Positions 1 through 50,765 of a DNA stretch of 50,765 nucleotides are shown one piece after another. The stretch spans positions 1 through 50,765 of the forward strand of contig PABH01000016.1 in NCBI GenBank assembly GCA_002702705.1, written 5' to 3'. Position 1 is the stretch's first letter. Each line of letters begins with the position of its first letter. This DNA comes from Anaerolineaceae bacterium. Its GTDB lineage: Bacteria; Chloroflexota; Anaerolineae; Anaerolineales; Anaerolineaceae. Under the pieces are notes generated by a model. The model saw only the letters and a list, made by a program, of their open reading frames with translations. It ran no database searches and was not told where the DNA came from. The position numbers and the translations under genes were made by a program.

Positions 1-5
1 ATATT

Positions 6-650
6 ATGAGCAAAATATCCATTGGCGAAGTATCTAAAATATTAGGCGTGACACCTAAAACTATCCGTTTGTGGGAAGAACAGGGTAAAATTCACCCTGA
101 AAGAACACCAAACGGACACCGCCGTTATGATCGAAATGAAATTATTCGCCTGTCTAAATTTTACGGAAAAATCAGAAATGAAACCGAGCAAAACGAAAGA
201 CGCACTATCGCCTACGCTCGCGTTTCAAGCCATGACCAAAAAGAAGATTTGAAACGTCAAATTGAATTGCTTGAATCATTTTGTGCCGCTAACGGCTGGC
301 AATACGTCATTATCCAAGACCTCGGTTCGGGATTGAACTATGATAAACGCGGACTCAAAAATCTGATTAAGCAAATTTGTGATGGCGATATTGAGCGTTT
401 GGTTATTACTCATAAAGATAGACTCCTTCGTTTTGGGTCTGAAATCATCTTCTCTCTCTGCGAAAACTATAATGTGGAAGTGGTTATTTTGAATAAGGGT
501 GAAATACAACCATCGTTTGAAGAAGAATTGGTGGGTGATGTGCTTGAAATCATCACCGTATTTTCTGCAAGACTCTATGGCGTAAGAAGCCATAAAAATA
601 AAAAGATAATGGATAATCTCAAAGGGGTGGCGGATGACATCAGTTCGTAG
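6..650 (+). CDS. tnpA: IS607-type serine recombinase TnpA
   Basis: Transposase of the IS607 element, catalysing excision and insertion through a serine-DNA covalent intermediate. The 214-residue protein has the IS607 order: an N-terminal MerR-like winged helix (about residues 4-50; 'GVTPKTIRLWEEQGKI', 'NGHRRY') followed by a small serine-recombinase catalytic domain (about 66-200). The nucleophile is Ser74 in 'YARVSS'; 'SHDQ', 'DLGSG' and the 'THKDRLLRFG' segment with its arginines are present, so the active site looks complete. Unlike Tn3-type resolvases, the DNA-binding domain precedes the catalytic one, which is diagnostic of IS607. Length is usual for the family. It overlaps tnpB by 17 bases, implying translational coupling. 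The start lies 5 bases from the window edge, so its ribosome binding site cannot be judged. Confidence 0.95.
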   Translation: MSKISIGEVSKILGVTPKTIRLWEEQGKIHPERTPNGHRRYDRNEIIRLSKFYGKIRNETEQNERRTIAYARVSSHDQKEDLKRQIELLESFCAANGWQYVIIQDLGSGLNYDKRGLKNLIKQICDGDIERLVITHKDRLLRFGSEIIFSLCENYNVEVVILNKGEIQPSFEEELVGDVLEIITVFSARLYGVRSHKNKKIMDNLKGVADDISS

Positions 651-2049
651 GATTCAGCTTGCCTTGACAGACGAACAAAAGGCGATTTTGGACGGTCAGT
701 CAAAAATATGTAACTGGCTTTATAATCATCTGCTTGAAAAGGCGAATTCTTTGCGATTTGAGTATCGTGTGACGCAAAGTGAAGACGTGGCAAGACAACT
801 TTATACTCAACGCGGACTGCGAAATATGATTCCCGATGTCAAAACCTACAATAAGTTTCTTTGCACTGTACATTCCAGCCCGCTAAAAAATACGGCTTTG
901 CGATTAAGTGATTCAATTCAAGATTATCAAGATGGAAAACATGGGAGAAGAAAAGGAAAGCAAACGGGTTGGCCGCATTTTCGCTCATGGAAAAAGAAAT
1001 GGTTTTCCTTACTCTACGATGAGCCAAAAAAAGGTTTTTTGGTTGAAGGAAAAAACTTAAAGGTTAGTTTAGGACAAACAGAAAACGGAAAGCGTATTCG
1101 TGTTGCTCTAAAATTATTAGAATCATTTCCTTCAGAAATGGTAGGAAGAATAAGAAATTTGAGAATCACCAGAGATGGTAGTAAACGTTATTTTGCAGTT
1201 TTTACCATCGCCGAAAAAGTGAATGTTTCTGTTTCAGACATCAACAAAAAACCAAAGATAATTGCTTTCGACCCCAATCACAAAAACCTTGTCTACGGAG
1301 TTGGAACAAATGGCAATGCGGTAGAAATTCATAATTTAGCACACTTGAAGCGTATGGATACTCGGATTGACGAATTAAAATCGCGCCGAGATAAATGCAA
1401 GAGAAAGTCGGTTAAGGTCACTCGTGATGATGGTTCGTATTTTTGGAAATCGTCACGCAAGTGGGCTTTTTTTAATGCAAAATTGGATGAAGCATACAGA
1501 ATACGCCGAGAACAAACTAAGACGTTTTTGTACACGTTATCCAATCAGATTTGCAAAGAGTACGATGTAATTTGTATGGGCGATTATACGCCCAATGGCG
1601 GCGGAATCACGACCAAAATGAGACGTTCCATGAACAACCAGTCCCTTATTGGACGGTTCAAAAAGACACTTGAATGGGTCGCTTTCCGGTCTGGTAAACT
1701 ATACATTGAATACAACGAAAAAGGCACGACAAGGACGTGTTCGGAGTGTAATTTTGTTGTAAAAAATGGGATTTCTCCAGATGTTAGGGAATGGACTTGT
1801 CCAAATTGTGGTTATTACCACATTCGGGACGAAAACGCCGCAAAAAATGGGTTGGTCAATACAATCCAAGACAAAAATTTATTGCCATGCTCAGGCCATA
1901 TTCCGGCAGTATCGGAACGATGGGTTTGGTGGGTTACATCTAGTGGTGTGCAGTCTGCACTACGGGGGTGTGATGGTTTGGTAATCCCAAACACCGCCAA
2001 AAAATTAAACAGACGAAATGCTAATTCGTCTATCCAAATGTGTGTGTAG
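634..2049 (+). CDS. tnpB: TnpB RNA-guided nuclease of IS607 element, rearranged RuvC-II
   Basis: TnpB proteins are RNA-guided DNA nucleases that help their transposon persist. This one has 471 residues: an N-terminal helix-turn-helix/wedge region, RuvC-I with Asp213 ('IIAFDPN'), a zinc ribbon with Cys369, Cys372, Cys389 and Cys392, and RuvC-III with Asp399 ('RDENAAKN'). At the usual RuvC-II glutamate position the sequence is 'CMGDYTP' (Gly316-Asp317), so the canonical Glu is missing. Glu362, just before 'GTTRTC', lies where Fanzor proteins and some IS607 TnpBs carry a relocated catalytic Glu. The last 60 residues, past the RuvC-III helix, coincide with hairpin-forming DNA and may be less a protein domain than the omega-RNA template. 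The start overlaps tnpA. Family assignment is firm; nuclease activity is inferred. Confidence 0.93.
   Translation: MTSVRRIQLALTDEQKAILDGQSKICNWLYNHLLEKANSLRFEYRVTQSEDVARQLYTQRGLRNMIPDVKTYNKFLCTVHSSPLKNTALRLSDSIQDYQDGKHGRRKGKQTGWPHFRSWKKKWFSLLYDEPKKGFLVEGKNLKVSLGQTENGKRIRVALKLLESFPSEMVGRIRNLRITRDGSKRYFAVFTIAEKVNVSVSDINKKPKIIAFDPNHKNLVYGVGTNGNAVEIHNLAHLKRMDTRIDELKSRRDKCKRKSVKVTRDDGSYFWKSSRKWAFFNAKLDEAYRIRREQTKTFLYTLSNQICKEYDVICMGDYTPNGGGITTKMRRSMNNQSLIGRFKKTLEWVAFRSGKLYIEYNEKGTTRTCSECNFVVKNGISPDVREWTCPNCGYYHIRDENAAKNGLVNTIQDKNLLPCSGHIPAVSERWVWWVTSSGVQSALRGCDGLVIPNTAKKLNRRNANSSIQMCV
1941..2031 (+). other. Hairpin-rich 3' end of IS607 tnpB (candidate omega-RNA scaffold)
   Basis: Three stem-loops occur in the final part of tnpB: TAGTG/CACTA at 1941-1945 and 1958-1962, GTTTGG/CCAAAC at 1976-1981 and 1987-1992 with a 5-base loop, and AGACGAA/TTCGTCT at 2011-2017 and 2025-2031 with a 7-base loop. 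In known TnpB systems the omega-RNA scaffold comes from this region, overlapping the 3' end of tnpB, and the guide is read from flanking DNA beyond the right end. The hairpins are seen; the RNA is inferred. Confidence 0.45.
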
Positions 2050-2707
2050 ATTTTTCCATATTTGGAAGAGCGGCAGTGATATTATCAGGGATATCTATAA
2101 AAGGTGCTGGAGAATAGTAGGCAATTTCAAATGTTTTACGAGCTCGTTTATTCAATCGAAGAATTGTCTCTTCAACATGATCAGGAAATTCTGCCAAATG
2201 AATTGATAATCCTTCCAGTCCCACCCATTCAATCCATAATTGTTGATATGGTGATCGTTCGACCTCTGCTTTTGCTAAACCAGTTTCACCTAATTCTGCA
2301 CAATCCTGTAAATAATGTTCATAATTATCCAGAATAATACAATCGTCAAGGTAGCTCCAGAAAATTTCATAATCCGCTGGGGTTTGTATATAATGCTTTT
2401 TTGTTGTTGAACTATCATAGGCTGGCTCAAAAATACGAATCTCTTCTAATTTTCCCTTTGGTGTTATCAGGGAATTATGCTCCATCTTTGACCCATTTTC
2501 ATAAAATATCTCGCTTTTAAAATGACAATTTGGATGTTCCACACGGTAAATCGGGCTAAAACGGATGATACCAATGCGGTCCTTTCCCAAAACTTCAAAA
2601 GCCTGTTCCTTTGGAAACATAATTTCATACATCGCAAAGGGCACTTGATCATGCTCTTCACCTTGTATCACTGCCATCATTCGTTCTTTCATTGTCATTT
2701 TTTTCAT
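2030..2707 (-). pseudogene. URO-D-like gene truncated at its 3' end by the IS607 insertion
   Basis: A leftward gene whose 225-residue product resembles the uroporphyrinogen-decarboxylase superfamily (URO-D and corrinoid methyltransferases of the MtaA/CmuA type): N-terminal 'MTMKERMMAVIQGEEHDQVPF' start block, then the family's 'IPDNIT' segment at about residue 210. Family members are usually 330-370 residues, so about a third is missing. After 'DNITA' the sequence ceases to look like the family and reads about 13 codons into transposon DNA before a stop, overlapping the last 20 bases of tnpB on the other strand. ATG 2707 is preferred to an upstream in-frame ATG at 2734 because AAAAAAGG lies nine bases before it. 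The specific substrate is unknown; the shortened protein lacks much of the barrel and is probably inactive. Confidence 0.75.
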
Positions 2708-2780
2708 GGTATCAAACCTTTTTTCATTCTTCATTTTTAAATGATTAAAAATAGAAACACCTGTTTTTTGATTTTAAAAC

Positions 2781-2809
2781 TTGTGGTAGTAAATTTATCT
2801 GCATATCTT
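2781..2809 (+). promoter_or_regulatory. Possible promoter for the AraC-family gene
   Basis: TTGTGG at 2781-2786 and TATCTT at 2804-2809 are separated by 17 bases, giving a leader of about 70 bases before the AraC start. Both boxes differ from consensus at two positions, so this is only a candidate. Confidence 0.35.
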
Positions 2810-2885
2810 CGGAAATAACCTATCAAATCTCTGAAAAATTGTGTAGGATGCTATTTCTAAAACCTGTTTAAGTAATACTAACAAC

Positions 2886-3785
2886 ATGGTCAAAAAATTA
2901 TCTCTTCGTCAACTTTCAGAACCGGAAATCTTTGAACCATATCGATACATTCCGGCAGATACCGCGAGAGCCGATTTTATCTGCCAGGTTTATTCCCATA
3001 CACTACACGAAACTTATCCCATCCATTGGCTCGAATATTACGAAATCGCTATTATATTAGCTGGAAAATGTATCCACGCTGTCAATGGAAAACAATACCC
3101 CATTGAACAAGGCACCTTGTTTTTATTAACTCCCGCAGATTTTCATACACTAATTATTCCCACTGGATCTCAAATCACCATTATGGGGGCAATGTTTGAT
3201 GAAGGGGCATTCGATGACCAACTGCGACAATGGATATTTTCAGATCCTCATGATTTTAATATCAAGTTATTGAATCACGAATTGGAAATTGTTAAAAACG
3301 CTTTCCAAGTCATGGTTAATGAAAATCAAAAACATAATCTGGGAAGTTTTCGGTTAACTAAAAATGCACTTGAACAAGTACTTATCTATTTCGCTCGAGT
3401 CAATAAAAAACAAATCGAACAAAGCCAGGATCGTAAATATTCCCAAAGCATTCCTTCCAATTCTATGCATAATGCCTTAATGTATATCCATCACCATTTT
3501 CGACAACCACTTAATTTAAAATTAGTTGCTTCTCAAGCCAATCTTTCTTCAAATTATTTCAGCGAACGATTCCATGAAATAACGGGGTTAACATTTCAAC
3601 AACACGTACAAAATTTACGTCTACGATTTGCAGCGGGATTACTGGCTGCCAGCAACTTACCCGTAGTTGATGTTATGATGGCATCCGGATTTAATGATCC
3701 TTCTCATTTTGGAAGAACCTTTAAAAAACAATATCAACTAACACCCCGCCAATTTCGATTAAAAAACCAGACCGATAAATTATAG
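2886..3785 (+). CDS. AraC-family transcriptional regulator with cupin sensor domain
   Basis: A 299-residue cytoplasmic transcription factor. Residues about 40-120 form a cupin-like ligand-binding barrel ('GKCIHAVNGKQYPIEQGTLF', 'LTPADFHTLIIP'), and residues about 195-295 hold two helix-turn-helix units of the AraC type, ending in the recognisable signature 'DVMMASGFNDPSHFGRTFKK' and 'TPRQFR'. Such proteins usually sense a sugar or sugar acid and activate neighbouring genes. It is divergent from the URO-D-like remnant and upstream of an aldo/keto reductase on the same strand, either of which could be its target. The start has only weak Shine-Dalgarno similarity. Length is ordinary for the family. 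The effector cannot be predicted from sequence. Confidence 0.9.
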   Translation: MVKKLSLRQLSEPEIFEPYRYIPADTARADFICQVYSHTLHETYPIHWLEYYEIAIILAGKCIHAVNGKQYPIEQGTLFLLTPADFHTLIIPTGSQITIMGAMFDEGAFDDQLRQWIFSDPHDFNIKLLNHELEIVKNAFQVMVNENQKHNLGSFRLTKNALEQVLIYFARVNKKQIEQSQDRKYSQSIPSNSMHNALMYIHHHFRQPLNLKLVASQANLSSNYFSERFHEITGLTFQQHVQNLRLRFAAGLLAASNLPVVDVMMASGFNDPSHFGRTFKKQYQLTPRQFRLKNQTDKL

Positions 3786-3873
3786 GTGCAATTTTTTTCA
3801 AAGGATGAAATACATAGACAACCTGTTTTTTCCATTTCCACTTAAGCTACAATGGATAACAAAGGAGGATATT

Positions 3874-4764
3874 ATGAAATACCGTCGTTTAGGAAAAACA
3901 GAAATGCAAGTATCAGTTGTCGGTATTGGTGCATGGCAATTTGGAGGCGAATGGGGTCGGGAATATACCGTTCCGGAAGTAAAGGCAATTTTAGAACGAG
4001 GCCAACAAGAGGGTATCAATCTGATCGATACCGCCGAATGTTACGGTGACCATACATCGGAACGATTGATTGGTGAAAGTTTACCCGGCAAGCGAGAAGA
4101 TTGGATCATTGCTTCCAAATTTGGACACGAATTCCACAAAAATTTCAGCCGTACCGACCGGTTTGATCCGACTTCTGTCCAACACCAGTTAGAAAAATCA
4201 CTTAAATCTTTAAAAACCGATTACATAGACCTTTATCAGTTCCATTCTGGTCCGGATTCCGTCTTTGACAATCAGGAATTATGGACCATGTTAGATAAAC
4301 AAAAACAAGCTGGGAAAATCCGCCACCTGGGCATCTCTATTGGCTCTAATACCAATATCCATCAAACCCGTTCTGCACCAGACGTTGGTGCTTCTGCAAT
4401 TCAAGTTGTTTACAACCGACTTGATCGAGCACCAGAGGAAGAAGTTTTTCCTGCTTGCCAGGAACTCGACTTAGGTGTTCTGGCACGGGTACCATTGGCT
4501 TCAGGTTTTTTAAGCGGCAAATATAAACCTGGTGATACCTTTGATAATCCGAACGATGTACGATCCCTAAGAGATGCCGAAAAAACAAAGGCTGCTTTGC
4601 AAGAAGTCCAAAGAGTTCGCGACGAAGAAGTGCCGGAAGGAGTAGATATGGCTTCCTGGGCTTTGGCCTGGTGTCTTCGCCATCCTGCCGTGACCACTGT
4701 CATTCCTGGCTGTAAGAATCCTGATCAAGTCAGCTCAAACGCCAACGCAGTAAATTTAATATAA
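3874..4764 (+). CDS. Aldo/keto reductase
   Basis: NAD(P)H-dependent oxidoreductase of the aldo/keto reductase superfamily, a cytoplasmic (beta/alpha)8 barrel of 296 residues. The catalytic tetrad is complete: Asp52 and Tyr57 ('LIDTAECYG'), Lys82 ('IIASKFG') and His124 ('DLYQFHSG'). C-terminal 'TTVIPGCKNPDQV' is the usual cofactor-binding segment. ATG 3874 is chosen because a strong AAAGGAGG (3861-3868) lies five bases before it; an upstream in-frame ATG at 3805 has no such signal. It follows the AraC gene by 88 bases and may be its target. The protein may be slightly short at the C-terminus (ends 'SSNANAVNLI'). Substrate unknown; it resembles the sugar-aldehyde oriented YghZ/IolS-like group more than aldose reductases. 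Confidence 0.88.
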   Translation: MKYRRLGKTEMQVSVVGIGAWQFGGEWGREYTVPEVKAILERGQQEGINLIDTAECYGDHTSERLIGESLPGKREDWIIASKFGHEFHKNFSRTDRFDPTSVQHQLEKSLKSLKTDYIDLYQFHSGPDSVFDNQELWTMLDKQKQAGKIRHLGISIGSNTNIHQTRSAPDVGASAIQVVYNRLDRAPEEEVFPACQELDLGVLARVPLASGFLSGKYKPGDTFDNPNDVRSLRDAEKTKAALQEVQRVRDEEVPEGVDMASWALAWCLRHPAVTTVIPGCKNPDQVSSNANAVNLI

Positions 4765-4775
4765 TTTACAAAAAA

Positions 4776-4806
4776 TGTGATCGGGTATGTGGTTATCCCG
4801 ATCACA
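4776..4806 (-). terminator. Terminator overlapping the response-regulator stop codon
   Basis: TGTGATCGGG (4776-4785) pairs with CCCGATCACA (4797-4806) around an 11-base loop, a perfect 10-bp stem. Reading leftward it is followed by TTTTT, so it terminates the response-regulator transcript; rightward there is no T run, though it may still slow the converging aldo/keto reductase transcript. The stem includes the response regulator's stop codon. Confidence 0.8.
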
Positions 4807-5605
4807 TAACATTAAGTTTATAACCAAAACCCCGCACATTTTGAATTACATCATAATCCAAACCTGCAGTTAATTCCTTGCGTAATTTATAAATATGCCA
4901 GAACGCCAGGCTTTTCGCTTCTTGTTTGGAGAGAGTATATCCTTGGGCTTCCTGCACCAAATTGGTAAACGATACCGCTCTTGGAGCATGAATCGCCAAA
5001 ACTTTTAAATAATTAAAATTCGTTGTCGTTAAGTGAAACTCACAAGAACCACTTACAAAAACCTGACGAGTTTCCAAATCCAAAATAAAATTTCCCACCT
5101 GCAAAATTTGATCTTTATGGGAATCAGGATTTGAAGATAAAATATCGTTATGGTTTGTTGTATTCTTAATTACAGCCAATTTATCCATTAATTCCTGAAG
5201 GCGTTCTAAACATTCTTCTTTTTGTTTGGACACCTGTTGTTTTTGGGTTAGTTCATCCAATCGCTCCAGAAGAAATTCATCTTCAAATGGACGCAGCAGA
5301 AAGTCCCCAACCTGGTAACGAATCGCTTGAATCATGATTTCCGGGTTGGAATGGTCGGAAGTTAACACTATTGATAAGGCTGGCTGATCGTTTTTCAAAA
5401 GGTCTATCATTTTAAATAATTGCTGCTGGGGCAATCTTAAATCAAAAATTGCAATTTCAAATTCTTGCTTTCGAATACACGCTATTGCATCCTGCTCATC
5501 GCGTGCAATTGTGACCCGATATCGACCATTATTGAGGGCACCACTTAATCCCTGTGCGTTTGTCTCATCTGGATCAAAAATCAAAATATCTATATGATCT
5601 TTCAC
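4802..5605 (-). CDS. OmpR/PhoB-type response regulator with Arg in place of the switch lysine
   Basis: A 267-residue two-domain regulator: receiver domain (about 5-120) and winged-helix DNA-binding domain (about 165-265, ending 'VRGFGYKLN' as in PhoB-type wings). In the receiver the phospho-acceptor is Asp55 ('IAIFDLRLP'), acidic residues Asp11 and Asp13 and Thr82 are present, but the normally invariant lysine is Arg105 ('GDFLLRPF'). A linker of about 40 residues (120-160) is rich in charged and Gln residues and may be coiled. No histidine kinase lies nearby, so it is an orphan. The start is a GTG with AAAGGAG seven bases upstream. It is divergent from the diguanylate cyclase across a 351-base region holding TTGAC repeats, which it could bind. 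Whether it is controlled by phosphorylation is uncertain. Confidence 0.88.
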   Translation of the reverse strand: MKDHIDILIFDPDETNAQGLSGALNNGRYRVTIARDEQDAIACIRKQEFEIAIFDLRLPQQQLFKMIDLLKNDQPALSIVLTSDHSNPEIMIQAIRYQVGDFLLRPFEDEFLLERLDELTQKQQVSKQKEECLERLQELMDKLAVIKNTTNHNDILSSNPDSHKDQILQVGNFILDLETRQVFVSGSCEFHLTTTNFNYLKVLAIHAPRAVSFTNLVQEAQGYTLSKQEAKSLAFWHIYKLRKELTAGLDYDVIQNVRGFGYKLNVM

Positions 5606-5711
5606 ACCCCACTCCTTTAGGGCTCAAAAAGTATTTTATTTCTTCTTTGAGGAGTTTTGAGTGCTTTTGCCGTCTCGTTTTCCCCCAAATAATGAAACCC
5701 TACCCAAGGTT

Positions 5712-5740
5712 AATTATCTTCATTTTGGGTAACTTGTCAA
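5712..5740 (-). promoter_or_regulatory. Candidate promoter for the response regulator
   Basis: Reading leftward, TTGACA (5740-5735) is followed after 17 bases by ATAATT (5717-5712). The -35 box is perfect and lies inside the palindrome GTCAATTGAC at 5736-5745; the -10 is weak. It would give a leader of about 100 bases. Confidence 0.45.
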
Positions 5741-5898
5741 TTGACCATAATCATTTATTGTTAGAACTTAAAAAAAATTGGTATAAATAGCCTATTATTA
5801 TTTTGAATTATACTGGAATATTTTGATGAATTTCTTTGGTAATTCTTAGTTTTTTATACAAGTCAAATTCTTTGACTTTTTTTAGTTTTTGACCATAA
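5736..5898. repeat. Cluster of TTGAC/GTCAA dyads and a direct repeat between divergent genes
   Basis: Three related elements sit in the 351-base gap between the response regulator and the diguanylate cyclase: the perfect palindrome GTCAATTGAC (5736-5745), the inverted repeat AAGTCAAA-TTC-TTTGACTT (5860-5878), and the 10-base direct repeat TTGACCATAA at 5741-5750 and 5889-5898. All share the half-site TTGAC/GTCAA. One overlaps the leftward -35 box and the other the rightward -35 box, so a common regulator may control both genes. No open frame in this gap looks like a gene. Confidence 0.5.
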
Positions 5899-5919
5899 CT
5901 GAGTTTTCCTGCCTATAAT
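5889..5919 (+). promoter_or_regulatory. Candidate promoter for the diguanylate cyclase
   Basis: TTGACC at 5889-5894 and a perfect TATAAT at 5914-5919, spaced 19 bases, placing transcription start about 30 bases before the ATG. The long spacing suggests dependence on an activator. The -35 box is part of the TTGACCATAA repeat and follows directly on the dyad at 5860-5878. Confidence 0.5.
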
Positions 5920-5956
5920 GTGAATACCTAATGCGACGAGGAAAACATTTAATTAC

Positions 5957-7591
5957 ATGACAACAAACAAAGCAACTAACTTTGCTGAAATAGAACTGGT
6001 TTTAGAAAACGCGAACAGGCTTTTGAATTTAGAACCTAAACGAGCTTTTTCACTTGGAAGCCAATTGTCAGATCAAATTCAGCAAATGGAGCACAAAACC
6101 AACACGATATTATTTGCCAAAATTCAATTATTAATCGCTGAATGCCTTTATCAATTTGGTGACCACAAAGCAAGTTTAGAAAAAATTGATTTTGCATTAA
6201 ATTTATTTGAAAAGTTTAAACAGGAAATATTCATCGTCAAGACACTGATTTTATTAAGTAAAGTTTTAAACCAACAAAATCAGTACAGCGTGGCTATGGA
6301 TCATCTCATCAAAGCATTAGCAATTTGCCATCGCTTAGATGAACCTGCTCTATTGGGAGAAATATTATTCTTTAAAGCGAGTGTACATCTATCGGTTGAA
6401 AATTCACAACAAGCCCTGATTGAGCTTAATAAATGTTTTCAGATTTTTTATCTTGAAAATGATAAGGAAAAACAACACACTACCCATTGTTTGTTTGCCT
6501 GGGCTTATAAATTAGAAAATGATCTTGAAAATTCTCAAACTCATCAAAACAAATGTACCGGAAAATTATTAAATAATGTCTTTTTATATGCCATTAATCT
6601 CTATTTACTGGGTGATGTGGAAACACATTCCGGTAATTTAGAAAAAGCAAAAGAAGTATTTTTAGAAAGTATCAAGGTAAGTGAACAACATGGATTTAAA
6701 CTTATCCGATTAAATGCACTAACTCGGTTAGCTGATTTATTTTACCAACAACAAAATTTATCTAAATCGCTTCAATATGCATCCGAAGCCTGGGAGGAAG
6801 CCCAAAATTTATCTTACCAGAATGGTTTGTTAAGATCACATCATACACTTGCGTTAATATACGAAACAAAAAAGGATTTTGAAAACGCTCACCGTCATCT
6901 AAAATCATATGTTCAGTATTACCAATTAATAGACCAAGAGAAAACTAAACTTAAGCTAAAAACTATCGAAAACAATTATCAAAACAAGTCCTTGCAAAAT
7001 GAGGCACGAATCATCGAGCAGAAAAATCAACAACTTGAACAAGAAATTAAAGAAAGAAAATGGATTGAGGAAGCACTACGAGAAAGTGAAGAGAATTACC
7101 GCCAATTAGCCAATCTTGATCCGTTAACGAATTTGTATAACCGTCGATATTTTTATGAACTGGCAAATAATGAGGTTTTACGATCCAAACGGTATAACAA
7201 TCCGTTGACGATGTTAATGACCGATATTGATCACTTTAAGAATATTAATGACCAGTTTGGACATCAAATAGGGGATGAAGTTTTAGTATGGATGACAAAA
7301 AAATTAAAGGAATTGCTTCGGGATGTGGATATCACTGCCCGATACGGTGGGGAAGAATTTATTATTCTGCTGCCAGAAACAGATAAAAATAACGCAAAAA
7401 TCGCAGCGGAACGGTTACGTCTTTTTTTTGCACAAACCCCATATCATGAATTGAATCCAACCATTCAGATCACCCTTAGTATTGGGATGGCTTTTCTAAA
7501 TGATAACGAGAAGTTGGACGACTTTATCAATCGCTGTGATCAGGCATTATACAGAGCAAAAAACAACGGCCGAAACTGCGTTGCGGATTAA
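5957..7591 (+). CDS. Diguanylate cyclase with N-terminal TPR array
   Basis: Makes cyclic di-GMP from two GTP. The 544-residue protein has no signal or membrane segment. Residues about 10-330 are tetratricopeptide-like helical repeats ('LANLEKA..VFLESIKVSEQ' style), about 335-390 a coiled coil rich in Gln/Glu, and about 395-540 a GGDEF domain. The catalytic loop is Gly464-Gly-Glu-Glu-Phe468, an active-type variant, and the inhibitory I-site RxxD is present five residues upstream (Arg455-Asp-Val-Asp458), so product inhibition is expected. 'DPLTNLYNRR' opens the domain in standard form. The TPR array probably docks a partner or senses a peptide. It is divergent from an OmpR-type regulator and about 4 kb from an HD-GYP protein that could degrade its product. 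It ends 3 bases from the converging hydrolase gene. Confidence 0.93.
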   Translation: MTTNKATNFAEIELVLENANRLLNLEPKRAFSLGSQLSDQIQQMEHKTNTILFAKIQLLIAECLYQFGDHKASLEKIDFALNLFEKFKQEIFIVKTLILLSKVLNQQNQYSVAMDHLIKALAICHRLDEPALLGEILFFKASVHLSVENSQQALIELNKCFQIFYLENDKEKQHTTHCLFAWAYKLENDLENSQTHQNKCTGKLLNNVFLYAINLYLLGDVETHSGNLEKAKEVFLESIKVSEQHGFKLIRLNALTRLADLFYQQQNLSKSLQYASEAWEEAQNLSYQNGLLRSHHTLALIYETKKDFENAHRHLKSYVQYYQLIDQEKTKLKLKTIENNYQNKSLQNEARIIEQKNQQLEQEIKERKWIEEALRESEENYRQLANLDPLTNLYNRRYFYELANNEVLRSKRYNNPLTMLMTDIDHFKNINDQFGHQIGDEVLVWMTKKLKELLRDVDITARYGGEEFIILLPETDKNNAKIAAERLRLFFAQTPYHELNPTIQITLSIGMAFLNDNEKLDDFINRCDQALYRAKNNGRNCVAD

Positions 7592-7594
7592 GCA

Positions 7595-8563
7595 TTAACT
7601 TTTTCGAATAAATGCCGCAATTTGCTGCACGGCTTTAACAGCTTCCGGAATACTGGGTGCATAGGCTGGATAAACATGTCCCATAAATGGCTCAATTACC
7701 AGTTGTGCCTGGCCACCAGCCTGTTGGATTTTTTCTACCAGACGGGTAGAATCATCCCGTAAAATTTCACTGCCACCTACCTGTACCAACATGGGTGGTA
7801 GTCCGGAAAGATCGGCATACAACGGGGAAATAAGTGGGTTTCCCCGATCATACGATCCCGCATAATCCAACGCACATTCTTCCAAATTTTGCCAGGAAAG
7901 CAAAACGTCTTCCTCTGCCAATTCTTGAATGGCATCTCCTGTACCTAATAAATCAGTCCAGGGGGAAAGTAAAATGGCACTAGCTGGCAAGGGATAACCG
8001 CGATCACGTGCGGCAATTAATGTCGCGAGTGTCAAACCGCCTCCAGCAGAATCGCCTGCAAAAACAATTTGTTTTGGGTCATAACCCTGATTTAGTAACC
8101 AACGGTATGCGGTTAGTGCATCATCCAAAGCAGCGGGAAAAGGAAACTCCGGTGCCAAACGATAATCAATCATTAAAAATTGGGCATCACTCTCATTTGC
8201 AAGAAGATGTAAAAAACTGCGATGCAACACTGGCATACGGGTCACATACGCACCACCATGCAGATAAAATACCACCTGATTAGAAATTTCATCATCTGAA
8301 ACCACCCACTCTGCCGGCACCCCACCTGCATCTACGGGTTTTGGAATAAGATGTGCGGGGCTGGGCATACCCTTTCGCATACCATCCAAATACCCTCGTT
8401 GTTTTGCTACTTCGATTATTTCCGGTTTATAAAACAATTTAAGTAACCCATAAATGATCCGAGAACGTAGGCTGGGTTTAAAAACTTCCATCCACTCCAA
8501 CCCCCCAACCACACCCAAGAGAAAAAAAAGGATCAATCGATAATTTTTAACCAGCCTTTTCAT
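7595..8563 (-). CDS. Alpha/beta hydrolase, HSL (hormone-sensitive lipase) family esterase
   Basis: Carboxylester hydrolase of the HSL family, 322 residues. The family's oxyanion-hole motif 'HGGAYV' is at about 102-107 and the nucleophile elbow 'GDSAGGG' places the catalytic serine at Ser172. His296 ('FMGHVYPAY') completes the triad; the acid is Glu266 or Asp270 in 'GGSEILRDD', a variant block seen in some members in place of the common 'DPLRD'. Residues about 8-22 form a hydrophobic N-terminal segment that could anchor it in the membrane. ATG 8563 has GGGAG eight bases upstream. It starts 77 bases after the methyltransferase gene stops and is probably the last gene of a leftward unit. Substrate is unknown; short- or medium-chain acyl esters are typical. 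Confidence 0.88.
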   Translation of the reverse strand: MKRLVKNYRLILFFLLGVVGGLEWMEVFKPSLRSRIIYGLLKLFYKPEIIEVAKQRGYLDGMRKGMPSPAHLIPKPVDAGGVPAEWVVSDDEISNQVVFYLHGGAYVTRMPVLHRSFLHLLANESDAQFLMIDYRLAPEFPFPAALDDALTAYRWLLNQGYDPKQIVFAGDSAGGGLTLATLIAARDRGYPLPASAILLSPWTDLLGTGDAIQELAEEDVLLSWQNLEECALDYAGSYDRGNPLISPLYADLSGLPPMLVQVGGSEILRDDSTRLVEKIQQAGGQAQLVIEPFMGHVYPAYAPSIPEAVKAVQQIAAFIRKS

Positions 8564-8640
8564 TTTTATACTCCCTGAACACCTTTAATTATACGTTTTG
8601 TTCAAACTTTACCCATTTCAGGGTTATACAACAGGCTTTT

Positions 8641-9471
8641 TTATAGATCCCAATAAACCAATGCCGTCCGTACACCTTTTGGCCATTCTAAACCCTGGTC
8701 TGTTTTTTTTAAATTGGAAGATAACAGGTTCGTTAAGTCATAGTCATAATGAGTTTCGTTTGTTATAGCCAGGCGTTGTTTGATCTCTGATAAAGCAGCT
8801 TCCATGTTTTCACAAACCCAAGGCTTCCACCAACCTCGGTCTTCCATGATAACATTTGGAAATATTCCCATCGAAAGAAGAATATTGTAAGCAATTTGAA
8901 AATTTGGGCTGTCATAGGGATGACCAAATACCAATCTAGCTGCCTTTGCCATCACTGCGTTCGGATCCGGTGCTCGGATTAACAAAATACAACGTTTTAA
9001 TGCTGTTTTTTGCATTGCATTTATAAAGTTGGGTAGATCAGGGGCACCATACATGGCGTGTGAACAAAAACATATATCATACTGACCCAAATTATCCTGT
9101 GGCCAACTTTGATTGATTACATTAATGGTCTTGAAACCAGAATCGTTTACACGATCAGTTAATATCTTTAACATACTCATGGAAGGATCTAATGCGGTGA
9201 CATGAGCACCTTGTTCTGCCATCAACAACGCCCAATCTCCCGTACCTGCCCCAATATCCAAAATAGAAGCTTCTGGAAAGTCCTTCAATGTTTGGAGCAC
9301 AAACTGACGGCTAGAATCATTACCTGCCGCCCAACGTTTTCTTACCCTTTCCCTGAAATGGTCTGCACGACCATACCATGTATCCGATTGATATTTTTGA
9401 TGACGTCGTTCTTCATGAACTAATACCAAATCAGCCCACAATTTTGTCCAATTCGTAATTTTTTCCAACAA
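8641..9471 (-). CDS. Class I SAM-dependent methyltransferase
   Basis: A 276-residue cytoplasmic methyltransferase. The S-adenosylmethionine-binding motif I 'LDIGAGTGDW' is at residues 71-80, followed by motif II-like 'VTALDPS' at about 94-100 and 'YDICFCSHAMY' further on, as in class I Rossmann folds of the UbiE/generic type. The N-terminal 60 residues are helical and charged. The start appears to be TTG: two TTG codons in a row (9471 and 9468), with GAGG two and five bases before them; the second has the better spacing. It lies 22 bases downstream of the M28 peptidase gene, so the genes are probably cotranscribed. The methylated substrate cannot be told from sequence. Confidence 0.82.
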   Translation of the reverse strand: MLEKITNWTKLWADLVLVHEERRHQKYQSDTWYGRADHFRERVRKRWAAGNDSSRQFVLQTLKDFPEASILDIGAGTGDWALLMAEQGAHVTALDPSMSMLKILTDRVNDSGFKTINVINQSWPQDNLGQYDICFCSHAMYGAPDLPNFINAMQKTALKRCILLIRAPDPNAVMAKAARLVFGHPYDSPNFQIAYNILLSMGIFPNVIMEDRGWWKPWVCENMEAALSEIKQRLAITNETHYDYDLTNLLSSNLKKTDQGLEWPKGVRTALVYWDL

Positions 9472-9493
9472 AACCTCATTCTACTTATAATTT

Positions 9494-10657
9494 TTATTTA
9501 TAAATCGCCAGCAATTTTATCATCATGCGGATCACCCTGTCTAAGGTATCTTTTTCTATCACGCGAACGGTATCCTCCAGACGATGGTAAGCCTGTTTTG
9601 CCATTTCAGATCCAGAAGTTTCAATGGAAATAGCAGGAATTCCGGCCCGCAAGAAACTGGAAAAATCACCATTCCGGTAAATATAAAATAAATCACGGGC
9701 ATCCGGTGCTACGCGATACAATAAGTCAGCCAGCTTTTTATCGCTTTTAAATAGTTTAATACGTCCAACACCACGTACCACTCGAATCAATTTTCCAGCG
9801 CCTACTTGATCTAAAACAACCACCGGAATTTTTAAATCGTTCTTCTTCATTTGATGTGCAAAAGCCTCTGCCCCATACATTCCGGTCTCTTCAGCATCGG
9901 TGAATAAGAATCCAACATGAAGGTTTTCTACCGGATTTTGATGTAAAAAATCTGCCAAAACCATTGATACGGCAACACCCGAAGCATTATCAACTGCACC
10001 TGGTACAAATTGATTTTGATGAGTTAATTGTTCCCAAACGTCCATACCCAACAAAAATAGAGCAAAAACCACCATTAAGAAACTAAGGGCAGTTATTACT
10101 TCAGAAGGCACTTGAAAACCAACCCAAAAAAACAAAGCAAAAAACACAATCATCCAGGCAATTCGCTGCATTATAACAAAAAGATTGGATTGAAGGTTTC
10201 GACCAATTTTTGAAGTAACAGGGTTTTGGCGTGCCGTATCAACATGGGCTGAGAGGATCAAATCAAGTTTTTCCAATGGGATCGTCTTTGGCAAAGCCAA
10301 TAAATTAAACGATTGATCAGTAACAGCACGTTTACGTTGCATCATTTGCCATAATTCGGGTAATGCAGCCACAACAAAAGGTAAGGGTAAAACAATCAGA
10401 GGTAGGTTAATTAAACCCCAGGCAGCAACCACAAAAAACAATGCCACAATGCTGTAATAAGGACTGAATTTTGAAAACTTTGAGAATAAAAATTCTTGTT
10501 TTTCACAATCATAACCCCAGGATAATAAATGATCTTGCAAATAATCCATTGCTTTTTTTACTTCTGGGCTGCCTGCTGGACGAGGACCAATTTCGTTTAC
10601 CAGGTAGTTGATAATCTCCCAGGCTTGAAGCGCTTCAACAGAATAACTATTCTTCAT
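9494..10657 (-). CDS. Membrane-bound M28-family zinc aminopeptidase-like protein
   Basis: A 387-residue metallopeptidase of family M28 with membrane segments. Metal ligands are recognisable: His138 with catalytic-site Asp140 ('SAHVDT'), bridging Asp223 ('GAVDNASG'), the catalytic/ligand pair Glu256-Glu257 ('DAEETG'), Asp283 ('LDQVGAG') and His358 ('AYHRLEDT'). Hydrophobic stretches at about 66-100 and 158-205 give about four transmembrane helices, interrupting the fold and probably tethering the catalytic domain. ATG 10657 is preferred to an upstream in-frame ATG at 10675 because GGTGG lies six bases before it. It overlaps the end of the upstream gene by 11 bases, so translation is probably coupled. 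The substrate is presumably a peptide N-terminus, but M28 also includes glutaminyl cyclases and inactive homologues. Confidence 0.85.
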   Translation of the reverse strand: MKNSYSVEALQAWEIINYLVNEIGPRPAGSPEVKKAMDYLQDHLLSWGYDCEKQEFLFSKFSKFSPYYSIVALFFVVAAWGLINLPLIVLPLPFVVAALPELWQMMQRKRAVTDQSFNLLALPKTIPLEKLDLILSAHVDTARQNPVTSKIGRNLQSNLFVIMQRIAWMIVFFALFFWVGFQVPSEVITALSFLMVVFALFLLGMDVWEQLTHQNQFVPGAVDNASGVAVSMVLADFLHQNPVENLHVGFLFTDAEETGMYGAEAFAHQMKKNDLKIPVVVLDQVGAGKLIRVVRGVGRIKLFKSDKKLADLLYRVAPDARDLFYIYRNGDFSSFLRAGIPAISIETSGSEMAKQAYHRLEDTVRVIEKDTLDRVIRMMIKLLAIYK

Positions 10658-11468
10658 TTTTAGCCACCAAAACAAATCTTTTTAAATCATATTGGTACAA
10701 TAGGTCATCTTGTTCAAAATCTGCAATGATTTTCATTCCCAATTTATTAAAATTTTCTTTTTCAGCTAAATGTTCATCCAATCCCTGATTAACTACCAAA
10801 ACCACCCCTTTGGGAGCTAGACTTTCGCGTACCGATTCTCGTAAATTTAATGGATCAAATTGACCTTTTGGTAAACCCCACGCCAAGTGATCCTTAACAA
10901 AGACAAAAGGGAAAAACATACAGATCAAGTCAAAATGATGAGGAACTGTTTTAAAAGCTTCTTTTTGATATGTTACTTGCAAATCACGGAGATGTGCTCT
11001 GGCATAATCCCAACAAGAATAAAAACTGCTGAAAACCCGGTACGGGTCTACCTCATAACCCGTTAAATTAACCTGACGAGGTGTATTAATCCCATACCAT
11101 GTTAAACCTGCATATAGGGCCTGTACATAAAACCAGTGCGAGGGGCCAATATCTGCAACATTCAGCGTGGCAGGCAGATTAATTCCAGCTATATCAAAAG
11201 CATTTTCCAACATAGACAAATAAAATAAATTTTCTCGAAAATTAATCCGGGTAGAACACGCTGAAAAAAGCTCTAAATGATACTGATTCAATAATCTTTC
11301 CGCTGTTTGTTCTGCTTGCTGTTTTTTAACCCCGCTATGAAAATCAAACAAATCATCTTTTATTTGATTTTCAAAAATTAATCCATTACGCCTCCACCGA
11401 ACCCATTTTCTTAGCTGAAAATCCAGCGTATTCCGCCAATTTTGAAGGGTTTGCCAAAGCTTATCCAT
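10647..11468 (-). CDS. Methyltransferase-fold protein of unknown function
   Basis: A 273-residue protein without signal or membrane segment. Residues 103-112 'NVADIGPSHW' look like a modified SAM-binding motif I (Gly-rich turn reduced to one Gly), and 'GYEVDPYR' at about 137-144 fits the acidic motif II, so a Rossmann methyltransferase fold is likely. 'FDLICMFFPFVF' and 'GVVLVVNQG' fit later strands. The loss of the GxGxG pattern leaves real cofactor binding in doubt. It is the first gene of a leftward unit (this gene, M28 peptidase, methyltransferase, hydrolase) and overlaps the next gene by 11 bases. The ATG follows AAGGG with no gap and a -10 box ends only six bases before it, suggesting a leaderless message. 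I cannot name a function. Confidence 0.7.
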   Translation of the reverse strand: MDKLWQTLQNWRNTLDFQLRKWVRWRRNGLIFENQIKDDLFDFHSGVKKQQAEQTAERLLNQYHLELFSACSTRINFRENLFYLSMLENAFDIAGINLPATLNVADIGPSHWFYVQALYAGLTWYGINTPRQVNLTGYEVDPYRVFSSFYSCWDYARAHLRDLQVTYQKEAFKTVPHHFDLICMFFPFVFVKDHLAWGLPKGQFDPLNLRESVRESLAPKGVVLVVNQGLDEHLAEKENFNKLGMKIIADFEQDDLLYQYDLKRFVLVAKNEE

Positions 11469-11474
11469 CCCTTG

Positions 11475-11503
11475 ATTCTAGCCTGTTTTACAAATTTTGT
11501 CAT
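11475..11503 (-). promoter_or_regulatory. Promoter of the 10.6-11.5 kb unit, possibly leaderless
   Basis: Reading leftward, ATGACA (11503-11498), 17 bases, then TAGAAT (11480-11475); five of six positions match consensus in each box. The start codon begins at 11468, seven bases beyond the -10, so transcription would begin at or next to the ATG. Confidence 0.5.
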
Positions 11504-11592
11504 ACAAAAAATCTTTGTGGTCTTTTACGGCAAAGCAATTCCTTAAAAAGATATCCGCCATGAATAACAATTCTTAAAAAGCTACTTTGTTA

Positions 11593-13788
11593 TTACCTTG
11601 ATTTATTGTTAATATCTCCCAACAAATCCATAAACTGTTCCACAACTTGGGGGTCAAATTGTTTTCCGCTAAGATTAAGTATATGATTTTTCACTTTCTC
11701 GTCATCCCATGCTTTTCGATAAGGTCTATCGTGCGAAAGTGCATCCCAAACATCAATAACAGAAAATATTCTTGCCGCAAGTGGAATTTGCTCACCTTGT
11801 ATTCCTCGCGGGTATCCAAGACCATTCCACCATTCGTGATGGCAATAAGGGATGTCTAATGCCTCTCTTAAGAAAGGAATTGGAGATAAAAGATTAAATG
11901 CATAAACCGGATGAGCCTTCATGATTTTCCATTCCTCTGGAGTGAGCGGACCAGATTTTAATAATATTTCATCAGGAATTCCCATTTTTCCGATATCATG
12001 CAAAATCGCACCGCGCCGCACATGTAATATTTCATCCTTTTCCATCCCCATTTTTTGACATAATTGCACTGTCATATTTATCAATCTGCGGCTGTGATCT
12101 TCCGTTTCCTTATCTCTTAATTCAAGTGCTTTCGCCCATCCTTCCAACGTAAGATCATAAGATTGGCTTAATAAGATATTCGAACGTTGTAAATTTGTCA
12201 CCAGAGCAGCATTATCTAATGCAATCGCAGCTTGTCCGGCAATCACATCCAAAAATTGCCAATCCTTTGCCTCCATATTAATCTCAGTGTTTTGAAACAC
12301 CTCCAATACGCCTTCCACTTCACCATGTGAGATTAAAGGAAATCCAGCAAAATCAGCAAAGCCCTCCGTTTTAATAAATTCCATGTCTGGTTGAGATAAC
12401 CATTCTCGGTCCGAACAATAAAGAATCTTTTTATCCAAAGCCACCTGACCTGCTAAACCTTCTCCTATCTCAAGTTTGGCTTCCTTCCAGGATTTTTTAA
12501 AACCCCGATCCAGTAAATTTATTAACTGTAGAGATGCACGGTCAAAACGCCAGATTGATAAACCATCAAATTTGTATAAATTCTCAATCTGATCAAAAAT
12601 TACTTTTATGATTTCTACCAAGCTTGAGCCACTGTTAATAGCAAGGTCAATTTGATGCAAGGCATTTAGCTGGCTTAATTGTTTTTGAATTTCTTGTTCT
12701 GCAATTATTCGTTGAGTAATATCGCGCCCTTCAACTAAAATAGCGTTTACTTTCTGTTTACTTGAAAATATTGGTTTAAATGAACCATCCATATAAATTT
12801 GTCGATCTTTGTACCCATAGTTAACAAATTCTATTTGCACAAATTCGCCTTCGGCACATCGTTCCACACAATTTTTAATTTTGGACATTATGATAGGATC
12901 GACATTAAACCAATCCGTTTCCCAAAAATAACATCCAATAACATCCTGAGCGTTACGATTAATAAACGACAAGGCGGTTTGATTAACTTTTAAAACTTTC
13001 CCCTGTGTGTCTAACAAGGCGATAAATTGGACGGCACTATCAAACAAAGTAGAAAGTTGCGCCTCACTGGATGCCAAAGCAAACAAAGCCACTTGCCGTT
13101 TCTTCTCGGCTTGTTGTGTACGCCAAATGGTGAAAGAAGACCATATACCAATAAAAACTAACAAAATTACAATCACACCATACGTTCCACGGCGAACCAT
13201 ACCTAATGTTTTATCTAAATCATCCAGATACAAACCATTCCCAATAACCCAACCCCAAGGTTCATATAATTTTACATAAGATAATTTCCGTCCAAATTGA
13301 TTTGGGTTTTCGCGCAGCTGCCATTTATATTCTAAAAAACCATCTCCATTTTGTTGAATTAGTTTATTAAACTCAATAAAAATCTTAGTACCATTAAAAT
13401 CTTGCTCATCGGAAACATCTTTACCCACCAAATCAGGCCTATAAGGGTGCATTAACATCATGGGTTGAAGGGTTTGTACCCAAAAATAATCCGAATTTAC
13501 TGGGCCATACCTTAATTCTTGCAAACGATTCAAGGCACGCTGTTGGGCTTCAGTAAGGGTCAATTCCCCTAAAATTACACGATGGTTATAATCCGAAACC
13601 AAACTAATCGCTAAATTATTTAATTCCTGAAGGTTTTCCTTTTTTGACTGAATTAAATTTTCCTCAAACATCGGAATTAATAAATACAAAATCAACCCAC
13701 CTAAAATTACAACAATACCAATCGTAGGCATTATGTACCCTAAAAATGATTTTAGGAAAAAAAGGTCATGGTTTTTCTTTTTCATCAT
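11593..13788 (-). CDS. Membrane Cache-PAS-GAF-HD-GYP protein (predicted c-di-GMP phosphodiesterase)
   Basis: A 731-residue sensor enzyme. A transmembrane helix (about 15-38) is followed by an extracytoplasmic single-Cache domain (about 40-200; 'YFWVQTLQPMMLMHPYRPDL' and 'GWVIGNGLYLDDL' are typical), a second helix (about 205-222), a PAS domain (about 245-365), a GAF domain (about 385-535) and an HD-GYP domain (about 560-720). In the last, His597-Asp598 ('LHDIGK'), His650-His651-Glu652 and Gly658-Tyr659-Pro660 are present; the usual Asp of HHExxDGxGYP is Asn655. This set fits hydrolysis of cyclic di-GMP in response to an external small molecule read by Cache. It stands alone on its strand. It is the natural opponent of the diguanylate cyclase about 4 kb away. 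Confidence 0.92.
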   Translation of the reverse strand: MMKKKNHDLFFLKSFLGYIMPTIGIVVILGGLILYLLIPMFEENLIQSKKENLQELNNLAISLVSDYNHRVILGELTLTEAQQRALNRLQELRYGPVNSDYFWVQTLQPMMLMHPYRPDLVGKDVSDEQDFNGTKIFIEFNKLIQQNGDGFLEYKWQLRENPNQFGRKLSYVKLYEPWGWVIGNGLYLDDLDKTLGMVRRGTYGVIVILLVFIGIWSSFTIWRTQQAEKKRQVALFALASSEAQLSTLFDSAVQFIALLDTQGKVLKVNQTALSFINRNAQDVIGCYFWETDWFNVDPIIMSKIKNCVERCAEGEFVQIEFVNYGYKDRQIYMDGSFKPIFSSKQKVNAILVEGRDITQRIIAEQEIQKQLSQLNALHQIDLAINSGSSLVEIIKVIFDQIENLYKFDGLSIWRFDRASLQLINLLDRGFKKSWKEAKLEIGEGLAGQVALDKKILYCSDREWLSQPDMEFIKTEGFADFAGFPLISHGEVEGVLEVFQNTEINMEAKDWQFLDVIAGQAAIALDNAALVTNLQRSNILLSQSYDLTLEGWAKALELRDKETEDHSRRLINMTVQLCQKMGMEKDEILHVRRGAILHDIGKMGIPDEILLKSGPLTPEEWKIMKAHPVYAFNLLSPIPFLREALDIPYCHHEWWNGLGYPRGIQGEQIPLAARIFSVIDVWDALSHDRPYRKAWDDEKVKNHILNLSGKQFDPQVVEQFMDLLGDINNKSR

Positions 13789-13894
13789 TTTTCCAAAATT
13801 TTATGGAAACCTATTTTAAAATATAAAAACAGGGGGAATTTAATTATCGCACAAATCACCAATAAAAAAAGTAAAAAGTGTCCACACAAAAACG

Positions 13895-13923
13895 TTGACT
13901 CAACTTATAAAATTTGCTATGCT
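13895..13923 (+). promoter_or_regulatory. Promoter of lacI-1
   Basis: TTGACT (13895-13900), exactly 17 bases, TATGCT (13918-13923): a good sigma70-type promoter. The predicted start site, about 13930, lies inside the palindrome at 13926-13937. Confidence 0.75.
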
Positions 13924-13925
13924 AT

Positions 13926-13950
13926 TAACACGTGTTACTGACACGTGTTA
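13926..13950 (+). promoter_or_regulatory. Tandem LacI-type operators upstream of lacI-1
   Basis: TAACACGTGTTA (13926-13937) is a perfect 12-base palindrome with the central CG typical of LacI-family operators. A second site, TGACACGTGTTA (13939-13950), is identical except for one base. Their centres are 13 bases apart, so the block also reads as a direct repeat of ACACGTGTTAC. Both lie between the -10 box and the lacI-1 start codon, so autorepression is very likely. Confidence 0.75.
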
Positions 13951-13964
13951 CCTGGGAGAATGGT

Positions 13965-15008
13965 ATGGAAACCCCAAAAAGAATAACCAGTCAGGATGTT
14001 GCAAAACGGGCAGGCGTCTCGCGTACTACTGTCTCTTTGGTGTTAAATAACAAACACCAAAGCAGCCAGATTAGTGACAAGACAGTACAAAAAGTGTTAC
14101 GTTCCGCCCACGAATTGGGATATGTGCCAAACGCCGCTGCTCAGGCATTGGTACGCAAAAAATCGGGGGTGATTGGTTTGATCTTAACCCGCGCACATCA
14201 ACAAATCAATTCAGACCTTTACCTTAACCAGGTTGTGAACGGGTTATTGAATGTTTGTCATAATAACAATTTCCGTGTTTTATTAGATGTGATTGAGGAT
14301 GATGATGAAATCTCCACCATTCAACGCATTATACAAGGACGTCAGGTGGACGGTATCATCTTTTTTGGACCCCGCACGAATGACAAAACGCTTTCTTTAC
14401 TTTCAAAAGCAAACTTTCCAACGGTCTTAATGGGCGCGTTACCAGATTCTAATTTTTATTCAGTTGATGTTGATAATCTGGCCGCTGCCCAAATGGCAAC
14501 GGAACATTTGATTAAACTCGGGCATCAAAGAATTGGCTGTATCACAAATGCTACTCCCAGTTATACTGCTGCAGCCGACCGTTTACAAGGTTATAAACTC
14601 GCCCTTTCAAAACATAAACTGCTGGCAGATGACCGTTTGGTGCGCTTTGGGGATTTTGATCCTCAAAGCGGATATCGAGCCATGCGCGGTTTGCTTTCGG
14701 TTAATCCGAGACCCACAGGAGTATTTGTAGCAAGTGATGTGGTCGCTTTTGGTGCCATCTCAGCGATAACAGAAGCTGGTTTAAGAATTCCAGAGGATAT
14801 TGCTGTAGTTGGTTTTGATGACGTGCCTTTATCTGCTTATATTACCCCCCACCTGACAAGTGTGCATCTACCAATATATGATCTGGCAGAAGAAGCCGGA
14901 TTAATGAGTATTCAATTAATCAATGGAGAAAGCCCGGAAAAACAAAACCTTAGGTTAAACACGTATCTTGTCGTTCGTGATTCCTGTGGTGCCAACCGGA
15001 ATAATTGA
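13965..15008 (+). CDS. LacI-family transcriptional regulator 1
   Basis: A 347-residue repressor: an N-terminal LacI helix-turn-helix and hinge (about 7-60; 'TSQDVAKRAGVSRTTVSLVL'), then a periplasmic-binding-protein-like effector domain (about 65-340) with the family's 'GIVGFDDVP'-type segment ('AVVGFDDVPLSAYI'). It should bind a sugar and control sugar genes from the cytoplasm. ATG 13965 is chosen because GGGAGAA sits four bases upstream and the HTH begins at the normal distance; an upstream in-frame ATG at 13932 would lie within the operator. It precedes a second LacI gene and a sugar ABC operon. Its tandem operator is autoregulatory; no second copy of that site was seen in the window by eye. 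Confidence 0.93.
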   Translation: METPKRITSQDVAKRAGVSRTTVSLVLNNKHQSSQISDKTVQKVLRSAHELGYVPNAAAQALVRKKSGVIGLILTRAHQQINSDLYLNQVVNGLLNVCHNNNFRVLLDVIEDDDEISTIQRIIQGRQVDGIIFFGPRTNDKTLSLLSKANFPTVLMGALPDSNFYSVDVDNLAAAQMATEHLIKLGHQRIGCITNATPSYTAAADRLQGYKLALSKHKLLADDRLVRFGDFDPQSGYRAMRGLLSVNPRPTGVFVASDVVAFGAISAITEAGLRIPEDIAVVGFDDVPLSAYITPHLTSVHLPIYDLAEEAGLMSIQLINGESPEKQNLRLNTYLVVRDSCGANRNN

Positions 15009-15056
15009 AAAGTAAGAATTAGTGAGGTTCTTATGCGATTGAAACCAATAAAGCGA

Positions 15057-15085
15057 TTGACTTTTGCTCAAAACTTTGTTATTCT
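15057..15085 (+). promoter_or_regulatory. Promoter of lacI-2 and probably the sugar operon
   Basis: TTGACT (15057-15062), 17 bases, TATTCT (15080-15085). Its -35 box and spacing are the same as in the lacI-1 promoter. The palindrome at 15102-15117 falls about ten bases after the predicted start site. Confidence 0.7.
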
Positions 15086-15101
15086 ATTTGTAAGACCTTG
15101 C

Positions 15102-15117
15102 ATGAAAGCACTTTCAT
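15102..15117 (+). promoter_or_regulatory. LacI-type operator upstream of lacI-2
   Basis: ATGAAAG-CA-CTTTCAT, two perfect 7-base arms around two central bases, a form close to many LacI/GalR operators. It differs clearly from the lacI-1 site, suggesting the two repressors recognise different DNA. Its place at about +10 of the transcript fits roadblock-type repression. Confidence 0.65.
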
Positions 15118-15133
15118 AAACAGGACCCGTTCT

Positions 15134-16138
15134 ATGCCCCCTAAATCTTCACCCACAATTTATGATGTCGCAAAAACAGCCGGTGTTTCGATTACCACCG
15201 TCTCTCGGGTGTTAAATGCTTCTGACAAAGTAAATGAAGCCACTCGGAAACGAATTGTGGATGCGATTGATGCTTTAGGTTTTGTTCCAAAGGCAGAAGC
15301 AAGAGCACGGGCTTTACGGGCAGCCGGGCGAATTGGGGTATTAACACCTTTTTTCACTGCACCTTCTTTCGTTCAACGATTAAGAGGGGTGTCTGCAGCG
15401 TTATCAGATACGCATCATGAATTGATTATTTATACGGTTGAAACTACAGAACATTTGGATGGTTATTTAGCTTCATTGCCACTCACGGGTAACCTGGATG
15501 GTCTCATCATTTTATCAATGGAAGTGGATGAAACAGCTGTAAAACGATTGAATGAACATGATTTAAAAACCGTTTTGGTTGAATACCCAGTACAAACTTT
15601 AAGTAGTGTCGTCATAAATGATATTGCGGGTGGACGATTAGCCGCTGAGCACTTAATTGATAAAGGACATAAACAAATGGCTTTTATCGGTGTAGATCGT
15701 TCGCCCGAGTATGCTCACAAACCGATTGGATTACGGTTAAAAGGTTTTCAAAAAACATTACGGCAAGCAGAAATTGATCTGCCTGATAATCGGGTCATCC
15801 ATGCACCTTTTGAACTTGAAAGTACCTATCGTTTGGCGTTGGATTTACTGAAACAAAATAATCCCCCTACGGCTATTTTTGCCGCCACCGATTTACAAGC
15901 GATGGCTGTATTAAAAGCAGCTCGTGAAATTGGGCTGAATACGCCTGAGGATCTGGCAATTATCGGATTTGATGATCTTGATATGGCCAGTTATCTAGGG
16001 TTAACGACGATTCGTCAACATCTTGATGAATCCGGACGGATTGCAGTAGAGCTACTCCTAGCCGATCTTGCCAATCCGGATCGTTTACCGAGACACGTTG
16101 AATTACCACTAGAAATTATTCAGCGTGATACAACGTAA
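15134..16138 (+). CDS. LacI-family transcriptional regulator 2
   Basis: A 334-residue repressor with N-terminal LacI helix-turn-helix ('IYDVAKTAGVSITTVSRVL', about 7-55) and sugar-binding effector domain to the end ('LAIIGFDDLDMASYLGL'). ATG 15134 is chosen because AGGA lies eight bases upstream and the palindromic operator then falls wholly in the leader; an in-frame TTG at 15098 would begin upstream of that operator and has no ribosome binding site. It lies 102 bases before the binding-protein gene of the sugar ABC operon, and no strong promoter was seen in between, so it probably shares a transcript with the operon and represses it. Effector is presumably the transported sugar. Confidence 0.92.
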   Translation: MPPKSSPTIYDVAKTAGVSITTVSRVLNASDKVNEATRKRIVDAIDALGFVPKAEARARALRAAGRIGVLTPFFTAPSFVQRLRGVSAALSDTHHELIIYTVETTEHLDGYLASLPLTGNLDGLIILSMEVDETAVKRLNEHDLKTVLVEYPVQTLSSVVINDIAGGRLAAEHLIDKGHKQMAFIGVDRSPEYAHKPIGLRLKGFQKTLRQAEIDLPDNRVIHAPFELESTYRLALDLLKQNNPPTAIFAATDLQAMAVLKAAREIGLNTPEDLAIIGFDDLDMASYLGLTTIRQHLDESGRIAVELLLADLANPDRLPRHVELPLEIIQRDTT

Positions 16139-16148
16139 TTTATCGAAA

Positions 16149-16175
16149 TGTGGAAATCCACAATTAAAGGAGGTG
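16149..16175 (+). other. Inverted repeat and orphan Shine-Dalgarno ahead of the sugar-binding protein
   Basis: TGTGGA-AA-TCCACA (16149-16162) is a small dyad just after lacI-2. It is followed by AAAGGAGGTG (16166-16175), a near-perfect complement to the 16S rRNA 3' end, yet no ATG, GTG or TTG lies at the right distance downstream. The real start of the binding protein is 66 bases further on, with its own GGAGGAG. Function unknown. Confidence 0.4.
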
Positions 16176-16240
16176 GTAATCAAAAATTTCTGGTTCGTCT
16201 GTCGTAACAAAACTTTTAATCCATTTTTTCTGGAGGAGAA

Positions 16241-17614
16241 ATGAAAAACAAACTCTGGCAATTAATTGCGATCCTCGCAATCGTGGCAATGGCTTTATCT
16301 GCCTGTCAATCTGCCGCAACGCCAACTGAAGAACCGATGACGGAAGAACCAACTTCCGCACCGGCTGATAGTATGGATATGTCTTATCTGGAACGCGCCA
16401 TGGCTGGCGAATTTTCCGGTACTGTTGTCACAATGGCAGGTCCTTTCACCGATGAAGACGCTGTGAAATTTAACAATTCCATGGCTGACTTTGAAGAAAA
16501 GACCGGTATTGACATCCAATATGAAGGCTCTAAAGAATTTGAAGCCTCCATTTCTATTCGTGTTGAAGGTGGCGACGCTCCCGATATCGCAGACTTCCCG
16601 CAGCCTGGTCTTTTAGCCAGCTTTGTGGATTCCGGTGATGTGGTGGATATGAACCAATACTTAGACATGGATGCCCTTAAAGCCAACTACAATCAATCTT
16701 GGTTAGACATGGCCATGATGGATGGTCCTGATGGCGAAATCATGGCTGGTGTCTGGCAGCGTGTGAACGGTAAATCCCTGGTTTGGTATCCAAAAGATGA
16801 TTTTGATGCCGCAGGTTACGAAATCCCCACTACCTGGGATGAATTGGTTGCCCTCTCACAACAAATCGTTGATGATGGTGATGCCGCCTGGTGTATCGGT
16901 ATTGAATCCGGTGCCGCCACCGGTTGGCCTGCCACCGACTGGATGGAAGAGTTAATGCTGCGCACGACCTCATTAGAAAACTACGATAAATGGGTCACCG
17001 GCGAATTACCCTTCTCATCCCCCGAAGTAAAACATGCTGCTGAAGTTATGTCCGACCTGTGGTTTGCCGATGGCTTTACCTACGGCGGTCGTGCTGCGAT
17101 CACCACCACATTCTTTGGTGATGCCCCATTACCCATGTTTGAAGACGAACCAAAATGCTGGTTACACAAACAAGGTAACTTCATCACCTCCTTCTTCCCG
17201 GCTGGTGCAGAAGCTGGCGTAGATTACGACTTCTTCTATCTGCCTGGTATTGATCCTCAATATGGTAACCCTGTTTTGGTCGCTGGTGACATTATGGCTG
17301 CCTTCGCAGATCGTGATGAAGTTAAAGCCGTCATGGAATACTTCACCACTGGTGCTTCCGTCGAGGGTTGGGTTAAAGCTGGTGGCGCTATCAGCCCCCA
17401 TCAAGACTCCAGCTTAGATTGGTACACCAATGATGTTGACCGCGGTGTTGCCGAGATCATCCTCAACGCTGACTCTGTCCGCTTTGATGGCTCTGACCTC
17501 ATGCCCGGTGCTGTTGGCTCTGGTTCCTTCTGGAAATCCATGACCGATTACATCTCTGGCACAGTTGATCTCGATACTGCTCTGGCGGAAATCGACGCTT
17601 CCTGGCCAAAGTAA
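16241..17614 (+). CDS. Sugar ABC transporter substrate-binding lipoprotein (CUT1)
   Basis: Extracytoplasmic receptor that captures a sugar and delivers it to the adjacent MalF/MalG-type permease. The 457-residue protein has a lipoprotein signal with lipobox 'LSAC' and lipidated Cys22, then a Thr/Glu/Pro-rich linker (about 25-45) and a family-1 solute-binding fold with 'FEEKTGIDIQYEG', 'GGDAPDIADFPQPG' and 'PTTWDELVALSQQI'. A strong GGAGGAG precedes the ATG. Codon use is more C-ending and G+C-rich than in neighbours, as in heavily expressed genes. A stem-loop follows the stop codon, ahead of the permease genes. Ligand is unknown; the linked trehalose synthase and amylosucrase suggest an alpha-glucoside such as sucrose, maltose or trehalose. 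Confidence 0.92.
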   Translation: MKNKLWQLIAILAIVAMALSACQSAATPTEEPMTEEPTSAPADSMDMSYLERAMAGEFSGTVVTMAGPFTDEDAVKFNNSMADFEEKTGIDIQYEGSKEFEASISIRVEGGDAPDIADFPQPGLLASFVDSGDVVDMNQYLDMDALKANYNQSWLDMAMMDGPDGEIMAGVWQRVNGKSLVWYPKDDFDAAGYEIPTTWDELVALSQQIVDDGDAAWCIGIESGAATGWPATDWMEELMLRTTSLENYDKWVTGELPFSSPEVKHAAEVMSDLWFADGFTYGGRAAITTTFFGDAPLPMFEDEPKCWLHKQGNFITSFFPAGAEAGVDYDFFYLPGIDPQYGNPVLVAGDIMAAFADRDEVKAVMEYFTTGASVEGWVKAGGAISPHQDSSLDWYTNDVDRGVAEIILNADSVRFDGSDLMPGAVGSGSFWKSMTDYISGTVDLDTALAEIDASWPK

Positions 17615-17626
17615 ACTAGTTCTTTG

Positions 17627-17654
17627 AAGGGGTGGGCGCTTGTCCACCCCTTTT
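17627..17654 (+). terminator. Intercistronic stem-loop after the sugar-binding protein
   Basis: AAGGGGTGG (17627-17635) pairs with CCACCCCTT (17644-17652) around an 8-base loop, followed by only TT before GC. It looks like a leaky terminator or 3' stabiliser that leaves more binding-protein message than permease message. Confidence 0.7.
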
Positions 17655-17704
17655 GCTTATCGCTCAACGCTATCCCATTAAAAACCCAAAAGAGGAGAAA
17701 CAAT

Positions 17705-18820
17705 ATGCTGAGCGGACCTTCTGGAAAACGCGGAAATGTCCTGAGTTGGATCACCGATACCCTAGGACGCATTATCATTGCGCTTATCGTTCCTATCATA
17801 ACTTTTATTGTATTGTGGCAGGGATTTATATTCCTGCGAGACAGTAACGCACCCAAAATGATCATTGTTTTAGTTGCTATCCTGTGGGGTGTTGGTGGGG
17901 TGGCCTTACTGTTTTATGTTACCAATTGGCTGATTGAGCAGCTCCCCGATGAATGGCGCAGCCGTTTTCAACCCTTTTTATTCATTGGACCTGCCATTGC
18001 CCTTTTATTTTATTTTTTGGCAATCCCGACTATCCGTACATTTATCTTAAGTTTAAAGAGTGCTAACAGTAATGAATGGGTCGGTCTCCAAAATTATTTA
18101 TTCACCTTCACAGATCGTGCCATGTTAGAAGCTTATCGTAACAATTTGTTGTGGTTAGTGATTGGTACGAGTTTATGTGTTTCATTTGGTTTGTTAATTG
18201 CAGTCTTGGCTGATCGCAGCAAATATGAGAACATATTCAAAGCGCTTATCTTTTTACCAATGGCAATCTCATTTGTTGGTTCAGGCATCATCTGGCGTTT
18301 TATTTATTATTATGCGCCTCCTGGGCGTCCCCAAATAGGTGTCTTAAACGCAGTGGTGACTGGATTAGGAGGTGAACCGCAAGCCTGGTTGACCTTATTG
18401 CAGCCCTGGAACAACTTTTTCTTGATCATCATTATGATCTGGTTACAAACCGGATATGCAATGGTTCTTTTCTCAGCCGCAATTAAAGGTATTCCAGCTG
18501 AATTATTAGAAGCTGCACGAGTTGATGGAGCCAATGAGTTTAGTATTTTCTTTAAAATTACCATTCCGTATATCATGGGCACCCTCATCACCGTAACCAC
18601 CACCATCGTCATATTTACGCTGAAGCTGTTTGATATTGTTATTGTTATGACAGGAGGTCAATACGGTACGCATGTAATTGCCACCCAGTTTTACCGGCAG
18701 TTCTTTACAAATCGAAATTTTGGCGTCGGTTCTGCAATTGCTATTGTTTTGTTAATTGCAGTCATTCCAGTGATGATTTATAACTTACGCTCGTTCGGAG
18801 AAAGGCAGGCATTCAAATGA
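17705..18820 (+). CDS. Sugar ABC permease, MalF type
   Basis: Inner-membrane channel subunit of a CUT1 sugar importer, 371 residues with about eight hydrophobic helices, two of them in the N-terminal 80 residues ahead of the six-helix core. The ATPase-docking EAA loop is at about 269 ('EAARVDGANEFSIFFKITIP'). ATG 17705 is chosen because AGAGGAGA lies six to seven bases before it; an upstream in-frame ATG at 17624 would start inside the preceding stem-loop region. It overlaps the next gene by four bases (ATGA), so the two permeases are made together. No ATPase gene is in the operon. Confidence 0.92.
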   Translation: MLSGPSGKRGNVLSWITDTLGRIIIALIVPIITFIVLWQGFIFLRDSNAPKMIIVLVAILWGVGGVALLFYVTNWLIEQLPDEWRSRFQPFLFIGPAIALLFYFLAIPTIRTFILSLKSANSNEWVGLQNYLFTFTDRAMLEAYRNNLLWLVIGTSLCVSFGLLIAVLADRSKYENIFKALIFLPMAISFVGSGIIWRFIYYYAPPGRPQIGVLNAVVTGLGGEPQAWLTLLQPWNNFFLIIIMIWLQTGYAMVLFSAAIKGIPAELLEAARVDGANEFSIFFKITIPYIMGTLITVTTTIVIFTLKLFDIVIVMTGGQYGTHVIATQFYRQFFTNRNFGVGSAIAIVLLIAVIPVMIYNLRSFGERQAFK

Positions 18821-19923
18821 GTAAAAAAGCCAGTCAGAAAAATCAAAAAAAGATCTCAAATATCCTTGTAAATGGAACTTTGATCTTAATTGTATTACTG
18901 TGGACAATACCTACCATTGGTTTGCTTGTTAGTTCATTTCGAACACGGGATGCAATTGCCACTTCCGGCTGGTGGACTGTTTTACCCCACCGAGAATGGA
19001 CGACAACTTCCCAAATCCAATTGGATGAAGATACAGACTTAAATGCACCCATTGTGGTAAATGGTGTCGCGTATGAAGATGATGCCCTACGTGATGGGGT
19101 TGCGCTGGGAGATGGCACACAGATCAAATGGCAGTCCCGCCGTAATCGCATTATTGATGTCCAAGAAAAAGAGTGGGCGATTAATTCGGAATATACGCTT
19201 CAAAATTATAAAAACGTGATGACCGGGAAAACCTACGAATATGTAGATAGTGAGGGAAACGCAAAAACAGAACAGGGAGATGATATGAGCAATTCCTTCC
19301 TGAATACGGTTGCTGTTTCCATTCCTGCCACAATCATTCCAATTTTGATTGCAGCCTTTGCTGCGTATGGTTTTGCCTGGATGAAGTTTCCCGGTAGAAA
19401 ATTTCTATTTACAACGGTGGTTGCGTTATTAGTTGTACCGCTCCAATTGGCTCTTATTCCAATCTTACGAGACTTCGTGGCACTAAATCTCAATGGTACA
19501 TACCTGGCAGTATGGTTGGCACATGCGGGTTTTGGATTACCATTGGCAACCTATCTTTTGTATAACTATATTAGTAGTTTGCCACGAGATATTCTTGAAT
19601 CAGCTTTCATAGACGGGGCTTCACATTTTACCATCTTCACCCGCCTTATTCTACCGCTATCCGTACCAGCCTTAGCTTCATTTGCCATTTTCCAATTCTT
19701 ATGGGTTTGGAATGATTATTTGGTGGCATTGGTCTTTATCGGCGCCAAACCTGATGTTCAGGTCATGACCATGCGTTTGGCTGAGATGGTAGGATCTCGT
19801 GGACAGGACTGGCATGTACTCACTTCAGGTGCATTCATAACCATGATTCTGCCGCTCGTTGTTTTCTTTTCACTACAAAGATTCTTTGTTCGTGGCCTTA
19901 TGGCCGGGTCCGTTAAAGGGTAG
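18817..19923 (+). CDS. Sugar ABC permease, MalG type, with long first external loop
   Basis: Partner channel subunit of the MalF-type permease, 368 residues versus about 280 usual. TM1 is at about 12-34; the extra length is a hydrophilic region of about 100 residues (about 45-150, rich in Asp/Glu/Thr) between TM1 and the core, facing outside. The EAA loop is at about 261 ('ESAFIDGASHFTIFTRLILP'). The long loop could contact the binding protein. The start overlaps the previous stop by four bases. A 13-bp hairpin follows 28 bases after the stop. Confidence 0.92.
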   Translation: MSKKASQKNQKKISNILVNGTLILIVLLWTIPTIGLLVSSFRTRDAIATSGWWTVLPHREWTTTSQIQLDEDTDLNAPIVVNGVAYEDDALRDGVALGDGTQIKWQSRRNRIIDVQEKEWAINSEYTLQNYKNVMTGKTYEYVDSEGNAKTEQGDDMSNSFLNTVAVSIPATIIPILIAAFAAYGFAWMKFPGRKFLFTTVVALLVVPLQLALIPILRDFVALNLNGTYLAVWLAHAGFGLPLATYLLYNYISSLPRDILESAFIDGASHFTIFTRLILPLSVPALASFAIFQFLWVWNDYLVALVFIGAKPDVQVMTMRLAEMVGSRGQDWHVLTSGAFITMILPLVVFFSLQRFFVRGLMAGSVKG

Positions 19924-19951
19924 AAGGTCTCCTGCGTTTCTTTTCTCTTGG

Positions 19952-19985
19952 TTCCTCATCCAGGTGTAAAATCCTGGATGAGGAA
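19952..19985 (+). other. Perfect 13-bp hairpin between MalG and the aldo/keto reductase
   Basis: TTCCTCATCCAGG (19952-19964) and CCTGGATGAGGAA (19973-19985) pair completely around an 8-base loop. There is no T run on either side in either direction, so it is not a standard intrinsic terminator. It may be an RNA-processing or stability element within the operon. Confidence 0.6.
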
Positions 19986-20047
19986 AGGCAGGTGCTAATC
20001 TTTCACTAACGGCGAAAAAATTACTTAATTCAATGGGAGGATAGTTT

Positions 20048-21064
20048 GTGAAATACAGAAATCTTGGAAACACGGGGTTACTTGTCTCTGAACTGGCCTT
20101 AGGCACCATGGTCTTTGGAGAAAACAGCCAACGCAGCACTCCTCCGGAACAAGTAAAACCGATTATTGATCAGTTTTTAGATGCAGGTGGAAACCATATC
20201 GACACCGCCAATGTGTATGCCGGCGGCCGTTCTGAAGAATTGGTGGGTTCTGCCATTCAAACGAACCGTCATAAAATTATCTTGGCAACAAAAACTCGCT
20301 TCCCTATGGGCTCAGGGCCAAATGACAGTGGACTTTCGCGATATCATATAATTAACAGTGTAGAAGCCAGTTTACGCCGCTTAAAAACTGATTATATCGA
20401 TTTATTGTACATGCACTGTTGGGATCCCATCACACCAATTGAAGAATCACTACGTACCTTCGATAACCTGGTAAATAGTGGTAAAGTGCGTTATATCGGT
20501 GTTTCAAATTTTAAAGCCTGGCAGTTGATGAAAGCCTTATGTGTCAGTGACGCAAATCACTGGATCCGTTTTTCAGCTGCTCAATATCAATATAGTTTAG
20601 TGGAACGCAACATCGAAAATGAGTTTTCAGATCTCTTCCTCAAAGAAGGGCTTGGATTGGTTCCTTGGGGACCTCTGGGCGGAGGATTTTTAACGGGAAA
20701 ATACAAACAAAACCAAAAACCACAATCCCCTCAAGAAGGACGCATTGCCGTAACCCCAAAAAATGATGAGGAAGCGTGGGAAAATCGCAGTCGGGATAAA
20801 AACTGGAAAATTATCAATCAGTTACAAATTCTAAGTCAAAAATATCAAGCATCGGTTTCCCAAATCGCAATTGCTTGGTTAAAACAACAACCAGCAGTAG
20901 CTTCTGTTATCGTGGGTATTCGTACTCAAGAACAATTAATGGATAATTTAGGAGCAGCAGACCTTGATTTATCCTATGAAGATATTACCCTTTTATCTGA
21001 AATCAGCAGACCGGAAACACCTTATCCTTATGGGTTCTTAAACAATTATGGAAAACGAGGATAA
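20048..21064 (+). CDS. Aldo/keto reductase
   Basis: A 338-residue NAD(P)H-dependent barrel oxidoreductase. Catalytic tetrad: Asp52 and Tyr57 ('HIDTANVYAGG'), Lys82 ('ILATKTRF') and His123 ('LLYMHCWD'). 'VASVIVGIRTQEQL' near the C-terminus is the cofactor-phosphate binding segment. It matches the sugar-operon type of AKR (YajO/IolS-like), which may reduce or oxidise an aldehyde sugar. The start is GTG, with GGGAGGA about five bases upstream. It sits between the transporter genes and the two glucan enzymes on the same strand, so a role in handling the imported sugar is likely. It is not a close copy of the aldo/keto reductase at 3.9 kb. Confidence 0.9.
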   Translation: MKYRNLGNTGLLVSELALGTMVFGENSQRSTPPEQVKPIIDQFLDAGGNHIDTANVYAGGRSEELVGSAIQTNRHKIILATKTRFPMGSGPNDSGLSRYHIINSVEASLRRLKTDYIDLLYMHCWDPITPIEESLRTFDNLVNSGKVRYIGVSNFKAWQLMKALCVSDANHWIRFSAAQYQYSLVERNIENEFSDLFLKEGLGLVPWGPLGGGFLTGKYKQNQKPQSPQEGRIAVTPKNDEEAWENRSRDKNWKIINQLQILSQKYQASVSQIAIAWLKQQPAVASVIVGIRTQEQLMDNLGAADLDLSYEDITLLSEISRPETPYPYGFLNNYGKRG

Positions 21065-21203
21065 CTTTAATGTGACCGTTTTTACATACCATAGTACCTG
21101 ATAAAATTAATCTTCATTTAGTTAACTATAAATCATTACATTATATTTTTTACACCGGTTTGATTAAGCTAATTTTAGGTCAAATTTGATTATAAGCATT
21201 AGA

Positions 21204-21222
21204 TCACCACAAATTTTGGTGA
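21204..21222 (+). other. Small hairpin at the trehalose synthase ribosome binding site
   Basis: TCACCA (21204-21209) pairs with TGGTGA (21217-21222), ending at the AAAGGA used by the trehalose synthase gene. It might modulate translation, but the stem is short. Confidence 0.3.
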
Positions 21223-21240
21223 AAGGATAAAATATTTAGT

Positions 21241-22875
21241 ATGTCATTACAGACACCCTGGTATAAAAATGCGATTTTTTATGAAGTAAACGTTCGCGCC
21301 TATAAAGATTCAAACGGTGATGGACATGGCGATCTCCAAGGATTGATTCAAAAATTGGATTACCTTAAAGACCTTGGGGTAGATTGCCTTTGGTTGATGC
21401 CCATTTACCATTCTCCTTTAAAGGATGATGGTTATGATATTTCGGATTATTATAATATTCAGGAAACTTTTGGCGATATTTCCGATTTTAAATTATTGAT
21501 TAACGAAGCCCACCAAAGAGGTATTCGTATCATAACCGATCTCGTAATGAACCACACCTCCGATCAGCACCCCTGGTTTCAGGCTTCCCGCTCTTCAAAA
21601 GATTCACCTTTCCGCGATTATTACGTATGGAGTGATGATAATACAAAATATGATTTGACCCGCATCATTTTTTTAGATACGGAAGAATCAAATTGGACTT
21701 TCGACGAAAAAACAGGTCAATATTACTGGCATCGGTTTTATTCTTCACAACCTGATTTAAATTTTGATAACCCCAATGTACGCCAGGCAATGAAAGATAT
21801 CATGAAATTCTGGCTAGATATGGGAATTGATGGTTTCCGTGCCGATGCAGTCCCATATCTATTTGAACGGGAAGGTACTATTAATGAAAACCTGCCCGAA
21901 ACCCATACTTATTTAAAGGAAATTCGCGCTTATCTGGACGAAAATTACCCGGATCGAATTCTTTTGGCGGAAGCAAATCAATGGCCAAAAGATGTACTTG
22001 CGTATTTTGGTGATGGCGACGAATTCCACATGGGGTTTCATTTTCCTATTATGCCTCGTATTTACATGTCTTTACGAAAACAAGACCGAGAATCATTGGT
22101 ATGGATTATGCGGCAAACACCGGATATCCCGGATAACTGCCAATGGTGTACCTTTTTGCGTAATCATGATGAACTCACTTTAGAAATGGTCACAGAAGAA
22201 GAACGGCAATGGATGTGGAAGGAATACGCCCCCAATCCACGTATGCGTTTAAATTTGGGCATTCGGCGACGTCTAGCACCGCTATTAGAGAATAATCCCA
22301 ATAAAATCCATCTAGCCAACGCCATCTTGTTTGCACTTCCCGGAACACCCATTATTTATTATGGTGATGAAATTGGGATGGGTGATAATATTTGGTTAGA
22401 TGATCGAAATGGAGTTAGAACGCCAATGCAGTGGGATGATTCCAAAAATGCGGGGTTTTCTTCTGCCAACCCTGAAAATCTATACGCACCTGTTATACAA
22501 GATGAAACATTTGGATATACTAAAATTAATGTAGAAAATCAAATCAACAATCCCCTTTCTTTATTAAATTTCATGAAAAAGCTAATTTACTTAAGAAAAA
22601 ATAACTTAACTTTTTCTCTTGGTGACTTTCAGTGGCTAAACATAACAGATCCCGCAATTGTCGCTTTTTCACGTTCCTACCAAAATGAAACTATGGTCGC
22701 TATCAACAACCTCTCTGATCAAGTAAAATCCGTACAAACTTCACTAGATGGAGTTAATGGAAAACCATTGGATCTCTGGTCCACAATGCCGCTTCCCAAT
22801 TCTGAAGATGGTCAAATTAATTTAACCTTACAACCTAATCAATTCGTCTGGCTTAAGTACACATCCAGCCAGTGA
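21241..22875 (+). CDS. treS: Trehalose synthase (maltose alpha-D-glucosyltransferase)
   Basis: Cytoplasmic GH13 enzyme that interconverts maltose and trehalose. At 544 residues it has the usual length of a stand-alone TreS without fused maltokinase. Family landmarks are strong: 'WYKNAIFYEVNVRAYKDSNG' at the start, 'MNHTSDQHPWFQ', nucleophile Asp202 ('GFRADAVPYLFERE'), acid/base Glu244 ('LLAEANQWP'), third acid Asp310 ('FLRNHDELTLEM'), and 'GIRRRLAPLL' and 'YYGDEIGMGDNIWL', which distinguish TreS from other alpha-glucosidases. A C-terminal beta domain follows. Its stop is 7 bases before the amylosucrase start. AAAGGA lies 12-13 bases before the ATG, rather far. The 176 bases upstream hold no clear promoter, so it probably belongs to the upstream operon. 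Confidence 0.93.
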   Translation: MSLQTPWYKNAIFYEVNVRAYKDSNGDGHGDLQGLIQKLDYLKDLGVDCLWLMPIYHSPLKDDGYDISDYYNIQETFGDISDFKLLINEAHQRGIRIITDLVMNHTSDQHPWFQASRSSKDSPFRDYYVWSDDNTKYDLTRIIFLDTEESNWTFDEKTGQYYWHRFYSSQPDLNFDNPNVRQAMKDIMKFWLDMGIDGFRADAVPYLFEREGTINENLPETHTYLKEIRAYLDENYPDRILLAEANQWPKDVLAYFGDGDEFHMGFHFPIMPRIYMSLRKQDRESLVWIMRQTPDIPDNCQWCTFLRNHDELTLEMVTEEERQWMWKEYAPNPRMRLNLGIRRRLAPLLENNPNKIHLANAILFALPGTPIIYYGDEIGMGDNIWLDDRNGVRTPMQWDDSKNAGFSSANPENLYAPVIQDETFGYTKINVENQINNPLSLLNFMKKLIYLRKNNLTFSLGDFQWLNITDPAIVAFSRSYQNETMVAINNLSDQVKSVQTSLDGVNGKPLDLWSTMPLPNSEDGQINLTLQPNQFVWLKYTSSQ

Positions 22876-22882
22876 GGTAAAC

Positions 22883-24847
22883 ATGTTAACAAACCAAGCG
22901 GATTTATACCAACAACAGACCACCTGGAATCGAATGTTACCGCGGATAAAAAAACATTTTTCTGCTGACATTAAAAGAAACAAAACAATGTGGACAGATT
23001 ATTTTGCACGATTAGAAGGGTTCTTCCCTCCCCTTTTCCAGCGGTATTATTTTCTTTATGGGGGGGCATATGATTTTTATTATCATCTCGAAGATCTTTT
23101 AATTAGTATCACCTCAGCTTGGAAGGAACGCTCTCCTGCTTTAAAAGCTTTGGATCAAAATCGTCTGGCAAACCCCGATTGGTTTCAATCAAACCAAATG
23201 CTTGGTGGGGTATGTTATGTTGACTTATTCGCCGGTGATCTATCCGGTATCAGTGAAAAAATCCCCTACTTTAAAGAGTTGGGTTTAACTTATCTACACC
23301 TCATGCCCCTTTATAAAGTGCCGGAAGGTGAAAATGACGGTGGTTACGCCGTCACCAGTTACCGTGAAGTAAATCCGGAGTTAGGCAGTATGCAGCAATT
23401 GACTGATTTGGCAGAAGAACTGCGCCTGAATGGCATTAGCCTGGTTCTTGATGTAGTTTATAACCATACAGCGGATAATCACAAATGGGCGATCAAAGCC
23501 CAACAGGGTGACCCCCAATACCAACGATATTATTATATGTTTCCAGACCGTGTAATGCCCGATGCCTATGAACGAAACCTGCGGGAAATTTTTCCAGAAG
23601 AACATCCGGGTGCTTTCACGTTCCAAGAAAAAATCCAAAAATGGGTTTGGACGACCTTTCATTCCTACCAGTGGGATCTCAATTACAGTAATCCCGAAGT
23701 ATTTAACCGCATGGCAGATGAACTACTCTTCCTGGCAAATATAGGCGTAGAAGTGCTGCGGCTAGACGCGGTAGCTTTTACCTGGAAAAGATTGGGCACC
23801 AATTGTGAAAATTTGCCAGAAGCACACTTATTAATTCAAGCATTTAATGCGATTGTGCAGATTGTAGCACCAGCCATGTTATTTAAGTCGGAAGCGATTG
23901 TTCATCCGGATGAGGTTGTTAAATACATTCACCCCGAAGAATGTCAACTTTCTTATAACCCATTGCTAATGGCACTTTTGTGGAATTCATTAGCTACGCG
24001 CAAAACGGATTTATTAACCCAAGCCTTACAACGCAGACACACGCTTCCACATGGAACTTCATGGGTGAATTATGTCCGCTGCCATGATGATATTGGGTGG
24101 ACTTTCTCGGATGAAGATGCATCTGAATTGGGTTATAACGGTTTTTACCACCGCCAATTTTTAAATCAGTTTTATACCGGGCGCTTTGAGGGTTCGTTCG
24201 CGCGCGGTTTACCGTTCCAGGAGAATCCACTTACTGGTGATCTGCGGATATGTGGTACTTGTGCTTCCCTTGCTGGTTTAGAAAAAGCTTTGACCATAGA
24301 AACTGATAAAGAAGTTGATTTGGCAATTAAAAGACACCTGTTGATACATGGGATTATCCTTACAGCTGGTGGAATTCCATTACTTTATCTAGGAGATGAG
24401 GTTGCCATGTTAAATGACTACAGCTTCAGGAATGATCCTGAAAAGGCACATGATTCGCGTTGGGTCCATCGCCCTGAAGCTGATTGGGATCACTATGAAA
24501 AACGCCATAAAAAAAATACAATCCAAGGGAGAACGTATCAGGGGCTGCAAAAATTAATTCAAATTCGCAAAAATACCCCTGCCCTCTCCGATGGTGCACT
24601 GGAAGCTGTGGATACTGGCAATCAGCATTTGTTGTGTTTTGTTCGAACAAGCGAAAATAAGCGGGTTTTGGTCATTGGTAACTTTAGTGAACAGCGCCAG
24701 CCATTTTCCGCCAACTTACTACGTCTGTATGGCTTAGGTTATCACTTCCGTGACCTACTCAGTGGTATATTGTTTGAACTGACAGATCTCAGCCTGGAAC
24801 CATTCGAACTTAAAATCCTCAAACCCATTAACGGCGAAGAAAATTAA
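22883..24847 (+). CDS. Amylosucrase
   Basis: GH13 subfamily 4 glucosyltransferase that builds alpha-1,4-glucan from sucrose, releasing fructose. The 654 residues match the family length. The all-helical N-terminal domain (about 1-90) is present. Catalytic residues are Asp295 ('RLDAVAFTWK'), Glu337 ('LFKSEAIVHP') and Asp402 ('RCHDDIGWTF'); the blocks 'GTNCENLPEAH', 'YNPLLMALLWN' and 'HPEECQLSYNP' are diagnostic for amylosucrase over sucrose phosphorylase. No signal peptide, so it acts on imported sucrose. It is coupled to trehalose synthase by a 7-base gap and is the last gene of the operon; no clear terminator follows. It could also isomerise sucrose, as some homologues do. Confidence 0.93.
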   Translation: MLTNQADLYQQQTTWNRMLPRIKKHFSADIKRNKTMWTDYFARLEGFFPPLFQRYYFLYGGAYDFYYHLEDLLISITSAWKERSPALKALDQNRLANPDWFQSNQMLGGVCYVDLFAGDLSGISEKIPYFKELGLTYLHLMPLYKVPEGENDGGYAVTSYREVNPELGSMQQLTDLAEELRLNGISLVLDVVYNHTADNHKWAIKAQQGDPQYQRYYYMFPDRVMPDAYERNLREIFPEEHPGAFTFQEKIQKWVWTTFHSYQWDLNYSNPEVFNRMADELLFLANIGVEVLRLDAVAFTWKRLGTNCENLPEAHLLIQAFNAIVQIVAPAMLFKSEAIVHPDEVVKYIHPEECQLSYNPLLMALLWNSLATRKTDLLTQALQRRHTLPHGTSWVNYVRCHDDIGWTFSDEDASELGYNGFYHRQFLNQFYTGRFEGSFARGLPFQENPLTGDLRICGTCASLAGLEKALTIETDKEVDLAIKRHLLIHGIILTAGGIPLLYLGDEVAMLNDYSFRNDPEKAHDSRWVHRPEADWDHYEKRHKKNTIQGRTYQGLQKLIQIRKNTPALSDGALEAVDTGNQHLLCFVRTSENKRVLVIGNFSEQRQPFSANLLRLYGLGYHFRDLLSGILFELTDLSLEPFELKILKPINGEEN

Positions 24848-24986
24848 CCCTGCAAATTTTTTTTCAAACCCAAAAAAGAATTATAACTATTGAGAAAGAC
24901 TCATACTTTTTTAGTGAAATCATGTAAATAATTTTTCTTAGTGAAACTGAACAAACCCTATAAGTAAGTAAACATTTTATCTCATT

Positions 24987-25015
24987 TTGATTAAATCCCC
25001 TGTTCCTCCTATAAT
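24987..25015 (+). promoter_or_regulatory. Promoter of the membrane coiled-coil gene
   Basis: TTGATT (24987-24992), 17 bases, perfect TATAAT (25010-25015), about 25 bases before the leader start and 33 before the ATG. Good match to sigma70-type consensus. Confidence 0.7.
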
Positions 25016-25048
25016 CAAAAAGAGCAATTATTGTTAAAGGGAATATAA

Positions 25049-25849
25049 ATGAATTTAATAAAAAGAATATTGATCACATTTTGGTTGGTTTTATCCTTAG
25101 CGGGAATTATTGCCAGTTTATATGGAATTATACAAATCTGGCGAATCCGTCCGGCTGTAACTAGCAACATCAATGAACTACTGACGGATGGCATTAATGT
25201 TTTGGGAAGTACAGATGAGGCAATCCAGATCATAAATCAAGCGCTTACAAATGTCGCCAGCAGCCTTAATGACTTGGAAAGTTCAACGGTTCTGATAAAA
25301 GAATCGATTAATAATACTGCCAGCATGAGCACTACCTTCGAGGTTCTTTTAAAAGAAGATTTTACAGTAATGGCCGAAAACACACTGATTGCCATTCGGA
25401 GTTCGGAAAAATCTGCTACCGTAATTGATGCCACCCTAGAAGCCTTATCCAAAGTACCGTTTTTTGGTATTCCATACGACCCTGAAACTTCCCTAAGTTA
25501 TGCACTCGGAGAAATTGCTAATGAGATGGAAGATATGCCACAAATTTTGGCAGAACTCTCCAGCTCAATGGATAGTACAGCAACCAATCTTGTTTCGCTC
25601 GAAAGCCAAATTACCGATGTAGAAGATAATCTGTCGGATATGCAGGGCACAATGGATGACGCCCTTGAATTAACCAAAGAATACCGCACTTATGCAAAGG
25701 ATGCAAAATCAAACCTGGAAAACCTACAAAACAATGCTTCACAATGGATTACCAATCTCAGTATTGCATTGACAATTTTTTGTATGATACTTGTAAGTAG
25801 TTTAGTTGGTGCTATTTTTCAAGCGCGAATTTTACTAAAACAATCTTAA
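25049..25849 (+). CDS. Two-ended membrane coiled-coil protein of unknown function
   Basis: A 266-residue protein with one hydrophobic helix at each end (about 7-28 and 236-260) and about 200 residues of Ser/Thr/Asn/Asp/Glu-rich heptad-like sequence between them, with almost no Cys, Trp or Pro apart from a short break 'VPFFGIPYDPETSLSY' at about 135-150. The pattern suggests a helical hairpin or long coiled coil held outside the membrane by both ends, loosely like the sensor part of chemoreceptors or apolipoprotein-like bundles. It is monocistronic, with a good promoter and a strong shared terminator. No domain is recognised and no function can be assigned. Confidence 0.75.
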   Translation: MNLIKRILITFWLVLSLAGIIASLYGIIQIWRIRPAVTSNINELLTDGINVLGSTDEAIQIINQALTNVASSLNDLESSTVLIKESINNTASMSTTFEVLLKEDFTVMAENTLIAIRSSEKSATVIDATLEALSKVPFFGIPYDPETSLSYALGEIANEMEDMPQILAELSSSMDSTATNLVSLESQITDVEDNLSDMQGTMDDALELTKEYRTYAKDAKSNLENLQNNASQWITNLSIALTIFCMILVSSLVGAIFQARILLKQS

Positions 25850-25860
25850 ATTTTAATTTT

Positions 25861-25920
25861 AACCCTCTCCAAGGATCGCCCGACAGGTTATATTGTCGGG
25901 CATTTTCCAAAGAGAGGGTT
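25861..25920. terminator. Nested bidirectional terminator between converging genes
   Basis: Outer arms AACCCTCTC (25861-25869) and GAGAGGGTT (25912-25920) enclose an inner hairpin GCCCGACA (25878-25885) / TGTCGGGC (25894-25901), the latter followed by ATTTT. The outer arms are flanked by A/T-rich runs on both sides, so either strand can terminate here. Confidence 0.8.
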
Positions 25921-25928
25921 TAATTTAA

Positions 25929-26597
25929 CTATCCCACTTCCCGAATATCCACAATATGCTGATCGGGGATCGATTCAATGACTTGGCGAACGGATTCCAT
26001 ACTAACACCGGGGATTTTTAACACGGCATCGTAATTTTCAGGGTGATTTGGTGTTGGAAAGGTGCCAATACCCATCACACCCCAATCCTGATCGGCAATA
26101 CTGGAAATCAACTTAGCGAATTCAGAATAACCGCGCTTTTTTGCAGGCATCCGTACTGTAACGCGAATACCTGGCGTTGGTAAACCCAACATTTCTTGGT
26201 AGGATCTTAACAAATCGATTGTGGTAATCATTCCTACAACTTGATTTTCTTCATCCACCACTGGTAAACAACCAATATTATGTTCTGATAACAAATTGGC
26301 AGCAAACTCAACCGTTGTATTGGGATCAACTGTAATGATCTTCTTGGCTTTGATCATCACGTTTTTCACTTTCACATCGGACATTTTTCGGGAAATTTCC
26401 CAAAAATCAAGACTGTCAAGTGTATCCATATTCATTGAAAAATGGGTATGCGTAATCAAACCCAAGAGCTTTTTCCCATCACTAACAACTGGCAAATGTC
26501 CGATTTCATTTTCCACAAATACACGTCTTGCTTCGGTAATTAACGTATCCGGAGAAACCATCACCGGGTGGCGCGTCATACAATCACGAACTAACAT
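25929..26597 (-). CDS. CBS-pair protein with C-terminal ACT-like domain
   Basis: A 222-residue cytoplasmic protein with two CBS domains (about 1-60, 'VRDCMTRHPVMVSPD'; and about 75-135, 'VKNVMIKAKKIITVD'), which together bind an adenosine nucleotide, and a C-terminal ACT-like domain (about 142-220, 'GIRVTVRMPAKKRGYSEFAKL'). This AcuB-like order is seen in stand-alone regulatory proteins. Its start lies 4 bases after the stop of the oligopeptide ABC ATPase gene, with GGAG close before the ATG, so it is the last gene of that operon and may report energy or nucleotide status to it. Enzyme partner unknown. Confidence 0.87.
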   Translation of the reverse strand: MLVRDCMTRHPVMVSPDTLITEARRVFVENEIGHLPVVSDGKKLLGLITHTHFSMNMDTLDSLDFWEISRKMSDVKVKNVMIKAKKIITVDPNTTVEFAANLLSEHNIGCLPVVDEENQVVGMITTIDLLRSYQEMLGLPTPGIRVTVRMPAKKRGYSEFAKLISSIADQDWGVMGIGTFPTPNHPENYDAVLKIPGVSMESVRQVIESIPDQHIVDIREVG

Positions 26598-26601
26598 TCA
26601 T

Positions 26602-28701
26602 TCACTCCTTTATCGTAATCACTGGCTCAAACGAGCGCAGAGTCTCTTCCGGTAAATGGCAAAAGATGTGATGCCCATTCCCCATATCCTGCCAGGGTGG
26701 GATTTGGGTAACACACGCATCTCCACCATCGGGCATTAATTTTCGACGCGGACAACGCGTATGAAAACGACAACCTGTAGGCGGATCAATTGCACTAGGT
26801 ACATTTCCTTCCAACCGGATCCGTTTTTGTTGTGCATTTGGATCAATCACCGGCACAGCTGAAAGCAGCGCTTCCGTGTAAGGATGGAAGGGAGGTGAAT
26901 AGATGGCTTCTGATGGACCCTTTTCCATTACTTGACCCAAATACATCACCATTATTTCGTCCGAGAAGTATCGCACCACACTTAAATCATGGGCAATGAA
27001 TAACATGGTCGTACCATATTTGTTTTGAATTAACAACAAGAGGTTTAAAATAGCAGCTTGAACCGAAACATCTAAAGCGCTAACAGGTTCATCACACAAT
27101 AAAAGATCCGGATATGTTGCTAATGCTCTCGCGATTCCGACCCTTTGTTTTTCACCACCACTTAATTGATGCGGAAATCGATCATAATAATTTTCACCCA
27201 TACGCATCGATTTCAGTAATTTAATTACTTCTTTTTTCACATCCCCTTTAGGAACCACTCCAAATTTACGCATCGGGCGGGCAATTTGTTGACCAACTGT
27301 GTAGGATGGGTTCATGGTGGAATCCGGATTTTGGAATACCATTTGTAATTCCTTTAATACCTCACCACGCCGATGAGATAAAGGTTCTGTAATCTCCAAA
27401 CCCATAAAACTGGCATCCCCATCGGTCATTTTTTCTAAACCAATTAAGGTTTTGATGAGGGTACTTTTACCACAACCGGACTCACCCACCACACCCAAAG
27501 TTCGACCCCGTTTTACTTCAAAGCTGGCATCTTCCACAGCCTTAACATATTTGGGCGGGTTTAGTTTTAACATATCTCTTAAAGATGATCCTTGAACTTC
27601 ATAATAGGTCTTTAAATTGTCAACGGATAAAATTGTCTCATCATCCACTTCGGTTTTTTCAACAATTTCAGTATCGTCAGGTTCCCATTCAGATGGATCA
27701 ATATCTTCCGCAAAGTGACAGCGCACCCAGGTTTTATTATCCAAAAGGCGGAATTCCGGTTTTTTATTACGACACAAACTTTGAGCATAATCACAGCGAG
27801 GGTGATAAACGCAACCCTCTGGTCGTCTATTCGGAGCCGGAACCCGGCCTTGAATAGGATACAACCTGCTGGAGAGTTTATCTTCTCCCAATTTCGGTAT
27901 CGCTCTTATCAAACCTTGGGTATAGGGGTGTTTAGGAGACCGGAAAATATCCTCCACCTCGGCAAATTCTGCCATTTTTCCGGCATACATCACCGCGACC
28001 TTGGAACAAACCCGCGAGATAACACCTAAATTATGGCTAATATACATAATAGCCGTATCAAATTCCTTCCGAAGATCACTGATCAGGTCTAATACTGCCG
28101 CTTCGACAGTCACATCTAGGGCCGTGGTCGGTTCATCCATTATTAATAAAGCAGGATTGTTAAGCAGCGACATAGCAATCACAACCCGCTGCTGTTGACC
28201 TCCAGAAAGTTGATGTGGAAAACGCCGTAATACATCTGTTGGATCAGGCATGTATACCCGATTCAACATCTCAATACAGCGTTCTTCTGCTTCAGCCGGT
28301 TTAAGTCCTTTGTGCACGGTGAGCACTTCTTTCATTTGGTCACCAATTCGCATAGAAGGGTTGAGTGCTTTCATTGGGTCCTGATAAACCATCGCAATTT
28401 GGTCACCACGTAGACGTCGTAACGCTTCAGATGACTGGTTGACTAGATCCTGTCCTTGAAAGGTAATGGATCCTCTTTTAACATAACCATTGCTGGTTAA
28501 GAAATTGACTACCGCCCAAGCAACCGTGCTTTTACCACAGCCGGATTCCCCAACCACGCCGACAGCTTCACCACGATGGATTTCAAATGAAACATCCTGT
28601 ACCGCTTCAACTTCGCCACCACGCACCTTATAGGCCACGGACAAATTATCTAATTTAAGTACAGGCATCTTTTCTTTGGTTTTTGTTGAAAAATCTGTCA
28701 T
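26602..28701 (-). CDS. Fused oligopeptide/dipeptide ABC ATPase (DppD-DppF type)
   Basis: Energises the adjacent peptide/opine/nickel-family permease. The 699-residue protein is two complete ATPases in one chain: Walker A 'GESGCGKST' at about 51-59 and again at about 405-413, signatures 'LSGGQQQR' and 'LSGGEKQR', Walker B 'LLIMDEP' and 'LLLCDEP', each followed by the family's C-terminal oligopeptide domain with its 'HPRC'/'HTRC' cysteine motif. In most bacteria these are separate genes. ATG 28701 is preferred (GAGGA five bases upstream, 7 bases after the previous stop) over an in-frame ATG at 28752 inside the preceding gene. Acts at the inner face of the membrane. Confidence 0.93.
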   Translation of the reverse strand: MTDFSTKTKEKMPVLKLDNLSVAYKVRGGEVEAVQDVSFEIHRGEAVGVVGESGCGKSTVAWAVVNFLTSNGYVKRGSITFQGQDLVNQSSEALRRLRGDQIAMVYQDPMKALNPSMRIGDQMKEVLTVHKGLKPAEAEERCIEMLNRVYMPDPTDVLRRFPHQLSGGQQQRVVIAMSLLNNPALLIMDEPTTALDVTVEAAVLDLISDLRKEFDTAIMYISHNLGVISRVCSKVAVMYAGKMAEFAEVEDIFRSPKHPYTQGLIRAIPKLGEDKLSSRLYPIQGRVPAPNRRPEGCVYHPRCDYAQSLCRNKKPEFRLLDNKTWVRCHFAEDIDPSEWEPDDTEIVEKTEVDDETILSVDNLKTYYEVQGSSLRDMLKLNPPKYVKAVEDASFEVKRGRTLGVVGESGCGKSTLIKTLIGLEKMTDGDASFMGLEITEPLSHRRGEVLKELQMVFQNPDSTMNPSYTVGQQIARPMRKFGVVPKGDVKKEVIKLLKSMRMGENYYDRFPHQLSGGEKQRVGIARALATYPDLLLCDEPVSALDVSVQAAILNLLLLIQNKYGTTMLFIAHDLSVVRYFSDEIMVMYLGQVMEKGPSEAIYSPPFHPYTEALLSAVPVIDPNAQQKRIRLEGNVPSAIDPPTGCRFHTRCPRRKLMPDGGDACVTQIPPWQDMGNGHHIFCHLPEETLRSFEPVITIKE

Positions 28702-28708
28702 AAAATCC

Positions 28709-29629
28709 TCATTTCTGATACCTGGTAATTTCTTCTCGTAATCCATCGGCAAATAAGTTCAATCCAATCACCAAGGAGGCAATTGATATGGCTGGCCAAA
28801 TCACAGCCACTGGGTTTGAGAAGATATTCTTTCTGGCTTCATTCACCATATTTCCCCAATCAGGGTCTGGTGGTGGCAATCCAATACCCAGAAAGCCCAA
28901 AGTACCGATCATAAAAATGGCATAGCCAACCCTTAACATGGCATCCACAAAAAGTGGGCTAAACACATTAGGCAATATTTCTTTAAACATAATGTACCAG
29001 GGTGATTCACCACGGGTTTCGGCTGCCCGGATATAATCACGAGTACGAATATCCAACGCCAAACCACGTGCGAGTCGAGCTACTCCCGGTGCACCCGTAA
29101 CCGTGATAGCCAAAATAACTACCACATCACCACGTCCAAGCGCAGCAATCACTACCAAATACAAGACAATCACCGGAAAGGCAATTAATGCATCCAATAT
29201 CTGCATGATGATTTGGTCATACCAACCACCACGATAACCCGCATTAAGCCCTAAGAATGTACCAACTAATAAGGAACCAAACACACCCCAGATTGCCACA
29301 CCTCCTGGAATAATGCCCCCATTTGGTAAACGAGTCTTTAATAGAATAACTTGAGTGCCTTGCATTAAGCGAGAAAAAATATCACGCCCAAGATGATCCG
29401 TTCCAAGAATATTCGTACCGTTTGGATTAAGATTTTGAACAAAATTAGATGCATTTGGATCAAAGGGTGTCCAGAATAATGAAACTAATCCCAAAACAAT
29501 CCAAAACAAAACCATTAATAAACCAATTGTAGCAATCCTCGAATTGAAAACCATTCGGAGGTTATTCCAAACCCGGTCAAAACGTGCACTTCTTGTTCGT
29601 TTTTTTGTTACCATTTGTTGTGAAACCAT
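28709..29629 (-). CDS. Oligopeptide ABC permease, DppC type
   Basis: A 306-residue membrane subunit with about six helices. The N-terminal OppC_N-type region ('ATIGLLMVLFWIVLGL') is followed by 'GTDHLGRDIFSRLMQGTQ', the standard DppC/OppC entry to the permease core, and the ATPase-docking loop 'YIRAAETRGESPWYIMFKEI'. It stands 12 bases after DppB and 7 before the ATPase gene. Substrate of the system cannot be fixed: this family carries peptides, nickel and some oligosaccharides. Confidence 0.92.
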   Translation of the reverse strand: MVSQQMVTKKRTRSARFDRVWNNLRMVFNSRIATIGLLMVLFWIVLGLVSLFWTPFDPNASNFVQNLNPNGTNILGTDHLGRDIFSRLMQGTQVILLKTRLPNGGIIPGGVAIWGVFGSLLVGTFLGLNAGYRGGWYDQIIMQILDALIAFPVIVLYLVVIAALGRGDVVVILAITVTGAPGVARLARGLALDIRTRDYIRAAETRGESPWYIMFKEILPNVFSPLFVDAMLRVGYAIFMIGTLGFLGIGLPPPDPDWGNMVNEARKNIFSNPVAVIWPAISIASLVIGLNLFADGLREEITRYQK

Positions 29630-29641
29630 ATAACCTCCTTT

Positions 29642-30952
29642 CTATGAATAACGAATCCGTGGATTTAGGACCGTGTATACGAGGTCACCAATAATTCGTG
29701 TCGCTACTGCAATTAATACTGTTACCATCGCAGCCGCTTCTACTGCATTAAAGTCACCAAAAATAGCAGAATCGTAAATGTATTTCCCCAATCCAGGGAA
29801 ACCAAAGATGGTTTCTACCACCACCACACCACCAATCAACCAGTTAACATGTAACATAATAACGGTGATCGGTGCCATTAACGCATTTCTAAGTGCATGT
29901 CTAAAAACAACTCTTCGGAAAGGCATACCTTTAATGATCGCTGTTCGTACATAAGCTGATTGCATCACTTCTACCATGCTCGTTCTTGTCATCCGAACTA
30001 CATAACCCAGTTCCACAGCGGTTAATGTTAACACTGGTAAAACCAAAATCTTTGGGTCAGCAAAAATCGCGTCTGGCCGTAAGAACACAGCCACAGCCGG
30101 GAAAAGATTTAACCAGATTCCGAGAATCAAGATTAGAAAAACACCTGTCACAAATTCCGGTGTTGCGGTAAATCCTAAACTAAAAATTGAAATAAACCTG
30201 TCTATAAATTTTCCTTCATTCACGCCGGCCAAAATACCCAACAGCAATGCCAATGGCATCACAACCAAAAAGGCTACGCCAGCTAAAATCAGGGTGTTTT
30301 TAATGCGGGGTAAAAGAGTCACAGTTACTGGTCGTCCGGTTTGCAGTGAAAGTCCTGCGTCACCGCGCAACAAACCTTTTGAAAGCGGTATATAACGCTG
30401 CGGACCATCCCCCTCCTTTCGCATCCCTGCTTTTGTTAGGATATAAACTTCTTGACCCTCACCTCGTACCCAATAAACAGCGTTATTGTTAGTATCGAGT
30501 CCCCAAAACACTTCCTTTTCGTCACCGGTATCTTCATCCACCACTGTTGTCCAGGCGTTCACTTGCTCTGTAATGGTAGATCCGTCTGGTTGGCGAGTCA
30601 AAGCGTATAGTTCACCGTCCTCCAGTTTCCATCGTGTCAACTGTCCATCCACATTCGCCCACCATTCGTCTTCTCCGGTGGACTCGTTTTTGACTGTCTC
30701 CAATGGGTAACCCACCAGATTACTGACGCGCCAATCATTTCCTGCCAACCAATTGATGTATCTCAAATACGCGGGCTGATCCAGGCCTAATTGTAGACTT
30801 AACGAATTTCGCTGTTCTTCTGTTGAAAAAACCCCCAAAATACGAATCGTGATATCACGTCCGCTCGCTTCCAACAAAAAAAACAAAGCGACGGAAACCA
30901 GGAGCATGGTCACAATCGTTGAAAATATACTTCGCAAAATAAATCGTGCCAT
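29642..30952 (-). CDS. Oligopeptide ABC permease, DppB type, with a large external insertion
   Basis: A 436-residue membrane subunit, 100-120 residues longer than a usual DppB. TM1 (about 8-28) begins normally, but the stretch from about 75 to 195 is hydrophilic and rich in Trp, Thr, Asp and Gly ('WWANVDGQLTRWKLEDGELY', 'AVYWVRGEGQEVYILTKAG'), with repeated beta-strand-like units, and would face outside. From about 200 the standard core resumes ('GDAGLSLQTGRPVT'), with docking loop 'YVRTAIIKGMPFRRVVFRHA'. The insertion may bind substrate or the binding protein. It is the first permease gene after the binding protein, 85 bases downstream of its stop. Confidence 0.9.
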   Translation of the reverse strand: MARFILRSIFSTIVTMLLVSVALFFLLEASGRDITIRILGVFSTEEQRNSLSLQLGLDQPAYLRYINWLAGNDWRVSNLVGYPLETVKNESTGEDEWWANVDGQLTRWKLEDGELYALTRQPDGSTITEQVNAWTTVVDEDTGDEKEVFWGLDTNNNAVYWVRGEGQEVYILTKAGMRKEGDGPQRYIPLSKGLLRGDAGLSLQTGRPVTVTLLPRIKNTLILAGVAFLVVMPLALLLGILAGVNEGKFIDRFISIFSLGFTATPEFVTGVFLILILGIWLNLFPAVAVFLRPDAIFADPKILVLPVLTLTAVELGYVVRMTRTSMVEVMQSAYVRTAIIKGMPFRRVVFRHALRNALMAPITVIMLHVNWLIGGVVVVETIFGFPGLGKYIYDSAIFGDFNAVEAAAMVTVLIAVATRIIGDLVYTVLNPRIRYS

Positions 30953-30997
30953 AGAAACTACTCCATATAGATTATGTTAATAATGCCAAAATTAAGG

Positions 30998-31027
30998 TTG
31001 GATGCCGGTGTTCTAACCGGCATCCAA
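30998..31027 (-). terminator. Intercistronic stem-loop after the oligopeptide-binding protein
   Basis: TTGGATGCCGG (30998-31008) and CCGGCATCCAA (31017-31027) form a perfect 11-bp stem with an 8-base loop, 10 bases after the binding-protein stop. In the direction of transcription it is followed by CCTTAATTTT, a poor T tract, so read-through into the permease genes is expected. Confidence 0.7.
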
Positions 31028-31037
31028 TTCTATTTTT

Positions 31038-32711
31038 TTACGCTTCTTTCCAAACTTCATAAAACAGATCGTAATCTGTTGGATGAGCGTGAATGTCTTT
31101 CACATTGGTTCGAGCCAAACGCCAAACACGTTTCCAAAAAGCATTAGCAATCGGCCCACGTTCCTGGAAAATATCCTCTAACTGACACATAATTGCACGG
31201 CGTTCTTCTACATCCAGTGTTTTTTCAGCATCGGATAACAAACTAACAAATTCATCATCAACCCAACGAGTTTCATTCCAGGCAACCGGGTCACCATTTT
31301 CATCAGCTGTATAAGCTAAAGGTAACACCATAATGCCAAGCGGACGGTGCGTCCAGGATGTTATTCCAAGGTCAACTTCAGTCCAACGATCCCAGAAACC
31401 ACCCGGATCAGTGATGTCTAATTCAATGTCAAAACCGCCAGCAAGTGCCATTTCTTTAAAAGCTTGGGCAATTTCCGGTTCGGATTCATCATTCTTGGTT
31501 GCAAGAGTTACCTTCAGACCATCCGGATATCCGGCTTCTGCTAGTAATTTTTTAGAACCCTCAGGATCATATTCTGGAATCGGTTTTTCACAATAAGCCG
31601 GATGAACAGGTGCAACATGGGCATCAATGGAAAGATCTCCTTCACCATAATATCCAAGCTGCAAAATCTTTTCACGATCCTGGCATTTTTTTAAAGCATT
31701 CCGAACCCGAACATCATTCCAGGGCTCTAAATCGACACGCACACGAGTCAGGTAAGCCTGAGAAGTACTCGCGGCATCAACTTGGATTTCGGGCATATCT
31801 TTCAATGCTTGCCAATCACTGGGACGTGGCTGGAACATGGTGTCCACCTGTCCGGATTGTAAAGCTGCTACTGCAGCATCTTTATTAATCGAAACATAAA
31901 TTATTTCATCTAAATAAGGTAAAGGCTGTCCATCTGCACCCATTTGCCAGTAATCCTCACGGCGTTTAAATACGGCACGTTCACCTTCGGCGTATTCTTC
32001 TAAGGTAAATGCACCAGTTCCTACCGGTTGCTGGATAAAATCGCCTTGGAAATCACGATGTAAAATGATGGCGGGATAATGGAAAAGATGTTCAGGAACT
32101 GCGATATTTGGTGAGTTCAAGTTAAGCTGAACGGTGTAATCATCTACTTTAACCACATCTTGCGGACCATTCAAATAAGATAACAGGCCTAACATTGATG
32201 AGCCAACATCGGGATTTAACCACTCACCAAAACTGAATATAACATCATCAGCTGTAAGTTCATCTCCATTATTGAATTTAATACCTTTTCGTAGGTAAAG
32301 AGTCCAGGTTAATAAATCATCACTGGCTTCCCATTTTTCTAACAGATAGGGTCTGGTGATATTATCAGGACCAGTAATTGTTAGATATTCACTGATCTGG
32401 CGCATGACATTCGCACTTTGAGTCCAACTTACCCGGGCTGGATGATCAATTAATTGTAATTCCATCGCACTGGTTAATGTGCCTCCGCGCTGAATATTGC
32501 TCATAGCTTCTTCAGCTGTTGCAACGGCTGTAGCTTCCGGTTCGGTACCAGGGGCAGCACAGGCTGCCAAGGTCGCTGATAAACCTAATAAGGTTGAGAA
32601 GCGTAAGAATTCACGGCGAGTAACCTTACCGTCTACAAACTTCTGGTACATCTCCGGTATATAAGGATGCACCTTTCCCATCATTTCTTTTGTTACTTTC
32701 GGTTCTGACAT
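31038..32711 (-). CDS. Oligopeptide-type substrate-binding lipoprotein with Tat signal
   Basis: Receptor of the ABC system below it, family SBP_bac_5, 557 residues. A 30-residue n-region leads to twin arginines Arg32-Arg33 ('TRREFLRFS') and a lipobox 'LAAC' with Cys51, so it should be exported folded by the Tat pathway and then lipidated. The mature part has 'LYLRKGIKFNNGDELTADDV', the family signature, and 'YDPEGSKKLLAEAGYPDGL'. The ATG has a strong TAGGAGGA upstream. A stem-loop follows the stop. The 473 bases upstream hold no gene. Ligand is unknown; despite the name, many members bind sugars or metals. Confidence 0.93.
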   Translation of the reverse strand: MSEPKVTKEMMGKVHPYIPEMYQKFVDGKVTRREFLRFSTLLGLSATLAACAAPGTEPEATAVATAEEAMSNIQRGGTLTSAMELQLIDHPARVSWTQSANVMRQISEYLTITGPDNITRPYLLEKWEASDDLLTWTLYLRKGIKFNNGDELTADDVIFSFGEWLNPDVGSSMLGLLSYLNGPQDVVKVDDYTVQLNLNSPNIAVPEHLFHYPAIILHRDFQGDFIQQPVGTGAFTLEEYAEGERAVFKRREDYWQMGADGQPLPYLDEIIYVSINKDAAVAALQSGQVDTMFQPRPSDWQALKDMPEIQVDAASTSQAYLTRVRVDLEPWNDVRVRNALKKCQDREKILQLGYYGEGDLSIDAHVAPVHPAYCEKPIPEYDPEGSKKLLAEAGYPDGLKVTLATKNDESEPEIAQAFKEMALAGGFDIELDITDPGGFWDRWTEVDLGITSWTHRPLGIMVLPLAYTADENGDPVAWNETRWVDDEFVSLLSDAEKTLDVEERRAIMCQLEDIFQERGPIANAFWKRVWRLARTNVKDIHAHPTDYDLFYEVWKEA

Positions 32712-33184
32712 GTTCTTCCTCCTAATATTTCCTAATTTTTAAACCGATACCATTTGATAGTGTCTTACTTTAAAGCTGGAAAGTAAATTAATATTCCATA
32801 AAGGCGGTTATAGCTTCATAGAAATTAAAAACTTTTACGAGAAACAAAAATTTTGTTTTCAATTTTTATTTCAAAAAAAAGAAACTTCAATTTATTTCGT
32901 TTGACAGCAACAGCTGTTTTATCAATTCATCCAAAACCAAGAAAAAAGCAGACCCCCCGGTGATTTCGCTGTAAAAGCTTATCCCTTGACCAAACTTAAA
33001 CTTGAAGCGCAGACTGGTTTTTATTCAGTCATTCATAAAAACATGGGGAAAATTCACCTCCTCTGGTTTTTTTTTATAAGGATATTTCATTATACCATAT
33101 TGGGTGATACTCACTACGCATACCGCATTGCCTTAATCAGGGGCGTACCGTAAAGTTACGCTGAATATAGTTGTGTGTGTCAAA
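32712..33184 (-). promoter_or_regulatory. Gene-free upstream region with extended -10 promoter and leader
   Basis: No convincing gene occupies these 473 bases. Reading leftward, TGGTATAAT (33097-33089) is an extended -10 box; its -35 is poor. From a start near 33082 the oligopeptide-binding-protein leader would be about 370 bases long. Just inside it lies GGAGGTGA (33061-33054), a very strong Shine-Dalgarno, followed nine bases on by an ATG that opens a frame of only three codons before TGA. The rest is A/T-rich with oligo-A/T runs. A short dyad ACAGC/GCTGT is at about 32904-32917. Confidence 0.45.
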
Positions 33185-34213
33185 TTAATGGCACTTGCTC
33201 CGTCCTTCATCCATCACATCTCCCTCAATGTTTACGAATTGCCATTCATACTCTGTTTTGTATAAATTCAAAAACAAAACCCCAAATTGACCAACAATTT
33301 GTTTTTCACTATAAGACTTTATTTCTGCGAGACCACGTGAACTTGCCCCACCGGTTCCAACAATAAAAGAGCGCATTCCGCTAACTTCATCTACCTCTCC
33401 TTTTTGGTTTAAAGGCTGAACACGTTCATAATGATGATCATGGCCGCTTAACACTATATCTGCATCTGCTTCATACAATAGATCCCAAAACGTCGAAATC
33501 CAATAAGTTTCTCCTGCCAAGCCTGATGACCAACGAGGATGATGCCAGAAAGCCAATGTACATGCCGACTGCGATTCAGCCAAGACCTCTTGCAGCCATA
33601 CGGCTTGTTCAGATGTTGGTCCACATGGAACAGCACCACAATTTGTATTTAAGGAAATGATAAGCCAATCTCCTAATGAAAAAGAATAATATCCTTTGCC
33701 AACCTCACCAGCCCGCTGTCCAAAATAAACATAGTAACCTTGCAACGGGTCGCTATAATAATCATGATTCCCCGGAGCTGGATATATTTTATTTTTATAT
33801 TTTCCCCAGGCAGGATCAAAACATTTTTCATACTGCCATAAATAACCATCCTCATTATTCGGATCACCCAAAATCAATACTGCATCCAAATTTTCCGGCA
33901 ACAAAGCGGCTGTTAATTCAATCCCTTCCTGTCCACAAATGGAGATATCCCCTACCGCAGCGATCCGAACAGGTGATGGTGTGGACATATAGGTTGGAAC
34001 CAAAGTCACCGTGGGACTAGGAGAGGGAGTTTGGGTTAATGTAGGGTAAACCGTGGTTATTACAGGCGTAGTCAATTGATAAACCTTGGTGGGGGTTCGA
34101 TTAGGAGTCGATGTCTCACTGATATCAACTGAACTTGAAAAACAACCTGTCATCCCTATTAATAGGATAAACCAAACAAAAAATCGAAAAAATGACATAT
34201 AGTATTGTAACAT
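33185..34213 (-). CDS. Calcineurin-like metallophosphoesterase lipoprotein
   Basis: A 342-residue exported phosphoesterase. The N-terminus has a hydrophobic signal and a lipobox-like 'GMTGC' (Cys24), then a Thr/Pro/Ser-rich linker of about 50 residues (30-80) typical of surface lipoproteins. The catalytic domain carries the two-metal motifs in order: Asp89 ('AVGDIS', where the family usually has GDxH), Asp117 ('LILGDPNN'), Asn149-His150-Asp151 ('GNHD'), His224-His225 and 'GHDHHYER' (258-265). This is closest in pattern to purple acid phosphatase-like enzymes; the missing first His (Ser91 in its place) is noteworthy. Start could also be the ATG at 34198; neither has a clear ribosome binding site. 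It is monocistronic. Substrate unknown. Confidence 0.85.
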   Translation of the reverse strand: MLQYYMSFFRFFVWFILLIGMTGCFSSSVDISETSTPNRTPTKVYQLTTPVITTVYPTLTQTPSPSPTVTLVPTYMSTPSPVRIAAVGDISICGQEGIELTAALLPENLDAVLILGDPNNEDGYLWQYEKCFDPAWGKYKNKIYPAPGNHDYYSDPLQGYYVYFGQRAGEVGKGYYSFSLGDWLIISLNTNCGAVPCGPTSEQAVWLQEVLAESQSACTLAFWHHPRWSSGLAGETYWISTFWDLLYEADADIVLSGHDHHYERVQPLNQKGEVDEVSGMRSFIVGTGGASSRGLAEIKSYSEKQIVGQFGVLFLNLYKTEYEWQFVNIEGDVMDEGRSKCH

Positions 34214-34287
34214 TTTGAGTTAATTGATAAATTGGCTAAACGTCTATAATTAAAAATATCCTTTTATCCAAATACATAACACAAATT

Positions 34288-34316
34288 TTGTCTTTTTAAT
34301 TTTTTTGAGCTATACT
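34288..34316 (+). promoter_or_regulatory. Promoter of the LysM/DhaL-like unit
   Basis: TTGTCT (34288-34293), 17 bases, TATACT (34311-34316). Start near 34323 gives a 60-base leader; GGGAGA lies seven bases before the LysM gene ATG. Confidence 0.65.
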
Positions 34317-34383
34317 CAATATATACCATGTTCGATTTAATACTAATCTATTAATATCCACAATTTATCAGGGAGAAACGACA

Positions 34384-34836
34384 ATGGAAGAGAAAAAAAA
34401 GAATATTTTCCAAAAAGCTGTTGATTCGATTAGCAGCCGCGACGAAAAAGAAGCCATGAAATCTGCTCAAGCTGAAGCTGCTAAAGCCAAAGCAAAATTG
34501 GAGGAAGTAAAAAAAGAAGCAGAAGAAGCAAAAATTGAAGCGGCCAAATTACGTAACGAAGCCCGGCGAGAAGAAATGAAAGACAAATTGGCTGAAGCTG
34601 CGGCGGCACGAGCAGCTGAAAAAGAACGTGCAGAAGCCGAAAAAGTGGTTAAACACGTATGGACCAATGAAGATACCTATGCCAGTCTGGCTTTTAAACA
34701 TTATGGTTCCATTCAAGAACCCTATTGGCGTTTGATTTACGAGCACAATAAAGATATTATCGGTGACCATCCCAACAATATCCGCACCGGCCTCGAAATT
34801 GAAATTCCTCCCCTTCCCCCAGAATTAGAAAAATAA
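34384..34836 (+). CDS. Coiled-coil protein with C-terminal LysM domain
   Basis: A 150-residue soluble protein without signal peptide or membrane helix. Residues about 15-85 are an Ala/Lys/Glu-rich coiled coil ('AKAKAKLEEVKKEAEEAKIE'), and about 90-145 form a LysM domain of the YgaU/XkdP type ('YASLAFKHYGS', 'WRLIYEHNKDIIGDHPNNI', 'GLEIEIPPLP'). LysM normally binds GlcNAc polymers, but in this cytoplasmic subtype other roles are known (potassium or phage-baseplate proteins). It is the first gene of a two-gene unit with a DhaL-like protein nine bases downstream and a strong terminator behind it. The function of the pair is not known to me. Confidence 0.82.
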   Translation: MEEKKKNIFQKAVDSISSRDEKEAMKSAQAEAAKAKAKLEEVKKEAEEAKIEAAKLRNEARREEMKDKLAEAAAARAAEKERAEAEKVVKHVWTNEDTYASLAFKHYGSIQEPYWRLIYEHNKDIIGDHPNNIRTGLEIEIPPLPPELEK

Positions 34837-34845
34837 GAGTAAAGA

Positions 34846-35511
34846 ATGAGTAACCAAAACATCGATCTGGTCGAAATTTTCCAAAGTGTAACCGCCGCCT
34901 TGAGCAACAACAAACAAGAACTTAACCAAATGGATGAATACAATCAAGATCATGGCGATCACATGGTGGATACATTCAAGACCATTACAAAAGCTTTACA
35001 ACAAAAACAAAATGAACCGCCTGCTAAGGCTCTTTCGTATGCATCCAATCAATTAAAACAAGAAACCAGCAGTGGTTCCGGAAAATTATACGCCCAGGGT
35101 TTGGAACAGGCTGCACAACAAGTACAAGGCCAAAACTTAAATCCAGAGATGGCAATGCAGTTATTAACCACTCTGATTGGTGGTGGGAACGCTACCTCCA
35201 CCGTCGCACCCACTCAGCCTCCAACCAACCAAGAGCAGGCTGGTGGATTGTTTGGTTCTTTATTGGGAAACCTAACTGGTGGAAACCAAAACCAGCAGGG
35301 TGGTTTAAGTGACGGTTTGGATATGGGAGATTTGCTCACCGCAGGAATGGCATTTATGCAATCCAAAAGACAAGGGGAAAGCAACTTAGAAGCGCTCATG
35401 GATGCTGTAACTGCCGCAAATGGGATGGGCAGCCAACCTCACCGGCAAAAATCCACCCAACTTGTTACCCAATCCTTTCTTAACGCACTACAAGGCTTTG
35501 GGAAAAAATAA
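34846..35511 (+). CDS. Degenerate DhaL/DAK2-like protein with Gln/Gly-rich insertion
   Basis: A 221-residue soluble protein. Three blocks line up with the DhaL (DAK2) ADP-binding domain of dihydroxyacetone kinases and fatty-acid kinase FakA: 'NKQELNQMDEYNQDHGDHM' (22-40; DhaL has LDAAIGDGDHG), 'TSSGSGKLYAQGLEQAA' (about 75-92; DhaL GGASGPLYG), and 'KRQGESNLEALMDAV' (DhaL VGDKTMLDAL). Metal-binding Asp30, Asp35 and Asp38 are near the expected places but the register is off by one, so catalysis is doubtful. Residues about 110-165 are a Gln/Gly/Asn/Pro-rich insertion with 'GGLFGSLLGNLTGGN'. It is cotranscribed with the LysM gene. The similarity is by eye and needs a profile search. Confidence 0.6.
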   Translation: MSNQNIDLVEIFQSVTAALSNNKQELNQMDEYNQDHGDHMVDTFKTITKALQQKQNEPPAKALSYASNQLKQETSSGSGKLYAQGLEQAAQQVQGQNLNPEMAMQLLTTLIGGGNATSTVAPTQPPTNQEQAGGLFGSLLGNLTGGNQNQQGGLSDGLDMGDLLTAGMAFMQSKRQGESNLEALMDAVTAANGMGSQPHRQKSTQLVTQSFLNALQGFGKK

Positions 35512-35531
35512 GTATTAATTTATTTCCATAT

Positions 35532-35569
35532 AAAAGAACATGGCTCATATAATAAGCCATGTTCTTTTT
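35532..35569 (+). terminator. Terminator of the LysM/DhaL-like unit
   Basis: AAAAGAACATGGCT (35532-35545) and AGCCATGTTCTTTT (35555-35568) form a 14-bp stem with a 9-base loop, ending in TTTTT: a strong intrinsic terminator 20 bases after the stop codon. Confidence 0.9.
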
Positions 35570-35896
35570 GTATCCCATAGAACCACCCACCCACTGATTC
35601 AAATTAAGTTTTTTTTGAAATACTTTACGCTTCAAAACTCTTAATTACCCAATATGGTTAGCTGAACGAAAAATGGATCAGTATTTTTAAAATAACAATA
35701 TCGTTTTGCTCAAAAAAATTCTATCGGTTTTTGTAATACAATTGAATTTTGAATCAAATGTCATTTATTCTATTCGCTGCTCCTTAAAACCAATTAAAAA
35801 ATGTTTTCTCTGATAAAATTACATCGTCTTTATTTAGCGTTTTTATAAAACAGCCTGTCCGGCTGATTACATGACTATTTCAAAGGGTAAAATTTT
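35570..35896 (+). promoter_or_regulatory. Gene-free gap with possible promoter
   Basis: A/T-rich and without a gene. TTGAAT (35742-35747), 18 bases, TATTCT (35766-35771) could drive the downstream gene with a leader of about 120 bases. A five-base stem CAGCC/GGCTG surrounds 35853-35867. Nothing else stands out. Confidence 0.35.
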
Positions 35897-36829
35897 ATGT
35901 TTAAAAGCCAAGAAATCACCTACCGTGACGTTTTAAAAAGTGTCCAACTATCGAATAATTTTGTTGATGTTATTATCGCCAAAGAATTTGGTCCGCGGAT
36001 TGTTCACTTTGGTCTGCGTGGCCAACCCAATATGTTTTCTTTAAATGAAGAGCAGCTGCATACCTTCCGGGAGAGTAAACAATATCAGATTGTTGGTGGT
36101 CACCGACTTTGGACAGCTCCTGAGGATTTAAAAAGCACCTATCTGCCAGATAATTTTCCGGTAACAATCGAACCGATTGCCAATGGAGCCATTGTCAGCC
36201 AGCCAGCAGGTGAAATAACCCCCTTTTATAAGGCAATGCAAATCGAACTTTCTGAAAAATACCCCTTGGTAACCATGACACACACTATCCGCAACGATGG
36301 AATGTGGTCGATCAAAATGGCCCCTTGGGCGCTTTCTGTCATGGCCCCAGGTGGTCTAGGCATCATGCCCCTTCCACCACGGGGTAGTCACAGTGAAAAT
36401 TTACTACCGAATGGTGGTTTGGTTTTTTGGCCCTATACCAATTTTGCAGACCCTCGCTGGCGCTGGGGTTTTGAAAATATCTGCGTACAACAAGAACCTT
36501 CTATGGAAATCCCACTTAAATTCGGGATGGCTGCAAACATCGATTGGATCGGATATGCAAACCACAATGCACTGTTTGTAAAAAAAACCTCTTTTAAGGA
36601 AGGTGCTGAGTATCCAGACCGTGGAACGCCGTATCAAATTTTCTTAAATCACCGAATTCTAGAAGTTGAAAGTATGGGACCTCTTACCGTTCTGGAACCA
36701 GGGCAAACAGTAATCCATACAGAGACCTGGGCCTTATTGGAAAATGTGGAATTTCCTATCAATGATACGGTGATAAAAGAAGATTTACAGCCGCGGATTG
36801 AGCAAGTTTTTAACCAAAGTGCTGCTTAA
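35897..36829 (+). CDS. Galactose-mutarotase-fold protein (DUF4380-like)
   Basis: A 310-residue cytoplasmic protein, all beta by appearance. 'EFGPRIVHFGLRG' near the start, 'GGHRLWTAPE' at about 73-82 and 'MPLPPRGSHSENLLPNG' at about 157-173 recall the DUF4380 / galactose-mutarotase-like superfamily, whose members bind sugars with a conserved 'GGHRxWxAPE'-type block. Catalytic His of true mutarotases is not obvious, so it may be an isomerase or lectin-like protein. It is monocistronic, downstream of a 327-base gap, and its stop codon abuts the stop of proA on the other strand with no base between. Family assignment from memory of the motif, not a search. Confidence 0.6.
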   Translation: MFKSQEITYRDVLKSVQLSNNFVDVIIAKEFGPRIVHFGLRGQPNMFSLNEEQLHTFRESKQYQIVGGHRLWTAPEDLKSTYLPDNFPVTIEPIANGAIVSQPAGEITPFYKAMQIELSEKYPLVTMTHTIRNDGMWSIKMAPWALSVMAPGGLGIMPLPPRGSHSENLLPNGGLVFWPYTNFADPRWRWGFENICVQQEPSMEIPLKFGMAANIDWIGYANHNALFVKKTSFKEGAEYPDRGTPYQIFLNHRILEVESMGPLTVLEPGQTVIHTETWALLENVEFPINDTVIKEDLQPRIEQVFNQSAA

Positions 36830-38098
36830 CTATTCCCGAACCGTATAATCTCCTTCTAATATCCACTTATACGATGTTAATGCCTCTAACCCAACCGGAC
36901 CACGGGCATGTAATTTTTGTGTAGAAACTGCAACTTCTCCACCTAAGCCAAGCTGTGCTCCATCAGTAAAACGGGTACTGGCGTTTACATATACGGCTGC
37001 GGAATCCACTGAGCGCACGAACTTGTTTATATTTTCCTTTGTTTCAGAAAGAATTCCGTCTGAATGAAATGTACTATGCTGCCAGATATGATGGATTGCT
37101 TCATCCACATCTTCCACCACTTTAATCCCTAAAATTAGAGCCAGCCACTCCTGGTCATAATCTCCTTCGACCGCTGCCACCAAACCCAATTCAGGCTGAA
37201 TTCCTAATACAGCAGCTGAGTATTCATCCAATTTCATTTCCACAGGATATCTCTTAAGCCGTTCATAAAGCATTGGCAAAATCGTATTAGCCACATTCTG
37301 ATGTACTAGCAGCGTATCTAGCGCATTACAAACCGAAGGCCGCTGTACCTTGGCATTTTCTACGACATCTACTACCCGCACCAAATCGGCACTGGCATCC
37401 ACAAATAAATGACAGATTCCAATTCCGCCTGTCATAACCGGCATGGTAGCTTCCTGTTTGCAAAATTCTTGTAAACGGTTCCCACCGCGCGGAATTAACA
37501 AATCAACATAGTTGTCCATCTTGACCAATTTATTCACATACCGCCGGTCAGGATCATCAATAAATTGCACTGCAGTGGTCGGGAGTTCAAACTTAACTAA
37601 AACTTGATGGATAACTTCTACGAGAGTTAGATTCGTTAACCGCGTTTCTTTACCACCACGTAATAAAACCGCATTTCCTGATTTTAATGCAAGTGCAGTT
37701 ATATCCACAGTAACATTTGGACGAGCCTCATAAATTACAGCTAAAACACCTAATGGAACTCGCTGCCGTTTTGCTCGAATACCATTTGATAATGTTTTTT
37801 CTTCTAATACTTTTCCCACAGGATCAGGTAATTCAATTAATTGGCGAATATCTGCCATCATACCCTGGAGACGCTTTTCAGTTAATAATAAGCGATCGAT
37901 TAATGCCTCTGAAAACATTTTTTCTCTCGCCTTCAGCACATCAGCTGAGTTAGCTTCTAATATCTTTTCCCGTTCAGACCATAGAGAGAGGGCTAACGTC
38001 TCTAAAAATTGATCTTTTTTTTCATTAGAAAACAATAATAACTGGCGAGCTGCCAAACGAGCATCTTTTCCAATCTCGGTTAAGTCTTTTTCCATCAT
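36830..38098 (-). CDS. proA: Gamma-glutamyl phosphate reductase
   Basis: Second enzyme of proline synthesis: reduces gamma-glutamyl phosphate to glutamate-5-semialdehyde with NADPH. The 422 residues match the family length. An aldehyde-dehydrogenase fold with catalytic Cys257 ('QRPSVCNALDTLLVH'), 'VPLGVLAVIYEARPNVT' (115-130), 'GNAVLLRGGKE' and 'VNASTRFTDGAQLGLGGEV' near the end is unmistakable. It lies 8 bases downstream of proB in one operon, with AGGAGG four bases before the first of two adjacent ATGs. Ends exactly against the stop of the converging gene, with no room for a terminator. Confidence 0.97.
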   Translation of the reverse strand: MMEKDLTEIGKDARLAARQLLLFSNEKKDQFLETLALSLWSEREKILEANSADVLKAREKMFSEALIDRLLLTEKRLQGMMADIRQLIELPDPVGKVLEEKTLSNGIRAKRQRVPLGVLAVIYEARPNVTVDITALALKSGNAVLLRGGKETRLTNLTLVEVIHQVLVKFELPTTAVQFIDDPDRRYVNKLVKMDNYVDLLIPRGGNRLQEFCKQEATMPVMTGGIGICHLFVDASADLVRVVDVVENAKVQRPSVCNALDTLLVHQNVANTILPMLYERLKRYPVEMKLDEYSAAVLGIQPELGLVAAVEGDYDQEWLALILGIKVVEDVDEAIHHIWQHSTFHSDGILSETKENINKFVRSVDSAAVYVNASTRFTDGAQLGLGGEVAVSTQKLHARGPVGLEALTSYKWILEGDYTVRE

Positions 38099-38106
38099 TT
38101 GTCCTC

Positions 38107-39216
38107 CTAAACCAATAATAAATTATTGTGATGGACAACCTCCATCCCATAACTGAAACCTAACACGCTTTCAATTTCCGTTGATTGAAGTCCTTCTATT
38201 TTTTTTAGATCATTCAACGCATAATTAACAATTCCCAAACCCACTCGCTCTTCTGCTAAATTGCGAATTACAACTGTATCACCGCGTTCAAATTGACCAG
38301 TGACTGTGCGAATTCCGACGGGTAACAAGCTGCCTCCCTGCCGCAAAGCGGATTCAGCACCAGCGTCAATTAAAATGGTACCAGTGCTATTTTGCATTTC
38401 AGCCAGCATATATCGTTTTCGGCTTTCCAGACTACTGCACAAAGCCGGAAAATAGGTGCCTGGTTTTTCACCTGTTACAATCCTAAGCAAATTCTCTGGC
38501 TTTCGACCATTCGTGATGATCACATTTGTACCAGAGCGGCGAGCCAAATCTGCAGCTTGGAGTTTGGTTGCCATGCCACCAGTCCCTAAACCGGAAACGC
38601 TCCCGCCGGCAGCAAGCCATAAATCTTGTGGAATTTCCGTTGAATCCACCACCTCAATGTGTTGCGCGTTTTTATCTTTCCTAGGATCAGAAGTATACAA
38701 ACCATCCTGATCAGTAAACAATACCAATAAATCAGCATCAACCACATTCGCCACCAAAGCGGAAAGATTATCGTTATCCCCGAGTCGAATTTCCTCTGTA
38801 CTGATGGTATCGTTTTCATTAATCACTGGAATAACATGGTATTGGATTAATGCCAATAAGGTATTTCGTGCGTTCAAGTATCGCCGTCGCAGGGTTAAAT
38901 CTTCTCGAGTCACCAGTACTTGCCCTACTTTTTGGTTGTAATGTCCAAATAATTGGTTATACAGTTCCATTAAACGCGATTGGCCCACTGCAGCCAGCAT
39001 TTGTTTGGCAGGCATATGTTTAGGCACATCCGGGTAGCCGAGCATGGAACGTCCTACAGCCATAGCTCCCGAACTAACAAGGATCATTTCATGCCCTTGT
39101 TTTTGTAATACAGCAATGATCCGAACCATCTCTAAAACGTGTTCGATGGATAAATCGATATTTCCCTGGGTTAATGTGGAGGTACCCAGTTTTACAACAA
39201 TTCTATATTTCTTCAT
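38107..39216 (-). CDS. proB: Glutamate 5-kinase with PUA domain
   Basis: First enzyme of proline synthesis: phosphorylates glutamate at the gamma-carboxylate with ATP, the step normally feedback-inhibited by proline. The 369-residue protein has an amino-acid-kinase domain (about 1-260; 'VVKLGTSTLT' at the start, 'VSSGAMAVGRSMLGY', 'NENDTISTEE', 'GTGGMATKLQAADLA') and a C-terminal PUA domain (about 275-355, 'GTILIDAGAESALRQGGSLL'). ATG 39216 has AAGGA upstream. It is the first gene of a proBA operon and is divergent from a TPR protein gene across 129 bases. Confidence 0.97.
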   Translation of the reverse strand: MKKYRIVVKLGTSTLTQGNIDLSIEHVLEMVRIIAVLQKQGHEMILVSSGAMAVGRSMLGYPDVPKHMPAKQMLAAVGQSRLMELYNQLFGHYNQKVGQVLVTREDLTLRRRYLNARNTLLALIQYHVIPVINENDTISTEEIRLGDNDNLSALVANVVDADLLVLFTDQDGLYTSDPRKDKNAQHIEVVDSTEIPQDLWLAAGGSVSGLGTGGMATKLQAADLARRSGTNVIITNGRKPENLLRIVTGEKPGTYFPALCSSLESRKRYMLAEMQNSTGTILIDAGAESALRQGGSLLPVGIRTVTGQFERGDTVVIRNLAEERVGLGIVNYALNDLKKIEGLQSTEIESVLGFSYGMEVVHHNNLLLV

Positions 39217-39276
39217 GATGTATTCCTTCGGCGAAAGGTTGATTTCTAATCATACTCATTTTTTCATAAATTGCAA

Positions 39277-39306
39277 TTGATTGGTTAAAAAAATTTACTG
39301 TATAAT
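39277..39306 (+). promoter_or_regulatory. Promoter of the TPR/zinc-ribbon gene
   Basis: TTGATT (39277-39282), 18 bases, perfect TATAAT (39301-39306), 40 bases before the ATG. Confidence 0.6.
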
Positions 39307-39345
39307 TAACTCACTAAAATATTCTTAAACTAATGGAAAATAAAA

Positions 39346-40101
39346 ATGGATCGAAACGAACAAAATAACCGGATTAAAGAAGCGATACATATTGCCAAAC
39401 AGGGTGATCTTCCACGCGCGAGAGAGATGATCACCGAAATTGTGGACCATGACCCAGAAAATGACCAGGCTTTGTTGGCCTATGCTTTTATCGCACCGAA
39501 CAAATTGGAAGCCGAACAGGTTCTGGAAGAAGTTTTAAGGATCAATCCAAATAATATTACTGCATTAAAACAACTAGCCAAACTTCGAAACGATCCAAGT
39601 TTTACACCCCCAACAGAAACAACCACAGTTTCACCTTTTACGGAAATGCCTAGTCAAACACCTGCATTTGAACCTGGCACCTATTTAGATGAACAAACTA
39701 CTCCTAAAGAACCAATTTTAGAAGAAACAGAAACTAGCAAAGTTGGTATTTTTCAGGAAACTGCTCCAGAGAGTTTACCCTGTATTCAATGTGGAAAACC
39801 AACTACAAGTAATAGTAATTATTGTGAAGATTGTAAACGTGAGATAAACCAAAAACGCCAGGCCATTGAAAGCCCGCTGGGAGGAATGACTGCTATGGAA
39901 CTTGAAAAAAAAGTAGACCAATTAATCGCCATTCAGGAAGAACAACAGCAAGAACTTAGAAAGATTAGCCGCGCAGCCCAGTTATATTTTTGGCTGACGA
40001 TCATCGGGTTTGTCCTTTCATTAGGATATGTCTGCATCATGGTCTTTGGTTTAACATCCTTAATTGGCGGCAGCAGTGGATTTAACTTTCCAACACAGTA
40101 G
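39346..40101 (+). CDS. TPR / zinc-ribbon / C-terminal membrane-anchor protein
   Basis: A 251-residue protein of unknown role. Residues about 5-80 are helical repeats of TPR type ('EAIHIAKQGDLPRAREMITE', 'ALKQLAKL'); about 85-140 is a Thr/Pro/Glu-rich linker; a four-cysteine zinc ribbon follows (Cys146, Cys149, Cys160, Cys163, 'CIQCGKP..YCEDC'); then a short coiled coil (about 180-210) and one transmembrane helix (213-238) near the C-terminus. The bulk should face the cytoplasm. It is monocistronic with a good promoter and strong terminator. This design suggests a membrane-tethered adaptor, which is inference. Confidence 0.8.
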   Translation: MDRNEQNNRIKEAIHIAKQGDLPRAREMITEIVDHDPENDQALLAYAFIAPNKLEAEQVLEEVLRINPNNITALKQLAKLRNDPSFTPPTETTTVSPFTEMPSQTPAFEPGTYLDEQTTPKEPILEETETSKVGIFQETAPESLPCIQCGKPTTSNSNYCEDCKREINQKRQAIESPLGGMTAMELEKKVDQLIAIQEEQQQELRKISRAAQLYFWLTIIGFVLSLGYVCIMVFGLTSLIGGSSGFNFPTQ

Positions 40102-40149
40102 AGGTTGATCCACCGGAATACCTGTATGAAAAAGTGATTTCTATCATAG

Positions 40150-40187
40150 AAAAAATCCTTCCGAAGAATAGTGCGGAAGGATTTTTT
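40150..40187. terminator. Bidirectional terminator
   Basis: AAAAAATCCTTCCG (40150-40163) and CGGAAGGATTTTTT (40174-40187) form a perfect 14-bp stem with a 10-base loop. Six T residues end the stem in both directions, so it serves the TPR gene from the left and the second sugar operon from the right. A smaller CCACAG/CTGTGG tetraloop hairpin lies at 40214-40229. Confidence 0.92.
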
Positions 40188-40235
40188 GATTATCCCAAAG
40201 CAAATTTTCATCCCCACAGCAAACTGTGGTGTAGC

Positions 40236-41090
40236 TCATTTTAGACCAGAATGCAAAAAACTCTGGATAAATCGTTTTTGGAATATAAGAAACATAATAA
40301 ATAACGGTGCAATTACCATCAAGGTAGCTGCCGATAACAATGCCCACTGCGCACCAATTTCACCCAATTGGGTAAACCGCACCAAACCGGCAGTTAGAGG
40401 ACGGCTTTTATCACTGTTGGTGATAATCAACGGCCACAAAAATTCATTCCAGTGCCACGTGGCAGAGGACAAGCCAAAGGCAACCAAAGCTGGAACAGAC
40501 GGGGGTAAATAAACATTTAAAATCAACTGCCACCAGGTACAGCCGTCCATAATACCTGCATCTACCAGGTCACGCGGTACTTCCAAAAAAGCCTGCCGCA
40601 TTAAAAAAGTACCAAAAGCAGATCCAAAATAAGGGATTGCAATCGCTAATCGGGTATCAAAAATGCCCAACCAGCGAATAGTAGCAAAGTTAGGTGCCAA
40701 CAAGGCTGAGGTAGGGATCATCATTTGTAATAAAATAAAAAAGAATAACCAGCGTTTACCAAAAAACTTGTAATTGGCAAACACAAACCCAGCCAAAACA
40801 ATGGTGACCAACTGAACAGCCAGGATCATCAACACAATAATTACTGTATTAATATAATATTGACCAAATGGGGCTAAAGACCAGGCGCGAATATAATTTT
40901 CAACCGACAAACTGGAACTAAACCAAACATCACCGCGGTTGATGGCATCATTAGCTGGCCGAAAAGAAGCAATTAATGCCCATACGATTGGGATAGACCA
41001 AAATAGAGCCATACCCGCTGTGATGAATGTAATTACACCTGATCCTAATTTTTTAAGGAAACGGGTCGAATTATGATTCTTAGCATTCAT
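40236..41090 (-). CDS. Sugar ABC permease, MalG type (second system)
   Basis: A 284-residue CUT1 channel subunit with six helices; TM1 at about 17-38. The ATPase-docking loop is 'DAGIMDGCTWWQLILNVYLP', with Asp-Ala replacing the usual Glu-Ala. ATG 41090 is chosen: GAAGGG lies about six bases upstream and only one base separates it from the preceding stop; a longer in-frame version starting at 41258 would run through the upstream gene. Last gene of the gntR operon, ending before a bidirectional terminator. No ATPase is encoded. Confidence 0.92.
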   Translation of the reverse strand: MNAKNHNSTRFLKKLGSGVITFITAGMALFWSIPIVWALIASFRPANDAINRGDVWFSSSLSVENYIRAWSLAPFGQYYINTVIIVLMILAVQLVTIVLAGFVFANYKFFGKRWLFFFILLQMMIPTSALLAPNFATIRWLGIFDTRLAIAIPYFGSAFGTFLMRQAFLEVPRDLVDAGIMDGCTWWQLILNVYLPPSVPALVAFGLSSATWHWNEFLWPLIITNSDKSRPLTAGLVRFTQLGEIGAQWALLSAATLMVIAPLFIMFLIFQKRFIQSFLHSGLK

Positions 41091-41091
41091 C

Positions 41092-41985
41092 TTACCCTTC
41101 CTTTCGTTCAGACACAATAAAATTGGTAATTGTAAAAGCCAACAAGATAATAACAAAAATGACTGTAATTGCAGCAGATATGCCAATATTTTGATATTCA
41201 AAACGCTGCTGCCATAATTCAAATAACAAAACTGTACTTGAACGGCTTGGCCCCCCACCGGTTAAAACAAAGATATGATCTACCGTTCGAAACGCATCAA
41301 TAAACGCAATGGTTGTAATAAACACGGTAGTCCTACGCAACAGAGGAAATGTAATCCGCCACAATACCTGCCAACCATTTGCCCCATCCAAAGCCGCAGC
41401 TTCATATACATCAGAAGGTAAATTCTGAATACCTGCCAAATAAAAAATCATATAATAGCCGGAATTTTTCCAGATTGCGACAATGATCACAGATAACAAG
41501 GCTAAATTGGGATTACCGGTCCAGTTTTCAGAACCACTATACCCTAAAAAACCCAGTGCTGTATTAAAAAGACCATAATCGGGAGTGAAAAAAAACAACC
41601 AAATGGTGGCTGCACTGACCATGGGCAGGACCATTGGGTGAAAAAATGCCAAACGAAACAAACCGATCCCCCTAAGTTTGCGGTTAACCAATAGTGCAAA
41701 CAAAAAACCTAATAAAATACTGATCGGTACGGTACCAATGATATAAGAAAAAGTGTTTTTAATGACTTGTAAAAAATATTGATCCGTAAATAAAGTAATG
41801 TAATTACCCAAACCAATGAATGTTGGTTCCCGAAAGCGAACAATATTCATGCGCTGCAGGAAAAAACTTTGATACAGCGAAAGTAAAACTGGCCAAACCG
41901 TAAATACGGCGACAAAAATAGCAGTTGGAGCCAGCAGAATATAAACTAAGGGGTTAAACTGTTTACGAGCGGATCGAGAGCGCAA
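41092..41985 (-). CDS. Sugar ABC permease, MalF type (second system)
   Basis: A 297-residue CUT1 channel subunit with six helices, starting 'FNPLVYILLAPTAIFVAVF'. Docking loop: 'YEAAALDGANGWQVLWRITF'. The start is most likely TTG 41985, with GGAGGA seven bases before it; an in-frame GTG at 42000 would place the ribosome binding site inside the gene. It follows the binding-protein gene after a stem-loop and precedes MalG by one base. Ligand is unknown; a GntR/UTRA regulator heads the operon, which often points to an amino sugar or phosphorylated sugar. Confidence 0.92.
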   Translation of the reverse strand: MRSRSARKQFNPLVYILLAPTAIFVAVFTVWPVLLSLYQSFFLQRMNIVRFREPTFIGLGNYITLFTDQYFLQVIKNTFSYIIGTVPISILLGFLFALLVNRKLRGIGLFRLAFFHPMVLPMVSAATIWLFFFTPDYGLFNTALGFLGYSGSENWTGNPNLALLSVIIVAIWKNSGYYMIFYLAGIQNLPSDVYEAAALDGANGWQVLWRITFPLLRRTTVFITTIAFIDAFRTVDHIFVLTGGGPSRSSTVLLFELWQQRFEYQNIGISAAITVIFVIILLAFTITNFIVSERKEG

Positions 41986-42007
41986 GACAGATTCCTCCAC
42001 AAAATTT

Positions 42008-42040
42008 GAGGTAACCGGATATTTGCAACCCGGTTACCTC
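42008..42040 (-). terminator. Intercistronic stem-loop after the second sugar-binding protein
   Basis: GAGGTAACCGG (42008-42018) and CCGGTTACCTC (42030-42040) make a perfect 11-bp stem with an 11-base loop. In the direction of transcription it is followed by AAATTTTG. It lies between the binding-protein stop and the permease start, as in the other two importer operons here. Confidence 0.75.
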
Positions 42041-42051
42041 GGAAAGTTTTA

Positions 42052-43449
42052 TTACGGACAGAAATCCACTAAAGCTGCTTCAGCCTCGGATTGAGCGGCT
42101 GTCATTGCGTCAGCAGCACTCATCTCCCCGTTAATCGCTCGTTGAATATAATCATGGAAAATACCACGAACCTGACCCAGATTTTGCAGTGCTAATTCTG
42201 CGCCTGCATATTGTAATGCATCCCGTGTAGCAAGTGCCTGGGGCACATCATTTACGTAAGTTTGCATAACATTGGTCTCATAAGCACTGAAACGATTTGC
42301 AATATAACCAGTTTGAATACTGTAATCTGCAACGTATTCAGGGCGAGACAAAAATTCAATGAATTTCCAGGCCGCGTCTTGTTGTTCTTGAGGCGCACCG
42401 TTCAGAATATAAAAGTTTCCGCCGCCGGGAACACTGGCATAAGTATCTGCTTCTTTACCAGGATAAGGCATGACACCTACTTCAAACTCCGCTTGATTTA
42501 AGATACTGGTTAAACTTCCTGAGGAATGTGCAACCATGGCCGTTGTTCCACTGGCAAAATCTGTTGCGGATGTCGCCCAATTGGCCTGAACACCGGCTGG
42601 CATTGCACCATATTCTGCAGAAAGATCAATATAGAATTGAACCGCGTCAATAACTGCAGGATCATCAAAAGCTACATGGCAATCATCGATAAAAATATTC
42701 TGACCAGCTCCAATCGCCAAAGGTTGAAAAAGCCAATAAGGCCAATCGGAAGAAAATTGTAATCCCCAGTTGGTAGAATCTCCATTATTAACGGTTAGCG
42801 CTTGAGCTGCTTCTGCCCAACTCTGCCAACTGTTAGGAACGGCTATTCCAGCTTCGTTGAACATATCAACGTTGTAATACAAAACAACTGCACTGCGTTG
42901 GAATGGGATGCTCCACAACTGATCATCATAATATGAATTTTCCAGGAAAGCGGGTAAAAAGTCGTTAATATAGGCGTTTCCATCTTCCATGTTATTGATA
43001 TAACCATCCATTGGAACAATATAATCCGCATTAATCAAATCATACAATGCAGTCGCCAACATAACCGCCATCGCGGGAGGTTGTCCCCCGCCATCAATAG
43101 TGGTCTGAATGGCGGTCTGCACATCTGCGTAACCACCTGAAAACACCGGTTCGACCGTGATATATGGATACTCAGCCTGAAAATCTGCGATATATCCATT
43201 TAAAACATCCGTAATCGGAGCATCAACAGCAATCGGGTAAAAAACCTGTATCGTGACTGGATCCATCTCCGTTTCTTCAACTGAGGCAGTATCCTCACCG
43301 GAAACAACTTCTTCGCTCGAGGTTGTTTCCTCAACTGGATCCGGTTGATCCTGAACTACGGGTTGGTTGGGAGTCGTTGTTGAACAAGCAGCTAATAAAC
43401 TGATTAACAACACTCCCAAAATGACAAAATAACTTTTTTTCGTACGCAT
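42052..43449 (-). CDS. Sugar ABC transporter substrate-binding lipoprotein (second system)
   Basis: A 465-residue extracytoplasmic receptor of solute-binding family 1. Signal peptide with lipobox 'LLAAC' (Cys22), then an acidic Thr/Ser/Glu-rich linker (about 25-65), then the binding fold with 'DVQTAIQTTIDGGGQPPAMAVM', 'FQRSAVVLYYNVDMFNEAGI' and 'PNSWQSWAEAAQAL', which match glycerol-3-phosphate/sugar-binding proteins of the UgpB type. A good AGGAG lies eight bases before the ATG. Located 28 bases after the gntR stop and before the stem-loop and permeases. Confidence 0.92.
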   Translation of the reverse strand: MRTKKSYFVILGVLLISLLAACSTTTPNQPVVQDQPDPVEETTSSEEVVSGEDTASVEETEMDPVTIQVFYPIAVDAPITDVLNGYIADFQAEYPYITVEPVFSGGYADVQTAIQTTIDGGGQPPAMAVMLATALYDLINADYIVPMDGYINNMEDGNAYINDFLPAFLENSYYDDQLWSIPFQRSAVVLYYNVDMFNEAGIAVPNSWQSWAEAAQALTVNNGDSTNWGLQFSSDWPYWLFQPLAIGAGQNIFIDDCHVAFDDPAVIDAVQFYIDLSAEYGAMPAGVQANWATSATDFASGTTAMVAHSSGSLTSILNQAEFEVGVMPYPGKEADTYASVPGGGNFYILNGAPQEQQDAAWKFIEFLSRPEYVADYSIQTGYIANRFSAYETNVMQTYVNDVPQALATRDALQYAGAELALQNLGQVRGIFHDYIQRAINGEMSAADAMTAAQSEAEAALVDFCP

Positions 43450-43477
43450 TTACTCTTCTCCTTTTTTAGGAACACAC

Positions 43478-44209
43478 TTAATTGGAACGAATTGTTCTAA
43501 CTGTATTTAATTCAACAATATTTGAGTTAAAGCAGATTTTACTGAAAGTAACCGGTGAATTATCGACAGCATAGATTATGGAACGAACACTGAGAATAGG
43601 AGTCCCCACTGCTAACTTAAGGAATGTTGTAGTTTCTGTGGTTACAGCGGCCGCACGGATTTTTGATTGAATTTGATGAAGGGGGGTCCCTACATTCGCG
43701 GATAAAAAGTTCACCATATTTCCGTCAAATTTTTCCCAATCAATCTGGTTACCTTCAATTAATGGTGAAATATAATCAGCCACTAAGATAACAGGTTGTT
43801 CATCTGCCTTGACCAGACGATTTATACAGCGAACCGCAGCATCTGAGGGCAGTTTAAAAACCTCACAAACATCCTCTGGGGCAACTATGAACTCATTAGA
43901 AAGCGTTTCAAAGTTTGGAGTGTACCCCCCATCCTGAATAATTTGTGCAAATGGAAAAAAATCATTTAATGAGTCTTGGATGACTGGTGATTGGGCAATA
44001 AAGGTCCCGATGCCATGCCGCCGGACAATCACACCTTCGTTTTCTAAAGAAATATAGGCTTCCCGCAAAGTATTTCTACTGACACCTAAGGTTTTTGCGA
44101 TGGCAGCTTCTGAAGGCATTTGATCATTACGTTTTAATTGGTTTCGTGTAATGTAGTTTAATAACGCAGTTTTAACTTGGGTTAATCGGGTATTGGGGTT
44201 TATAGTCAT
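43478..44209 (-). CDS. GntR-family regulator with UTRA domain (HutC subfamily)
   Basis: A 243-residue repressor: N-terminal GntR winged helix (about 8-75; 'LKRNDQMPSEAAIAKTLGVSRNTLREAYISLENEGVI') and a C-terminal UTRA ligand-binding domain (about 95-238), the HutC subfamily layout. UTRA domains bind small molecules such as phosphorylated amino sugars or amino acids. It is the first gene of the leftward sugar ABC operon and so should control it and itself; a palindrome at 44231-44248 lies just after its promoter. Length and order are typical. Confidence 0.93.
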   Translation of the reverse strand: MTINPNTRLTQVKTALLNYITRNQLKRNDQMPSEAAIAKTLGVSRNTLREAYISLENEGVIVRRHGIGTFIAQSPVIQDSLNDFFPFAQIIQDGGYTPNFETLSNEFIVAPEDVCEVFKLPSDAAVRCINRLVKADEQPVILVADYISPLIEGNQIDWEKFDGNMVNFLSANVGTPLHQIQSKIRAAAVTTETTTFLKLAVGTPILSVRSIIYAVDNSPVTFSKICFNSNIVELNTVRTIRSN

Positions 44210-44230
44210 GAAAGAGGCACTCCATTTTAG

Positions 44231-44248
44231 AGGTTGGACGTCCTACCT
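44231..44248 (-). promoter_or_regulatory. Palindromic operator upstream of gntR
   Basis: AGGTTGGACGTCCTACCT is an 18-base palindrome apart from one central-flank pair (TT versus TA). It lies immediately downstream of the gntR -10 box, spanning the predicted transcription start, and is the likely GntR operator. Confidence 0.65.
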
Positions 44249-44254
44249 ATTTTC

Positions 44255-44282
44255 AGTATACTCACTTTTTAGCATTCGTCAA
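44255..44282 (-). promoter_or_regulatory. Promoter of the gntR-sugar ABC operon
   Basis: Reading leftward, TTGACG (44282-44277), 16 bases, TATACT (44260-44255). Start near 44249 falls at the edge of the palindromic operator. Confidence 0.65.
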
Positions 44283-44344
44283 TAAGCAATTTTTTTCAAG
44301 ATCTAATTGATTCACGAATTGGATATGGAATATATAGTTTATGC

Positions 44345-44373
44345 TTGACATTCTATAAAGTGCCGTTTATATT
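44345..44373 (+). promoter_or_regulatory. Promoter of the marR-ABC exporter operon
   Basis: Perfect TTGACA (44345-44350), 17 bases, TATATT (44368-44373). The last base of the -10 box is the first base of the marR operator. Confidence 0.8.
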
Positions 44374-44386
44374 TAAGCGCGCTTAA
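44373..44386 (+). promoter_or_regulatory. MarR operator
   Basis: TTAAGCGCGCTTAA is a perfect 14-base palindrome overlapping the -10 box edge and transcription start of the marR operon, the classical place for MarR autorepression. Confidence 0.75.
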
Positions 44387-44408
44387 CTATTAAGAAAGGT
44401 AAATTATT

Positions 44409-44864
44409 TTGATTAGTCCATTTTTGGAAACCATGCGAGACTGGATTGAAGTTTTTATGCGGCGTTCGATGCACAATTTCATCACATATGCCAAGGAAAA
44501 AAATCTTTCCATGTCCCAAATTAACGCCTTGTTTCATATTCACCGTAAAAATTCTTGCAGTGTATCGGAAATCAGCGACCACTTAGGCATTACCAACGCC
44601 GCCAGCAGTCAGATGGTGGATCGGCTGGTGCAGCAAAAGATTATCATCCGCACAGAAGACCCAAATGACCGGCGAAACAAGATCATCCAACTCACCGACC
44701 ATGGGCACGAAGTGGTCATTGAAACCATGCATGCCCGACAACGCTGGTTATCTGATTTGGAAAGCCTGCTGAATGAAAAAGAAAAAGAACAGGTTATTAC
44801 GACATTAAAAATGTTAACTGAAAAAGCCAAACAGCTTCACGACCCTTGTGAACCAAATTGTTAG
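44409..44864 (+). CDS. MarR-family transcriptional regulator
   Basis: A 151-residue winged-helix repressor ('MSQINALFHIHRKNSCSVSEISDHLGIT', then 'VDRLVQQKIIIRTEDPNDRRNKIIQLTDHG', the family's wing with DxRR motif). Such proteins loosen from DNA on binding a drug-like ligand. The start is probably TTG 44409, with AAAGG nine or ten bases upstream; an ATG 24 bases on is the alternative. It has its own perfect palindrome at the promoter and is followed after 31 bases by two ABC exporter genes, so it should control their expression. Confidence 0.92.
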   Translation: MISPFLETMRDWIEVFMRRSMHNFITYAKEKNLSMSQINALFHIHRKNSCSVSEISDHLGITNAASSQMVDRLVQQKIIIRTEDPNDRRNKIIQLTDHGHEVVIETMHARQRWLSDLESLLNEKEKEQVITTLKMLTEKAKQLHDPCEPNC

Positions 44865-44895
44865 CTGTTTCTTAAACAAAGGAGTTTAAAAAATA

Positions 44896-47136
44896 ATGGT
44901 ACGTCTGGCTAGATATTTAAAACCATATTTAGTGATTATTTTGATCGCCATTGTCTTGTTGTTCGTTCAAGCCAATGCCGATCTCGCACTGCCGGATTAT
45001 ATGTCTCGAATTGTTAATAACGGCATTCAACAAGCCGGGGTGGTTAACGCCGTGCCTGAAGCGATCCGCGCCAGCCAAATGGAGAAATTAACATTCTTCA
45101 TCCCAGAGGAAGATCAGGAGATGGTGTTTGACAATTACACATTAATTGATCAAAATTCCCCCGACTACGCGAAATATTTAAAAGACTACCCGGTATTAAG
45201 TGACCAACCCGTGTATGTACTCAATGATATCGACCAAGAGCAAATTGACAAGCTGATTCCCGTGATGGGTAAGGCAATGTTAATCGTTTCCGGCATTCAG
45301 CAAATGCAGGCTAATCCCGATCAGGCTCCCCCGATGGGGAACAATCTTGGATTTGATCTCAGCAAGTTGCCGCCGGGAATGGATATATTCGATGCATTAA
45401 AGATGATGCCTGCCGCTCAAACTGCTCAAATCCAAGATAGCATCAATCAGCAGTTTGCCAGCATGGATAAAAACATGATTAACCAGATGGCGGTTACTGC
45501 TGTAAAAGCAGAATATGAAGCCTTAGGAATGGATACGGGAAAATTACAAACCAACTACATCCTCAATACCGGATTGATCATGTTATTAATCTCACTGATT
45601 TCCGGTATCAGCACCATTATCGTTGGTTTATTAGCTTCTCGTACAGCCGCAGGTTTGGCAAGGGACTTACGTAAAGATGTGTTTAAGAAAGTGGAAAGCT
45701 TTTCTGGTGCGGAATTTAATAAATTTTCTACAGCTTCTCTTATTACACGATCCACCAATGATGTCACCCAGATCCAAAACGTAACCGTCATTATGATGCG
45801 TATGGTTTTTTACGCGCCTATCATCGGAATTGGTGGCATCATCCGTGCGGTAGGTAAAAGCCCAAATATGTGGTGGATTTTAGCCGTCGCGGTCATTACC
45901 TTACTGGGGCTAATTCTGATCGTTTTTTCGATCTCTCTTCCAAAATTCAAACTGATCCAGAAACTAATTGACCGTATTAATTTGGTTACCCGTGAACAGC
46001 TTTCCGGTATGCTCGTTATTCGTGCTTTCAACAAACAGAAGATTGAAGAAAAACGCTTTGACCAAGCCAATATTGACCTCACTCAAAACAGTCTTTTCAT
46101 CGGAAGGGTGATGGCAACTATGATGCCTGTTATGATGTTAATTATGAACGGCATTACGGTGTTAATCATTTGGGTGGGCGCGCAGCAAGTAGCCCAATCG
46201 GTAATCCAGGTTGGGGACATGATGGCATTTTTACAATATGCGATGCAAATTGTGTTTGCCTTCTTAATGATGTCCTTCATGTTCATTATGCTGCCGCGTG
46301 CTTCTGTCTCCGCGGGACGTATCGCTGAGGTATTGGATACCCCATTGGTAATTACAGACCCCGTTCAACCTAAAGCTTTTGAAAAACCGGTTCATGGCCG
46401 GGTGGAATTTCGAGATGTTTCTTTCCGTTACCCCGATGCGCTGGAAAATGTGCTTTGTAATATAAACTTCACTGCACAGCCCGGTCAAACTACTGCCTTT
46501 ATTGGTTCAACTGGTTCCGGAAAATCAACCATTGTTAATCTAATTCCACGGTTTTATGATGTTACCGAAGGTGGAATTTACATTGATGGAATAGATATCC
46601 GTGAAGTCCCCCAACATTCCCTCCGGGACCAGGTTGGATTTATTCCTCAAAAAGGTGATCTTTTCTCCGGTACCATTAAGAGCAATTTACTGTATGCCGA
46701 TGAAGACGCTGCGGATGAAACTTTAATCGAAGCAGCGGAAATTGCACAAGCCAGTGAATTCATCAATAATAAACCGGAAGGTTTTGATACTGAAATTTCC
46801 CAGGGAGGCACCAACGTTTCCGGCGGACAAAAACAACGTTTAGCTATCGCGCGTGCTCTGGTAAAAAGACCACCTATTTATGTTTTTGATGACAGCTTCT
46901 CTGCGTTAGATTTCAAAACAGCTTCCAATTTACGGAAGGCATTAAAAGAGAAAACCAGTGACAGCACCGTTTTAATTGTTACCCAACGTGTTGCCACAAT
47001 CAAAAATGCAGATCAAATTATTGTCCTCGACAATGGTGAAGTGGTAGGCAAAGGCACCCACAAAGAATTAATGGAAAACTGCGAAACATATCAGGAAATT
47101 GCCTATTCACAATTGAGCAAGGAGGAATTAGCATGA
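44896..47136 (+). CDS. Heterodimeric ABC exporter subunit with degenerate site and large external loop
   Basis: Half-transporter (membrane domain plus ATPase) of a multidrug/lipid-type exporter, 746 residues versus about 580 usual. TM1 (about 13-30) is followed by about 190 residues of extracellular, Gln/Asp/Pro/Met-rich sequence before TM2 at about 225. The ATPase has Walker A 'GSTGSGKST', signature 'VSGGQKQR', but Walker B ends Asp665-Asp666 where a catalytic Glu is normal, and the switch His is Gln697 ('VTQRVATI'). This is the degenerate-site half of heterodimers such as TM287/288. AAAGGAG lies 11 bases before the ATG. It overlaps its partner by four bases. Confidence 0.92.
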   Translation: MVRLARYLKPYLVIILIAIVLLFVQANADLALPDYMSRIVNNGIQQAGVVNAVPEAIRASQMEKLTFFIPEEDQEMVFDNYTLIDQNSPDYAKYLKDYPVLSDQPVYVLNDIDQEQIDKLIPVMGKAMLIVSGIQQMQANPDQAPPMGNNLGFDLSKLPPGMDIFDALKMMPAAQTAQIQDSINQQFASMDKNMINQMAVTAVKAEYEALGMDTGKLQTNYILNTGLIMLLISLISGISTIIVGLLASRTAAGLARDLRKDVFKKVESFSGAEFNKFSTASLITRSTNDVTQIQNVTVIMMRMVFYAPIIGIGGIIRAVGKSPNMWWILAVAVITLLGLILIVFSISLPKFKLIQKLIDRINLVTREQLSGMLVIRAFNKQKIEEKRFDQANIDLTQNSLFIGRVMATMMPVMMLIMNGITVLIIWVGAQQVAQSVIQVGDMMAFLQYAMQIVFAFLMMSFMFIMLPRASVSAGRIAEVLDTPLVITDPVQPKAFEKPVHGRVEFRDVSFRYPDALENVLCNINFTAQPGQTTAFIGSTGSGKSTIVNLIPRFYDVTEGGIYIDGIDIREVPQHSLRDQVGFIPQKGDLFSGTIKSNLLYADEDAADETLIEAAEIAQASEFINNKPEGFDTEISQGGTNVSGGQKQRLAIARALVKRPPIYVFDDSFSALDFKTASNLRKALKEKTSDSTVLIVTQRVATIKNADQIIVLDNGEVVGKGTHKELMENCETYQEIAYSQLSKEELA

Positions 47137-49031
47137 GTGTACCAAACAATAACGGTAAAGAAAAAACAACCACTCCACGCCGTGGTGGACCAGTTGGCGG
47201 CGGCCACGGTCCAATGGGGCGCGGTATGGGCATGATGAAAGGTGAAAAAGCTCAGGATTTTAAAGGTTCAATGAAAAAATTGATCCGATATCTGGGGAAA
47301 TACCGCCTGCCAATTCTTTTTGTGATGATTATATCCGCTGCTTCCACAGTATTTGCCATCCTTGGACCAAAAATCCTGGGTCGGGCAACGACTACCCTCT
47401 TTGAAGGGGTTATGGGAATAATCACGGGTACTGGCACTGGCATTGACTTTGATACCATTCGTAATATTCTACTTTTAACGCTGGGTTTATATGTTGTATC
47501 GGCTGTGTTCAGTTATATCCAGGGATGGATTATGACGGGCATCTCCATGAATATCACCTATCGTTTCCGGCAGGATATCGCAGCAAAAATCAACCGTATG
47601 CCGTTGAAATACTTTGATAAAACCAGCCAGGGTGAAGTGCTTTCGCGGATTACTAACGATGTGGACACGGTCAGCCAAACCCTTAATCAGAGCCTTTCAC
47701 AAATCATCAGTTCGGTTATCACCGTCATTGGTGTGACAATCATGATGTTTACCATTAGCTGGCAAATGACGTTGGTTGCGCTTCTAATTGTCCCATTATC
47801 CATGGTTATCATTACATTGATCGTTAAACAGAGCCAAAAATATTTCAAACAACAACAAGACTACCTTGGCCATATTAATGGTCATGTAGAAGAAATGTTT
47901 GGCAGCCATGTTGTCATGAAAGCCTTCAATGGAGAAGAAAAAAGTGTAAAACGCTTTGATAATCTGAATGACACCCTATTTAGCTCGGCATGGAAATCGC
48001 AGTTTTTATCCAGTCTGATGATGCCTATCATGAACTTTGTTGGTAACCTGGGTTATGTCGCCATCTCAATTTTGGGTGGCTGGCTTGCAATTCAAGGTAG
48101 AATTAGCGTAGGTGATATCCAAGCATTCATTCAGTATGTACGCTCCTTCACCCAACCCATCACCCAGATCGCCAATATCTCGAATGTGCTACAACAAACC
48201 GCCGCCGCAGCAGAACGGGTATTTGAGTTTCTTGAAGAATCGGAAGAAATTCGTGAAACCAGCACACCGATTCAACTGGAAAATGTGCAAGGGAAAGTTG
48301 AATTTCAACACGTCAAATTTGGTTATGATCCTGATAAAATCATTATCAAAGATTTTTCCGCCGTTGTAGAACCTGGTCAAAAAGTTGCTATTGTCGGGCC
48401 AACTGGTGCAGGTAAAACCACAATGGTTAAACTGTTAATGCGTTTTTACGATGTTAACGAAGGTGCGATCCTGGTAGATGGCCACAATATTCAGGAATTC
48501 AGCCGTGAAGATCTGCGTAAGATGTTTGCCATGGTTCTGCAAGATACCTGGTTATATAACGGTACGGTGATGGAAAATATCCGTTACGGCCGTGCTAATG
48601 CGAGCGATGAAGAAGTCATTAGGGCTGCAAAAACAGCTCAGGTCGATCACTTCATCCGTACGCTTTCAGACGGATACAACTTAGTATTAAATGAAGAAGG
48701 TACCAATATCTCCCAAGGCCAAAAACAACTCTTGACGATTGCTCGCGCCATTCTGGCTGATCCCAAAATCCTTATTTTGGACGAAGCAACCAGCTCAGTA
48801 GATACTCGTACGGAAGTCTTAATCCAAAAAGCGATGGACAACCTGATGAAAAATCGCACCAGCTTCATCATAGCCCACCGCCTCTCTACCATCCGTAACG
48901 CTGACATGATCCTCGTCATGCGGGATGGCGACATTGTCGAGACCGGCAACCATGAAGATCTTCTCGCAGAGGGCGGTTTTTACGCCGAACTCTACAACAG
49001 CCAGTTTGAACAAAACATGGTGGCAGCGTAA
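47133..49031 (+). CDS. Heterodimeric ABC exporter subunit, catalytic half
   Basis: Partner half-transporter, 632 residues. An N-terminal tail of about 45 residues rich in Gly, Arg, Lys and Met precedes six transmembrane helices (about 55-330) and an ATPase with Walker A 'GPTGAGKTT', Walker B with catalytic Glu551 ('LILDEATSS') and switch His582 ('IIAHRLSTI'). Its signature reads 'ISQGQKQ' rather than LSGGQ, which is expected where this half faces the degenerate nucleotide site of its partner. The start overlaps the previous stop by four bases (ATGA), which fits equal production. A strong terminator follows. Exported compound unknown. Confidence 0.93.
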   Translation: MSVPNNNGKEKTTTPRRGGPVGGGHGPMGRGMGMMKGEKAQDFKGSMKKLIRYLGKYRLPILFVMIISAASTVFAILGPKILGRATTTLFEGVMGIITGTGTGIDFDTIRNILLLTLGLYVVSAVFSYIQGWIMTGISMNITYRFRQDIAAKINRMPLKYFDKTSQGEVLSRITNDVDTVSQTLNQSLSQIISSVITVIGVTIMMFTISWQMTLVALLIVPLSMVIITLIVKQSQKYFKQQQDYLGHINGHVEEMFGSHVVMKAFNGEEKSVKRFDNLNDTLFSSAWKSQFLSSLMMPIMNFVGNLGYVAISILGGWLAIQGRISVGDIQAFIQYVRSFTQPITQIANISNVLQQTAAAAERVFEFLEESEEIRETSTPIQLENVQGKVEFQHVKFGYDPDKIIIKDFSAVVEPGQKVAIVGPTGAGKTTMVKLLMRFYDVNEGAILVDGHNIQEFSREDLRKMFAMVLQDTWLYNGTVMENIRYGRANASDEEVIRAAKTAQVDHFIRTLSDGYNLVLNEEGTNISQGQKQLLTIARAILADPKILILDEATSSVDTRTEVLIQKAMDNLMKNRTSFIIAHRLSTIRNADMILVMRDGDIVETGNHEDLLAEGGFYAELYNSQFEQNMVAA

Positions 49032-49037
49032 TATAGT

Positions 49038-49068
49038 TAAGGGCGGCGCACAAAATGCGCCGCCCTTA
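49038..49068 (+). terminator. Terminator of the marR-ABC operon
   Basis: TAAGGGCGGCGCA (49038-49050) and TGCGCCGCCCTTA (49056-49068) form a perfect, G+C-rich 13-bp stem with a 5-base loop, followed by TTGTTG. Very stable; the T tract is short. Confidence 0.85.
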
Positions 49069-49175
49069 TTGTTGAAAAGTACCTTACGCATTAAAAACAA
49101 AATCGTACAGTTTTTGGTTAAGTATTTAAATTCGGTTCGAAGGTATGGAAGTAGGGTATCCTCATTGGTGTAAAA

Positions 49176-49660
49176 TCAATATGGGAAGCTGAAGGATGTA
49201 TTCGCGACAGTGATCATTGTGATTAATATAGCATTCAGGAGCGCTCCTAGCCAGATCGTTCCGGTCAATCGGTACAATTTTATATTCAAATAACCAGCGA
49301 TCCCCAGGATCGGCAAAAAGGGAATTAACAAAATCGGCACGAGTGCTCCGGCACCGGCCAATAATGAGTCTCCCCTCAAGAGCAGCCCCCAAAATGTAAA
49401 TGGATTAAACAGTAACGGCAAAAATGAGATCGCCAGGAACAATGCTGGGGTGAGCATATTGAACAACACAGACATCAAGACTTGCTTTCGTTCACTCCAG
49501 TTTGCAAAGGTATTGCGGCTGATCATGATGCTATTAACAATGGAGAAAGCCAGAAAGAATGGAAGATATTTGATTGCAACCCAGATTTTACTGGCGCTGA
49601 ACACACGCAGATCAAAAGACCAGATACGGAAATCAGTTTGGTAAACATAATCTGCAAGGA
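49176..49660 (-). pseudogene. 3' remnant of a multi-pass membrane-protein gene cut by a TnpB element
   Basis: A leftward frame encoding about 160 residues with four or five hydrophobic helices ('YLPFFLAFSIVNSI', 'TPALFLAISFLPLLF', 'LVPILLIPFLPILGIAGY'). It has no proper start: the frame stays open upstream through 'ADYVYQTDFRIWSFDLRVF' to the edge of the TnpB element, where a TAG appears; a GTG at 49604 is internal to the original gene. The N-terminal part of the protein would lie beyond the element, past the window end. The helices look like the C-terminal membrane domain of a larger protein. Family not recognised with confidence. Confidence 0.65.
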
Positions 49661-49668
49661 GTGAACTA

Positions 49669-49691
49669 CCGCTATGCTAAAGACATAGCGG
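49669..49691 (-). repeat. Terminal hairpin of the IS200/IS605-type element
   Basis: CCGCTATG (49669-49676) and CATAGCGG (49684-49691) pair perfectly around a 7-base loop. The hairpin includes the tnpB stop codon. Subterminal hairpins are the transposase-binding sites of this family and are also part of the omega-RNA scaffold. Confidence 0.75.
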
Positions 49692-50765
49692 CTTCCGGTT
49701 TCAGCGAGGACTGCCAGCTTTTCAAGGCTGGTCTTACATCCTCTCCACCAGCGTAAGTTTGGGCAGTTCCCGCCCTACTTCGAGCCAAATTTTCGAGGTT
49801 AATTGCCGCGTTAAAATCGCGGTCGTGGTGTACGCCACAAGCAGGGCAGTTCCATTCGCGCACACTGAGTTTGAGTTCCGGCAAAACATGATTGCAGTGC
49901 GAGCATGTCCGACTTGACGGGAAAAATCGGTCTACAACATCAACCATTGTCCCGTACCATTGACCTTTGTAGAGTAATTGCCGTTTGAACTCACCCCACC
50001 CTGCATCCGAAATCGCTTTAGCCAACTTGTGATTTTTGACCATGCCCTGCACGTTTAGATTTTCCATACCAATCAGCCCATAGTTTTTTACTAACCAATG
50101 GCTGGTCTTGTGGAGAAAGTCTGATCGCTGGTTTGCAATCTTTTCGTGCTGTCTGGCGACCGCCATCCGAGCCTTCTCTCTACCACTTGACCCTTTTATG
50201 CGCCGAGATAATTGGCGTTGTAACCGTGCTAATTTCTTTTCGGATTCTTGCAGGTGTTTTGGTGCGGGGATTTTTACCAAACCAGAAGTCACCACAAAAT
50301 CCTTCAAACCCAAGTCAAATCCAACAGCATCATCCGTTCGATCAAATTTTGGTTCAGGTATTTCCAATTCGACCTGCACGCTGGCAAAATAGCGACCGGA
50401 CTTGGTTTTCGTCACGGTCACGTTTTTTACTTTGTCTTCGCACGGGCGGTGGATGACAGCCTTTACCTTTCCAATTTTCGGAAAGTCAATTTCGTTTTCG
50501 CCTACGAAAACATACTGCATATATCGCACAGACTGCTTGCTGTTTTTTTTGTGAAACTTCGGAAATTTAGCGCGTTTGGTGAAGAAATTCTGATAGGCTT
50601 GGTCAAGGTCTTTTAGTGACTGCTGAAGCACTTGTGAGTGTGTTATCTTCAACCAGTCGTATTGCGGGTCTCTTTTCATTTCCTTCAACACCTTTGCGTT
50701 GTCATAGTAACTAAGCCCCTTTTTCTTTTCATCTTTATGCTTTTTGTAAAAGTCCATGCATTCCG
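49672..50765 (-). CDS. tnpB: TnpB RNA-guided nuclease, 5' end beyond the window
   Basis: Partial protein of about 364 residues, open at its N-terminus: 'ECMDFYKKHK' at the window edge lies well inside normal TnpBs, so about 20-40 residues are missing and the ATG at 50757 is not the start. Numbering from that Met, RuvC-I Asp148 ('VGFDLGLKD'), RuvC-II Glu232 ('IGMENLNVQGM'), zinc ribbon Cys285, Cys288, Cys304 and Cys307, and RuvC-III Asp314 ('DRDFNAAIN') are all in canonical form, so it should be an active RNA-guided nuclease. It belongs to the common OrfB/IS605 branch and is not close to the IS607 TnpB at the left edge. Confidence 0.93.
   Translation of the reverse strand, partial: ECMDFYKKHKDEKKKGLSYYDNAKVLKEMKRDPQYDWLKITHSQVLQQSLKDLDQAYQNFFTKRAKFPKFHKKNSKQSVRYMQYVFVGENEIDFPKIGKVKAVIHRPCEDKVKNVTVTKTKSGRYFASVQVELEIPEPKFDRTDDAVGFDLGLKDFVVTSGLVKIPAPKHLQESEKKLARLQRQLSRRIKGSSGREKARMAVARQHEKIANQRSDFLHKTSHWLVKNYGLIGMENLNVQGMVKNHKLAKAISDAGWGEFKRQLLYKGQWYGTMVDVVDRFFPSSRTCSHCNHVLPELKLSVREWNCPACGVHHDRDFNAAINLENLARSRAGTAQTYAGGEDVRPALKSWQSSLKPEAAMSLA

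Follow-up and report, generated by a model that had tools for sequence, protein, structure and literature searches.

In the genome of an uncultured Anaerolineaceae bacterium, a gene encoding a coiled-coil protein with a LysM domain lies directly upstream of a gene encoding a homologue of the DhaL (DAK2) kinase domain. The two genes recur side by side in relatives of the same class, and the second product carries a metal-binding motif altered from that of DhaL. The pairing apparently has not been described before: a literature search in PMC for the pair or its parts, which leaves most subscription papers outside, returned no account of the pairing, in agreement with the preliminary description, which knew of no such system. 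As a tentative best reading, we propose that the DhaL relative is probably a non-kinase, ligand-binding subunit that would operate with a cytoplasmic LysM adaptor in a two-protein complex encoded by a small operon.

Gene layout and the LysM protein

The window (the whole stretch of DNA analysed, 50,765 nucleotides) belongs to a host genome of 5.9 Mb in 74 contigs. Both reading frames of the pair lie on the plus strand, where the preliminary description had placed them, with a spacing of 9 bp (Table 1), and the genes are presumably co-transcribed. The proposed 14-bp terminator was confirmed as a perfect stem after the DhaL-like gene (arms 35532-35545 and 35555-35568; dG -19.3, z -6.6). A consensus scan of positions 33900-35900 found its four terminator-like sites on the minus strand and listed none on the plus strand; it probably missed this stem because it admits loops of at most 8 bases, and the loop here has 9. 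The promoter, earlier called good, did not withstand scrutiny, since the candidate matches 9 of 12 consensus positions and is not above chance, with three such sites found against 5.4 in shuffled sequences. The flanking genes look unrelated to the pair, as had been stated: a divergent metallophosphatase gene lies upstream, and the downstream gene has a Pfam match to DUF4380 that falls below the cut-off.

Table 1. Positions in the window of the gene pair and of features assigned to it
Feature	Position	Strand	Basis
Sigma-70-like promoter candidate, TTGTCT-17-TATACT	34288..34316	+	Consensus scan; 9/12 positions matched
Coiled-coil and LysM protein, 150 aa	34384..34836	+	ORF; alignment, profile comparison, hydropathy
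Conserved N-terminal motif of LysM protein, about KKxIFxKxxDAxSxRDEK, residues 5-22	34396..34449	+	Alignment A1
Ala/Lys/Glu-rich helical, presumably coiled-coil region, about residues 23-86	34450..34641	+	Alignment; model
LysM domain, about residues 88-145	34645..34818	+	Profile and family matches
Protein of predicted DhaL/DAK2 fold, 221 aa	34846..35511	+	ORF; Pfam, AlphaFold2 model, Foldseek, VIA, hhalign
Rebuilt pocket motif LNxxDxxNx[DN]HGD[NH]MV, residues 26-41	34921..34968	+	37 aligned rows; hhalign
Gln/Gly-rich insertion with LLGSLLGG-like repeat, helices 5/6, about residues 113-158	35182..35319	+	Alignment, model
HRQKS (residues 199-203) in place of DhaL DPGATS	35440..35454	+	Alignment
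Likely intrinsic terminator: perfect 14-bp stem, 9-base loop, T run at end	35532..35568		Stem search, folding energy

The first protein had been characterized as a signal-less coiled-coil LysM protein, a view that our comparisons support. Its sequence contains no hydrophobic stretch, the best Kyte-Doolittle mean over 19 residues being -0.14, and the highest such mean among 24 paired homologues is 1.21. The window protein itself gave no match to Pfam LysM (PF01476) at E<=1, and 4 of the 19 members of its alignment matched at E<=0.01. The profile of these 19 found as its best solved match the potassium-binding LysM protein Kbp (YgaU; 7pvc, E 4.9e-9), followed by a Kbp fusion and then by a phage tail protein, 9g8s (E 7.5e-8). 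Kbp is a cytoplasmic protein with a BON domain. The window protein shares with it a LysM domain without evident export signal but departs from its BON and LysM architecture, having a coiled coil in place of BON, for which Pfam gave no match at E<=1. Matches in PHROGs to endolysin and baseplate families (best E 3.1e-8) we read as matches to the LysM part. The Ala/Lys/Glu-rich helix, which differs in length among relatives, spans residues 8-93 in a low-confidence model (pTM 0.29).

A DhaL-like protein and its pocket

Resemblance of the second protein to the DhaL/DAK2 ADP-binding domain, proposed in the preliminary description, is borne out by profile comparisons. Pfam Dak2 (PF02734) matches residues 35-107 only, at 35.4 bits against a cut-off of 27 (E 1.3e-8); some relatives score below this cut-off, and 20 of the 24 members of the family alignment A2 match at E<=0.01 (left out of A2 were L086, whose frame enters unknown bases, L090, and L074, the member from G018). 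Alignment by hhalign of the family profile with five genuine DhaL sequences from this class extends over 112 columns (E 9.1e-9), and the best solved match of the profile is Lactococcus DhaL (3cr3, E 4e-5). The AlphaFold2 model is weak (two sequences; pLDDT 59.8, pTM 0.59, 87 of 221 residues below 50), with predicted helices at residues 8-21, 23-29, 36-53, 59-73, 77-92, 100-112, 134-145, 160-175, 181-192 and 198-219. It nonetheless leads to DhaL and FakA entries: none of its 177 Foldseek matches reached E<=0.001, and the first 18 without exception belong to DhaL, FakA or Dha kinase (E 2e-3 to 2.7e-2, Foldseek probability 1.0). VIA gave Z values of 11.4-13.5 for 15 such entries, with 166-187 residues aligned, against 7.9 for the next unrelated entry, on a scale where helical bundles without kinship may reach about 13. 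Both searches thus recover the eight-helix DhaL barrel from a low-confidence model, and because of the VIA gap to the next rows, taken with the sequence evidence, we regard the predicted DhaL fold as secure. The Gln/Gly-rich insertion reported earlier was also found, and varies in length among relatives.

DhaL proteins chelate two Mg through an aspartate triad, D-x4-D-x-D. This motif in E. coli DhaL (2btd) is LTGLDREIGDADHGLNM, with D30, D35 and D37, and the DhaL proteins of the window's own class are alike (e.g. LTELDSAIGDADHGINM). The window protein has instead LNQMDEYNQDHGDHM, that is D-x2-N-x-D with Asp at 30 and 35, and so lacks the triad; across the family, D-x4-D-x-D-H-G has usually become D-x2-N-x-[D/N]-H-G. 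The change of motif noticed earlier was confirmed: the loop from D30 to H36 is shorter than that of DhaL in all 37 aligned rows, by two residues in 35, by three in L078 and by five in L079. D30 is kept in 36 of the 37 rows and N33, which takes the place of DhaL D35, in 35; at position 35, the counterpart of DhaL D37, 20 rows have Asp, 16 have Asn and one has Lys; N27 and G37 are present in every row and H36 in 35. Where DhaL has DPGATS, R200 is kept in 34 rows and S203 in 30. Polar residues invariant or nearly so in A2 include N22, N27, D30, N33, H36, S78, Y82, R200 and S203, of which N27 to H36 belong to the metal motif and the last two to the DPGATS place. With conserved residues at these two places, the site looks rebuilt rather than decayed, and it presumably binds something.

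Comparison with FakA bears on this site. According to one structural source (PMC9136124), FakA makes its contacts through Asn32, Asp38 and Asp40, and to ribose through Asp185; Asn32 is one of three Mg contacts, indicating that Asn can serve, and a D38A/D40A double mutant fails to complement, indicating that the Asp pair is needed. Asp185 falls in VDSGGKG of the 7rm7 chain, which we matched by motif to DhaL DPGATS under a numbering that assumes a 20-residue tag and fits Asn32, Asp38, Asp40 and Thr41. Most of the residues by which DhaL and FakA hold ADP-Mg2 have been replaced here, which makes ADP binding itself doubtful; the likeness to an ADP-binding domain noted earlier stands for the fold.

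Set beside DhaL (the ADP-binding subunit of PTS-dependent dihydroxyacetone kinase; 2btd, 3pnl, 3cr3), the family shares the predicted helical barrel, the Dak2 match and a D-H-G-x-[NH]-M core, but differs in its shortened metal loop, in the changes of D35 to N and of D37 to D/N, and in the replacement of DPGA; the window protein has in addition its insertion between helices 5 and 6, and no DhaK was found beside it. The N-terminal domain of fatty acid kinase FakA (7rm7, 8vit) has the same barrel (VIA Z 13.3-13.4) and resembles the family in having Asn among its metal contacts. Unlike FakA, the DhaL-like protein has neither the linker nor the C-terminal domain, no FakB was found beside it, and the equivalents of Asp38/Asp40 and Asp185 are largely lost in the family.

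Distribution of the pair and of its parts

Among 61 genomes (the host and 60 relatives), 27 encode the DhaL-like protein and 26 the LysM protein; the genes lie side by side in 17 of those 27 and not in the other 10. LysM matches are wholly lacking from nine of these 10, and the DhaL-like protein can therefore occur without a LysM protein. In a broader census of 56 genomes (55 and the window), with a pair defined as two genes on the same strand within 500 bp, 25 have a LysM gene beside the DhaL-like gene (19 of them upstream of it, six downstream), and 31 have none at this place. The paired genes are 9 bp apart in the window; in the 18 other genomes with LysM upstream the spacing is 0-34 bp, and in those with LysM downstream it is 34-230 bp. 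Pairs were present in 25 of 42 genomes of the window's class and in none of 14 outside it, with both gene orders seen, across four family groups (f1, f10, f24, f64). The census omits the five loci L155-L159, which hold true DhaL, the four loci L140 and L152-L154, which are of the LLG-repeat kind, and weak matches (15 of 37 genomes of the class search were not taken); of the 53 genomes of the phylum search, 18 new ones were taken, the rest being already included or weaker than E 1e-12. The genomes counted are not independent, and the counts are uncorrected for contig ends, where two genomes (G227, G668) have the gene; two others (G245, G361) contribute fragments.

Adjacency in relatives, put forward earlier as a test of the pairing, is thus real but optional. 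The pair does recur, yet to call it a self-contained module was too strong, given the 31 genomes without a LysM neighbour and the LysM homologues that lie beside other genes. In 37 loci compared by neighbour, the DhaL-like family itself occurs in 25, LysM in 20, the next cluster (which we take to be ABC transporter ATPases) in 10, and all others in six or fewer; several of the lesser clusters reflect same-genus synteny, and the flanks otherwise mostly vary. A fused LysM-DhaL protein was also considered and rejected, no ORF of the scanned loci matching both profiles at E<1e-5.

A search of 400 genomes of the phylum found a match in 53, many of them weak, and added family groups f82 and f92 outside the class. 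Seven f92 genomes, six of them near-copies from one genus, have LDGxGDGD[AT]GDN (D-x3-D-x-D), and seven f82 genomes have D-x2-[DN]-x-[DN]. DPGA is present in 13 of the 14 proteins listed from these groups; in the fourteenth, from G361, it is on the second piece of a gene that a stop codon divides into two ORFs (L192 2425-3171). A tree of 55 family rows and five DhaL rows, from which the fragment of G245 was left out, places all 24 rows with a LysM neighbour inside one 39-row group (SH-aLRT 94, just under the starred level), outside which are the 14 f82/f92 rows with G193, which retains DPGA, and G227. Within the 39-row group DPGA occurs in no row, that of G668 ending before the place. The state of having a LysM neighbour or none changes nine times on the tree, and fewer times if weak branches are distrusted. 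Other Chloroflexota families may accordingly preserve intermediates, from D-x3-D-x-D with DPGA, through D-x2-[DN]-x-[DN] with DPGA, to D-x2-N-x-[DN]-H-G without it. In two f92 loci (L193 3063-6346, L199 3203-6491) the DhaL-like gene follows a gene for what is presumably a flotillin/SPFH protein. A scan of viral sequences with the DhaL-like protein found no relative and its PHROGs matches were at E>=0.03, and a phage origin of the gene was rejected.

DhaK and FakB present substrate to their kinase subunits, and the preliminary description had remarked on the lack of either. In the host, Dak2 and Dak1 share a 577-aa frame and a FakA-like protein occupies one of 570 aa, both elsewhere in the genome, and the idea that the window gene is a missing host DhaL was rejected on these grounds. 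In 56 stretches of 3.5-50.8 kb, the host's Dak1 part, its FakA-like protein and eight DegV proteins gave no match at E<=1e-8, and its canonical Dak2 part matched only DhaL-like family members themselves, in four f82 loci; no substrate-binding partner of the DhaKLM or FakA/FakB kind was therefore found alongside, consistent with that remark. The host has 16 DegV/FakB (PF02645) matches, a number that seems large to us; one is a 99-aa fragment, and one is found on contig C55, close to the FakA-like gene.

Coiled-coil LysM genes also have other neighbours. The LysM-protein profile matches 126 of 298 class genomes, many in the LysM part only, and a profile of LLGSLLGG-repeat proteins (A6) matches 58 of the 298, in at least two of them on the DhaL-like gene itself. 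These repeat proteins, from the same class, carry DILGSILGG/Gln repeats similar to those of the DhaL-like protein and can likewise have a LysM neighbour, but their globular part is unlike its own; Pfam gave no family above cut-off in five of six scanned. A coiled-coil LysM gene lies beside an LLG-repeat gene in at least five genomes (G130, G253, G126, G226, G230), of which only G126 and G226 are independent, the other three being rows of A6 and two of these (G130, G253) having been picked for LysM adjacency; the loci are L140 4375-6259, L162 4204-5820, L163 5299-6476, and contigs C4 of G126 and C56 of G226. None of the 13 class-search genomes of the census has a separate LLG-repeat match, those of G222 and G276 falling on the DhaL-like gene. 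On the boldest reading of the pair, given below, repeat and LysM may form an exchangeable assembly system, because the same kind of LysM adaptor adjoins an otherwise unrelated repeat protein.

A DUF4332 gene immediately precedes a coiled-coil LysM gene in two loci by Pfam (L091 7002-7962, L174 4853-5746) and in a third by its appearance (L167 5409-6357). In L206 (5074-6947) a gene similar to DUF4332 follows the DhaL-like gene, and a gene for a small protein, presumably related to DUF3597, precedes it. In two genomes of one genus (L176 5254-6205, L177 4994-5994) the coiled-coil LysM gene directly follows a gene that we assume to encode ribosomal protein S9.

Possible roles of the pair

The preliminary interpretation retains its DhaL fold, its altered motif, the pair and the lack of a kinase partner, and loses its good promoter and its self-contained module. 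On the reading we favour, the pair would be a small operon for a cytoplasmic complex of two proteins, one of which descends from an ADP-binding domain of the DhaL/FakA type and, by prediction, keeps its helical barrel. Its pocket has been rebuilt by shortening of the Mg-Asp loop, by change of two Asp positions to Asn or to Asp/Asn, and by loss of DPGA, and from this remodelling of the nucleotide and metal site we infer that it probably stopped being a kinase subunit. Because polar residues of the site are strongly conserved in their new form, it would most likely still bind a small ligand, be it a nucleotide on which no kinase chemistry is performed or some other compound, phosphorylated or ionic. 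The protein could then act as a sensor or regulatory subunit. Its LysM partner would oligomerise through the long coiled coil and serve as adaptor, and the LLGSLLGG/Gln-rich repeat would provide a flexible tether. Against this reading we count the 31 of 56 genomes without a LysM neighbour and the nine of 10 unpaired relatives without a LysM match; the Mg contact made by Asn32 in FakA (PMC9136124) together with retention of Asp 30 and 35 in the window protein, with which nucleotide-Mg binding could persist; the relatives outside the class that keep D-x3-D-x-D or D-x2-D-x-D with DPGA; and, for the fold, the weakness of the model, the lack of a Foldseek match at E<=0.001 and the Z of about 13 that unrelated bundles may attain in VIA.

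Several of these points serve its nearest rival, which we consider unlikely: that the protein has kept nucleotide binding and phosphotransfer, as a kinase subunit whose unusual, shortened metal site contains Asn, and that the LysM protein or an unlinked protein presents the substrate to it. Such a subunit would account for a DhaL fold over the chain, for conservation of D30, N33, D/N35, H36 and G37, and for the outside-class relatives with D-x3-D-x-D and DPGA; Asn is one of three FakA Mg contacts (PMC9136124), and the 16 DegV/FakB-type matches elsewhere in the host offer possible partners. It must contend with Asn at position 35 in 16 and at position 33 in 35 of 37 rows, with the disappearance from the LysM-linked clade of the motif that holds the FakA ribose Asp, and with the lack of a substrate-binding partner in the 56 stretches. 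Still less likely, the DhaL-like protein would be a mere helical scaffold with a vestigial pocket, its adjacency to LysM being inherited synteny without joint function; the 31 unpaired genomes and the clustering of the LysM label on the tree would fit, whereas the two gene orders, the four family groups, the mostly variable flanks and the retention of N27, D30, N33, H36 and G37 in 35 to 37 of 37 rows argue for more than that. Two further proposals turn on the LysM protein. Its similarity to Kbp, as the best solved match of the profile, and its lack of a hydrophobic stretch would suit a cytoplasmic sensor of ion or osmotic stress, with the DhaL-like protein relaying or buffering the signal; with no BON match, and with the phage tail LysM 9g8s almost as good a match, we think this improbable. 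LysM is usually a peptidoglycan-binding domain, and with the endolysin and baseplate matches this would accord with a pair exported, or placed at the cell wall, by a non-classical route; that is the least probable of these proposals, in view of the window protein without a hydrophobic stretch, the peak of 1.21 among its 24 paired homologues, and a partner whose predicted fold is that of an intracellular kinase subunit.

In its boldest form, which we hold to be rather unlikely, our proposal would have a DhaL-type kinase domain converted in Chloroflexota to a sensor module that is non-catalytic and whose ligand pocket is new, within an undescribed regulatory complex with cytoplasmic coiled-coil LysM adaptors. 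The question posed is whether a DhaL barrel with Asn for a metal-binding Asp still binds nucleotide. If the proposal is true, the family would exemplify the natural conversion of a kinase subunit into a different kind of protein, and the pair would suggest a role for LysM domains that are not exported.
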